NCBI GenBank assembly: GCA_002838945.1 | Contig: PGXB01000028.1 | Span: forward strand, 1 to 47,199 | DNA: 47,199 nucleotides | Reading direction: 5' to 3' | Source of the DNA: a candidate division Zixibacteria bacterium HGW-Zixibacteria-1 | GTDB lineage: Bacteria; Zixibacteria; MSB-5A5; GN15; PGXB01 | In this document: positions 1-47,199 of the stretch, piece by piece | How the letters are laid out: each line of letters begins with the position of its first letter | How positions within the stretch are numbered: position 1 is the first letter of the stretch | Translations under genes and position numbers: made by a program | Notes under the pieces: generated by a model | The model's input: only the letters and a program-made list of their open reading frames with translations | What the model was told of the DNA's origin: nothing | Database searches by the model: none

Positions 1-81
1 CGAAGGCATTCTACCCTTGGTTACGTCAGTCCAGTTGACTTTGAAAAAGAAAATGAATATGCTTATATAACTGTCCACTAA
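1..81 (+). pseudogene. IS3-family transposase (OrfB), C-terminal end only
   Basis: The first 26 codons of the window read RRHSTLGYVSPVDFE... and stop at 79-81. The RRHSTLGY.SP..FE signature is the usual C-terminus of the DDE integrase (OrfB) of IS3-family insertion sequences, so this is the last part of a transposase whose body lies left of the window. The frame is open to the window edge, so the element may be intact there; nothing here shows whether it is functional. Confidence 0.85.
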
Positions 82-97
82 ATCGGGGGAACCTCAA
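72..97 (+). mobile_element. Right terminal inverted repeat of the IS3-family element
   Basis: The sequence TGTCCACTAAATCGGGGGAA begins inside the last transposase codons and runs on to about position 97. This placement and the TGTCCACT...CGGGGG sequence are typical of the terminal inverted repeat of one IS3 subgroup. The left end and the target duplication are outside the window, so the exact outer boundary is approximate. Confidence 0.6.
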
Positions 98-103
98 TTC
101 TGA

Positions 104-290
104 GTGAATGAGTTAATGCGAATGAACGAAAAACCCGACATCATTCATAACCATCCTTTAAAATTAATATAATATTCTTGATCCTTTATCATTCCTGTAA
201 CTCCAAATCTTAATAGAATCATATTAATAAATACTGATTACATTTTAATGAGCAATTGTCGGGTTTCTCATTCGTCTGCCGACTCATTCG
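104..290. repeat. Imperfect inverted repeat around an AT-rich core
   Basis: The left arm (about 104-140) carries GAATGAGT, then CGAATGA, then AAACCCGACA. The right arm (about 258-290) carries the same three blocks in the same spacing on the other strand. The roughly 117 bp between the arms is very AT-rich with no credible gene. It could be a MITE-like element or a large cruciform. It sits directly beside the IS3 end. Confidence 0.5.
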
Positions 291-299
291 GAACCCGAC
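259..299. repeat. Short hairpin, GTCGGGTT / AACCCGAC
   Basis: An 8-bp perfect stem (259-266 with 292-299) followed by CTACTT...TTTGAT. A second hairpin at 31206-31249 (stem GTCAGGAGCG) is also followed by CTACTTTTGAT, so the two may belong to one dispersed REP-like family. It overlaps the right arm of the larger inverted repeat. Confidence 0.4.
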
Positions 300-343
300 C
301 TACTTAGTCTTTGATCATGGGGATTGAGGAATTCCAATTATAA

Positions 344-373
344 AGGGCCGGAATCCGGGAGGATTACGGCCCT
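344..373. terminator. Strong hairpin, terminator-like
   Basis: AGGGCCG and AATCC (344-356) pair with GGATT and CGGCCCT (361-373) around a GGGA loop. There is only a short T stretch after it on either strand, so it may be an intrinsic terminator or a REP-like hairpin. No intact gene ends beside it in the window. Confidence 0.4.
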
Positions 374-534
374 GTTTACAGACGATATGGTGTAAAAAAG
401 GATTATTTCAAAAGCAGCATCTTTTTGGCCTCGACATTGCTGATGAACGCGCCGACGAATTGGCGACATGGCTGGTGAGATGGCAGCGACAGGGATGCTG
501 AAGATATATTCTTTTGGATTCGGATAAAGAAAAC

Positions 535-560
535 GGGGCAGTGAATAAATTCACTGCCCC
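535..560 (-). terminator. Rho-independent terminator of the M16 peptidase operon
   Basis: GGGGCAGTGAA and TTCACTGCCCC form a perfect 11-bp stem with a TAAA loop. It starts 8 bases beyond the stop codon of the minus-strand peptidase gene. The T-run on the minus strand is weak. Confidence 0.75.
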
Positions 561-568
561 TTAAATAT

Positions 569-1891
569 CTATTGCTTGCCGACAATGGAAGTATATTTCC
601 GGTCGCTGGTTAATTTGCTCATGACGAAGCTGTTGACATCATCAAGAGTGACGGCGTCGGCCATTTCAATCATATCCAGAATGCATTTGTATCCATATCC
701 CGCATATTCATAAAAGGCCATATAGTTGGCCCGGTTGCTTTTGCGGTCGATATAAAAAATCAGATTATTCTTCATGTTGATTTTGGCGTCGGTCAGTTCC
801 TCGGCTGTGATGCCGTCCTTGATCAGTTTGTCCCACTCACGCTCAAGTGAAGCAAGCGCCAGTTTGACTTTGCTGGTGTCGGTACCGATCGCGGCGCGGA
901 AAAGACTCCCGTATTTATCAGCGGCATACTGGGTGTAAATCGTGTAGGCCAGTTTTTCTTCCTGACGGAGATACCACAGGCGGGATCCGACATTATTGCC
1001 CATGATTTCATTCAGCAGAAGAACCGCAATCAGCTCTTTGGGCTCGAGGTGATTCATCACATAACCCATATAGACAAAGGACTGATTTCGATCATAGGAA
1101 ATAAAGCCGGATTTTTCATTTTGAAGGGTCAATGCCGGGGCCGCAATCGGCTCGGCATCGGATTTGATTCCGCCGAGTCTCTTGCCGATGATGCCTGATA
1201 TGTTTTCGGCCGGCAGATCGGTGGCAACCGAGAAAATAATATTCTTTCCGCCGACCAGTTTCTGGTACTGCGCCTTGATATCATCAACGGTTAAATTCGC
1301 AATCGATTCATCGGTACCAATCGTTGGAAGACCGTAACCCTGGTCACCATAAGCCGTTTTCCAGAACAGTTTGCTTGAGGCGGCCGACTGGTTGTCATCG
1401 GCGGCCTTTATGGCACCCTCAACTTCCATTTTCAGTTTTTCCAGTTCATCCTCGGGAAAGGTCGGAGAAATCAGGCAGCGGGAAATGATATCCAGAACCT
1501 GATCGAAGTTTTCGGTCAGCGAGGTGAATGAAATGGCGCTATAGTCGCGAAAACAATCCACCGATACCGAGGCGCCGAGAAAATCGAGCTGCTCGGTAAT
1601 TTCGGATGCGGTCATGGCGGCATTACCCTTCAACAGCATTTTGGTCATCAAATTGGTAATGCCGTTATTGGCTGCCGTTTCGGCAAGAACGCCCCCGCCG
1701 ATCAGAATTCTCGCGGCTGTCAAAGAAGTTGTTTCATCCCTGTTGACCACAATCGTGATACCATTTGGCATGGTTGCTTTGCCATAGCCATCCGGGCCGA
1801 CGGTTATCACCGGGTTCTGTCCGCCGCAACCGACTATGAATAATATGACGGTTAATATAAAAATCGGGCTGATAAGTACTGATTTATTCAT
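569..1891 (-). CDS. M16-family peptidase-like lipoprotein, catalytically inactive subunit
   Basis: A 440-residue member of the M16 (pitrilysin/insulinase-like) fold. The N-terminus is a lipoprotein signal ending in a VGCGG lipobox, so it is probably anchored in the periplasm. The zinc motif HxxEH is absent: the matching stretch reads NNGITNLMTKMLLKG, with no histidine or glutamate ligands. The later M16 C-terminal region (substrate clamp) is recognisable. It overlaps the active partner at 1888-3180 by 4 bases (ATGA), so the two are translationally coupled. Such active/inactive pairs usually form a heterodimer in which the inactive subunit binds substrate. Family call firm; physiological substrate unknown. 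Confidence 0.88.
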   Translation of the reverse strand: MNKSVLISPIFILTVILFIVGCGGQNPVITVGPDGYGKATMPNGITIVVNRDETTSLTAARILIGGGVLAETAANNGITNLMTKMLLKGNAAMTASEITEQLDFLGASVSVDCFRDYSAISFTSLTENFDQVLDIISRCLISPTFPEDELEKLKMEVEGAIKAADDNQSAASSKLFWKTAYGDQGYGLPTIGTDESIANLTVDDIKAQYQKLVGGKNIIFSVATDLPAENISGIIGKRLGGIKSDAEPIAAPALTLQNEKSGFISYDRNQSFVYMGYVMNHLEPKELIAVLLLNEIMGNNVGSRLWYLRQEEKLAYTIYTQYAADKYGSLFRAAIGTDTSKVKLALASLEREWDKLIKDGITAEELTDAKINMKNNLIFYIDRKSNRANYMAFYEYAGYGYKCILDMIEMADAVTLDDVNSFVMSKLTSDRKYTSIVGKQ

Positions 1892-3180
1892 TTGGGCACC
1901 ACCATGGTTTTGACATATGAATCGGTGTTAAGGTATTTTTTCGCCGCAGCATTAAGGTCGGCCAGAGTCACCTTTTCGATATTATCAGGATAATTTTCAA
2001 TATACTGATAACCGATGAAGGAATCATATTGCGCATAACTGTCGGCTTTGTCCAGCCCCCGTTCCATCGATGTATAGTAGCCTGTTTTTATTTTGTTCTT
2101 GGCCTTGCGCAATTCCTTATCGGTGAATCCATTCTGCTTGACATCTTTCAGGATACCGACAATGGATTGTTCCACCGTGTCGATATTGGTCGGATCGAGC
2201 GTTGACATGGACAAAAGAGTACCTTCGTATTTCGAGGTGTAGAACGAGAAACCGGTGGAATACACCAGGCCGTCTTCATCCTTTAACTTTTTCCAGAGGC
2301 GGCTCGATTCGCCATTGCCCAAAATGGTGGCCATCAGGTCGAGTGAATACTGATCGGGGCTGTCGGACTTGGGCCCGATTGACATCATCACCAGGTATGC
2401 CTGATTAATATCTTTCGGGATCTCAATTTCGGTGACCTTGTCGTGTTTGGGCGGCAGGGCGTAATTATCCATGACGACATCACCCTTGGGAATGTCACCG
2501 AAATATTTGTTGACAAGATTCATGGTTTCCTGAGTGTCGACATCGCCGACAATGACCATGGTCATATTATTAGGTGCGTAGTAGCGCTTGTAATAGGCAT
2601 ATACCGAATCGCGGGGAATGCTGCTGATATTTTCCTTGGTGCCGAGAACATTTTTGGAATAAGGATGATTCCCATAGAGGGTTTTTAAGGAAGCCCGGTA
2701 TGCCTTGGCGCCGGGGTTATCTTCGGAGATGTTGATTTCTTCCAGCACTGCCTGACGCTCTTTGTTCATGGCATCTTTCGGAAAATTCGAACGAAAGAGC
2801 ATGTCGGAGTGAATTTTAAGAGCGAAATCGAGATTTTCTTTGGGCAGGGTAATGACGAAATCGGTCCAGTCGGATGAGGTGTAGCCGTTGAAGTAGGCTC
2901 CATGCTGTTTCATGGCATCGCCGACTTCCTCGCCCGTCATGTTGTCGGTTCCGCGAAAGAGAATGAGATGTTCCAGCAGATGGGTGGCGCCATCGAAATA
3001 ATCGGATTCGTTTTTGGCGCCGGCTTTGACGGTAGTTGAGATATTGACCTGCGGAACCTGATGGTTTTCCAGAATCATCACTTTCAGGCCGTTATCCAGC
3101 TGGGTAATGTGCCAATCGGCGGCTATGCCGGGACCGGCCAGCAGCAGAAGAGGCAGAATCAAAAATAAGAAAAGACGCAT
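1888..3180 (-). CDS. M16-family zinc metallopeptidase, catalytic subunit
   Basis: A 430-residue secreted peptidase. Residues 1-20 form a signal peptide (LFLILPLLLLAGPGIA). The inverted zinc motif HLLEH is at residues 67-71, and the third zinc ligand is a glutamate at about residue 147 in ERQAVLEEI, the usual M16 distance downstream. Length and the two M16 halves are typical for processing-peptidase-like bacterial members. CGGAG lies before the ATG. It is the first gene of a two-gene operon with the inactive subunit. Predicted role is proteolysis in the cell envelope; the substrate cannot be told. Confidence 0.93.
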   Translation of the reverse strand: MRLFLFLILPLLLLAGPGIAADWHITQLDNGLKVMILENHQVPQVNISTTVKAGAKNESDYFDGATHLLEHLILFRGTDNMTGEEVGDAMKQHGAYFNGYTSSDWTDFVITLPKENLDFALKIHSDMLFRSNFPKDAMNKERQAVLEEINISEDNPGAKAYRASLKTLYGNHPYSKNVLGTKENISSIPRDSVYAYYKRYYAPNNMTMVIVGDVDTQETMNLVNKYFGDIPKGDVVMDNYALPPKHDKVTEIEIPKDINQAYLVMMSIGPKSDSPDQYSLDLMATILGNGESSRLWKKLKDEDGLVYSTGFSFYTSKYEGTLLSMSTLDPTNIDTVEQSIVGILKDVKQNGFTDKELRKAKNKIKTGYYTSMERGLDKADSYAQYDSFIGYQYIENYPDNIEKVTLADLNAAAKKYLNTDSYVKTMVVPK

Positions 3181-3331
3181 AATTAAACTCCGGGATTTAT
3201 TTATAGTTGGTTTTCATTTTCATATCGCAATTAATTCTCATTGCTCTTTTTATCGCAAGCATAATTATAGAATCTGCATTTTGGATTACACGAAAATATG
3301 GGTAAAATGTTTTTAATAAGATAAAATATAA

Positions 3332-3360
3332 ATCCCGGCCCCGAACAAAGGGGCCGGGAT
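3332..3360 (-). terminator. Strong terminator hairpin
   Basis: ATCCCGGCCCC pairs with GGGGCCGGGAT across a GAACAAA loop (11-bp stem), followed on the minus strand by TTTATATTTTATC. It lies 7 bases past the stop codon of the gene at 3368-3859 and would isolate it from the peptidase operon. Confidence 0.8.
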
Positions 3361-3367
3361 AAAGAGC

Positions 3368-3859
3368 TTAAAATGACCAGTTAACAAATGGGAAAACCGG
3401 GAACTGGCCGCCCTGCTTGATTATATTGACCAGTCCGATCTGGAGTCCTTTCATACTTCCGGCATAATTGACAAAGCCAAGCTGAAAACCGTTGGCGTAA
3501 TGGGCATAATTGACCAAGCCCCATTGGAAGCCTTCGAAATTTCCCTTCACCACATTGACAGCGGTGTTTTGCCAGCCCATAAAATCGCTATCGGCCAGAC
3601 CCACCAGGCCGAACTGCACACCCATGAACATCCCCGTGGTGGTATGATTGACCAGCCCCCAATCCAGCCCGGTTACGGCGACATTTCGGCCGTACAGCAG
3701 GTTAATTCGAATACCCGAAATTTTGGTGTCTTCCGGAAATATCTGGATAGGCGTAAACAGCGCCAGTTGAACCGGCTTGCTCTGGGCAAAAACCGAAGAT
3801 GAAATGCAAACCAGGATAATTACTGCGAGCAAGACTGCGAAGTGACCTTTTCTTATCAT
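3368..3859 (-). CDS. Secreted LA_2272-like surface repeat protein
   Basis: A 163-residue protein with a clear signal peptide (residues 1-25, ending VFAQS). The rest is built of repeats of the form G.Q.GLVN (for example FEGFQWGLVNYA, NGFQLGFVNYA, KGLQIGLVN), which match the beta-rich pattern of LA_2272 surface-repeat proteins. It ends in an aromatic residue (NWSF), a common outer-membrane signal. A strong GGAGGAGG ribosome site precedes the ATG. It is monocistronic, between its own terminator and the LRR region. Probably outer-membrane or surface associated; function unknown. Confidence 0.75.
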   Translation of the reverse strand: MIRKGHFAVLLAVIILVCISSSVFAQSKPVQLALFTPIQIFPEDTKISGIRINLLYGRNVAVTGLDWGLVNHTTTGMFMGVQFGLVGLADSDFMGWQNTAVNVVKGNFEGFQWGLVNYAHYANGFQLGFVNYAGSMKGLQIGLVNIIKQGGQFPVFPFVNWSF

Positions 3860-4032
3860 TTTTTCCTCCTCCTATGAAATAAATCTGAGAATTTGTTAGA
3901 TATCCTCTAATAAAGTAATATCAATATTTAACTAATTGCAAGGCAAATTTGACTATCCTTTGCAGGCCGGAACTCTCAGCAATTCGTTTCTCCATTGGTG
4001 CTTGCGGAGAGAGAAATGATTTTATAAACGGA

Positions 4033-4311
4033 TTAAGCCCAAAGATTTCTTAATTCGCCCATACCTGATATGGCCGCCTCAACAATCGCGACCGGTATTC
4101 CGAAGTTCTGATTTATGGCCTCGGCGACTTCCCCGAACCCGTTCAACTCCCGGACATGCATCTCGCTTCCAATCAGATCGACCATGGTGAAATTGCGGAT
4201 AGTCAGCATGCGGTTGGGGAAAAAGCGGGCCAGCACAATTGTATTTTGGAAAAGGGCGGTGCTGAGGTAGGAATTTTCGATGACCGGAATGAAATTTCCG
4301 ATTTGTCTCCG
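4033..4311 (-). pseudogene. Orphan C-terminal gene fragment opposite the LRR 5' end
   Basis: On the minus strand a frame is open from a stop near 4312 to a stop at 4033. It reads like real protein (IPVIENSYLSTALFQNT..., then VDLIGSEMHVRELNGFGEVA and FGIPVAIVEAAISGMGELR). There is no convincing ATG or ribosome site; the first GTG is internal. The family is not recognised. It overlaps, antisense, the first 40 or so codons of the LRR frame, which themselves do not look like LRR. The likeliest reading is the 3' end of a disrupted gene joined to a truncated LRR gene. Confidence 0.35.
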
Positions 4312-4899
4312 TTACAGAACTTGACCACACTCTGGGCTCTTAGTCTAGGGAATAATAATGTCAGTGATTTGTCGCCCCTGGCCAATCTTGAGAATCTCGG
4401 GCAACTCTCTCTCGGATATAATCCGGTCAGTGATATCTCGCCGCTGGCGAATTTAAATCATCTTGACTGGCTGCGGCTTAATTCGACCCAGGTGACCAAT
4501 TATTCCCCAATATATGGGCTTGAATCGCTGCGCGAACTTGATATCGCGAGTAACGGGCTTGCAGATATTACATTTATCACAAATTTTACTCAGGTGAAAG
4601 TACTGGTTATGAACAGTAATGGTGCCTTAAATCTTACTCCCCTGGCGTCCCTGACAGGATTGGAGAAATTATATTGTTCATTCAACCAGGTAAGCAACAT
4701 ATCGGCACTCTCCGCTCTGATAAATATCCAGGAATTGGATTTAAGGTTTAATCAAATTTCTGACATTCTGCCACTCGTCAACAATTCCGGTTTGGGTTCG
4801 GGAGAAATTGTATACCTACAAAATAACCTGCTGTCAACGCAGTCTATAGATGATTATATCCCGATTCTGGAATCAAGGGGAGTGACGGTGAATCATTAG
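4156..4899 (+). CDS. Leucine-rich-repeat (internalin/SDS22-type) protein, probably 5'-truncated
   Basis: From about residue 45 to the end there are eight or so 22-residue LRR units of the pattern L..L.L..N.(I/V)SDLSPLANL, the SDS22-like type of bacterial internalins. The first 44 residues of this frame (MHLASNQIDHGEIADSQHAV...) have neither a signal peptide nor LRR character and overlap the antisense fragment at 4033-4311. The real coding part probably starts near 4291 and has lost its own signal and first repeats. No ribosome site is evident. A strong terminator follows. Likely a remnant of a surface LRR protein. Confidence 0.6.
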   Translation: MHLASNQIDHGEIADSQHAVGEKAGQHNCILEKGGAEVGIFDDRNEISDLSPLQNLTTLWALSLGNNNVSDLSPLANLENLGQLSLGYNPVSDISPLANLNHLDWLRLNSTQVTNYSPIYGLESLRELDIASNGLADITFITNFTQVKVLVMNSNGALNLTPLASLTGLEKLYCSFNQVSNISALSALINIQELDLRFNQISDILPLVNNSGLGSGEIVYLQNNLLSTQSIDDYIPILESRGVTVNH

Positions 4900-4927
4900 A
4901 ATTCCAGATACCATACAGAAATATAAA

Positions 4928-4961
4928 ATCCGCGGTGCAACCGGCACCGCGGATTCTTTTT
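4928..4961 (+). terminator. Rho-independent terminator after the LRR gene
   Basis: ATCCGCGGTGC pairs perfectly with GCACCGCGGAT across AACCG, followed by TCTTTTT on the plus strand. It also sits 26 bases past the stop codon of the converging gene at 4987-6402, so it may serve both. Confidence 0.85.
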
Positions 4962-4986
4962 GTGCTCTCTTTTAGGATAATAAATT

Positions 4987-6402
4987 TCAGATATCTTCGT
5001 TCAGGTCGTCATTGTCGTCGTCATAATCATTGCCGCAATGACCGGGGCCGATTTCGCCCTCATTATAATCTTCGAAATGTCTCTTCCACTGCTGGACCAT
5101 CTTTTGCTGGCTCTTGTCGAGCATATCCCAGTCGGTCCAGTCGTGCTCGGCCAGGAAGGCGTCGGCCTCATTAATCATTTCATTAATGTCCTCGGAATTA
5201 GCCATGTTGGCGATATTCAATTTAGCCGTCAGGAGATGAGCATAAAGTTTCGTTATACCGTTGCTAGGGTGACCGTAAGCATGCTGTGAAAGAATATCCA
5301 CGGCGATCTGAGCATCGGTAACGGCAATGCTCTTGGCACCGCCGTCATCACCGAGCCATATCGGCAGCAATTTGCTGACTTCATCGGCCTGAGGGCCGAA
5401 ACCGGCGTGATTCTTCCAATAACCCTTGCCATAGGTGCAGCCATCATAAGCATATACGATGGCATTAACATCGAGATTCTCTTCCCCCGGAAGCATGGTC
5501 ATACACTCGGTCATGCCGCCCATCGGTGAACTAATCTGGTAGCCGAAAGGAGCGGTAAAGTCGATTTTATAATCACCCGCCATCAGCGAGTCAAACATAT
5601 AGTGGCCGTTTTCATCGGTGACCATGGTTGCCAGAAGCGAGTCATCACAGTCATACAGGTTTACCGTGACATCCTCCAGACCATCCTCGCCTTCATCAAA
5701 CATGCCGTTTCCATCGGTATCCATAAAGACCATACCACCGATTGAAACATAGCGGACGACTTTATCGAAGGCAAACATGATTAAAGTGTTGTGGGTCGAG
5801 TCTGCATCCGGAAGGCCGCCTACCATAAGCATCTCGGCGTCTCCATAGTTGGCCTCAATATCAGCCGAGAAAATATCAGCATCATCAAGGACATCCATAT
5901 TCTCGCACATATCGCCTTCATGAACAGTATAGCAGATTTCGAGATATGGCATAAAATCGCCGGCCTCGCTGGAATTGATCATGGTCATAGCGGTATCTTC
6001 GCCGCCATATTGAAGATAGAAACCGAAATTTTCGTCAGATCCGTCAAACCACCTTTCGACCACTTCGGTCACATCCAGCGCATACCAGCCCGTGTCCGCA
6101 AACTGTATTAATCCGACCGTATCGGGATTATAGGCGCCGCCGAATGAATCCCAATTGACGGATGACTCATCCCAGGCAAATGTAATACTGTGGACCGTAA
6201 CCGTATGCGCGGCGGTTTCGGTGACATGAATATACATTGTCGCGGAGTCGATTACGGCATCGGCCGGGATGGCTTTGACGGCCGCAGAGACGCTGAACCC
6301 GGTTGTACTCGGAGTAACCGGCGATTCGTTGTTGCTGCAGCCGAAAACCATAAACACGACCAGCAGGACAGCCGAAAGGATTCCAAATTGTTTGTAAATC
6401 AT
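4987..6402 (-). CDS. Lipoprotein with DNRLRE, SdrD-B-like and GYWKNH domains
   Basis: A 471-residue lipoprotein with the lipobox VFGC at residue 22. Residues about 40-160 resemble DNRLRE beta-sandwich domains (SATMYIHVTETAAHTVTVH, DSSVNWDSFGG-type blocks, VTEVVERWFDG). Residues about 218-300 are a prealbumin-like SdrD/Cna-B module (GGMVFMDTDGNGMFDEGEDG... VTDENGHYMFDSLMAGDYKI) with a probable calcium-binding DTDGNG loop. Residues about 322-470 begin with CTYGKGYWKNH, a conserved secreted-protein domain of unknown function, and end in a very acidic tail. Monocistronic, probably surface exposed. No enzymatic residues were seen. Confidence 0.72.
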   Translation of the reverse strand: MIYKQFGILSAVLLVVFMVFGCSNNESPVTPSTTGFSVSAAVKAIPADAVIDSATMYIHVTETAAHTVTVHSITFAWDESSVNWDSFGGAYNPDTVGLIQFADTGWYALDVTEVVERWFDGSDENFGFYLQYGGEDTAMTMINSSEAGDFMPYLEICYTVHEGDMCENMDVLDDADIFSADIEANYGDAEMLMVGGLPDADSTHNTLIMFAFDKVVRYVSIGGMVFMDTDGNGMFDEGEDGLEDVTVNLYDCDDSLLATMVTDENGHYMFDSLMAGDYKIDFTAPFGYQISSPMGGMTECMTMLPGEENLDVNAIVYAYDGCTYGKGYWKNHAGFGPQADEVSKLLPIWLGDDGGAKSIAVTDAQIAVDILSQHAYGHPSNGITKLYAHLLTAKLNIANMANSEDINEMINEADAFLAEHDWTDWDMLDKSQQKMVQQWKRHFEDYNEGEIGPGHCGNDYDDDNDDLNEDI

Positions 6403-6685
6403 TTTAAGTTCCCCGTGTTTTATAGATTGTTTCCCAACAAATTATCGAAAGTACTATATTTATACGTAACATTCTAATCGACAGTTTGTTCAGCAGTACT
6501 TAAAATAAACTGTGTCAGTAGGTAATATTCAGGTTTTTTAATACCATATGTGAAAACTGCTGCAGATATTCGTTACAAATATTTTAATTCCCGAGCAATG
6601 GGCGCGACTCTTGCTTGCTGGAGAATCACTAATGATAAAGGCTATTAATAAATAAAAAGGGGGCTCTGGATTCACAAAAGTCAAT

Positions 6686-7063
6686 TCATGGCATTGCAAT
6701 CGGTGTGCCCTGATGAAAGATCATCTTCCATGCGCCGCCGACATTTTTCCAAATAGAGCTTCGCAGAGAATGCTTTGCGGGGACTTCATCATGACCGTGG
6801 AAAACGGCACGATAAGTGACCAGGGCACTGTCCGGCGCAAGTATTTTCATCCGGAAGTCCGAGATTGTTATCAATGGTGTCGTTTCGGTTGATAACTCCT
6901 CAATGATGGATTGTCTATCATGTATCCGGCCGGAACCCCCGATTTCAAAAAAGTCATCCGCAAGCAGCATGGCGACATCGACTGGGGAATGTCTGGTCTC
7001 CGGCTGCAGCAAGCGCTCTTCAAGCTGAAGCAGCATCTCATGCAGTGATTCCTCGGTATTCAT
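6686..7063 (-). CDS. DUF4440 / SnoaL-like (NTF2 fold) protein
   Basis: A 125-residue cytoplasmic protein. The pattern of an N-terminal helix, LLADDFFEIGGSGRIHDRQSII, then VTYRAVFHG and SSIWKNVGGAWKMIFHQGTP, is that of the DUF4440 branch of the NTF2-like superfamily. AGGAAAG precedes the ATG at good spacing. Family members are often small ligand-binding or ketosteroid-isomerase-like proteins, but no function can be assigned. It is a single gene, oriented divergently from the dienelactone hydrolase. Confidence 0.8.
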   Translation of the reverse strand: MNTEESLHEMLLQLEERLLQPETRHSPVDVAMLLADDFFEIGGSGRIHDRQSIIEELSTETTPLITISDFRMKILAPDSALVTYRAVFHGHDEVPAKHSLRSSIWKNVGGAWKMIFHQGTPIAMP

Positions 7064-7287
7064 ACTTTCCTCAAAATATTAATATGAACGGCCGGGGACG
7101 AATTTCACATTATGATCATTCTCCCCTGATAATAAAATAATTCGGCTGTTCAGCAGAGTCAAGTTATAGTAGAAAGAAATTTTCATTGGCCGAACGATGA
7201 CGGCCGTATATAAGGCTGAAAGGTCCGATATGGAAGATCTTGAATATTTAATGGAATGTGAGATTTTAGCAATAAGAGGAGCGAAGC

Positions 7288-8064
7288 ATGAAACTGTTAA
7301 TATGTATGGCATTAATCCTGTGTGTCGTGATACCGGCCAGGGGTGAGATTGTGACCAAAGCGGTGATCTACAAACATGGTGATGTGGAACTGGAGGGATT
7401 TCTGGCCTGGGATAATGCAAACAATGCCAAACGTCCCGGCATGCTGGTGGTGCATGAGTGGACCGGACTGAATGATTATGCAAAAATGCGATGCCGGCAA
7501 CTGGCCGAGATGGGGTATGTCGCGTTCGCAGCGGACATGTACGGCAAGGGTATTCGTCCGCAGACGCGCGATGAAGCCGCAGCACAGGCGAGCATTTATC
7601 GAGGTGACCGGCAACTGATGCGCGACCGGGTGACGGCTGGGTTGAATGTACTTATGAACAATGAGCTTTGCGACAACAGTCGGATTGCCGCGATCGGCTA
7701 TTGTTTTGGCGGTGGAACGGTACTTGAACTGGCCCGATCGGGGGCGGCGATTGCCGGCGTGGTCAGTTTTCATGGCAATCTCGACACTCCCGACCCGTCG
7801 GTTGCAAAAAATATAAAGTGTAAAGTGCTGGTCTGTCACGGCGCCGATGATCCTTATGTTCCGATGGAACAGATTACCGCGTTCTTCGACGAAATGCGTG
7901 CGGCCGGGGTGGATTACCAGTTTATCGCCTATTCCGGGACCGTGCATGCTTTCACCAACCCGGGTTCCGGTGATGATCCTTTGACAGGTGCGGCATATAA
8001 CGCCGAAGCCGACCGCCGCTCCTGGGGTCATATGAAAATGTTTTTTGGTGAATTGTTCGAGTAA
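7288..8064 (+). CDS. Dienelactone hydrolase family protein, exported
   Basis: A 258-residue alpha/beta hydrolase. The catalytic triad of the family is visible: nucleophile C139 in GYCFGG, aspartate about D188 in GADDPYVP, histidine H220 in SGTVHAFTNP. Glutamate 57 in VVHEW matches the residue that activates the cysteine. Residues 1-19 are a signal peptide, so the enzyme is probably periplasmic, as in many DLH homologues outside aromatic degradation pathways. AGAGGAG precedes the ATG. Single gene with its own terminator. The substrate is unknown; no other chlorocatechol or beta-ketoadipate genes are nearby. Confidence 0.9.
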   Translation: MKLLICMALILCVVIPARGEIVTKAVIYKHGDVELEGFLAWDNANNAKRPGMLVVHEWTGLNDYAKMRCRQLAEMGYVAFAADMYGKGIRPQTRDEAAAQASIYRGDRQLMRDRVTAGLNVLMNNELCDNSRIAAIGYCFGGGTVLELARSGAAIAGVVSFHGNLDTPDPSVAKNIKCKVLVCHGADDPYVPMEQITAFFDEMRAAGVDYQFIAYSGTVHAFTNPGSGDDPLTGAAYNAEADRRSWGHMKMFFGELFE

Positions 8065-8093
8065 AATACCCGGAGCAAATAGTGAGATGACAG

Positions 8094-8123
8094 AAAAGCC
8101 CCGGTTTAAGCCCGGGGCTTTTT
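8094..8123 (+). terminator. Rho-independent terminator after the dienelactone hydrolase
   Basis: AAAGCCCCGG and a matching CCGGGGCTTT around a short loop, followed by TTTTTC. Classic GC stem and T-run 30 bases past the stop codon. Confidence 0.88.
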
Positions 8124-8203
8124 CATTAAAATCCTTGAGGTCTGTATCTTGATTGTATTAATTGTTATATTGACACAAAAATATCTTTGGAGAAATCAGC
8201 GAT

Positions 8204-9244
8204 ATGGCTATGACAGGAATAATCTGCACGATTGGCCCTTCCAGCGATAAAGACAATATGCTGGGGGAAATGATAGAAGCCGGGATGAATGTGGCCAGGC
8301 TGAATTTTTCTCATGGCAATCATGGCGATCATCAAAAGCGAATCGATGCTCTTGGCCGGTTAAACCGGGAAAGTGCTGGTAATGTCAGGATAATGCAGGA
8401 CCTGGAAGGCTTTCGAATAAGAATCGGTTCATTCGAGGATAGAGCCGCCGATACCATCGAGCTCAAAGAAAAACAGATTGTCTTCCTGAGCAATCAAATT
8501 ACAAAGCATGATAGTGACACAATACCGCTGGATTACCAGGGTTCCCTGCAGGTTATTAAAGCGGGTGATTTTATCTATATCGATGACGGGAATATCGCAC
8601 TCAGAGCGACCAACGTGACGGAGAATTCCGTACAATGTGAGGTAGTCAATCCCGGCATTCTCAAAGAGCACAAAGGAGTCAATATCCCTGATGCCAGATT
8701 CCCCTTTAAGGGTCTGGCGGAAAAGGACCGCCATGACCTTGAATTCGGCATAAAAAACAAAGTCGATTTTATTGCACAGTCGTTTGTGAGAAGCAGGCAG
8801 GATATCACTGATATCAGGGATTTCATTTCAAAAACCAATTTCAGTTGTCAGCTAATTGCCAAAATCGAGAACAAAGACGGCATCGAGAATCTTGACGAGA
8901 TACTGGATGTCGCCGACGGTATAATGGTTGCCCGAGGGGACCTGGGGGTGTCTCTCCCTATTTACGAGGTTCCGATCCTGCAAAAAATGATCATCAAAAA
9001 GTGCGAACAGCGGGGGAAGACAGTCATTACCGCCACCCAGATGCTGGAAAGCATGACCGAAAACCTGAGGCCGACCCGCGCCGAGGTAAGCGACGTGGCC
9101 AATGCCATCCTGGACGGTTCGAATTATGTGATGCTGTCGGGTGAAACGGCTGTCGGCAAGCATCCGGTGGAAACGATCAGCATGATGAAAAAGATCATTG
9201 ATTTTACCGAGCAATCGCAGGCACCTAATAAAGACATACTCTAA
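8204..9244 (+). CDS. pyk: Pyruvate kinase, short form lacking the C-terminal domain
   Basis: A 346-residue pyruvate kinase (phosphoenolpyruvate + ADP to pyruvate + ATP). The A domain and inserted B domain (about residues 75-165) are complete. Visible active-site residues: R32, N34, S36 (ARLNFSHG), D66, K220 and E222 in LIAKIENKDG, D246 in ARGDLG, T278 in TATQMLES. The frame stops straight after the A domain (FTEQSQ), so the usual C-terminal allosteric domain (about 120 residues) is missing, and no split C-domain gene follows. The monovalent-cation position reads DLEGFRIR, like the DLQGPKIR of K+-independent enzymes, with R71 in place of lysine. Monocistronic with its own terminator. Confidence 0.9.
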   Translation: MAMTGIICTIGPSSDKDNMLGEMIEAGMNVARLNFSHGNHGDHQKRIDALGRLNRESAGNVRIMQDLEGFRIRIGSFEDRAADTIELKEKQIVFLSNQITKHDSDTIPLDYQGSLQVIKAGDFIYIDDGNIALRATNVTENSVQCEVVNPGILKEHKGVNIPDARFPFKGLAEKDRHDLEFGIKNKVDFIAQSFVRSRQDITDIRDFISKTNFSCQLIAKIENKDGIENLDEILDVADGIMVARGDLGVSLPIYEVPILQKMIIKKCEQRGKTVITATQMLESMTENLRPTRAEVSDVANAILDGSNYVMLSGETAVGKHPVETISMMKKIIDFTEQSQAPNKDIL

Positions 9245-9271
9245 AGCAATCGTATATGACTCGGAAATATG

Positions 9272-9299
9272 AATCCCCCGGCCTGACCGGGGGATTTTT
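9272..9299 (+). terminator. Rho-independent terminator after pyruvate kinase
   Basis: AATCCCCCGG and CCGGGGGATT form the stem, followed by TTTTG. It lies 28 bases beyond the pyruvate kinase stop codon. Confidence 0.85.
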
Positions 9300-9463
9300 G
9301 TATATTGGCCGTATTACTTTTGCGGATCATCCTTGGAAAAAAAATATCCTGACCAGGCTAATTAAATAATTGCCTCTTCCGGCGGGGCCTTAAAAATTGT
9401 CTTTTTACCGGGAAATCTTTGTTATATATTAGACGAATTATGGCAACCACTTGTATATATAGA

Positions 9464-10504
9464 ATGAAAACGATCTGGTTTTTGATTATATCGGTGCTTC
9501 TGCTCATTGCCGGTTGCAATAGCGGCGATGATGCGCCCGCTGTCCGCGGGGCCGGGAGGGCGATTTCGGTCGAGGCGATGGTATTGCGCCCGCAACCGAT
9601 AGAAAATAAGATTTTTACCACCGGAACGCTTCTGGCCAATGAGGAAGTCGAATTGCGGCCGGAAGTATCGGGCCGCGTGATCACTGTCTCTTTTGAAGAG
9701 GGCCGGGGAGTCCGGCGCGGCGATATTCTTCTTAAGATAAACGACCGCGAACTGCAGGCGCAGCTGAAACGCAAGCAGCTCGAAGAAACCCTGTCGGTCG
9801 ATGAGGTGCGGCGCAAAAAGGCATTGTATGATATCAACGGCATCAGCCAGGAAGATTTCGATCGGGCTCAAAACGCTCTTAATATTATCCGGGCGGAGCG
9901 AGAAGTGATCGAATCGCAATTGGCCGAAACCGAGATTATGGCGCCCTTCGACGGGGTGGTCGGCCTGCGTTATGTCAGCGAAGGGTCATATGTGACACCG
10001 ACTACGCTGGTGGCCACAATGCAGGATATCGACCCGATCAAAGTGGAATTTTCGGTGCCTGAAAAATATTCCGGCAAGCTCAAGGCCGGGACGGATGTTA
10101 TGATTCAGGCCGGGGATATAGAGGAAAAACACCAGGGAAGGATTTATGCCGTCGAAATCAAAGTCGATCCGGCCACGCGGACTCTTAAGGCCCGCGCCAC
10201 CATTCCGAATCCCGAGGGACGTTTGATTCCGGGTTCGTTCGCCCGGGTCGAGATTACGCTGGAACGGATTCCAGAGGCGATTGTCATTCCGACCGGGGCC
10301 ATTCTGCCCCAGCTTGAAGGCGATAAAGTTTTTATCTGCGAAAATGGTCTGGCTCGTTCGGTTCCGGTTACGACCGGCATCAGGACCGAAAGGTCGGTCC
10401 AAATCAGCCGGGGTTTGAATCCTGGCGATACTCTTATCCTGACCGGCCTAATGCAGGTTACCGACGGCAAACCGGTTCAGATTTCCGATTTCTCCACTGA
10501 GTAA
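9464..10504 (+). CDS. RND efflux pump periplasmic adaptor (membrane fusion) lipoprotein
   Basis: The chosen start begins MKTIWFLIISVLLLIAGC, a lipoprotein signal with lipobox IAGC; upstream in-frame starts only add 8-15 unrelated residues. The body follows the AcrA/MexA-type order: lipoyl half (ANEEVELRPEVSGRVITVSF), coiled-coil hairpin rich in E, R and Q (about residues 100-150), second lipoyl half (ETEIMAPFDGVVG), beta-barrel and membrane-proximal domain (IPEAIVIPTGAILPQ...). It bridges the inner-membrane pump to an outer-membrane channel. The pump gene follows after 12 bases, so they form an operon. No TolC-like gene is present here. Confidence 0.92.
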   Translation: MKTIWFLIISVLLLIAGCNSGDDAPAVRGAGRAISVEAMVLRPQPIENKIFTTGTLLANEEVELRPEVSGRVITVSFEEGRGVRRGDILLKINDRELQAQLKRKQLEETLSVDEVRRKKALYDINGISQEDFDRAQNALNIIRAEREVIESQLAETEIMAPFDGVVGLRYVSEGSYVTPTTLVATMQDIDPIKVEFSVPEKYSGKLKAGTDVMIQAGDIEEKHQGRIYAVEIKVDPATRTLKARATIPNPEGRLIPGSFARVEITLERIPEAIVIPTGAILPQLEGDKVFICENGLARSVPVTTGIRTERSVQISRGLNPGDTLILTGLMQVTDGKPVQISDFSTE

Positions 10505-10516
10505 CGGAACCGATCT

Positions 10517-13500
10517 ATGATAATATCTTCGATTTGTATCAATCGTCCGGTTCTGGCGACGGTCATGTCGATTCTGATCGTCCTTTTCGGCGTTATCGGT
10601 TTTCTCTTCCTTGGAGTCCGTGAATATCCCAGTGTCGATCCCCCGGTGGTTTCTGTTTCCACCAGCTACACGGGAGCCAATGCCGATGTTATCGAATCGC
10701 AGATTACGGAACCGCTGGAAGAATCCATAAACGGGATTTCCGGAATCAGGTCGCTGACTTCGACAAGCCGTGACGGCCGCAGCTCGATCAGGGTGGAGTT
10801 TGAACTGGGTGTGAACATGGAAGCGGCTGCCAATGATGTTCGGGACCGCGTTTCCCGGGCCCAGCGCAATCTTCCCACCGATGTCGATCCTCCGATCATA
10901 TCCAAAGCCGATGCCGATGCGACAGTGATATTATCTATGGCGATTCAAAGCGATCGACGGACGCTTCTGGAGTTGTCCTCCATCGCCAATGATATTTTCA
11001 AAGAGCGTTTGCAAACCATTCCCGGTATCAGTGAAATCGGTATTTGGGGTGAAAAGAAATATTCCATGAAACTGCTGATCGACCCGGGTCGGCTGGCCGC
11101 CCATGGACTCACGCCGCTGGATGTCAGAAGCGCTCTCAACCAGGAGAATGTCGAATTACCCTCCGGTTTGATCGAGGGTTACAATACCGAACTGTCGATC
11201 CGAACTTTCGGACGGATGTCCACGCCGGAAGAGTTTAATAATCTGATTATCAAAGAGACGCAGGGTTCGGTTGTGAGACTGCGCGATATCGGCGAAGCGG
11301 TTCTCGCGCCGGAAAACGAGCGGACGCTTTTGCGAGGCGACGGCGGGATACCGATGGTGGCGGTGGCGGTGACACCGCAGCCCGGTTCAAATCATATTGC
11401 CATCGCCGATGAGGTTTATCGCCGGGTGGAGCAGATCAAGCGGGAACTGCCTGAGGACATCAGTGTCAAAATAACCCAGGACGTTACTGCCAACATTCGC
11501 AAGGCTATTACGGAAGTTGAAGAGACGATCCTAATTGCCTTTTTGCTGGTTCTTCTGGTTATTTTTGCCTTTTTGCGACATTGGCGAACGACTATTATCC
11601 CGCTGGTGGCGATTCCAATTTCGCTGATCGGCGCCTTTTTCATAATGTACGCCGCCGGTTTCACCATCAATATTCTGACTTTGCTTGGTATCGTCTTATC
11701 GACCGGGATCGTGGTTGATGACGCTATCGTCGTGCTGGAGAATATTTACAGCAAAATTGAGCGGGGGATACCGCCTCGCGAGGCCGGTCACCAGGGCTCA
11801 CGAGAGATTTATTTCGCCATCATATCGACGACGATCACCCTGGCGTCGGTGTTCCTGCCGATCATCTTTCTCCAGGGATTAACCGGCCGCCTGTTTCGGG
11901 AGTTCGGTATTGTCGTGGCGGGGGCGGTACTAATCTCAGCTTTCGTTTCCCTGACGCTGACTCCGATGATGAGCGCCCGGATTTTGCACAAAGGCCACCA
12001 CGAGACTAAATTTTTCCAGCTCAGCGAGCAGTTATTCAAACGTCTGGTTTCCGGTTATCACCGTTGGCTGAGCCGATTCATTGCCCGTCGCTGGCTGGCA
12101 CCGGTAATCATGGTTGTCTCGGTGCTGATCATTTTCGGAGTCGGCGCCCTGATTCCATCGGAGCTGGCCCCGATGGAGGATAAGAGCCGCCTGTCGATCA
12201 ATATAACGGCCCCGGAAGGGACCGCTTATGATGCCATGCGTGGTTATGTCGGGAACCTGATTAAAATCGTCGATACAATTCCGGAAAAAGAGGCGATTCT
12301 TTCTTTGACTGCTCCCGGATTCGGTTCCAGCGGTGCGGCCAATTCCGGTTTTATAAGAATCAATCTGGTCCCGCCGGATCAGAGGGAAAGAAGTCAGCAG
12401 GAAATAGCCAATGCTCTTTCGGCCAGGCTGCGGGCCGAATCTTTTGCCCGCGCCTTCGTGACCCAGGAGCAGACTATCGGCGGCGGCCGCCGCTCGGGTC
12501 TGCCGGTGGAGTATGTTATCCAGGCCCCCACCATGGATAAGCTGAAGGAGGTCCTGCCGGCCTTCATGGCCCGGGCGCAGGCCGATTCGGTTTTCGAGAT
12601 TGTCGATCTGAATTTAAAATTCAACAAACCGGAGTTGACCATTGAGATCGATCGCGACCGGGCGCGGGCACTGGGGATCACTATCCGTGATATCGCGGAA
12701 ACTCTGCAGTTGTATTTCAGCGGTCAGCGTTATGGATTCTTTATCTTTAACGGCAAGCAGTATTCGGTTATTGCGCAGGCCAACCGTGTCAATCGCGATG
12801 AGCCGCTCGATCTCAGTTCGATATATGTCCGGAATAATCAGGATAAGTTGATTCAGCTTGATAATGTCGTGACCATGTCCTACCGGACCAATCCGCCGCA
12901 GTTGTACCGCTTTAACCGTTATGTCTCGGGGACCGTGAGTGCCTCGCCGGCTCCCGGTTTCACGCTCGGCTCGGCGATCGACGAGATGGATAAAATCTCC
13001 GGCGAGGTACTGGATGAATCATTCTCGACGACTCTATCCGGGACGGCCAAGGAATTCGCCGAAAGTTCGAACACGCTTCTGTTTGCTTTTATCCTGGCCC
13101 TGATCCTGGTATATCTGATTCTCTCGGCACAGTTCGAGAGTTTCCGGGATCCGTTGATTATCATGTTCACCGTTCCGCTGGCCCTGGCCGGAGCGATATT
13201 GTCACTCTGGTTCTTCGGCCAGACTTTCAATATTTTCAGCCAGATCGGGATTATCGCCCTGGTCGGAATCGTCACCAAGAATGGTATCCTGATTGTTGAA
13301 TTCGCCAACCAGCGCCGAAACCAGGGGCTGGGAATGGTCGAAGCGGTAATCGATGCTGCCGTACAGCGTTTCCGTCCGATTCTGATGACCAGTCTGGCGA
13401 CCGCTTTTGGTGTGCTGCCGATTGCACTGGCCATCGGGGCGGCTTCCAAAAGCAGGGTGTCGATGGGTATTGTCATTATCGGTGGATTATTATTTTCGCT

Positions 13501-13606
13501 CGGCCTGACGCTTTTCGTGATACCGGCGCTGTACACTTATCTATCCTCGAAACGAAGAGAGATTATCGAATCAATACATTCTCAGACAGTTGATAAACAG
13601 GCGTAA
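10517..13606 (+). CDS. RND multidrug efflux pump permease (HAE1/AcrB family)
   Basis: A 1029-residue proton-driven inner-membrane transporter of usual family length. It starts with the cytoplasmic helix and TM1 (SICINRPVLATVMSILIVLF), followed by the two large periplasmic loops and 12 TM helices. Proton-relay residues are present: D401 and D402 in GIVVDDAIVVLEN (TM4) and K921 in GIVTKNGILIVEFAN (TM10). It pairs with the adaptor just upstream. Substrates cannot be predicted. The operon ends here, facing the minus-strand ankyrin gene 37 bases away, and lacks an outer-membrane factor, which must be encoded elsewhere. Confidence 0.95.
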   Translation: MIISSICINRPVLATVMSILIVLFGVIGFLFLGVREYPSVDPPVVSVSTSYTGANADVIESQITEPLEESINGISGIRSLTSTSRDGRSSIRVEFELGVNMEAAANDVRDRVSRAQRNLPTDVDPPIISKADADATVILSMAIQSDRRTLLELSSIANDIFKERLQTIPGISEIGIWGEKKYSMKLLIDPGRLAAHGLTPLDVRSALNQENVELPSGLIEGYNTELSIRTFGRMSTPEEFNNLIIKETQGSVVRLRDIGEAVLAPENERTLLRGDGGIPMVAVAVTPQPGSNHIAIADEVYRRVEQIKRELPEDISVKITQDVTANIRKAITEVEETILIAFLLVLLVIFAFLRHWRTTIIPLVAIPISLIGAFFIMYAAGFTINILTLLGIVLSTGIVVDDAIVVLENIYSKIERGIPPREAGHQGSREIYFAIISTTITLASVFLPIIFLQGLTGRLFREFGIVVAGAVLISAFVSLTLTPMMSARILHKGHHETKFFQLSEQLFKRLVSGYHRWLSRFIARRWLAPVIMVVSVLIIFGVGALIPSELAPMEDKSRLSINITAPEGTAYDAMRGYVGNLIKIVDTIPEKEAILSLTAPGFGSSGAANSGFIRINLVPPDQRERSQQEIANALSARLRAESFARAFVTQEQTIGGGRRSGLPVEYVIQAPTMDKLKEVLPAFMARAQADSVFEIVDLNLKFNKPELTIEIDRDRARALGITIRDIAETLQLYFSGQRYGFFIFNGKQYSVIAQANRVNRDEPLDLSSIYVRNNQDKLIQLDNVVTMSYRTNPPQLYRFNRYVSGTVSASPAPGFTLGSAIDEMDKISGEVLDESFSTTLSGTAKEFAESSNTLLFAFILALILVYLILSAQFESFRDPLIIMFTVPLALAGAILSLWFFGQTFNIFSQIGIIALVGIVTKNGILIVEFANQRRNQGLGMVEAVIDAAVQRFRPILMTSLATAFGVLPIALAIGAASKSRVSMGIVIIGGLLFSLGLTLFVIPALYTYLSSKRREIIESIHSQTVDKQA

Positions 13607-13643
13607 TTGAGCCCTGCACTATAAGAGCGGAATATCGGCCGAT

Positions 13644-16433
13644 TCACTGCTCATTAAACCAGATCTCGTTGGGGCCGCCGCCAAAGGCGGAGATAAATAC
13701 ATCAAGATCACCGTCATTATCAAAATCGCCCAGGGGGCAGCTCGTATTCTGCCATTCACCGGGCAGTCTGATGCCCGAGTCGAATAGACCGCCTCTGCCG
13801 TCATTAAGCCATACCGCACTGGGGAGACCGAAGTTGTTGACGAACACATCCGGGTGGCTGTCGCCGTTAAGATCCCCTACCGCCATCCTGGCATAGCGCG
13901 TCAGCGGAAGTTTTGCATCCGACTCATCAAAGCGCCCGGTTCCGTCATTGTACCATAATGTCGAATAGCGATGTTCCGACTCATCCAGGAAGGCAATTAT
14001 GACATCAAGGTCACCATCTTCGTCGATATCGCCAAAGCCGACACCACCGCGATTCAGGCCGCTATCGACCCTTGACCAATACTCGGTGAAATGTCCGGAG
14101 CCATCATTAAGAAGCGTTTTGAAGCCGACGCCGGGTTCCCGAAGAAAAATATCTACATCGCCGTCGCCGTCAAGGTCAACCCAATTAGAGCCGGTAATAA
14201 ATGTCTGGTCGGATCGGGTAAACTGCCCGTGGCCATCATTGAGGTAAATCCCATTATCCTCCTGATAATAAACGACCAACGCGTCCAGGTCACCATCGTT
14301 GTCAATATCGAGGAGTTCAACATCATTGCCGCTTAATAACGAATCTCCAAGGTCCTGCGCGGAAACCGTAAAGCCGGCCCTGCCGTCGTTGAAGTAAACT
14401 TTGCTGGGACGATGCGATTCGACATTGTTCGCACCAAATCCGGCGCAGGTAATGAAAATATCCAGATCACCATCAGCATCGAGATCCCCGAGATCGACGC
14501 CGTGTCCCTGCTGGGTCAGAAGTTGCTCTGTTGGAGTGAATCGCCCCAGACCGTCATTGAGATATATGCGGGAGTCGTTGAGGCGCATGTTCGAGAAAAC
14601 TGCGTCGAGATCACCATCGCCGTCAAGATCTCCCAAGGCGATGTCATTGGTAGAAGCATGCTCGAAAACCTGTTCACTTTTTCGCAAAACAGGGATGGGC
14701 GTGACTGCTTCAACCCGATCCGGCCCGAGCATTGCCTGCCTGATGTCTTCAATCAGGGCCGTACTAAACCAGTTATAGTCAACACCCTGTTGATAGAACA
14801 CGAATTTATCGTCGGCCGTAATAAAGGGGTGCCAGGTATGCCCCTGGTTAATAGTTCTGCCAAGTGGCACCGCTTCCGTCCATCCACCATTATTTTTGAA
14901 AGAGACATAGAGCTGGAGATTTCGCTGGAACATGTAGGGGCGATCGGATGCGAAAATGATATAGCTTTCATCCGAAGGCACCGCCGGATGCAGCTCATGG
15001 TACTCGCCGTTGATGGCCGGTCCCAGGTTACGGGGTGTGGTATAGGCGCCATTAACAAATTCTGATAGATAGATATCCCCGGTACCGAAGGTGTCTTCAT
15101 ATCCCTCACCAATGTAGTACAGGTTACCGGAGGGCGCTATGGCCGGTCCGTACTCGTTTTGATCGGTGTTGACCGGCGGTCCCAATGGGGCGTGCGTGCT
15201 CCAGCCATCGCCGGATCGCTCAACATACCAAATATTCGATTTCTCCTCTCGATCCCTGTCTTCGGATAACGGTCGATGGGTATGATAATAGATGCGCTTG
15301 CCGTCGGCGGAAAAACAGGGATTGCCATCGGCGTATTCCAGGGCGGGATCGGTGAAGGGTGCGATTGTCGGCTGCTGCCAAGCTCCATTTATTTGCCTGG
15401 TGTACCACATTGCCTGAATCGGCATCGCCTGATGGCACCAGATCATTTCGTTGCCGTCGGGAGAAAAGGTCAATTGCCCATGCGGGGCGAACGGCGTTCT
15501 CAGCTCGTCCCCGACAAACTTGGTCGGGATTTTTCCGGGGATCGGCCTGCCAAGATAGTCATCTTTGAACCATGGCTGCGCCACTTCACCGGCCGCGGCC
15601 CCGTGCGCTTTAAGCAAGTTGACTACCTCATCATGCCCCCAGAGTGAAGCATAAAACAGTGGCGTTCGTCCAAGACTGTCTTCGGCGTTGACATAGAGAC
15701 CCCTGTCAAGCAGCATCTGAACCTGCTCCGTGAATCCGCGAGCCGCCGAGTAATGAAGCATGCTCATACCCAGGGCGTCTTTTTCCGCGAAATCAATTGT
15801 TTTTTCGAGAAGCATGAGACCGAATTCCCGATCTCTCAGGGAAGTTGCAAAGTAGGGCAGTGAAATACCCATCTCGGTCCTGATATTGGCCTCGGCCCCA
15901 TTATCCAGAAGAAATCTTGTCAGGTCGGCATCAGCATTCCATACCGCCTGATAGAGAGGACTGCGCCCGTCGCCCGCTATAATATTTATATTGGCTCCCT
16001 TTTCGACTAACAGCCGGACAATGTCGCCATGATTACCGGCACCGGCACTCAGGAGAGGTGTATATCCGCCCGCATTGACCATGTCAACCGAGGCTCCCTT
16101 ATCAAGCAGGAGGCGAGCCATCTCCGGGTGACCGTAAAAGGCGGCTCCGTGAATGGGTGTACTGCCGCTCACCGAAGTTGCATTGATATTCGCTCCCTGC
16201 GATAGGAGATACTCGACGCTTTCCAGGTGGCCGTTGTAAACGGCCTTGTGCAAAGGACTGTATCCACCATTATCAGTCGCACTCACCAACTGCGGGTTTG
16301 CCCGCACCAGTTCCATAATGGCATCGAGATTTCCCTGTTCGGCAGCGGTGAAAATGTCGATATCTGAGGCCTGAGCCCCCAAAGCCAGTACAAGAAGACA
16401 AACAAGCCTGATGCAGCTCTTGAAATAAACCAT
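13644..16433 (-). CDS. Secreted ankyrin-repeat / PD40 propeller / FG-GAP fusion protein
   Basis: About 929 residues from the start used here: the ATG at 16433 has AAGGAG 6 bases upstream, while an ATG 18 bases further out would contain that site. A signal peptide is followed by three parts. Residues about 20-290 are eight or so ankyrin repeats (for example GYSPLHKAVYNGHLESVEYLLSQGA form). Residues about 310-590 are PD40/WD40-like blades (LTFSPDGNEMIW, PCFSADGKRIYYH, AIAPSGNLYYIG). Residues about 600-935 are FG-GAP/VCBS repeats with DLDGDGDLDAVF calcium loops. All three are binding or scaffold modules; no catalytic domain was seen. Monocistronic, probably extracellular or surface bound. Confidence 0.85.
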   Translation of the reverse strand: MVYFKSCIRLVCLLVLALGAQASDIDIFTAAEQGNLDAIMELVRANPQLVSATDNGGYSPLHKAVYNGHLESVEYLLSQGANINATSVSGSTPIHGAAFYGHPEMARLLLDKGASVDMVNAGGYTPLLSAGAGNHGDIVRLLVEKGANINIIAGDGRSPLYQAVWNADADLTRFLLDNGAEANIRTEMGISLPYFATSLRDREFGLMLLEKTIDFAEKDALGMSMLHYSAARGFTEQVQMLLDRGLYVNAEDSLGRTPLFYASLWGHDEVVNLLKAHGAAAGEVAQPWFKDDYLGRPIPGKIPTKFVGDELRTPFAPHGQLTFSPDGNEMIWCHQAMPIQAMWYTRQINGAWQQPTIAPFTDPALEYADGNPCFSADGKRIYYHTHRPLSEDRDREEKSNIWYVERSGDGWSTHAPLGPPVNTDQNEYGPAIAPSGNLYYIGEGYEDTFGTGDIYLSEFVNGAYTTPRNLGPAINGEYHELHPAVPSDESYIIFASDRPYMFQRNLQLYVSFKNNGGWTEAVPLGRTINQGHTWHPFITADDKFVFYQQGVDYNWFSTALIEDIRQAMLGPDRVEAVTPIPVLRKSEQVFEHASTNDIALGDLDGDGDLDAVFSNMRLNDSRIYLNDGLGRFTPTEQLLTQQGHGVDLGDLDADGDLDIFITCAGFGANNVESHRPSKVYFNDGRAGFTVSAQDLGDSLLSGNDVELLDIDNDGDLDALVVYYQEDNGIYLNDGHGQFTRSDQTFITGSNWVDLDGDGDVDIFLREPGVGFKTLLNDGSGHFTEYWSRVDSGLNRGGVGFGDIDEDGDLDVIIAFLDESEHRYSTLWYNDGTGRFDESDAKLPLTRYARMAVGDLNGDSHPDVFVNNFGLPSAVWLNDGRGGLFDSGIRLPGEWQNTSCPLGDFDNDGDLDVFISAFGGGPNEIWFNEQ

Positions 16434-16559
16434 GCCTAACTCCTTTATCACGCTTTATGATAGATTCAAAATGATCTACCATAATGTGACGGGAATTGAT
16501 TAGGATTGTTGCCTTTTTTTGGTTAAGGGCCGGCGTTGGCCGCAAGGATAAATCTTGTT

Positions 16560-17033
16560 TTATGTTTCTCCGATGAAGGCGGTGTGGAGGACAGCCATGC
16601 CGCACTTTTCATAAAGCCGAATGGCCGCCAGATTGGCGGTCGCCGTATAGAAAGTAAAGTACTTAATCCCCTGCCGCCGGAAATAGGCTTTTGATTCCGC
16701 GAGAAGCTGAGTGGCAATGCCGCGGCGACGGTATTCTTCTGCAACCATAAGAGCGGAAATGGCGCCGACTTTCTTGATTTTATAGAAACGCGGCTGCTCA
16801 CGCACGGCGACCGAGGCATAACCGGCAATCCTATCATCAACAAGTGCAATTATAGTGGCGCTGGTGTCAGAGGTCATGGACTCCAGAAAGCGGCCCGAGA
16901 TATCGGCATCGGTCAGGTTATCGGTATCGAAAAATTCTTTGTGATGCTCCTCGTATTCAAGAAAGAAGTCCCGGCAAAGTTTAAGGACGGCTGCCAGGTC
17001 GTCTTCGGGCTGCAATTCACGTATTGTAATCAT
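16560..17033 (-). CDS. GNAT-family N-acetyltransferase
   Basis: A 157-residue GNAT enzyme transferring the acetyl group from acetyl-CoA to an unidentified amine. The acetyl-CoA loop is YRRRGIATQLL at residues 101-111 (the R/Q-x-x-G-x-A motif), preceded by the beta4 strand ISALMVAEE and followed by FYTATANLAAIRLYEKCGM, the usual motif B. GGAGA lies before the ATG. It stands alone between the ankyrin gene and the catalase promoter region, transcribed away from the catalase. Substrate unknown. Confidence 0.9.
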   Translation of the reverse strand: MITIRELQPEDDLAAVLKLCRDFFLEYEEHHKEFFDTDNLTDADISGRFLESMTSDTSATIIALVDDRIAGYASVAVREQPRFYKIKKVGAISALMVAEEYRRRGIATQLLAESKAYFRRQGIKYFTFYTATANLAAIRLYEKCGMAVLHTAFIGET

Positions 17034-17231
17034 TTTGTCTCCATCGGCACCTGTGTCAAAGTCCCGTTATTTTCGACTTTAACAGTAGATATAATTGACT
17101 GCAACAAAATAATTTCTGCTGACCACGAAATCAATTAAAATGACAACAAAGTGACGGGTGAAAAAACACTAAAAGACTTTCAGGTCCGCGAATTTCATGT
17201 TGTTCTGCGGGGTAAAAGAAAGTATTATTTT

Positions 17232-17266
17232 TTGACTTTAATTTTGACTATATCTAATATTAGATA
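17232..17266 (+). promoter_or_regulatory. Catalase promoter with overlapping palindromic operator (PerR/Fur-like)
   Basis: TTGACT at 17232-17237 and TAATAT at 17255-17260 are separated by 17 bases, a near-ideal sigma70 promoter. The -10 lies inside a perfect 16-base palindrome, TATCTAATATTAGATA (17251-17266); a further half-site, ATTATCTAAT, starts near 17274. Position and AT-rich dyad suggest repression by a PerR- or Fur-type regulator, the usual control of catalases. The regulator assignment is inference. Confidence 0.65.
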
Positions 17267-17338
17267 AAATCAATTATCTAATTTTAATAATAAGACGAAT
17301 ATCGACCGTATATTTATCAAAACAGAGGAGGATAAACC

Positions 17339-18778
17339 ATGTCAAAGAAGAAAAAGCAATTGACGACCTCGGCCGGCATCCCGGTCGGTGACAACCAGAA
17401 TGCCTTGACGGCCGGGCCGCGCGGTCCGCTGCTGGTCCAGGATTGGCAGTTGTTCGAGAAACATGCTCACTTTAATCGTGAGCGTATTCCCGAGCGAGTG
17501 GTGCACGCCAAAGGTTCGGGCGCCTACGGCACCCTGACCGTCACTCATGATATCACCAAATACACCAAGGCCAAACTTTTCTCCGCCGTGGGTAAAAAGA
17601 CCGATTGTCTTCTGCGGTTTTCCACCGTTGCCGGAGAGCGTGGTGCCGCCGATGCTGAACGTGATGTCCGGGGCTTCGCGATGAAGTTCTATACGGACGA
17701 AGGCAACTGGGATCTGGTCGGCAATAACACGCCGGTCTTTTTTGTCCGCGACCCCTATAAGTTTCCCGATTTTATCCATACCCAGAAACGGGACCCGAAA
17801 ACCAACCTAAGAAGCAACACGGCACAGTGGGATTTCTGGTCGCTTTCGCCGGAAAGCCTGCATCAAGTCACCATCCTCTTTTCCGATCGAGGGCTGCCGC
17901 GCAGCTATCGCCATATTAACGGTTACGGCAGTCACACTTACAGCTTTATTAACAAGAAGAATGAAAGATTCTGGGTCAAGTTCCATTTCAAAACGGCCCA
18001 GGGAATTCAGTGTATGACCGGAGAAGAGTCGGCGGCTATCATAGCCAAAGATAGGGAGAGTCATCAGAGTGACCTCTTTGAAACCATCGAGAAGGGAGAT
18101 TTTCCCAGGTGGAACTTAAAGATTCAAGTGATGACGGAGGAGCAGGCCGAGAAAACTATTTATAACCCATTCGATCTTACCAAGGTCTGGCCCCACGGGG
18201 AATTCCCGCTCATTGATGTCGGTGTCCTGGAATTGAATCGCAACCCGGAGAATTACTTTGCTGAAATAGAACAGTCGGCGTTTTCGCCCGCCAATATGGT
18301 GCCCGGTATCAGTCAGAGTCCGGATAAAATGCTCCAATTCCGCATCTTTTCATATGCCGACGCCCATCGCTATCGTTTGGGTGTGAATTATGAGAGTCTG
18401 CCGGTCAATCGTCCGCGCCACGCAGTCAACACTTATCATCGCGACGGGGTGCTGCGATTTGACGGCAACTATGGCGGAGATGTCAATTATGAACCGAACA
18501 GCTTTGGCGGGCCCGCTGAGGATGCCCGCTTCAAAGAGCCGCCGCTAAAGATCAGCGGTGATGCCGATCGGTACAATCACCGCGAAGGCAACGATGATTA
18601 CACCCAGGCCGGCAACCTCTATCGGTTGATGCCTAAGGATGAACGTCAGCGCTTGCACAAGGCCATCGCCGGCGCCATGTCGGGTGTACCAAAAGAAATA
18701 ATCGAAAGGCAGCTCGGGCATTTCGCGAAAGCCGACAAGGCCTACGCCGAAGGCGTGAAAAAGGCGCTCGGGTGGTGA
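17339..18778 (+). CDS. katA: Monofunctional haem catalase (small-subunit type)
   Basis: A 479-residue catalase converting 2 H2O2 to water and oxygen. Conserved features: distal histidine H56 in [16 protein letters not shown], distal asparagine N129/N130 in [15 protein letters not shown], proximal haem-ligand tyrosine Y339 in [14 protein letters not shown]. The length fits the small-subunit (about 55 kDa) clade without a C-terminal flavodoxin-like domain. A strong GAGGAGG site precedes the ATG. The promoter about 80 bases upstream carries a palindromic operator. No signal peptide, so cytoplasmic. No clear terminator was seen after the gene. Confidence 0.96.
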
Positions 18779-18818
18779 TAACCAAAGAAGGAGTTGTCCG
18801 ATATTGCCCGATTGACTT

Positions 18819-19154
18819 TTATCGGGATTTGTCGCTGTCAGGAGCTTCCGGCCATTCTTTATCCGGTCTGGCCGGAGGCGGCTGATCGGGACCGAGATTG
18901 GCCGGATTAATATCGGCATAGATAAAGTTCTCGGGCGGAACCGGGCTGCCGGCCAGCCTTCAAAGCAAGGCCAGTTGACCGGCGTGCGTCATCGCATCAG
19001 AAAAAGGACCTTGCAGGAGTATTTCGGCCGTGATGTCCCGGAATTCGGTCCCTGCCTCAATATGCCGCGCCAGGTCCGATAGTGTTTCATGAAAATGACT
19101 GACAGCTTCATGGAAATCGGGCAGATCCGGCGCCCGGTTTGATCTATCCTGGTG
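18819..19154 (-). pseudogene. DinB-superfamily protein, broken by a nonsense codon and 5' loss
   Basis: A minus-strand frame reads APDLPDFHEAVSHFHETL, then SDAMTHAGQLALL, a stop, then RLAGSPVPPENFIYADINPA and a natural stop at 18819. HAGQLALLRRLAGSPVP.ENF is the C-terminal signature of DinB-like putative metalloenzymes. The in-frame TGA at 18960-18962 sits where arginine (CGA) is expected, a single C-to-T change. Upstream of about 19154 the frame is closed and the N-terminal half is not recognisable. The gene is therefore dead or a fragment. It abuts the 3' end of the restriction-modification gene. Confidence 0.7.
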
Positions 19155-19270
19155 TTACCGAAATCTTTTTCTTTGGAGAATTCAATTCCCGGCTCAATTG
19201 GAGTAAAGTTAATTCTTAAGACGGGCAAGCCAATTGCAACGATAGCTGCCGGGTGCGTACGGCACCAGAA

Positions 19271-22200
19271 CTACGCGGACTTGGTGGACTCTTCAACCAG
19301 TTTTATCTCGTCCTCGGTCAGATCGTAAAGGTCATAGACGAGGCGGTCAATTTGGCGGTCAAGGGATATGCATTTGTTCTCGTAGTAGGTCTTATCTTTA
19401 TCGGTTTGCGCCTTGGCCAACTGCTTCTTTGCCTCCAACATCGCCTCTACCTTCGAGACCATTTCGTCGTGGCGGGTTTTCTCGTCCTTGACCCTGAGGT
19501 TCAACTCTCGAATAGGAACTTGTTCGAGATAGATTTTTTGTTGTAACAGCCGTCCAGCTTTGTCAGCATCACCCAAGACGGAGCAGGTGTTCTTGAGAAA
19601 GAACCAAATCACTTTTGAGTTGAGCAGGCCGAGCAGATACTTGTCGTCAACAGGGCAAATAAAACACGTTTTGTTGAGGAACAAAAAATCAGTGTCAAAA
19701 GCAAATCGGGCTTCTTTGGCTATTTCGGGCCATACTATTTTGGGTCGTTCGAAGTCATCATAATAAGTGCACGCCCTAAGTTCCCACCAATATTCGCCTT
19801 GGTCGCAGCGCTTACTGGCATCCTTGGCATATGGCTCAAGATGATTTGCTATTGCCGGGAACTCTTTGCTGATCCAACTCCAAGCCGACACCTTCGGTGG
19901 TCTATTCTTATTTGTCCACCCACGCGGAAAGAAAATAAGCCAGCGTTGGCTATCTCGTATTGCGTAATTTCTAACATCATCGCCGATACCATATCTTTTC
20001 AAGACCATGGCGCTGTTTGCATCTTCTGCGATGAGCTTTTCACATGTAGCGTCGTCTATCAAGAAGGCCTTATCAAATCCAGTCAAAATTCCGCGGTAAA
20101 TTTTCCCAAGGACATAATTCCCAAGCGGTAAGCTTCTGGCTTTGAGTTTGCTCAGAACAACAAGATTTTTGGGGAGTGTAAGTGTCCAACTCTCTACCGC
20201 GAGAGCCGATTCGTCCAGCTGTTCCCCACTGTTAATGATCTCGTCTGTGAGTGTGGTAAAATTGAGGCGTTTGATTGCGGCATGAATGTAGTTTTGCTTC
20301 TTGGCAGGTGTATTGCGCGTTATCAGAATCGCCGGGAATGTGGCGGCATTTTCAAATACAGGGAGTTCCCCGAAGTCGATGATTTGATGGAGTGTCGTCC
20401 TGCTTGCCAAAAAGCTGCGGAGCGGTTTTCCATAATTTGTCCGCATAAATTTGTTGGAAACTATGTAACCAAATAGTCCCTTTAGTTTAAGAATTTTGTG
20501 TGCCTTTTCAATAAAGTAAGTGTAAAGATCGGCTGTGCTAGCGTAAGTCTCAAAGTGATTTTGTACATAATTTTTGAACATCGCGCCAAGGGATTCTTGG
20601 CGAACATAAGGCGGATTCCCAACGACAGCATCAAAGCCGCCGCGCTTCATCACAACAGGGAATGCGTCCTCGAAGTTCATCGGGTTGAGTTTGCGTTCCT
20701 CTTCCTGGGGGAAAAGCTGTCCATCCAGGATATCCGTTCCGATTAGGGAATTGCCGCAGACGATATTCTTATTGAGTGGCGGCAATAAAGTCTCGTGAAA
20801 CTCCAACTGGTGCGATTGAGCGCTGGCCTCAGTCTCTTCCTGCAGAAGTTTCAGGTAAAGGGAGAGCTGGCAGACTTCAACGGCCTGGGCGTCGATATCC
20901 ACGCCGTAGATATTATTCAGCAGGATTTCCCGCTTCTTGCGCAACGAAAGGTAGAGTTTGCCGTCGCGCTTGATGCAATCGCCCTTGCGTGCTTTTTTGG
21001 GGTTTTCGTTGTAATAGTGGCCATGATACTTAAGCAGCAGGTCGAAGACACCCAGCAGGAACGATCCACTGCCGCAGGCGATGTCGGCAAAACGCATCTC
21101 CGCGATTTCTTTGGGTGTCTTACCGGCAATAAGTTTGCCAACAGTGTTATCGACGATATAGCGGACGATATATTCTGGCGTGTAATAGACGCCGCCGGCT
21201 TTGCGAACTTCCGGTTTCTCCTGGACAGTAGCTCGCTTGTTGGTGGCTACAATGACCTTGCCAAGAAAGCGTTCATAAATTGATCCGAGAATGTGGATCG
21301 GAATTGCGTTGAAATCATAGGGCGAATTGGTGTAGGCCAGACCTTCGCAAATATCGGCAAAGGCCGTGTCATCCACCCGAAACTTTGGGCTGTCGAGGAG
21401 GTCATGGCGTTTGTAGACGATGCCATTATAAATGCTGTCGAGGCGGCGACTGGTTGCGACAAAATCACCCCATACGGTACCCTTTTCGCCGAAGGATTCA
21501 ACGAGTCGTTTCGGTTCGATCCCTTTGTCTTCGAGAAAGCGAAGGAAGACGAGGCGGTCGAGGGTGCGTTGGGCCAGTTCAGTCAGTGTTTCGCTGTTTA
21601 GCTCCGGGTTTCTGTTCTTAAAGGTGCGGGCCAGGGACGTGCGATACCCGTCCAGTTCACCAAGAAACGATTCATCGATGCTTTGGTAACCACCGGGAAA
21701 CAGACCGCGTTGTATGGCCTTGCCACGCGGTTTGGGAAGTTCTTTGGCGCGTTTATCTATCGACCCGTCATCAACAGCCTCGCGCGAAAATAGCCAGTAG
21801 ATTTCCGCAAGCTTCTCACTATTCGTATAATCGGTATAATGGAACTTCTTGATTGCCCGATCCAAGGTGGTTCCCAGGTCGGGGCGAAAACGGCAATCGA
21901 TGATGTGGAGCTGCTCAAAATCGGTGAGGACGGCAAGGGGGATGTTGCTATTCCAGCCGTAACGGATCAACTGAAAATAATTTTCAACAGTCGCAAGTTC
22001 TCCGGCCGGTTTCTTTGCTTCAACCAAGAAACGCACATCGTGATAGTTTGGTTTTAGATAGAAGGCGTAATCTGCACGGCGCTGAATGCCTCCTACCGTG
22101 ACACCCCGCTCCACTTTGACTTCCTGCTCATAAGGATTGGTCTGCTGTTCGTGGTTCACATCCCAGCCGAAGGCAATCCAAAACTTGTCAATGAAGTCTT

Positions 22201-22339
22201 TGCGGGCTTCGGCTTCCAGGTACGTGGCAGATTTGTAATGAGACTCATGGCTCTGAAAGTCTCCAACGAGGACTCCAATCTTTTCCAGAGCAATATCAAT
22301 TTGAGACATAGGCCGGGTTCCCGCCATTAATAGTTCCAT
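19271..22339 (-). CDS. Single-polypeptide restriction-modification enzyme (type IIG, Eco57I-like)
   Basis: A 1022-residue fusion of nuclease, methyltransferase and specificity domains. The N-terminus carries a PD-(D/E)XK nuclease site: D90 in RRADYAFYL and E107-x-K109 in FLVEAKKP, like HsdR N-terminal domains. The methyltransferase has YYTP (385-388), the SAM motif DIACGSGSF (419-427) and NPPY (575-578), which marks N6-adenine methylation. The last 350 or so residues resemble TaqI-type target recognition and end in a coiled coil. Such enzymes protect and cut DNA with no partner gene; none is adjacent. ATG choices at residues 1, 5 and 11 cannot be separated, as no clear ribosome site is seen. 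The recognition site is unknown. Confidence 0.9.
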   Translation of the reverse strand: MELLMAGTRPMSQIDIALEKIGVLVGDFQSHESHYKSATYLEAEARKDFIDKFWIAFGWDVNHEQQTNPYEQEVKVERGVTVGGIQRRADYAFYLKPNYHDVRFLVEAKKPAGELATVENYFQLIRYGWNSNIPLAVLTDFEQLHIIDCRFRPDLGTTLDRAIKKFHYTDYTNSEKLAEIYWLFSREAVDDGSIDKRAKELPKPRGKAIQRGLFPGGYQSIDESFLGELDGYRTSLARTFKNRNPELNSETLTELAQRTLDRLVFLRFLEDKGIEPKRLVESFGEKGTVWGDFVATSRRLDSIYNGIVYKRHDLLDSPKFRVDDTAFADICEGLAYTNSPYDFNAIPIHILGSIYERFLGKVIVATNKRATVQEKPEVRKAGGVYYTPEYIVRYIVDNTVGKLIAGKTPKEIAEMRFADIACGSGSFLLGVFDLLLKYHGHYYNENPKKARKGDCIKRDGKLYLSLRKKREILLNNIYGVDIDAQAVEVCQLSLYLKLLQEETEASAQSHQLEFHETLLPPLNKNIVCGNSLIGTDILDGQLFPQEEERKLNPMNFEDAFPVVMKRGGFDAVVGNPPYVRQESLGAMFKNYVQNHFETYASTADLYTYFIEKAHKILKLKGLFGYIVSNKFMRTNYGKPLRSFLASRTTLHQIIDFGELPVFENAATFPAILITRNTPAKKQNYIHAAIKRLNFTTLTDEIINSGEQLDESALAVESWTLTLPKNLVVLSKLKARSLPLGNYVLGKIYRGILTGFDKAFLIDDATCEKLIAEDANSAMVLKRYGIGDDVRNYAIRDSQRWLIFFPRGWTNKNRPPKVSAWSWISKEFPAIANHLEPYAKDASKRCDQGEYWWELRACTYYDDFERPKIVWPEIAKEARFAFDTDFLFLNKTCFICPVDDKYLLGLLNSKVIWFFLKNTCSVLGDADKAGRLLQQKIYLEQVPIRELNLRVKDEKTRHDEMVSKVEAMLEAKKQLAKAQTDKDKTYYENKCISLDRQIDRLVYDLYDLTEDEIKLVEESTKSA

Positions 22340-22517
22340 CAGAGCAGGAGCTTGTCGAAGATGCTGAGCGCAACGATGTGCGCCCCTGCCTGTTGCAAAT
22401 TGAATCTATGGAATTATTGATAAAATGGCAATAAAAAAGCGTGCCCTGCAGCGAGCCCGTTCGCTCGATTTCAAAGTTTCGCGGCCCTATCTTTTTGGTT
22501 TCCGCCGAATTTTTTAA

Positions 22518-23441
22518 TCATTCCAGGTGGCGCCGGTCGAGAATGTGCTGGTCCAGCAGTGCCACCAGTTGATCCCGCGAGTAATTGTGCCGGGGATTGT
22601 CGTTTTCATCAAGCAACTTGGCCAGCAATTCATTGAGCACCCGGTCGCCCTCCCATTTGGTGCCGACCAGGTACCGAGTCTTCGGCCGCTCCGAAAACAG
22701 CGCCTCATATACAGCGATTGCGACAATCTCCGGCGAAGATGGTTTCCGTACTGTTTCTGATTCCTCTTCATCAGACTCCTGAGAGGGTTCCTGTTCAAAG
22801 CCGGCCAGGACCAGCTCCGCTTCTTCGGTGAAGGGAGCCGTAGCGCGTTTAAAACGTGCGATCGTAGCGGGCATCGAATTGGCACCGATATTGGAGATAA
22901 TCCCCCCCGGCTGAACAATGCTTGCCTGCACTCCGTACTGATTCAGTTCGAAGTTCAGAGTAGTAGTATACGCTTCCAGTGCATGTTTGGTCATGGTGTA
23001 CGGGCCGTAATACTTGTAGGTAATCACGCCGCCCTGAGAGCCGATATTGACGATCCTTCCTTTTGACTCAAGCAGCAGCGGAAGAAAGGCATTGGTCATG
23101 CGATATGGGCCAAAGACATTGACATTAAAAATATTTAATACCTCCTCATCGGTCCAGGAGGGAATCATCCCGAGTTCCCCCAGGCCGGCATTATTCACCA
23201 GGCCGTACAACCCCGTACCGCGGCCGGAAATGAAAGTGAAGGCCTGCCGGATTTGCTCCGCGTTTCTGACATCGAGCTCGATCGGAACGACATTCTCAAT
23301 CTTTCCCAGCGCCGCCAGGTCGTCCTCTTTGCGGGCGGTACCATAAACAAGGTGCCCTTGCGCGGCCAGATATTTGACCAGGTGGTTGCCGATACCGGTG
23401 CTGGCACCGGTTACCAAAACCGGGTGATTCAAATCTGTCAT
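22518..23441 (-). CDS. Short-chain dehydrogenase/reductase (SDR)
   Basis: A 307-residue classical SDR using NAD(P)H. From the ATG at 23441, which has GGAAG 7 bases upstream, residues 11-18 are TGASTGIG (cofactor), 83-86 NNAG, and the catalytic residues are S135 (IGSQGG), Y148 and K152 (YTMTK). The upstream in-frame ATG at 23498 adds 19 residues without family similarity and is rejected. The C-terminus (about residue 215 on) has an acidic insert (QEPSQESDEEESE) not typical of the family. Substrate unknown. It is separated from the next gene upstream by about 320 bases. Confidence 0.92.
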   Translation of the reverse strand: MTDLNHPVLVTGASTGIGNHLVKYLAAQGHLVYGTARKEDDLAALGKIENVVPIELDVRNAEQIRQAFTFISGRGTGLYGLVNNAGLGELGMIPSWTDEEVLNIFNVNVFGPYRMTNAFLPLLLESKGRIVNIGSQGGVITYKYYGPYTMTKHALEAYTTTLNFELNQYGVQASIVQPGGIISNIGANSMPATIARFKRATAPFTEEAELVLAGFEQEPSQESDEEESETVRKPSSPEIVAIAVYEALFSERPKTRYLVGTKWEGDRVLNELLAKLLDENDNPRHNYSRDQLVALLDQHILDRRHLE

Positions 23442-23470
23442 TATGGTGCTTCCTTTATTCGGTTTTCGCA

Positions 23471-23488
23471 GGGAGTCCCAGGACTCCC
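23471..23488. repeat. Short palindrome GGGAGTCC-CA-GGACTCCC
   Basis: A perfect 8-bp inverted repeat just upstream of the SDR ribosome site. A related hairpin (GGAGTC/GACTCC after GGCA) lies at 45911-45937. It may be a small dispersed repeat or an operator. Confidence 0.35.
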
Positions 23489-23608
23489 GCCGATTCAATA
23501 TTCACGATTGTCGTAATCTCTTTTCAAACATCCGGAATATAAAACAGGACCACTATTTCGGCAAAAGTAATTAATAAATAATATAGGATTTTGGGTACAA
23601 ATAAAGCT

Positions 23609-23637
23609 GGGACGATTAGACGTTTTTCGTAACTTTT
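23609..23637. repeat. Intergenic repeat, copy 1 of 3
   Basis: GGGACGATTAGACGTTTTTC followed by GTAACTTTT. Copies 2 and 3 are at 25283-25311 and 33482-33510. All three are between minus-strand genes and in the same orientation. Read on the minus strand the copies encode related peptides around K-S-x-x-x-R-L-I. Confidence 0.55.
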
Positions 23638-23765
23638 AGTATTTTAAAAAGGCGAACATTCATTTTAAGACAGGGAGTGTACTGAATTTCAATGTGGATC
23701 GAACACCCCGGCCAGGCAATCTCTGACAGCGCTCTGAAGCTCTCTCAGACTGAAGGCGAGATGTC

Positions 23766-25112
23766 CTACATGCTGTCGCCTGCCGCCGGGATGATTTGAT
23801 ATTTCATCAGGTCATACTGCTGGTCCCATTGATCGGGCTGAACGAAGTAATCGCCGGTGAAGACAACGACCATCTGCAGCTCTTCTATTACATAAATACT
23901 GTTGCCGCCATTGCCATACGCGTAGTACACTCTAATATTACCGACCGGCGTCGCCCATACATATACCCACCAGTTATAGCCATAGTTGCCCCGGAATAGG
24001 GTCGTTGAGCGCGTCACCCAGTCCTCGGAGACGATCCGGTTGCCCTGCCACATACCGCCATCGAGATACATCTGACCGACCTTGGCCATATCGATCGCCC
24101 TTAGTCTCAGCAGTCCCGAAATCATGGAACTGTTGACCGGGTTCCATCCGTACCAATTGTAATAGGCCATGCCAAGGGGCTTGAACAGCCGGTCCGCCGC
24201 AAACTGCGGCAATGTTGTTTGCGCCTGCCGCTCCACCACATGACCCGCCAGACGATCACACAGACTTTTGTAATCAAGGGCCTTGCCCGGAGAGAATACA
24301 ACCGGTAAATCGAGGTAGAATTTGATCCAATCTCTCGGCCCGATGTTATTCATCCAGAGATTGTAATTCGCTCCCTCCAGCTCAAAACCGGATGTCATCG
24401 TCAAAAGATGTTTAAGACAAATTGCTTCTTTCCATGCCGACCAATTATCAAAGGCATCATATTCCGGGAAAAAAGAATAGAGTGGTTCATCAACGCCGGC
24501 AATTAATCCATTGTCGATCGCAATTCCCATCAGGCACGAGGTTATTGATTTCTCCGCCGAGTAAATATTCAAGGAGGTGTTCCGGGTGCCGCCGTTGAAA
24601 TAATTCTCAAATACCAGTTGTCCGTTTCTGACAATCAAAAGGCTCTTAATCCCGGGATATATGCCTGCCTCGATATCACTCGCTATCGATCGAATCGCCG
24701 CCGGGTCGATATCTTCCGCGACAAGACTGCTCGTCTCCCATCCGTCGATGTTTTTACCGGTGACCTGTATCACGAACTCATGGGAGACACGGCCGCCCTG
24801 ATTGCTCACATCGACGCTGACTTTCGAATCAAAATAGCTGTCTGAAGTCGGCACCCAGGAGATCAAGCCGCTCACTTGGTCAATCGTCATACCCTCGGGG
24901 GCCTGAGCCAGGCTGAAGATCGGTGGTGGGTTGCCGGTCGCAATTACCGTGTAGGTATATTCCCGGCCAACGGAGGCATCCAAAGGCGCCGCGGAAATCA
25001 CCGTTGGACTGACAGGCCCGCTATCCACCGATTTGCTGCACCCACCCTGCAGCGTTGCAAAGATAGTCATGATTAAGAATACTATTACGGCCCGACTTGC
25101 CAACCTGGTCAC
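23766..25112 (-). CDS. Lipoprotein serine hydrolase (beta-lactamase/class C PBP-like) with Ig-like domain
   Basis: A 448-residue lipoprotein: lipobox LQGGC at residue 25, GTG start with GAGG 8 bases upstream. Residues about 38-118 are a He_PIG/cadherin-like Ig domain (LDASVGREYTYTVIATGNPP, MTIDQVSGLISWVPT). The rest is a penicillin-binding-protein-like serine hydrolase of the beta-lactamase family: the nucleophile motif SxxK is S185-A-E-K188 in YSAEKSITSCLMG, and DYKSLCDRLAG fits the second (YxN/S-like) motif. Members include esterases, D-aminopeptidases and carboxypeptidases, so substrate is uncertain. Probably periplasmic or surface anchored. Confidence 0.85.
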   Translation of the reverse strand: MTRLASRAVIVFLIMTIFATLQGGCSKSVDSGPVSPTVISAAPLDASVGREYTYTVIATGNPPPIFSLAQAPEGMTIDQVSGLISWVPTSDSYFDSKVSVDVSNQGGRVSHEFVIQVTGKNIDGWETSSLVAEDIDPAAIRSIASDIEAGIYPGIKSLLIVRNGQLVFENYFNGGTRNTSLNIYSAEKSITSCLMGIAIDNGLIAGVDEPLYSFFPEYDAFDNWSAWKEAICLKHLLTMTSGFELEGANYNLWMNNIGPRDWIKFYLDLPVVFSPGKALDYKSLCDRLAGHVVERQAQTTLPQFAADRLFKPLGMAYYNWYGWNPVNSSMISGLLRLRAIDMAKVGQMYLDGGMWQGNRIVSEDWVTRSTTLFRGNYGYNWWVYVWATPVGNIRVYYAYGNGGNSIYVIEELQMVVVFTGDYFVQPDQWDQQYDLMKYQIIPAAGDSM

Positions 25113-25282
25113 GGCAGGAACCTCATCTATAGTTAGATAAAATGCTCTCTAATTAATATACGAGATTATCTTGCGAAAGTTATTAGATCCAGACACTAAT
25201 CAATTTTCCGGGCCGTCAACTGAAGTAATAACATGGATTGCGGACTTCTACGGAGCCGATATAAATCGTGGTAAAGTAATGT

Positions 25283-25311
25283 GGACGATTAGACGATTTT
25301 CGTAATCTATT
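25283..25311. repeat. Intergenic repeat, copy 2 of 3
   Basis: GGACGATTAGACGATTTTCG then TAATCTATT, sharing GGACGATTAGACG.TTTTCGTAA with copy 1. It lies between the serine hydrolase start and the end of the PilZ gene. Confidence 0.55.
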
Positions 25312-25344
25312 GGACATCCGCGGGCTGGCAGATTTATTGGCTCT

Positions 25345-26094
25345 TCATTCGGCAATAAGTATTTTTCGTTTAGTACGCTGAGGCCTGGCATAATATATGA
25401 GGAGATGTAATATTATTGCAAGGTCCTCTTTTGAGGTATTTAAAAGCATATGTCCGGATTCATAACGAGCGACGCCCTTCTGTTTTCGGCACCACATACA
25501 CCTGGCTTCCAGCACCAGAAAATCCTGCTGAAATACTTTCCTGGGTAATTTGATACGGCACCGGAATATTTCGTCCCTGTCAAAACGCTTCTCCGTGAAA
25601 ATCCGGATTCCTTCGATGCTGATATCGGCCAGCGTGCCCAACTGCCGGTAGCCGCGAAATTCATAAACAGGGAAGGCTCCATCGAATTCGAATCTAACCG
25701 ACTTTCGGCGGTTCTCCATTTCGGTTGTTTTCACGTCAGGCAAGTCTTCATCACCCCAGTCACATAGCTTGAAACCCAGAACCATGTATGAAATCAGGTC
25801 CGCCTCAATGCCTGACACTTGCAGGTGATAACCGGATTCCCAGTGACCTGCCGCGACATTTTTCCTGCACCAGCGGCACTCGGCGGCGAAATAGATTTTG
25901 TCGTGCCCCAATATCGGTTCCTTTAACTTCACCCGGCATTGAAGAATAGTTGTGGGTTTGATAGGCCCGTCTGTAATAAACATGGCTCCGTCAGTGGAAA
26001 GATTGATCAGTTTGCCCAGAGGTCGCCCGTCCCGATCATCATAGACCATAATGTATTCCCTGGGAGCATGTCTTTCGATTTTTCGACGTTCCAT
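25345..26094 (-). CDS. Tandem PilZ-domain protein, probable c-di-GMP receptor
   Basis: A 249-residue protein with two PilZ domains. Domain 1: arginine cluster ERRKIERH (residues 2-9) and NLSTDG (31-36). Domain 2: NRRKSVRF (128-135) and DISIEG (157-162). These are the RxxxR and (D/N)xSxxG c-di-GMP-binding motifs. Both domains also carry a C-x-W-C-R-K motif (73-78 and 199-204) followed by a [W/Y]ESG[Y/H] turn, which PilZ domains do not normally have. No output domain is fused. A diguanylate cyclase lies in the window at 38475-39383 but is not adjacent. Single gene on the minus strand. Confidence 0.8.
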   Translation of the reverse strand: MERRKIERHAPREYIMVYDDRDGRPLGKLINLSTDGAMFITDGPIKPTTILQCRVKLKEPILGHDKIYFAAECRWCRKNVAAGHWESGYHLQVSGIEADLISYMVLGFKLCDWGDEDLPDVKTTEMENRRKSVRFEFDGAFPVYEFRGYRQLGTLADISIEGIRIFTEKRFDRDEIFRCRIKLPRKVFQQDFLVLEARCMWCRKQKGVARYESGHMLLNTSKEDLAIILHLLIYYARPQRTKRKILIAE

Positions 26095-26276
26095 TTTCCT
26101 GTTGCCTCATCAAATTATATAAGAAGCTGTCCCCCATTATCATATCGGCCATACCGGCTGCAAACTGAAGTCTTACGCAATACCATAGATATTTGCGACC
26201 GGGAGAATTAACAGTCTTTAATTTTGTGCAGATTATTGCGACACGGGTCAGACTCTCGCTGGCGCCGCTCGACCAC

Positions 26277-27521
26277 CTATCGGCGGCGGCGTGTGGTCGT
26301 TTTCTTTTTCAATGAGCGGCCGAAGGGCTTTTGCGGTTTTTCGGCACGCTGTTGCTCCAGTACAAAGGCCGGCAGGGTGCGCGGGGCGCGATCGAACGGC
26401 AACGCCGGGACCTGCTTAATTGAGAGCCCGGTTCTTATCAATTTTTCGATATCCCTGATGTCGCTTCGCTGATCGAACGTAGCAAAAGAAATAGCCCGTC
26501 CGGCCATGCCTGCCCGCGCGGTTCGACCGATGCGGTGCACATAGTCCTGGGTATTGGTGGGCAGATCATAATTGACCACCAATTCGATTCCCACCACGTC
26601 AATACCTCGCGCGGCGATGTCGGTGGCAATCATCACACGGTACTTGCCTGATTTAAAGCCTTCAAGCGCATCGCGGCGTTGCGCCAGGCTGCGGTCGGAA
26701 TGGATCTCCGCCACGGATTGTCCCATGACGCGCAAATGGCGAGTGAGTTTGCGGGCCCCGTGCTTGGTGCGGGTGAAGACCAGGACCGATCCGTGATATT
26801 CGGCCAGCAACACCTCGAGCAGCCGACTCTTCGCTTCCTTCTCGATGAAGAATACCTCTTGCACGACTTTCTCGACGACGGTCCCAGACGGAGCGACTGC
26901 AATATTGATGGGCAGCTTCATATGCTGATGGGCCAGCCCCAGAATCTCCGGCGGTATAGTCGCAGAGAACAGCATGGTTTGACGTTCTCCTGGAACCGAC
27001 CGCAGAATCTTGTTGATTTGCGGTGCAAAGCCCATGTCGAGCATGCGGTCGGCCTCATCCAGAACCAGAATCTTAACACTGGAGAGATTGAGTATCCGTC
27101 GTTCGAGGAAATCCACGAGACGTCCCGGAGTGGCGATTATTATACGAGGATTTTTTCCCAACGCACGTATTTGTTTTCCTTCCGGGACCCCGCCGATCAG
27201 CACGGCGGTGCGGAGACCGTGCGACCGTCCCACCGCCAGAAGCGATTCGTCCACCTGTATCGCCAATTCGCGCGTCGGCAGAAGCACCAATCCACGTCCC
27301 TTAAGTTGCGCCAGGCGCTGGATCATGGGAATGCCGAAAGCGAGGGTTTTACCGGTTCCGGTCTGAGCGACCGCGATCAGGTCCTTGCCTTCAAGCCCGA
27401 TCGGGATCGAGCGGCTCTGAATGGGCGTCGGTTCCGTGAATTTAAGACGGGCGATGGCAACCAGCAGCCCCGGGGCGATGCCCAGGCCGCCAAATCCTGC
27501 AGTGTATGATTTGCTTTTCAT
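26277..27521 (-). CDS. DEAD-box ATP-dependent RNA helicase (RhlE-like)
   Basis: A 414-residue superfamily 2 helicase that unwinds RNA during ribosome assembly or mRNA turnover. Visible motifs: Q motif (PTPIQ, 31-35), Walker A AQTGTGKT (52-59), PTRELA (82-87), TPGR, DEAD (155-158), SAT (186-188), then the second RecA domain with VFTRTKHGA, ARGIDV and HRIGRTARAG. The C-terminus is short and very basic (KKKTTTRRRR), a probable RNA-binding tail as in RhlE-type enzymes. The exact subfamily name is inference. Monocistronic on the minus strand. Confidence 0.95.
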   Translation of the reverse strand: MKSKSYTAGFGGLGIAPGLLVAIARLKFTEPTPIQSRSIPIGLEGKDLIAVAQTGTGKTLAFGIPMIQRLAQLKGRGLVLLPTRELAIQVDESLLAVGRSHGLRTAVLIGGVPEGKQIRALGKNPRIIIATPGRLVDFLERRILNLSSVKILVLDEADRMLDMGFAPQINKILRSVPGERQTMLFSATIPPEILGLAHQHMKLPINIAVAPSGTVVEKVVQEVFFIEKEAKSRLLEVLLAEYHGSVLVFTRTKHGARKLTRHLRVMGQSVAEIHSDRSLAQRRDALEGFKSGKYRVMIATDIAARGIDVVGIELVVNYDLPTNTQDYVHRIGRTARAGMAGRAISFATFDQRSDIRDIEKLIRTGLSIKQVPALPFDRAPRTLPAFVLEQQRAEKPQKPFGRSLKKKTTTRRRR

Positions 27522-27594
27522 TATTCCAAGATACTAATATTTTTCCGCAAAAGATAGTATAAAACCACCTGTTGATCGGCAGGATTAAGGCGTG

Positions 27595-27663
27595 AAGTCG
27601 AAACCTGCTTCGCTTTGCTCAGCATCCTCCGCCCTTTGGGCTCCGGACAGGGGATTTCGACTT
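27595..27663. repeat. Long intergenic hairpin (AAGTCGAAA...TTTCGACTT)
   Basis: Perfect 9-bp arms at 27595-27603 and 27655-27663 enclose about 50 bases containing a smaller hairpin (GCCCTTTGGGC). It begins 10 bases beyond the alcohol dehydrogenase stop codon. It may be a terminator-like structure or a dispersed repeat element. Confidence 0.45.
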
Positions 27664-27672
27664 TACTCTTAC

Positions 27673-28674
27673 TTACCAGCTTAAGACAATTCGATAGCGG
27701 GCTTTGCCACTTTTCAATTTTTCAATGGCTTCGTTGACCTGATCAAAATGAAATTCCTCGACGACCGGCTTTATCTTATGCATGGCGGCGAAGTCAAGCA
27801 TTTTCGCAATAGCAGCCGGACTTCCGACCGGTGAGCCGGATATTGAGCGCTGCCCCATGATTAAAGGAAAGACTCCGATATCGAGGGGGTCAAGGACAGC
27901 TCCGACAAAGTGCAGCCGACCCTTTGCGTTCAGGGTTGACAGGTAGGTATTCCAATCGAGTTTTACATTTACGGTCGATAAAATAAAATCGAACTGTCCC
28001 GCCGCCGCTTCAAGTTCTTCAGCGTTGCGGGAGTCAATTGTTTGATGCGCCCCCATCTTGATTGCTTCCACCTTTTTCGAATCGCTCGATGTGAAAGCCG
28101 TCACTTTGCAGCCCCAGGCATTCAGGAACATCAGGGCCATATGCCCCAATCCGCCGATGCCTATAACCCCGACTTTGTCGGTCGGTTTGACGCCGAATTG
28201 TAACAACGGATTAAAAACAGTGATACCGCCACAGAACAGGGGCCCGGCGCTCTTAATATCAAGTCCCTTGGGAAGGACTACCACGCTGGCATCATGGGCG
28301 CGAACCTGCCTGGCAAAACCTCCATGCCGGCCGATGATGGTTCCTTCCTGCTTGACGCACAAATTATGGTCGCCATTCAGGCAATTCGGACAGGTCATAC
28401 AGTAACCCGAATGCCACCCCAGCCCGACTCTTTGACCGATCTTCAGATCGGTGACATCTTCACCCGATTTGGCAATGGTCCCGATAACTTCATGACCGGG
28501 CACAAGCGGGTATTGCGAGAATCCCCATGAATTGTTGATCATGCTCAGGTCACTGTAACAGATTCCACAGTGTTCAACATCGATCTCGACATCATGTTTT
28601 CCCAGCGGGCCGGGGTCGTATTCGAACGGTTCCAGTTTACCGCCCGGCGCGAGTGCGGCATAAGCTTTTATCAT
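27673..28674 (-). CDS. Zinc-dependent NAD(P) alcohol dehydrogenase (cinnamyl-alcohol dehydrogenase-like)
   Basis: A 333-residue medium-chain dehydrogenase/reductase interconverting alcohols and aldehydes. Catalytic zinc ligands: C36 (EHCGICYSD), H61-E62 (GHEVIG) and C148 (LFCGG). Structural zinc ligands: C92, C95, C98, C106. The Rossmann motif GIGGLGH lies near residues 172-178. This pattern fits the CAD/YahK-type subfamily. The ATG at 28674 follows AAGGAGAATCG; an upstream in-frame ATG at 28827 would add 51 unrelated residues and is rejected. It is divergent from the Pycsar operon. Confidence 0.93.
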
Positions 28675-28979
28675 CGATTCTCCTTTTTTGATATTATTAT
28701 GATTTTCAATATATACGAAAGAAGCGCTGTTATATTGATAATTAATAGGCAATTGTGGACTTAAGTTGTTGGTGGGCAAGGAATATTTTATTGTCAAATG
28801 TGTGGAATGGCTAATCTGCGCGGACAAAAATACGAGGGAGAGGGGAAATAATATTGCCTAAGTGGTGTAGTTGGTGTATATTAATTCGACATCAAAAGAT
28901 TATTCATTGTCGGTTGTTTGTATGAATGTGGAAAATTTGGTTATGGAATAATTATATAACGGGAATACAAAAAAGTATT
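28675..28979. other. AT-rich intergenic region between divergent adh and Pycsar genes
   Basis: About 305 bases holding the promoters of two divergent transcription units. The sequence turns markedly AT-rich from about 28860, the likely left border of the defence island. An ATTCAT...ATGAAT dyad lies at about 28902-28926. A TTATAT near 28953 is a possible -10 for the pycTM operon. No gene was recognised. Confidence 0.4.
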
Positions 28980-29519
28980 ATGCCAACTGAACAAGAAAAA
29001 GTAGCAATCTTAACTAAAGTATTTGATAATCAACAGGTACTAATATCAAAAGCTGACGCCAAGGCTAATATCGCATTAAGTATTCAGACCTTTATTATCA
29101 CAACTATTTTGGGGGCATCAATAGTTTTTGATATATTTAATAAAGTAAGTAGCCTGAGTTGTTTCATTGAAATTTCTTATTTTGCGTTGATTTCTATTTT
29201 CTTTATTATTTCCATTCTCGGTATCGCACTTTCTATTTTTGTATTCATGCCTAGACCGCCTCAAGAAAAAGAAGAGGTCAGTAGAAATGGAATTACTTAT
29301 TATGGTCACATTAAGAAATATAAGAATTCAAAAGAATATATTAGAGCAGTCAATGAAACAACGCAGGAATTATTAATAATTGAATATGCATGTCAAAACT
29401 ATACTTTGTCGAAAATAGTTGACTATAAAATGAAGTATGTGAAGTACTCAGTAGCTATGCTTTTTATTAATATATTGCTGGGGATTTTATTATTAATATT
29501 TTCACTCATTATCAAATAA
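28980..29519 (+). CDS. pycTM: Pycsar membrane effector, PycTM-like (DUF5706 type)
   Basis: About 179 residues from the preferred ATG (28980); a start at 28926 would add 18 residues. Near the N-terminus is VFDNQQVLISKADAKANIAL, the characteristic A-D-x-K-A-N segment of Pycsar-effector transmembrane proteins, running into TM1 (TFIITTILGASIVF). A second long hydrophobic stretch (FALISIFFIISILGIALSIFVF), a soluble central part and a C-terminal TM (AMLFINILLGILLLIFSLII) follow. In known systems cUMP or cCMP binding makes this protein disrupt the membrane and stop phage spread. The cyclase gene begins 3 bases after its stop. The name rests on motif and gene context. Confidence 0.82.
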   Translation: MPTEQEKVAILTKVFDNQQVLISKADAKANIALSIQTFIITTILGASIVFDIFNKVSSLSCFIEISYFALISIFFIISILGIALSIFVFMPRPPQEKEEVSRNGITYYGHIKKYKNSKEYIRAVNETTQELLIIEYACQNYTLSKIVDYKMKYVKYSVAMLFINILLGILLLIFSLIIK

Positions 29520-29522
29520 AGT

Positions 29523-30239
29523 ATGGGTTACATAACTGAATTAGATAGTAAAATCGAAGATTTCATGGAAGGCAACTATGAAATTATCGAAACAAAAATG
29601 ATACCGTCAGTAAAAGATGTGGCTTTTGGAAAAAAGGCATATAAGGTAAAACTTACGGCATTATGCATAGATCTACGTAGATCGACTGATTTGTTATATA
29701 TACAAGACACTGAGACTTGTGGCAAAATTCATAAGTCTTTTTTAACAATTGCCACAAAAATAATTTTAGAAAATGGAGGTGAAGTAAGAAGCTATGAAGG
29801 AGATAGTGTCTTGGCATTTTGGCCCGCGCACTACAAAAATGAAATTGAAACAGCAGTTAAGGCAGCGTTTCAACTAAAATGGGCATTGGATGTTAAATTT
29901 TCAAAATATTTTGAACAGTATTCCAAACTTGATTTTGGAATTGGTATTGATTGGGGCGAAGTTTACATTATAAAGGCAGGACTCCCAAGAAATGATAATA
30001 ATAATGATTTGGTTTTCCTGGGATTATGTGTAAACTATGCTACAATGATTGCCAACCAGGCATTTGGACCAAATCATATTGAAATTTCATCTATAACGTA
30101 TTCAAATCTAACAGATAATTGGATTTACGGAGATAAGAATGGTGGTAAAGAAAATATGTGGAAAGATGGAATCGTGATATGGAAAGACAAGAAATGGCAG
30201 ACGAAACTTACTACATGGCATCAAAAGATATCTAGTTAG
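29523..30239 (+). CDS. pycC: Pycsar nucleotide cyclase 1 (PycC-like, class III cyclase domain)
   Basis: A 238-residue stand-alone class III cyclase domain. Metal-binding aspartates are D50 in ALCIDLRRST and D94 in YEGDSVLAFW. The core continues with FGIGIDWGEVYI (138-149), NDLVFLG (161-167) and N171 in CVNYAT. These blocks match PycC uridylate/cytidylate cyclases rather than adenylate cyclases. The position four after N171, normally arginine or lysine, is M175, so activity or chemistry may differ from cyclase 2. It has no sensor or membrane domain. It starts 3 bases after the effector gene, so translation is coupled. cUMP versus cCMP cannot be told. Confidence 0.85.
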   Translation: MGYITELDSKIEDFMEGNYEIIETKMIPSVKDVAFGKKAYKVKLTALCIDLRRSTDLLYIQDTETCGKIHKSFLTIATKIILENGGEVRSYEGDSVLAFWPAHYKNEIETAVKAAFQLKWALDVKFSKYFEQYSKLDFGIGIDWGEVYIIKAGLPRNDNNNDLVFLGLCVNYATMIANQAFGPNHIEISSITYSNLTDNWIYGDKNGGKENMWKDGIVIWKDKKWQTKLTTWHQKISS

Positions 30240-30300
30240 GTAAAAGGCGATCAGGTGGGGGAAAAAGGTATTTTAGAGGTCGCAAGGGAGTACATTTTAA

Positions 30301-30993
30301 ATGGCTTTGAGTGATGATCTCAAAGAAGAAATAAAGAAGATATTTTGTGACGTATGGTCAACCCGCAAGGGCCTGGTGGTCCCTGAATCGAATGACATCA
30401 AGCTTGACAATGATGCAGTCATACTGGATGGAACAGTTCTATATGCTGACATAAATGAATCAACAAATCTCGTCGACAACTACAACTCAGAATTCGCCGC
30501 TGAGATATATAGATCATTTCTCCATTGTACCGCAAAAATCATTCGCGCTGAAGGTGGCACTATTACATCATATGATGGCGATAGGATTATGGCCGTTTAT
30601 ATTGGAAAGTCAAAAAATTCTGACGCAACGCGGATAGCACTTAAAATTAATTACGCGGTGAAAAATATAATAAATCCGTCAATAAGGCGGCAATATCAAA
30701 AAACAAGTTTTTTAGTGAAGCATGTAGTAGGTATCGATACTAGTAAACTCATGGTCGCACGTACTGGAATCCGTGGTTCAAATGATTTAGTATGGGTAGG
30801 TCAATCAGCAAACTATGCAGCTAAGTTATCGAGCAGACCGGGCCCACCGACACAGATTACAGCCAAGGTGTATGGGCGTTTGAATAATTCATCGAAATTT
30901 GGAAAGGATAATGTAAACATGTGGCAAAAAACTTCGGCCTCTGAACTCGGCACTATGATAATATATACATCAAAGTGGTCGTGGAAAGTGTAA
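30301..30993 (+). CDS. pycC: Pycsar nucleotide cyclase 2 (PycC-like, second clade)
   Basis: A 230-residue class III cyclase, only distantly similar to the preceding one. The N-terminus (DDLKEEIKKIF...W..R.G.VVP.S.D) is that of the common PycC type. Metal aspartates are D50 in VLYADINEST and D94 in YDGDRIMAVY; then HVVGIDTSKLMVARTG, NDLVWVG and N171-Y-A-A-K175, with lysine in the usual arginine/lysine place. AAGGGAG lies 11 bases before the ATG. It follows cyclase 1 after 61 bases on the same strand. It may give a second signal, serve as back-up, or be the surviving part of another Pycsar unit without its effector. Confidence 0.87.
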   Translation: MALSDDLKEEIKKIFCDVWSTRKGLVVPESNDIKLDNDAVILDGTVLYADINESTNLVDNYNSEFAAEIYRSFLHCTAKIIRAEGGTITSYDGDRIMAVYIGKSKNSDATRIALKINYAVKNIINPSIRRQYQKTSFLVKHVVGIDTSKLMVARTGIRGSNDLVWVGQSANYAAKLSSRPGPPTQITAKVYGRLNNSSKFGKDNVNMWQKTSASELGTMIIYTSKWSWKV

Positions 30994-31205
30994 TTTGTTT
31001 GGTTAAAGTAAGGGTAGATCGAAACTCTTGTAGTCTCGGCTCTTCTTATTTGGGTTCTGCGCGGCGCGGCGGGTTGGAAGTGTCCCCCATTTCATTCAGG
31101 ATAAACCCTTCCTGTTATTCCCTTCTTCATAGTCTGTGATTGGATTTACATCAGTGAGATTTGGACCTACCTGAGTCTATTCGAGTGCGGGGAAATAAAA
31201 AAATA
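30994..31205. other. Intergenic segment, right border of the AT-rich island
   Basis: Composition changes from AT-rich to ordinary at about 31010-31060 (a GCGCGGCGCGGCGGG stretch at about 31058). No gene and no clear terminator for the Pycsar operon were seen. Cyclase 2 converges with typA. Confidence 0.35.
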
Positions 31206-31249
31206 GTCAGGAGCGCCCTTCGTCCCACAGGGTCAACGACGCTCCTGAC
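31206..31249 (-). terminator. Terminator-like hairpin after typA
   Basis: A perfect 10-bp stem, GTCAGGAGCG with CGCTCCTGAC, encloses 24 bases. On the minus strand it is followed by TATTTTTTTATTT, as expected for an intrinsic terminator of typA. The trailing CTACTTTTGAT on the plus strand resembles that after the hairpin at 259-299. Confidence 0.65.
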
Positions 31250-31276
31250 CTACTTTTGATATAATTTGGAAAGCGG

Positions 31277-33190
31277 TTATGCGGATAGTCTTGGGTGTAT
31301 TGTACTCGAGCTTTCATTCAGGATGAACTGCTTTTTCTCGGCCTGTTTGCGTTCATCAAAATCGAGGATTGCTTTTCGGACCCGAATGGCTTTCGGCGTC
31401 ACTTCAACCAGTTCATCATCCCTGATCCACCCCATGGCCTGCTCCAGTGTCATCTTGCGCGGGACATCAAGCTTGACACCGATATCTTTGGTCGATGACC
31501 GGTGATTGGTCAGGTTCTTTCGTTTGGTGGGGTTGCAGGTCATGTCCATATTTCTTGAGTTCTCGCCGATAATCTGGCCGATATATATTTTTTCCGTCGG
31601 TTCAATAAAAATGGCCGACCGTTCCTGCAGTCCTTCCAGGGCATAGGCGGTGGCAATACCGGTATCGGAACTGATAACAGAACCCTTGCTTCCCTGCGGA
31701 ATATCACCGCGCCAAGGCTCATAGCCGATAAAGCGGGACGTCATAATTCCAAGACCGCGTGTGTCCGTCAAAAAGTCCGGCCGGTATCCGATCAGGCCGC
31801 GAGTCGGGATTTTGAAGGCGATACGAATTGTTTTCGTGCCCGCATTTTCCACCGTTATCAGCTCGCCTTTGCGTTTGGCGAGTTTTTCGATGATGATCCC
31901 CTGGTGTTCTTCCGGGACATCAATAATAAGCTGCTCTATCGGTTCCAAAAGATTGCCGTTTTCGTCATGATGAGTGATGACTTCCGGGCGGGAAATGCAG
32001 AATTCAAGTCCTTCCCGCCGCATTTCTTCGATCAGGATCGCCAGGTGAAGTTCGCCGCGTCCCGAAACTTTTACACCATCCGGGCGGCCGAGATCTTCCA
32101 TCCGAAGCGCCACATTCACGCGAAGTTCTCGTTCGAGCCGTTCTTTCAACTGACGGAGCATGATCGCGGTGCCGTCCTGACCCGAGAAGGGGCCGTTGTT
32201 GACGAGGAAAAACATCGAAAGCGTGGGTTGCTCGATCTCAAGCGGTTTCAGCGCTTCTTTGGTATCTTCATTCCCGGAAAAGGTGTCGCCGATGCCGATC
32301 TCCGGGGGGCCCGCCAGCCAGACAATATCACCGGCGGAAATTTCATCGGTTTCAACGCGTGTCAGACCGCGGGTAATCCACATATGGAGCCCCTTCGCCT
32401 TTGAAGAAGAAACAAACTGCCAGCCTTTGTCCTGAGATAGGGGGTCTTTCAGCTTTGTAACCATGCGGGTGAACTCTTCACCCTTTTTCAAAGTGCCGCG
32501 GAGGACGCGTCCACAACCGATTTGACCGATATAATCACTCCAGTCAAGAGAACTGACCTGCATCAGGAAATCACCCTCCTGATTGACCTGAGGAGGCGGC
32601 ACTTCGTCGATGATGGTCTGAAAAAGGGGATCCATTCCCGCAGGCTCATCTTTGTCCAGATCATTAACAAACCATCCGTCAAGACCGGAACCATAAAGGA
32701 CCGGAAAATGAGCCTGTTCATCGGTGGCGCCCAACTCTATAAAGAGGTCGAAAGTTTTATTCAGGGCATAATCGGGGCGGGCGTTCGGACGATCGACTTT
32801 ATTGATAATGACAATCGGGCGAAGTCCGAGTTTGAGGGCGCGCATAAGAACATAACGTGTCTGAGGCATCGGCCCTTCGTTGGCATCGACCAGCAGCAGA
32901 ACCGAGTCAACCATCGAGATAACCCGTTCCACTTCACCGGAAAAATCGGCGTGACCGGGAGTATCTATAATATTTATCAGGTAATCGTTCCATGATACGG
33001 TGCAGTGTTTTGCGCGAATTGTGATACCGCGTTCGCGTTCGATTATATTGTTGTCCATGAGCCGTTCGGCGACTTCTTGGTTATCACGGAAAGTCCGGGT
33101 GGCTTTGAATACGGAATCTATGAGGGTCGTTTTGCCGTGATCAATATGGGCAACAATCGCAAGATTTCGAATATGAGAAATATCAGTCAT
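31277..33190 (-). CDS. typA: Ribosome-associated translational GTPase TypA/BipA
   Basis: A 637-residue EF-G-like GTPase that binds 70S ribosomes and aids ribosome assembly and stress adaptation. Visible G motifs: AHIDHGKTT (P-loop), RERGITIRAK (switch I), DTPGHADFSGE (switch II) and NKVDRPNARP. The EF-G-like domains and the TypA-specific C-terminal domain (ETTEKIYIGQIIGE-like block, then NPTKRKNLTNHRSS) are complete. Slightly longer than the usual 605-615 residues because of the C-terminal tail. AAAGGTG lies before the ATG. Single gene, converging with the Pycsar island. Confidence 0.96.
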   Translation of the reverse strand: MTDISHIRNLAIVAHIDHGKTTLIDSVFKATRTFRDNQEVAERLMDNNIIERERGITIRAKHCTVSWNDYLINIIDTPGHADFSGEVERVISMVDSVLLLVDANEGPMPQTRYVLMRALKLGLRPIVIINKVDRPNARPDYALNKTFDLFIELGATDEQAHFPVLYGSGLDGWFVNDLDKDEPAGMDPLFQTIIDEVPPPQVNQEGDFLMQVSSLDWSDYIGQIGCGRVLRGTLKKGEEFTRMVTKLKDPLSQDKGWQFVSSSKAKGLHMWITRGLTRVETDEISAGDIVWLAGPPEIGIGDTFSGNEDTKEALKPLEIEQPTLSMFFLVNNGPFSGQDGTAIMLRQLKERLERELRVNVALRMEDLGRPDGVKVSGRGELHLAILIEEMRREGLEFCISRPEVITHHDENGNLLEPIEQLIIDVPEEHQGIIIEKLAKRKGELITVENAGTKTIRIAFKIPTRGLIGYRPDFLTDTRGLGIMTSRFIGYEPWRGDIPQGSKGSVISSDTGIATAYALEGLQERSAIFIEPTEKIYIGQIIGENSRNMDMTCNPTKRKNLTNHRSSTKDIGVKLDVPRKMTLEQAMGWIRDDELVEVTPKAIRVRKAILDFDERKQAEKKQFILNESSSTIHPRLSA

Positions 33191-33581
33191 TAATCAAAAC
33201 ACCTTTCGCGTGCAGACAAATCTGCTCAACAACATATTTCAAAAACATCTACGGATTAAACTTTAGGGGAGTAATCGCGCAGAAAAAACCCGAACAGATA
33301 ATTTACTGTCCGGGTATCTATAACAGCCCGAGAAGTATAAAGTTTAATTTTATTTTGTCAATGAATATTTTTTAGGTTTGGCGAAAGTATGGGTTTTTAG
33401 GGTATTTGGGCCGAATGCCGACCGCCACCGGCCAAAAACCCCTTCGATTACATGCCCGAAGGGGGTGAAACCAGAAAAAGCGGGGGCAATTAGACGAGTT
33501 TTGCGACTTTTTATAATATGATAAGGCCAATGACTATATAGAGTTATCATTGGCCTCAACATAAGCCTTTTTCATCAGAAT
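33191..33581. other. Intergenic region with hairpins and a decayed or repeat coding segment
   Basis: It holds the typA promoter region, an imperfect hairpin ACCCG.ACAG...CTGT.CGGGT (about 33286-33316) with a T-run on the minus strand, repeat copy 3 (33482-33510), and a hairpin AGGCCAATGA...TCATTGGCCT (33524-33556) just after the large surface-protein gene. A 70-codon minus frame (33350-33562) spans the repeat but lacks a credible ribosome site. Confidence 0.45.
33482..33510. repeat. Intergenic repeat, copy 3 of 3
   Basis: GGGGGCAATTAGACGAGTTTTGCGACTTT, related to copies at 23609 and 25283 by the core ATTAGACG.(T/G)TTT.CG. On the minus strand it encodes K-S-R-K-T-R-L-I-A-P-A-F, close to copy 1 (K-S-Y-E-K-R-L-I-V-P-A-L). 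Confidence 0.5.
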
Positions 33582-36500
33582 TTACGGGCAGTTTGGCTCT
33601 GGACCACCTTTGTATAAATAGCCTATAAGATAGGTTACATCCAGAATGTTAACCGTTCCGCTGGAGTTGACATCTGCTGCTTCAATTGGGTCAGGCGAGG
33701 GGCCACCCTTATAAAGATAGGAAATCAGATATGTAACATCGAGGATGTTGACTGTCTTTGAGCCGTTGACATCGCCACAGATATAATCAAAATAGCCAAC
33801 CACAAATGGCGACAGTGATTCTGATGTTCCGCAGATAGTATTTGATGCGGTATCGGCGGAGGCAGTAATATCTGCCCAATCCGTGCCATCATAATGAATC
33901 AGTCGCAGCATGTTTTCCTGACTTGGAGACATTCCAGCATCATCATAATCAACGCATACTTCAATCAGGCCGGAATACCCTGCCGTTGTCGTGATGTTGT
34001 AGTAGATGGGAAGGTCTGCGGGAATAATCTGCAAACCTGATACGCCGGGTCCAGTGTAAGACATAGTCATCTCCGTCGTGCCGGCAGTTAAGACATCGCC
34101 AAATGTCAAGTCGACAGACAATCCGAGAGGCACAATTACGTTGGTGCCCTCCGGCGTTTCCCCCGCAAAAGTACAATCACCGCCCTGGTCCGGATTGTAA
34201 ATCCAGGGGCAGTTATCACCCGTGCATGCATTTTCCGGATATCCCGGATCGCCAAAACCGTCGCCATCGGTATCGACACAAGCAAGGTTCTTGTGGATGT
34301 TTACCGATCGGTCGACATACGCTTGCGAACAGACTACCGCTAAATCCAAATCACCGTCGTTGTCATGATCGGATAGCACCATGGAAGTCGGATTGACCTG
34401 GGTGATGACCCATGTAAATCCCTGAAAGCTGAAGCCGCCGAGGTTACTAAAGGGGCCGAAGTCACCATGCACATAAGATGGCGAACCGAAGGTGGCTATC
34501 AAATCGACATCTCCATCGCCATCAATATCACCGGCGGCCGTACTGGTAGCCCAGGCGTTTATAGCGAGAGATGTGTTCAGTGCAAACTGCCTGTCTCCAA
34601 GCCCCTCATAGAACGTGAGCATAGCGTCACGACCACCGGACATACCATGACTTCCCAGCTCAAATGCAACAATATCAACATCAGAGTCGCCATCAAAATC
34701 CGCAACTTCTACGTCGCCCACATACGGACTGGCCAAATCCAGGTATGTCGGGAACAAACCATGATCATTATTGAAGAATACTGTAAAGTATGCCCCTCCA
34801 TTTGATGTTGCTAAATCAAAATACCCGTCTCCGTCAATATCTGCTGTCCATAGTCCGATAATATCAGTCCATTCGTGAACCGGAAGGGGACCGGGCGAAT
34901 GAAATGTGGCATCTCCGTAATTAAAGAGAATGACAACCTGACCCTGGTCATGTGGATAGGGGGTTTCTATATATGATCGCAGCGCGACCGCCAAATCAGC
35001 ATGACCATCGGCGTCGAAATCAGCCGTGCAGATTCCACGCGCGTTGCCGGTTCCGTATGAAAATGATGGCTGAACCGTGAATATCCCGCCGCCATCGTTC
35101 AGCATTAACGAAATATAATTATCATATGAACCGGTTGTTTGAAATATCGCAATATCTATATCGCCATCGCCGTCGTAGTCGGCAACAGCCAATCCGGCGC
35201 ACCCGGGAGCAGCAGATACCTGATAAAGCACATAAGGTGCAAAACCGCCCGTCGTATTATTCATCATTACCGATACAATAGTTCCGCTTGCCTGAACCAG
35301 ATCAGCGTAACCGTCGCCATTGAAATCAGCAGTTGCGATGGCGCCTTCCGCCGTACCGGAAGGGATTGTGGTTGCGGAGGAAAAAAATCCGGTACTGCCA
35401 CTGACCGCTGCAGTAAAGGACCAGGTATAGCCCTGCGCAAGCGGCACGCCCGCTGCCGATTCAATGCCGATAGTCAGAACAACCGTTACCTTTTCACCTG
35501 CCGGATACGGGATATCTGGTGTAAAGATCGCTGTGTTGCCGGTGCAAGTAATATTTCCCTCCACCCTGCCAGCTGTGTTTCCCGTCACAACAAATGTATT
35601 GGCGTTGATTGTGGACGGATTCATATCCATGTCAAAGGTTGCCGTGATCGTACTAGTGCGAGGGACATTGAGCTCGTTTGGGATGGGCGACTGTGTAGCT
35701 ACATGGGAAGGCACCTCCACTTTGGTCCACTTGGCAAGATATGCTGCAACTTTATTTCCTGCGATTGTGAAATCACCACTTACAAGGAGCGTGTCATTAT
35801 GAGCCATGAGAGAGAATACCTCGCCATCTGTTCCCGAGCCTAACGACGACCATGTGTTTCCGTTCCATGAGGCAATGCAATCATTTGTCGTAGCGTTAGC
35901 GGTGGCAAAGATTCCCCCGATAAAAAGCTTGTTGTTACAGGCAACCATTGCACGAACTTCGTCGGTACTGGATAAACCACCCCATGTTCCCACAGATGAC
36001 CAAGTTGTGCCATCCCATGAGGCCAACTTCTCCACGCCAATGCCTCCCGCCGTGTAAAAGTAACCTCCTGTTATCAGAAGGTTATTGTAAACTGTTAGTG
36101 CAAGCACGGTCTGATCTAATCCGGTGCCTAATGGTGACCAGACTGTGCCGTCCCAAGAAGCGATGCGATTGGCCGTTACACCACCTGCGTTCACGAAATT
36201 GCCTGCGGCAATAAGCACTTGGCCATATACGGTTAGTGCATAAACATTGCCATCCATTCCAGATCCGAGCGGCGTCCAAGCGGAGCCGTTCCAAGAGGCT
36301 ATTCTATTCGCGCTAACGCCGTCTGCCGTAGTAAATACCCCTCCAGCTATCAATTTACCATCGTAAACGGTGAGGGCATACACGATGCTACTCATTCCAG
36401 TCCCAAGTGGTGTCCAAGCAGAGCCGTTCCAAGAGGCTATTCTATACACATTGACGCCGCCTGCTGACGAAAACGAACCACCAGCTATCAATTTTCCTGC

Positions 36501-37274
36501 GTAAACAGTGAGAGCGTAGACGTTATTACTCATTCCTGATCCAAGCGGCGACCAACTGTTTCCATTCCAAGGCGCTATGTGGTTCGCTGTCACGTTACCT
36601 GCTGTAGTGAACTCGCCCCCTGCTATTAGCTTGTTGTCAAACAGGGTTAGGGCTCTCACCACGTAATTAGTCCCTGAACCCAGCGTAGTCCATGTTGTAC
36701 CGTTCCATGAAGCTATCGCGTGCATCATATTCGGAAGACTTCCCCCCGCAATCAGCTTGTTGTCATATACGGCGACGGCAAAGACATATCCAGTGCTAAA
36801 TCCCAATCCCAATGGGGACCATGTTGTGCCATCCCATGAGGCTATTTTTTTTGCGTTCACGCCCCCGGCAGTTGTAAACCATCCCGCGGCTATCAGCCTA
36901 TTGTTGAATATTGTGAGGGAATAGGCATCGGAACCCAACCCCAACCCCAACGGCGACCAAGCCGTGCCATCCCAAGAAGCTATATTATTAGCGGGTACTC
37001 CGCCAGCAATGGTGAACCGTCCTCCGGCGATCAGCATGTTATTATAAATAGTGAAGCACTGTACACCATCATTCATCCCAGATCCCAATGATGACCATGA
37101 TGCACCATCCCATGAGGCTAAATAATTAGCCGTTACCCCACCTGCAACGGTGAACCATCCTCCAGCAATTAGTCTATTATTATGAACGATCAAAGCATCA
37201 ACACTACTATTCATTCCCGAACCCAGCGTTGACCACGTGCTGCCATTCCAAGAAGCTATCCAGTTTGCGCTCAC
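33582..37274 (-). CDS. Giant secreted propeller / FG-GAP / dockerin-like protein, main part after the frameshift
   Basis: The 1230-residue frame begins at an internal GTG; the same frame is open upstream to the G tract at 37426-37432, where it should join the 37364-37945 segment. Order: about a dozen 40-44-residue repeats (LIAGG.F..AGGV.AN.IASWDG..WS.LGSGM, to about residue 540); a Big_5/SbsA Ig-like domain (about 545-645); FG-GAP/VCBS repeats with DYDGDGDIDI loops (about 650-1010); a DTDGDGFGDP thrombospondin-3-like calcium segment; a beta domain; and two C-terminal dockerin-like repeats (GDVNGSKTVNILDVTYLISY and a second copy). Probably surface displayed and calcium bound. If the frameshift is real, this part lacks a signal peptide. 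Confidence 0.85.
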   Translation of the reverse strand: MSANWIASWNGSTWSTLGSGMNSSVDALIVHNNRLIAGGWFTVAGGVTANYLASWDGASWSSLGSGMNDGVQCFTIYNNMLIAGGRFTIAGGVPANNIASWDGTAWSPLGLGLGSDAYSLTIFNNRLIAAGWFTTAGGVNAKKIASWDGTTWSPLGLGFSTGYVFAVAVYDNKLIAGGSLPNMMHAIASWNGTTWTTLGSGTNYVVRALTLFDNKLIAGGEFTTAGNVTANHIAPWNGNSWSPLGSGMSNNVYALTVYAGKLIAGGSFSSAGGVNVYRIASWNGSAWTPLGTGMSSIVYALTVYDGKLIAGGVFTTADGVSANRIASWNGSAWTPLGSGMDGNVYALTVYGQVLIAAGNFVNAGGVTANRIASWDGTVWSPLGTGLDQTVLALTVYNNLLITGGYFYTAGGIGVEKLASWDGTTWSSVGTWGGLSSTDEVRAMVACNNKLFIGGIFATANATTNDCIASWNGNTWSSLGSGTDGEVFSLMAHNDTLLVSGDFTIAGNKVAAYLAKWTKVEVPSHVATQSPIPNELNVPRTSTITATFDMDMNPSTINANTFVVTGNTAGRVEGNITCTGNTAIFTPDIPYPAGEKVTVVLTIGIESAAGVPLAQGYTWSFTAAVSGSTGFFSSATTIPSGTAEGAIATADFNGDGYADLVQASGTIVSVMMNNTTGGFAPYVLYQVSAAPGCAGLAVADYDGDGDIDIAIFQTTGSYDNYISLMLNDGGGIFTVQPSFSYGTGNARGICTADFDADGHADLAVALRSYIETPYPHDQGQVVILFNYGDATFHSPGPLPVHEWTDIIGLWTADIDGDGYFDLATSNGGAYFTVFFNNDHGLFPTYLDLASPYVGDVEVADFDGDSDVDIVAFELGSHGMSGGRDAMLTFYEGLGDRQFALNTSLAINAWATSTAAGDIDGDGDVDLIATFGSPSYVHGDFGPFSNLGGFSFQGFTWVITQVNPTSMVLSDHDNDGDLDLAVVCSQAYVDRSVNIHKNLACVDTDGDGFGDPGYPENACTGDNCPWIYNPDQGGDCTFAGETPEGTNVIVPLGLSVDLTFGDVLTAGTTEMTMSYTGPGVSGLQIIPADLPIYYNITTTAGYSGLIEVCVDYDDAGMSPSQENMLRLIHYDGTDWADITASADTASNTICGTSESLSPFVVGYFDYICGDVNGSKTVNILDVTYLISYLYKGGPSPDPIEAADVNSSGTVNILDVTYLIGYLYKGGPEPNCP

Positions 37275-37363
37275 GCCGCCTGCAGTTGAGAATCTACCCC
37301 CCGCTATGAGTTTATTTTCATAAACTGCGAGAGCAAAAACGCAAGGGTTGTCACCACTTTCAT

Positions 37364-37945
37364 TTATTCCCGATCCAAGCGGTGACCAGGTAAGGCCGTC
37401 CCAGGCGGCGATGTGATTGGCTGAACCCCCCCTACCATGGTGAAGCTTCCACCAGCGATTAGCATGTTGTCATATACCGTGAGAGCATAGACACTTTTAT
37501 TCATGCCCGAACCGAGGGTCGACCACGTTGTACCGTTCCATGACGCTATGTTGCTAACGATAACAGAACCCGCGACGGTCAAAAAACCCGCGATAATAAT
37601 CGAACCGTTGTAAATAGCCATTGCTTGCACCTGATCCTCAACTCCGGGTATCGATGGCGAAGTATTGTTGTCCCAATAAATATCGTCGGGGTCATCGGCT
37701 GGAGAAGCAGGGTGGAACAACGGCTGACCTGTGGCCGGGTCAATGGCCGATTCGAAACCCTCCATATCCAACGAGCCCTGATAGCCCGACTGCCGGGCCG
37801 CTTCCAAATCAAACTGACCATCGGCGGTAAGGAAAGTCCCGACACTCGGCATCTTATCCGATTTTGTCTCTCCCGAAGCAAAACAGGAAAATGCCGATAT
37901 TATGATTAAAGCTGTTGTGAAATAGATAGCATTCCTGATCATCAA
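37364..37945 (-). CDS. N-terminal part of the giant propeller protein, up to the frameshift
   Basis: A 193-residue frame: signal peptide (residues 1-24, ending CFASG), a short linker, then two propeller repeats (NIASWNGTTWSTLGSGMNKS, LIAGGSFTMVGG). After GSFTMVGG it continues in the wrong frame (VQPITSPPGTALPGHRLDRE) and stops at 37364. In the other frame the sequence continues smoothly as SANHIAAWDGLTWSPLGSGI and so on into the 1230-residue part. The switch is exactly at seven G residues (minus strand); eight would restore one gene of about 1450 codons (33582-37945). Confidence 0.85.
   Translation of the reverse strand: MMIRNAIYFTTALIIISAFSCFASGETKSDKMPSVGTFLTADGQFDLEAARQSGYQGSLDMEGFESAIDPATGQPLFHPASPADDPDDIYWDNNTSPSIPGVEDQVQAMAIYNGSIIIAGFLTVAGSVIVSNIASWNGTTWSTLGSGMNKSVYALTVYDNMLIAGGSFTMVGGVQPITSPPGTALPGHRLDRE
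37426..37432. repeat. Homopolymeric G/C tract at the frameshift
   Basis: Seven C on the plus strand (G7 on the coding strand). One more base would join the signal-peptide part and the main part of the giant surface protein in frame. This may be a phase-variable tract, a true mutation or a base-calling error. Confidence 0.8.
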
Positions 37946-38138
37946 ATCCTCCGGAGATGAAAATTTTGTGAGCCCGTCAAATATAGTGCAGATGGTTATT
38001 ATTCATTTGAAGTAGTCAGCCGCTGGTATTGTTGCCTTGCCATGTAATCACTATCCCAATCATAGAAAAAAATATCCATTCCGGCGAACGCCAGGAGTGC
38101 TCGATGGATAGCATAAATATAAGATGATTATATTATAT

Positions 38139-38317
38139 TTACAAGAAATATTTGAGACGAAACGGCCCATTTGCGGTCCTCTTTTCAAAAGTGGAATTTT
38201 TGATGGTTTGTTGTTCCATAAAAGTCGCATGTGACAAGCCACCCAGGGCATCATGCAGATGTTGCTCGTTGTAGTCAATCAGCCAGTCGTTCGTGATCAC
38301 CCTGACCTGTTGGAAAT
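38139..38317 (-). pseudogene. IS3-family transposase remnant (C-terminal end)
   Basis: A minus-strand frame reads DFQQVRVITNDWLIDYNEQH, then LHDALGGLSHATFMEQQ, stopping at 38139. The ITNDWL.DYNE.RPHDALGGLSP pattern is the end of IS3-family OrfB integrases. Everything upstream of about 38317 is closed by stops, so only the last 55 or so codons survive. It differs from the element at the left edge (RRHSTLGY type), so it is a separate, older insertion. Confidence 0.75.
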
Positions 38318-38474
38318 CAACAACTAATTACGAATCAATGGCTTACAGGAAGGGCGAGAGTTGCATGCTTCCGCCCGCCAACTTCAGGCAGTTATGAGCC
38401 AGACGACTTCAGCCGATATTAGCGATAGAAACAATAGACGGCAATAACGGAGTATTAAAAGATTATAATCAGTC
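38318..38474. other. Intergenic region before the diguanylate cyclase
   Basis: Together with 37946-38138 this is the non-coding part around the IS3 remnant. The first stretch carries the upstream region of the giant surface gene. No further gene, repeat or clear promoter was recognised. Confidence 0.3.
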
Positions 38475-39383
38475 ATGAATCTATCAGCATATATAATGAA
38501 GCTAAGTCAACCGTTCAGAATATTTCTGGGACTTGTCCTCATCGGAGTAGTGGGTGTCTTAGACGTCCTGACCGGATATGAGATATCTTTTTCACTTTTC
38601 TATGTGATTCCTATTTCTTTTGCCGCGTGGTTTATAAGCCGGCGACACGCAGTTATAGCATCATTTGCCAGTGCCTCAGTCTGGCTTGTGGCTGATTGGG
38701 CCTCCGGGCATGTCTACTCGCATCCTTTTATTCCTATCTGGAATACCCTAATCAGACTTTTATTCTTCATTATCATCGCATTGATATTAACGGCCTTAAG
38801 AAATGCAATGGAGAGGGAAAAGGAATTTGCCCGAATCGACTTTTTAACCGGCGCGGTGAATTCTCGTCTCTTTTATGAATTGTTACAGGCGGAAATAGAC
38901 CGCCTGCAAAGATATGATCACCCCTTCACGCTGGTGTATATTGATCTTGACAACTTCAAGGCCGTGAATGATCAATTCGGGCACCTTACAGGAGATAAAG
39001 CTCTCCGCACTGTGGTCGATTGTGCCAAGAAGCATTTACGAAAGACAGATGCAATTGCGCGACTTGGTGGTGATGAATTCGCGTTTCTCTTACCCGAAAC
39101 CGACCTGGAATCAGCACGCATTACGCTCACGAAACTTCAAGGCGGTCTACTGGAAGAAATGCAATTAAATAATTGGCCGATAACATTCAGTATTGGGGTT
39201 TTGACATGCCATGCTGCACCAGCTAATACTGATGAATTGGTAAAAAGGGTCGATGAGTTAACATATCAAGTGAAGCATGGCAGCAAAAATGCAATCATAT
39301 TTTCCACTTACACGGGCCAACAACGTTCCGGCGCGTCGTTTCAGGATAATCCGGACACGAAAGAACTATTACGTAAGACTTAG
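38475..39383 (+). CDS. Membrane-bound diguanylate cyclase (GGDEF)
   Basis: A 302-residue enzyme making c-di-GMP from two GTP. Three or four hydrophobic helices fill residues about 14-108 (FLGLVLIGVVGVLDVL, FYVIPISFAAWFI, ASASVWLVADW, LIRLLFFIIIALILTAL). The GGDEF domain begins with IDFLTGAVN, carries YIDLDNFKAVND with the metal aspartates, and GGDEF at 198-202. The inhibitory RxxD site (R189-K-T-D192) is exactly five residues before the motif, so product feedback is expected. No classical sensor domain was seen beyond the membrane part. No clear ribosome site; the ATG eight codons in is an alternative. It could feed the tandem-PilZ protein in this window. Confidence 0.92.
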   Translation: MNLSAYIMKLSQPFRIFLGLVLIGVVGVLDVLTGYEISFSLFYVIPISFAAWFISRRHAVIASFASASVWLVADWASGHVYSHPFIPIWNTLIRLLFFIIIALILTALRNAMEREKEFARIDFLTGAVNSRLFYELLQAEIDRLQRYDHPFTLVYIDLDNFKAVNDQFGHLTGDKALRTVVDCAKKHLRKTDAIARLGGDEFAFLLPETDLESARITLTKLQGGLLEEMQLNNWPITFSIGVLTCHAAPANTDELVKRVDELTYQVKHGSKNAIIFSTYTGQQRSGASFQDNPDTKELLRKT

Positions 39384-39502
39384 ATTTACGATTGATCTGT
39401 ATATTTGGCTCGATGAAATTTACCAAGCGTGATCCGACCACAACCTGTTATGTTTTTAACGTTATGATATTTAATTTGTTACATCAAAAGCGGCTCGCAT
39501 CG

Positions 39503-39580
39503 CACTCTTCCCGATCTATTGTCACACTGGACTATTCAATAAGGTTGCGCTATGCCACGACTGGCGAAAGGCGCTGGAAG
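39503..39580. repeat. Dispersed about 80-bp repeat, copy 1
   Basis: It shares with 39904-39983 the blocks CACTCT.CCC.GAT, TTGTCAC, TATTCAATAA.GTTGCGC, TATG..ACGACTGG and AAA/AAG GCGCTGGAAG. The two copies are direct repeats flanking the small membrane-protein gene. Confidence 0.65.
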
Positions 39581-39599
39581 GTTCTTTAATACGCCGAAA

Positions 39600-39800
39600 T
39601 TAATTTCTCTTAAAAAGGGGTATCAGAAAAATGAGAATCAGGATCAAATACACGTACCAATCGAGACTCATGGCATCACTTCGAAATCTTGGCCAGACTG
39701 ATAGAAGAAAAAGTGTTGAAAGGAGCGTTACTATCAGCATGCACTGCCTTTGAAGCGCTGTCATAGTTATCTTTCTTTGGAATCGTTCTTTTATTGTCAT
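39600..39800 (-). CDS. Small two-helix membrane protein, unknown
   Basis: A 66-residue frame with AAGGGA 8 bases before its ATG. After a basic N-terminus (MTIKERFQRKITM) there are two hydrophobic helices (MLIVTLLSTLFLLSVW and WYVYLILILIFLIPLF) with a charged turn, ending KRN. No family was recognised. It lies between two direct copies of the about 80-bp repeat. Credible because of the ribosome site and clean topology, but short. Confidence 0.45.
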   Translation of the reverse strand: MTIKERFQRKITMTALQRQCMLIVTLLSTLFLLSVWPRFRSDAMSLDWYVYLILILIFLIPLFKRN

Positions 39801-40128
39801 TTTGCTATTTCCCTTCTTTCACTTATATAAGAAAAAGTTCCCATATAGTCCAACTAAATAATTCATGATTGGGAATAAGTTGGCAAAAAATGGCGACTCC
39901 AACCTCACTCTCCCCGGATTTTTGTCACGTTTGATGATTCAATAAAGTTGCGCTATGTTACGACTGGTGGAAAGCGCTGGAAGACAATGCATTTCGAACG
40001 GGAAAGTTGTGTTGTTCATTTTAGCTTTGGCTGATCCCTGCAACCAATTGACCAACTATCCCGTCTAATCCAAGAAAGTAGTCTGTTGCAGAAATGTCCT
40101 GACGAGTAACTGCCAAAGGAGTGTCGTA
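39801..40128. other. Intergenic region carrying the second repeat and the ABC operon leader
   Basis: About 328 bases. It includes repeat copy 2 (39904-39983). No other gene was recognised. AAAGGAG at the right end is the ribosome site of the ATPase gene. Confidence 0.35.
39904..39983. repeat. Dispersed about 80-bp repeat, copy 2
   Basis: Roughly 75-80% identical by eye to 39503-39580, in the same orientation. Its last block, GCGCTGGAAGACAAT, is echoed by GCGCTGGAAAACAAT at about 42741-42755 beyond the ABC operon, where a degenerate third copy seems to lie. Confidence 0.65.
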
Positions 40129-41016
40129 TTGAATCTGGGAATAAATCATTTGGGTAAGCGCTACAAAGGAAACGTTTGGGGGCTGAGGGAGTTCAGTCTG
40201 AGCATAGACTCCGGTATCCTCGGGCTATTGGGTCCAAACGGTGCGGGGAAGTCAACCCTGATGCGAATTCTGGCCACCGTTACCAAGCCTACCGAAGGGG
40301 AAGCCAGCTGGGACGGTCACGATATCGCCCGGTCCCCGGAAAATGTCCGTCGAATCCTCGGCTATCTCCCACAGGATTTTGGTATCTATCCAAATCTGAA
40401 CGCTGTCGAATTTCTATCGTACTTAGCGGCGGCACGAGATCTCACCGGTCAGTCGGCCCGGCGCAGAATCGGTCAGTTGCTGGATTTGGTCAACCTTGGT
40501 GAGGCCCGGAAGCGGCGCCTTGGTTCTCTTTCCGGAGGAATGAAACAGCGGGTGGGAATAGCCCAGGCATTGCTTAACGATCCTGAGTTGCTGATAGTCG
40601 ATGAACCGACTGCCGGTCTGGACCCGGAAGAACGGATACGCTTCCGAAACCTTCTCTCGGAACTGTCCGTCAACCGCATAGTGATATTGTCTTCGCACAT
40701 CGTCTCCGATCTCGAAGCGGCCGCAACCTCGATCGCCATTATAAACAAGGGGCGACTTCTCGTGCATGCCACTCCGGAGGAGTTGCTCCGGTCAGTGGTG
40801 GGAAAGGTCTGGGAAGTCGTCATTGCCAGTTCTGATTTGACCGACCTGAAACAGACGCACATTGTAGGCAGTACGACCAGGACCATTGAAGGTGTCCGAG
40901 TGCGGGTGGTAGGGAAGGGGGCGCCGGCGGCTTCAGCTCAACAGGTGACGCCGACTCTCGAAGATGCATATCTCTGGCTGCTCAATGAGCATGGGCGCGG
41001 ACGGCAAGATGGATAG
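40129..41016 (+). CDS. ABC transporter ATP-binding protein
   Basis: A 295-residue ATPase that powers the adjoining permease. Walker A GPNGAGKS at 35-42, Q-loop LPQDFG, signature LSGGMKQ at 134-140, Walker B LLIVDEP at 154-160, then the switch histidine in LSSHIVSDLE. The C-terminal 70 residues are the extension common in ABC-2 type ATPases. The start is TTG, chosen because AAAGGAG sits 8 bases upstream and the domain begins at once. The permease start overlaps its last codons (ATGGATAG). Substrate unknown. Confidence 0.92.
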   Translation: MNLGINHLGKRYKGNVWGLREFSLSIDSGILGLLGPNGAGKSTLMRILATVTKPTEGEASWDGHDIARSPENVRRILGYLPQDFGIYPNLNAVEFLSYLAAARDLTGQSARRRIGQLLDLVNLGEARKRRLGSLSGGMKQRVGIAQALLNDPELLIVDEPTAGLDPEERIRFRNLLSELSVNRIVILSSHIVSDLEAAATSIAIINKGRLLVHATPEELLRSVVGKVWEVVIASSDLTDLKQTHIVGSTTRTIEGVRVRVVGKGAPAASAQQVTPTLEDAYLWLLNEHGRGRQDG

Positions 41017-42592
41017 TCTGCGGATTCTCTTTCAGTTGAGCCTCGCCGATTTCCGGGAGCGAACCCGGAGATATAGTTTCCTCGTCACAATGATCGGTGT
41101 GATGTTTTTCGGATACCTGGTGATCACCGGCCAGTACACGATTCAGTTCGGAGAATATAAAAGCGTGTATAACTCGGCCTGGGCGGGGAGCCTGATGGCC
41201 GCCTGCAGCACTATCGTGATGACGATTATAGGGTTCTATCTGGTCAGGGGTTCGATCAAACGCGATCGTCTGACGGAAGTGGGACAGATTATTGCTGCCA
41301 CCCGGATGAGTGGGCGCGTCTATATTGCTTCAAAACTCGTGAGCAACATCGCGGCTCTGTGGTCGATGGTCGCGTCCCTGGCTGTCCTGGCTTTCATCAC
41401 GTTGTTGATCAGAAATGACACAAGTGAAATCAGCCTGTGGGCCTTCATAAAACCGTTTATTATCATTTCTCTGCCGGCGTCGATTTTCGTGGCCTCGGCA
41501 GCAGTCCTTTTCGACACTGTTCGATGGCTTAGAGGAAGCGCGGGTAACATTATCTACTTGTTCCTGGCCGAGAGTTGCGTCTTACTGGGGATGCTTGCGG
41601 TGCCGTTTCTTGATCTTGCATCGGTTGCAGTCTTTACGGATAGCGCGCGGGCGGCCGCTGGGAGAGCGTTTCCCGGTGAGACGATCGGACTGTTGATGGG
41701 CTTTGTCGGCTTCGACCCGGAAATGCACTTTGACCTGGTCAAGACTTTTCCATGGACAGGAATCGAGTGGACGATCGGCATGCTTCTGCTGCGACTGCAC
41801 TGGATAGCTATGGCGTTTATGGTGACCGGCATAACTATCCTGATGTTTGATCGCTTTGATCCGGCAAAGGACCGATACAAGAGGATCCGATCAAATCAGA
41901 AGGAGGCCGTTTCAGGAAACGGCCGCGGACCGAACCAAAGCGACACCGGACCGGGATATGATTCACTCTGCCTGCCCGAACGGAAATTCAGACTGATTCG
42001 AATGGTTAACGCCGAGCTGCGTCTTGCGCTCAAGGGTTTTCACTGGTTCTGGTATGCGGTTGCGGTCGGTCTGATGGCTGCCCAATGCGCGGCGCCATTC
42101 AACATTGCAAGGCTGTACTTGATTCCTGCATCTATGGTTTGGCCGCTGGTGATATGGTCATCGATGGGAACGCGTGAATCTCGTTTCGGTACTATCCAGT
42201 TGCTTGTCTCTTCGCCACGTCCGGTCATGCGTCAGTTTTCGGCCATCTGGCTGTCCGGCCTGCTGATCGCTGTAGCCTCGGCCGCCGGTATGATTTTTCG
42301 AGCGGGTATTGAAGGACAATGGTCCTATGCAGCGACACTGACGGTTGCGGCTTTCCTTGTCCCGACGGTTTCACTGGCTATGGGAACCCTGAGCGGCAGC
42401 AGGAGATTATTCGAAGTCACTTATCTGATGGTCTGGTATGTGGGATCAATTGATCATCTAACGACTTTAGATTTGCTCGGCACTATCGACGAATCGGTTA
42501 ATATCACGAAGCTGGCTGTCCTGAGCCCGGTTGTAGTCGGCTCGCTTGTCATGGCATTCATAACGCGCCATCAACAGATACGTTATTGTTGA
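41009..42592 (+). CDS. ABC-2-type transporter permease
   Basis: About 527 residues from the ATG at 41009, which overlaps the ATPase stop by 8 bases; upstream ATGs back to 40964 lie inside the ATPase gene. It contains about twelve hydrophobic segments in two halves of six, separated by a charged linker (about residues 290-330: AKDRYKRIRSNQKEA). Both halves start with an amphipathic segment (ILFQLSLADFRERTRRY and RMVNAELRLALKGFHWFWY), suggesting an internal duplication that would form the whole membrane domain. Probably exports a lipid, peptide or drug; not determinable. Part of a two-gene operon bordered by repeats. Confidence 0.82.
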   Translation: MDSLRILFQLSLADFRERTRRYSFLVTMIGVMFFGYLVITGQYTIQFGEYKSVYNSAWAGSLMAACSTIVMTIIGFYLVRGSIKRDRLTEVGQIIAATRMSGRVYIASKLVSNIAALWSMVASLAVLAFITLLIRNDTSEISLWAFIKPFIIISLPASIFVASAAVLFDTVRWLRGSAGNIIYLFLAESCVLLGMLAVPFLDLASVAVFTDSARAAAGRAFPGETIGLLMGFVGFDPEMHFDLVKTFPWTGIEWTIGMLLLRLHWIAMAFMVTGITILMFDRFDPAKDRYKRIRSNQKEAVSGNGRGPNQSDTGPGYDSLCLPERKFRLIRMVNAELRLALKGFHWFWYAVAVGLMAAQCAAPFNIARLYLIPASMVWPLVIWSSMGTRESRFGTIQLLVSSPRPVMRQFSAIWLSGLLIAVASAAGMIFRAGIEGQWSYAATLTVAAFLVPTVSLAMGTLSGSRRLFEVTYLMVWYVGSIDHLTTLDLLGTIDESVNITKLAVLSPVVVGSLVMAFITRHQQIRYC

Positions 42593-43124
42593 TCACGTTG
42601 CGGATGAGGGGGACACGATCTGCATTAAAGTGCACTATTTGCTGAATGGTGTATTGATAATCGCCCCGATATCACTCCCCCCAGACTCTTATCGAATTCA
42701 TCTTCCCAATTCGGTCAAAAAACGCGAGCATTGACAGAACGCGCTGGAAAACAATAGAATAATCCGAATGTGATGGGCTGATCGGAAAGGACATAGCAGG
42801 AGCAGGAAGATCTGCAAAGGACGATGTGAAATGGATCGTCAATGCTACTATTTTTCAATTGCTCCTTGCAGTGTAAAGTTGAATAATTATTTAATATTGT
42901 TTTGCCATACTAATTTGAGTCAAAATGAGTTAGTCTGACGTTTCCAATATCACTATTCCCATACTTAGATGAGTTTCCCTTTCACAATCCGGACTCGCTT
43001 TGCCGCGGCCTAATGTTGATTTTGATTGTCCCCGGGGCAGGAATCGGCTATATTGAAAACAGAGTAAACTTGTTTAGGACAAGTAATTATTGTATCGGCG
43101 GACTTTTGTGTAAGGAGGTCTCAT
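42593..43124. other. Non-coding region between ABC operon and propeller lipoprotein
   Basis: About 530 bases. Around 42670-42755 there is a decayed copy of the about 80-bp repeat (CACTCCCCCC..., GCGCTGGAAAACAAT). Two short frames of 35-45 protein-like codons occur (42591-42731 and about 42767-42882), but neither has a start codon with a ribosome site, so they may be remnants. The end holds the leader of the following gene. Confidence 0.35.
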
Positions 43125-44225
43125 ATGCAAGTCTTGAGGTACACTGTTTTCGCGGCTGTATTTCTCGTGGCAATTTTATTCACACTCGCTGTCAGTTGTT
43201 CAGACGATGACAAATCGGTTACGCCCACTCGTCAATGGGGTTGGGCCCCTCTCGGGGAGGGGATGGATAGCATTTGCGAGGTTGATGCAATAATAAACTA
43301 TAACGGCAATCTGATAGCCGGTGGATATTATGATAGCGCCGGCGGCAAAGTCGTCAATAATATTGCCGCCTGGAACGGCTCATCCTGGGCGTCATTGGGT
43401 TCCGGGTTGGACGATGGTGCCAGTGCTCTCACAATCTATGATAACAAATTGATCGCCGGCGGCTGGTTCCGGAATGCCGGTGGGACATCGGCCAATTATA
43501 TCGCCGCCTGGAATGGTTCCTCCTGGTCGGCCCTTGGAGCCGGTATGAATAATGCGGTTTGGGCCCTCACCGTCTTTAACGGTAAACTTATTGCGGCAGG
43601 GCAGTTCACGAATGCAGGCGGTGTCGGCGCAAACTATATTGCGGCCTGGGACGGAACTTCATGGTCGCCGCTGGGATCAGGGCTGGGCGCGGCGGCTCAT
43701 AGTCTGACAGTATGGGGAGGCATATTGGTCGTCGGCGGCTGGTTCCAATCCGCGGGAGGAGTCACGGCGCATTGTGTTGCCGCCTGGACCGGATCACAGT
43801 GGGCTCCCTTGGGCTCAGGGATGTCCGACGGGACCAATCTCGGTGTGTATGCTCTGACAAGTTATTTCGATACACTTGTTGCCGGAGGGAATTTCCGGCT
43901 GGCGGACGGCGGCACCGTCAATCATATTGCCAGGTCCGGTATTACAAGCTGGCAGCCTCTGTCATCGGGAATGAGCGGGCCGGTTCATGCCCTCACCGTA
44001 TTTAACGATAAGCTGGTCGCCGGTGGTGAATTTGTTGTGGCCGGCGCTGTCGGCGCCAATCATGTGGCGGTCTGGAATGGCTCCGCATGGGAGCCGCTTG
44101 GTGCCGGAGTCAATGGTTACGTATTCGAACTTGGTGTCTATAATAACCAGCTTATCGCCTCGGGATGGTTTACGGAAGCCGGTGGACAAAAAGCCAGTCA
44201 TATTGCGTCCTGGGGCTATCGCTGA
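43125..44225 (+). CDS. Lipoprotein made of propeller-type LIAGG repeats
   Basis: A 366-residue lipoprotein (lipobox LAVSC, cysteine 25). A strong AAGGAGGT site precedes the ATG. The rest is seven or eight repeats of about 43 residues with the pattern W..LGSG(M/L)...V.ALTVY..KLIAGG.F..AGG..ANYIAAW(N/D)GSSW, the same unit as in the giant protein at 33.6-37.9 kb. The repeats resemble Kelch/RAX2-like beta-propeller blades, and the number fits one closed propeller. It has no dockerin or FG-GAP part. Probably anchored to the outer membrane; function unknown. Confidence 0.85.
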   Translation: MQVLRYTVFAAVFLVAILFTLAVSCSDDDKSVTPTRQWGWAPLGEGMDSICEVDAIINYNGNLIAGGYYDSAGGKVVNNIAAWNGSSWASLGSGLDDGASALTIYDNKLIAGGWFRNAGGTSANYIAAWNGSSWSALGAGMNNAVWALTVFNGKLIAAGQFTNAGGVGANYIAAWDGTSWSPLGSGLGAAAHSLTVWGGILVVGGWFQSAGGVTAHCVAAWTGSQWAPLGSGMSDGTNLGVYALTSYFDTLVAGGNFRLADGGTVNHIARSGITSWQPLSSGMSGPVHALTVFNDKLVAGGEFVVAGAVGANHVAVWNGSAWEPLGAGVNGYVFELGVYNNQLIASGWFTEAGGQKASHIASWGYR

Positions 44226-44275
44226 AGCAGTGCCGACCTCATCGGGCCCGAAATAATGATTTGGCCGTCAAAGAA

Positions 44276-44301
44276 AAAGCCCCGGCTCAGGCCGGGGCTT
44301 T
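44276..44301. terminator. Bidirectional terminator
   Basis: AAAGCCCCGGC, a TCAG loop and GCCGGGGCTTT form a perfect 11-bp stem, with A-rich sequence before it and T-rich after it. It lies between two convergent genes, the propeller lipoprotein and the ThyX-like gene, and can serve both. Confidence 0.88.
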
Positions 44302-44325
44302 CAAATCTACGGCGGGCCAGACTAT

Positions 44326-45678
44326 TTAATCTACGGCGATAATATCCTGCTCTCCTCGTTTAATATCAAATCGGTTCGGTTCCGGGTCCACATTCAATTT
44401 GATTCCCAGTTGACGAGTGATTTGTTGTCCGATATTATGAGCCACCTTCTGTAATGTCGGGTGCACGAACCGGGAGTCCCGTATTTCCACCATGTAAATC
44501 GTCGCGGGCAAATCTCCCGTAAATCTGTTGGACGTATTATATCCGATCGGAATGAAATACTGCTGCAATTCACGCGGAATATCCAATTCGCCGATTGTTC
44601 GTTCTATCAAGTTTAGATGTGCTGGCAGTTGTTCCCTGACTGCTACCGGGAGATTGTCAATGTACCATTGATTGAATCCCAGCTCGGTGGTGAGCAGGGG
44701 CAGCCGCTGGGTGATGGCCCGGTGTCTCTGGACATCCCGGAAAGATCCGTAATCCAATTGATATCTAATGTCCAGAGTGCCAATTTGCCCGACAAATTTC
44801 GGAAGTCCTGTTTTCGGCGGCCTTTTCTTGAAGAGGTCCTCGAATTTATTTAATTCATTGCGATCGATATTATCAAAATTTATGGTTGGTTCATCGGGAC
44901 AGTCCGGTTCGTGATAATAATAATATTCCGCAATCAGATCCTGATACTTCTCAGTCTCTTCGGGTATGTCATGGCCGAAAGAATGCGGGTGATGTTTTTG
45001 CAGGGCTTCTTTTATGGCCGACGCCATGTTCCTGACTTCCGGCAGCGGATGATGCGTCAAAAACATCAATTTATCCGCGGCCTGCCTGAGATCGGTATGC
45101 CATGAAAAATTGGTCGAGGCTCCCGCCGGAAGAAGACTTCTGGTAATATCAAAAGTCCGCGCATCGATGGCCTTTCCGTAAATGGATTGTTTTTCTCCAT
45201 CGTTTTTGGGGTGGAGTTTTTTCAGCCATTGGCGCGTCGGTTCCTGGGCGTCAATATAGAATTGTCGCTGCTTTTCCAACAGCCGCTTGCCCTTATCTGT
45301 CTCGGTCGGGTCGATAAAGGGCTGTTTGGAAAAATCGAGATATCTTGTGGAAGATTCCTGTCCTCGAAACAGAGGATTATCCTGAACCGCCTTGACGGCC
45401 GGCATGGATACGCCTTCGATAAATATGGTCGTATCGCCGCAATCCCCGATCGAATGATGGCCGTAACCGACATAGAATTTCTCCATGAAATTATCGGCCC
45501 CTTTTTCGGCCAGGACTTTCAAGTGGTTTCTTAATCCGCCGGTGGAGCGCGAATGCAGGGCCTGCAGCATGGCTTCGGCTTCGGCATCGATAACCGATCC
45601 GGTATCAAGAATAATTACTTCGCCGCCGCCTTTTATATTAACGAAGGTATGTTTTAATTCAGTCAGGTTCCGGGCCAT
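44326..45678 (-). CDS. Duplicated ThyX-like (FAD-dependent thymidylate synthase family) protein
   Basis: About 450 residues from the ATG at 45678, which follows an AGGGGGG site; an ATG at 45705 is an alternative. The length is twice a normal ThyX (about 220-250), and two ThyX-like halves are visible. Half 1 has GYGHHSIGD, then GQESSTRYLDF (residues 106-116) and DARTFDITRSLLPAGASTNF. Half 2 has FRDVQRHRAITQRLPL with RHR at 318-320, then the C-terminal helices. The classical signature RHR..S...SxRY is thus split: half 1 lacks RHR, half 2 lacks SxRY. ThyX makes dTMP from dUMP with FAD and methylene-tetrahydrofolate; whether this protein does so is open. Monocistronic. Confidence 0.78.
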   Translation of the reverse strand: MARNLTELKHTFVNIKGGGEVIILDTGSVIDAEAEAMLQALHSRSTGGLRNHLKVLAEKGADNFMEKFYVGYGHHSIGDCGDTTIFIEGVSMPAVKAVQDNPLFRGQESSTRYLDFSKQPFIDPTETDKGKRLLEKQRQFYIDAQEPTRQWLKKLHPKNDGEKQSIYGKAIDARTFDITRSLLPAGASTNFSWHTDLRQAADKLMFLTHHPLPEVRNMASAIKEALQKHHPHSFGHDIPEETEKYQDLIAEYYYYHEPDCPDEPTINFDNIDRNELNKFEDLFKKRPPKTGLPKFVGQIGTLDIRYQLDYGSFRDVQRHRAITQRLPLLTTELGFNQWYIDNLPVAVREQLPAHLNLIERTIGELDIPRELQQYFIPIGYNTSNRFTGDLPATIYMVEIRDSRFVHPTLQKVAHNIGQQITRQLGIKLNVDPEPNRFDIKRGEQDIIAVD

Positions 45679-45910
45679 TTTCCCCCCTGAGAACGGTTCA
45701 TTCAATTAAAAGATTTAATTGTATTCACGGTCAAATATAAAATACGAAGACTTAAATGGCTATGAGAAAATAAATCCCGCCGTAATTAGAGAGGTAAGTC
45801 AATCGGATTGACGGGGTTGGCGAAATTTTTGAGGTGTGAATTGGCCATCCCGGACGATGGGAGTGATAAGGATGAGAACAGGCTGGGTGGCAGTATCTAT
45901 AAATAAAAAT

Positions 45911-45937
45911 GGCAGGAGTCCGGAGACTCCTTCCCTG
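45911..45937. repeat. Short hairpin GGCAGGAGTC-CGGA-GACTCC...CCTGC
   Basis: GGAGTC and GACTCC pair around CGGA, with partial outer pairing GCAGG/CCTGC. It is similar to the palindrome at 23471-23488. It lies 41 bases beyond the stop codon of the minus-strand gene at 45978-46496 and could act as its terminator. Confidence 0.4.
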
Positions 45938-45977
45938 CTTTGACTAGCCGGCCTCTGTTTTTGGGAGGCAAATTGTT

Positions 45978-46496
45978 TCATTTATTGTTTTCGTAAGATT
46001 GTTTTGGCGGTAAATTGTTTAATATTTTCTTTGATAATGCCATAGTTTTACTTAACATCTCCGGATCTAGTCTATCCTTATCTTCGTTATAAAATTTAGT
46101 TAAAAATTTATCCCACAAGTCCTTTGTCGTCATAAGTAATTGCCACAGCTTATCAAATTCATTTTTCAATTCTGATTCGAATAAAAGACCCCTTAACGAG
46201 TGGACCCAAATGGACATCGCTACTACTTCTGTGTTAAGTCCTCGTTTTCTAAACGCCTTAATAATTTTTTCAAATTCCGACATCATAATTGGATACGCAG
46301 ATAAGTAAGGAAAATCATTTTTTGTGCCGTCAGGGTACTTAAAAAGACCTTCATTTTGCATTCCCGCTCTGGTCCAAACACTCATTATTAAATAATCCGC
46401 TAGCTGTTCTTTATCTAGCTTAGAATAAATATTGATTAAATCCTCCAATTCCCTTTTATAGCCTTTGACGGCAGCTTTATGGATAAAATTAAACAT
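45978..46496 (-). CDS. Hypothetical helical protein, second gene of an AT-rich pair
   Basis: A 172-residue protein of predicted all-helical character (for example KRELEDLINIYSKLDKEQLADYLI, then FEKIIKAFRKRGL and ELKNEFDKLWQLLM). No signal peptide, TM helix or known motif was recognised. It starts 3 bases after the stop of the gene at 46500-47051 on the same strand, so the two are surely cotranscribed. Base composition is clearly more AT-rich than the neighbouring thyX-like gene, suggesting recent gain. Function unknown. Confidence 0.7.
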   Translation of the reverse strand: MFNFIHKAAVKGYKRELEDLINIYSKLDKEQLADYLIMSVWTRAGMQNEGLFKYPDGTKNDFPYLSAYPIMMSEFEKIIKAFRKRGLNTEVVAMSIWVHSLRGLLFESELKNEFDKLWQLLMTTKDLWDKFLTKFYNEDKDRLDPEMLSKTMALSKKILNNLPPKQSYENNK

Positions 46497-46499
46497 AAA

Positions 46500-47051
46500 T
46501 TAACTTTCTACTTTATCGAGTAATTCTATTAATGTCTCATTGGGTAATTCCCATGCTCGTTTCATTGATTCATAAAAGCCATGCGTCAAAAAAAAAGCAA
46601 ACATGGTTGAAATTTCGCACATCAAAAATGTATCTTCCTTTTCTAATATCCTGCAAATTTTGCTACCGATATATTGGACTTCCCTTGAAGGCTCACCTTG
46701 TTGAACATATTCAACCAAGTCTTGTATGTTGGGCTTTGGGTTAACACCCGAAGTCTTTTCAAACATGTAGAATAAGTGGGACTCGAAAATTCTTGCATCA
46801 CTTTCATCTTTGATAAAATTCTCCCAAAAGAATTTTTGCGCTTGAAACAATGATACATAGGACACTACGAAAAACACATTATTTATTTCTTCTTGCCCTA
46901 GTTTATTTAAATCCTTAACCTCTTTTTGCAGGTTTTTCGTAATCTCATCTGAGATTGTAAAAATTGCAAAATTAACCCCAGCGGCTTTCAAGCGCAACTC
47001 ATCATTTGTTAATTTAGCCGGTCGCTGTTTTTTGCTAAAAAAACTAAACAT
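46500..47051 (-). CDS. Hypothetical helical protein, first gene of an AT-rich pair
   Basis: A 183-residue soluble protein, mostly helical (ISDEITKNLQKEVKDLNKLG, then ARIFESHLFYMFEK and CRILEKEDTFLMCEIS). Like its partner it begins with a short MF.F....K stretch. No catalytic motif or known family was recognised. No good ribosome site precedes the ATG. The pair could belong to a larger accessory or defence-type island running past the right edge of the window, but there is no direct evidence of function. Confidence 0.7.
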   Translation of the reverse strand: MFSFFSKKQRPAKLTNDELRLKAAGVNFAIFTISDEITKNLQKEVKDLNKLGQEEINNVFFVVSYVSLFQAQKFFWENFIKDESDARIFESHLFYMFEKTSGVNPKPNIQDLVEYVQQGEPSREVQYIGSKICRILEKEDTFLMCEISTMFAFFLTHGFYESMKRAWELPNETLIELLDKVES

Positions 47052-47055
47052 AAAT

Positions 47056-47130
47056 TTATTTCAATAAATCCTCAATCGAAACGCCCAACACCTTAGTCCT
47101 CGTAGATACCGTCTTAACTGTCAAGGGCAT
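47056..47130 (-). CDS. Possible short ORF upstream of the AT-rich pair
   Basis: A 24-codon minus-strand frame, MPLTVKTVSTRTKVLGVSIE followed by DLLK, ending 4 bases before the next ATG. Composition is protein-like and the tight spacing suggests coupling. It could equally be the C-terminal end of a disrupted gene. No ribosome site is evident. Confidence 0.25.
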   Translation of the reverse strand: MPLTVKTVSTRTKVLGVSIEDLLK

Positions 47131-47199
47131 AGTTAGGATTAAAGGGTAAATTGTTTTTCAACATTGCCCGGATCATCATCAGTAGTTTTTTCATAACCG

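Follow-up and report, generated by a model that had tools for sequence, protein, structure and literature searches.

A frame break near a short G run in a Zixibacteria repeat-dockerin gene and the avoidance of long G runs in its repeat family

The repeat-dockerin gene and its relatives

The stretch of DNA analyzed here (the window; 47,199 nucleotides) is the whole of contig C28 of a 3.8-Mb draft genome in 82 contigs, which comes from an uncultured bacterium of Zixibacteria type. On its minus strand lies a gene for a large repeat protein whose reading frame is broken (Table 1). As the earlier note had described, the three-frame translations show the signal peptide and the first repeats in one frame and the rest of the protein in another, the -1 frame. 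The single protein of about 1450 residues anticipated from joining the two was borne out, with 1453 residues computed. The boundaries of the two open frames were corrected in part. The upstream frame ends where it had been placed, but its proposed start at 37945 is a TTG codon, and the ATG three bases further on is the likelier start. Likewise, the end of the second frame at 33582 was retained, while its opening lies at about 37469 and not at 37426.

Table 1. Features of the frame-broken gene in the window
Feature	Coordinates	Strand	Basis or content
Frame-broken gene for a modular, exported repeat protein (about 1453 residues when joined in one frame)	33582..37942	-	Three-frame translations; length; one-frame architecture in relatives
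Upstream open frame	37364..37942	-	Signal peptide, conserved N-terminal block (ADGQFDLEAARQSGYQGSLDMEGF...DDIYWDN), repeat 1, half of repeat 2; out of frame from there to the stop
Downstream open frame, remainder of the protein, without signal peptide	33582..37469	-	Reads as repeat protein from about 37427
Array of 14 repeats of about 46 residues each, Rax2/DUF5122-like, beta-propeller type	35727..37624	-	Pfam PF12768 and PF17164; repeat HMM (count with the split repeat 2 taken as one unit); break in repeat 2
G7 run coding for Gly-Gly of the AGGV motif in repeat 2	37426..37432	-	Sequence; other repeats of the gene use mixed Gly codons for the motif
Interval holding the one-base offset (G run or bases just 3')	37423..37432	-	Repeat alignment; family-wide residue counts
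Bacterial Ig-like domain (Big_5)	35412..35711	-	PF13205, residues 573-672 of the downstream frame
Dockerin type I domain, C-terminal	33615..33776	-	PF00404

With its N-terminal block, Rax2/DUF5122-like repeats and dockerin all present, the protein belongs to the Zixibacteria repeat-array dockerin surface proteins. FG-GAP repeats were also matched by Pfam in the downstream part. Among named sequences, the repeat protein is closest to those of Candidatus Zixiibacteriota MAGs. The N-terminal block has homologues in many relatives; in G001, the sole congeneric genome compared, no homologue of the N-terminal part was found. Among relatives, 14 is the commonest repeat number, followed by 7 and 8, and the array of the window gene probably forms two seven-bladed beta-propellers, which would fit these numbers.

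The Zixibacteria repeat-dockerin proteins of G033:C13 (1097 aa), G008:C1 (822 aa) and G020:C1 (1054 aa) likewise combine a signal peptide, a 14-repeat array and a dockerin-type C-terminus; each is encoded in a single continuous frame, whereas the frame of the window gene is split. Since relatives encode this architecture in one frame, the window gene is regarded as the broken version of a protein that is normally encoded without interruption, and a chance pairing of two open reading frames does not account for the break.

The same repeat family has a further, intact member in the window, a lipoprotein-like paralogue with eight repeats on the opposite strand at a distance of about 5 kb (43125-44225, plus strand). 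The whole genome (G000) holds about 109 dockerin type I matches and only two cohesin matches above the cut-off; for a Zixibacteria-type genome with so few cohesins, this dockerin repertoire is very large. Among the papers searched, none pairs Zixibacteria with dockerin.

Position of the frame break

The frame changes inside repeat 2, after residue 170 of 1453 and at or beside the G7 run, whose length and position agree with the earlier note. The two open frames overlap by about 106 nt, so that the repeat register alone places the switch near the run. In the upstream frame this register holds across the entire run and the Val codon behind it, which gives the customary motif V-G-G-V; directly afterwards, the repeat pattern resumes in the other frame. 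In 10 of the 13 other units of the gene, V or I stands at the position following the two glycines, where a changed run length would put Gly. Family-wide, V or I comes next in 183 of 297 units with GG, and G in 9.

Taken alone, the repeat register favors an offset just after the G run (37425-37423). Weighed together with the survey of frameshifts in the family given below, a slip in the G run appears to be the likelier origin. A change in run length would explain an offset within 37432-37423, but a position directly behind the run is also compatible with the register. The claim that the frames are joined exactly at the G7 run thus stands as to the neighborhood, while its exactness is uncertain, as the offset could equally lie at 37425-37423. 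Since the downstream frame is otherwise open over about 1280 codons, the change is considered recent.

Slippage and avoidance of G runs in the repeat family

A set of 62 repeat arrays (96.6 kb) from the genome of the window and its relatives was screened for internal frame changes and stops, which yielded four frameshifts and a single stop. Of the frameshifts, three are located at runs of at least seven G, which, extended by 2 nt on either side, make up 0.36% of the bases (P = 1.8e-7). With the window gene left out, the ratio was two of three (P = 3.9e-5). None of 124 G6 runs was associated with a frameshift, compared to one of 26 G7 runs (that of the window gene) and two of five runs of G8-9. 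Both independent cases, L096 (G083:C262) and L154 (G069:C4), are repeat-dockerin genes broken at G8 runs that carry one surplus G relative to the repeat register; the third broken array in relatives, L160 (G062:C105), is interrupted where no long run stands. Thus, frameshifts were concentrated at the runs and rose with run length, a pattern in which biological and sequencing slips are not separable: slips do occur at poly-G runs of repeat-array genes, whether during evolution or during sequencing. This hotspot status supports slippage at the window gene and, with it, the G run as the cause that had been suggested for the split.

A narrower count, of runs of at least seven G at the motif F-T-x-A/V-G-G in 132 genomes of the class, yielded eight matches, two of them in the repeat family (the window and G083) and both broken there; this small sample was replaced by the survey of 62 arrays. 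In G098, a sister species of G083, a contig end falls inside the array.

The tract of the window gene is of chance length. The window contains two G/C runs of at least seven bases, compared to 5.8 expected under a first-order model. In 422 kb of the genome, comprising the window and 20 stretches picked non-randomly around dockerin genes, 14 such runs were observed, compared to about 16.6 expected under a second-order model. Enrichment of long homopolymers was absent from this sample.

Within the repeat family, long runs are scarce. When synonymous codons were shuffled within 57 intact arrays from the same genome and relatives, 48.0 ± 6.0 runs of at least seven G were expected and 20 observed; for runs of at least eight G, 13.0 ± 3.2 were expected and two observed. 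For runs of at least six G, the observed number (126) was close to the expected one (130). The shuffle covered intact arrays only, and all 62 arrays together hold 31 runs of at least seven G, with which the deficit persists. Thus, the repeat family avoids slipping runs, the opposite of a contingency-locus family.

Origin of the broken frame and comparison with known loci

With modest confidence, the break is read as a real, recent and incidental loss-of-function slip and not as an evolved switch. On this reading, Gly-Gly coded as GGG GGG beside another G would have created the G7 run incidentally, and slipped-strand mispairing at the run would have led to the one-base offset in repeat 2. The assembled allele would encode about 190 residues with 1.5 repeats and presumably no function. 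Five repeat-array genes were found in the genome, two in the window and three in tandem on contig C22. The third of the tandem lipoprotein genes (L119:10002-11096, G000:C22) carries an in-frame TAG where neighboring repeats have Trp, and the two genes before it are intact. This second interrupted repeat gene favors real decay, as expected of dispensable paralogues. As a counterpoint, a downstream frame that is otherwise perfect would equally be expected from a reversible switch or from a simple error in the sequence. We lean towards a real slip, with an error in second place.

An error of assembly or consensus, with the gene intact in the organism, is a possible but less probable explanation of the break at the G run. 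The draft consists of many contigs and is probably a metagenome assembly, given that the closest named relatives are MAGs; apart from the break, both frames are fully open; and errors, too, favor homopolymers, so that the clustering at runs of at least seven G fits them as well. However, among about 155 homopolymers of at least seven bases in the 422 kb, the run of the window gene alone splits a gene, and the other G7 run of the window, which starts at 22902, lies inside an intact SDR gene, which argues against a general homopolymer-error problem. Three other homopolymer frame breaks flagged in the 422 kb turned out to be antisense frames or two distinct genes.

In a contingency locus, the tract is expected to be long by the standard of its genome and to be maintained by selection. 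The earlier note had proposed phase variation, i.e., that the G run is a contingency tract switching the surface protein reversibly on and off. The run is indeed slippage-prone and located early in a surface-protein gene, and poly-G runs of the family break frames repeatedly. Short tracts can vary: in bvgS of Bordetella pertussis, a tract as short as C6 does so (PMC1891110), and a screen in Neisseria used a tract cut-off of 6 (PMC5084427). However, the tract of the window gene has only seven bases, and G/C runs of at least seven bases are not in excess in the genome sample, unlike the C/G tracts of Bordetella, which exceed expectation at lengths over 8 (PMC1891110). Moreover, the repeat family avoids runs of at least seven G instead of keeping or enriching them. 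Phase variation of the window gene is thus unlikely and, as judged from its sequence context, not supported; the two alternatives that the earlier note itself had named, real mutation and assembly error, are likelier. Slightly more doubtful still is a broader idea, in which Zixibacteria would turn their large dockerin-bearing surface proteins on and off through slippage at poly-G runs of beta-propeller repeat genes; the run that switches could then arise in the Gly-Gly motif of any repeat and not at a fixed tract.

It is very improbable that some full-length protein is made by programmed -1 frameshifting of the ribosome or by transcriptional slippage at the run: tRNAs or the polymerase can slip on GGG GGG G, but 'A GGG GGG' is not the canonical X XXY YYZ heptamer, the RNA fold 3' of the run was no better than that of shuffles (z +0.81), and homologues are read in one unshifted frame without such a signal.

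The window gene is an ordinary case, and the small general result is the avoidance of G runs in Gly-Gly repeat genes. The comparison shows repeat genes rich in Gly-Gly to be prone to slippage and to avoid long G runs through their choice of codons, which is of modest importance. It also advises that phase variation should not be read from a G-run frame break in one draft genome without population data.

Among known systems, the window gene resembles Bordetella tcfA and bapC, Neisseria nalP and mspA and the surface genes of Campylobacter in that a homopolymer lies in a surface-protein gene and a one-base slip truncates the product. It differs from these contingency loci, as compared in one genome, by a tract of seven bases and chance length, the lack of genome-wide enrichment and the avoidance of long runs in its family. 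Listeria monocytogenes inlA likewise shows a frameshift in a short homopolymer and a truncated surface protein (PMC2831843). In inlA, however, the tract is a poly-A run at the very 5' end of the gene with measured high-frequency variation (PMC2831843), whereas the G run of the window gene follows codon 170.
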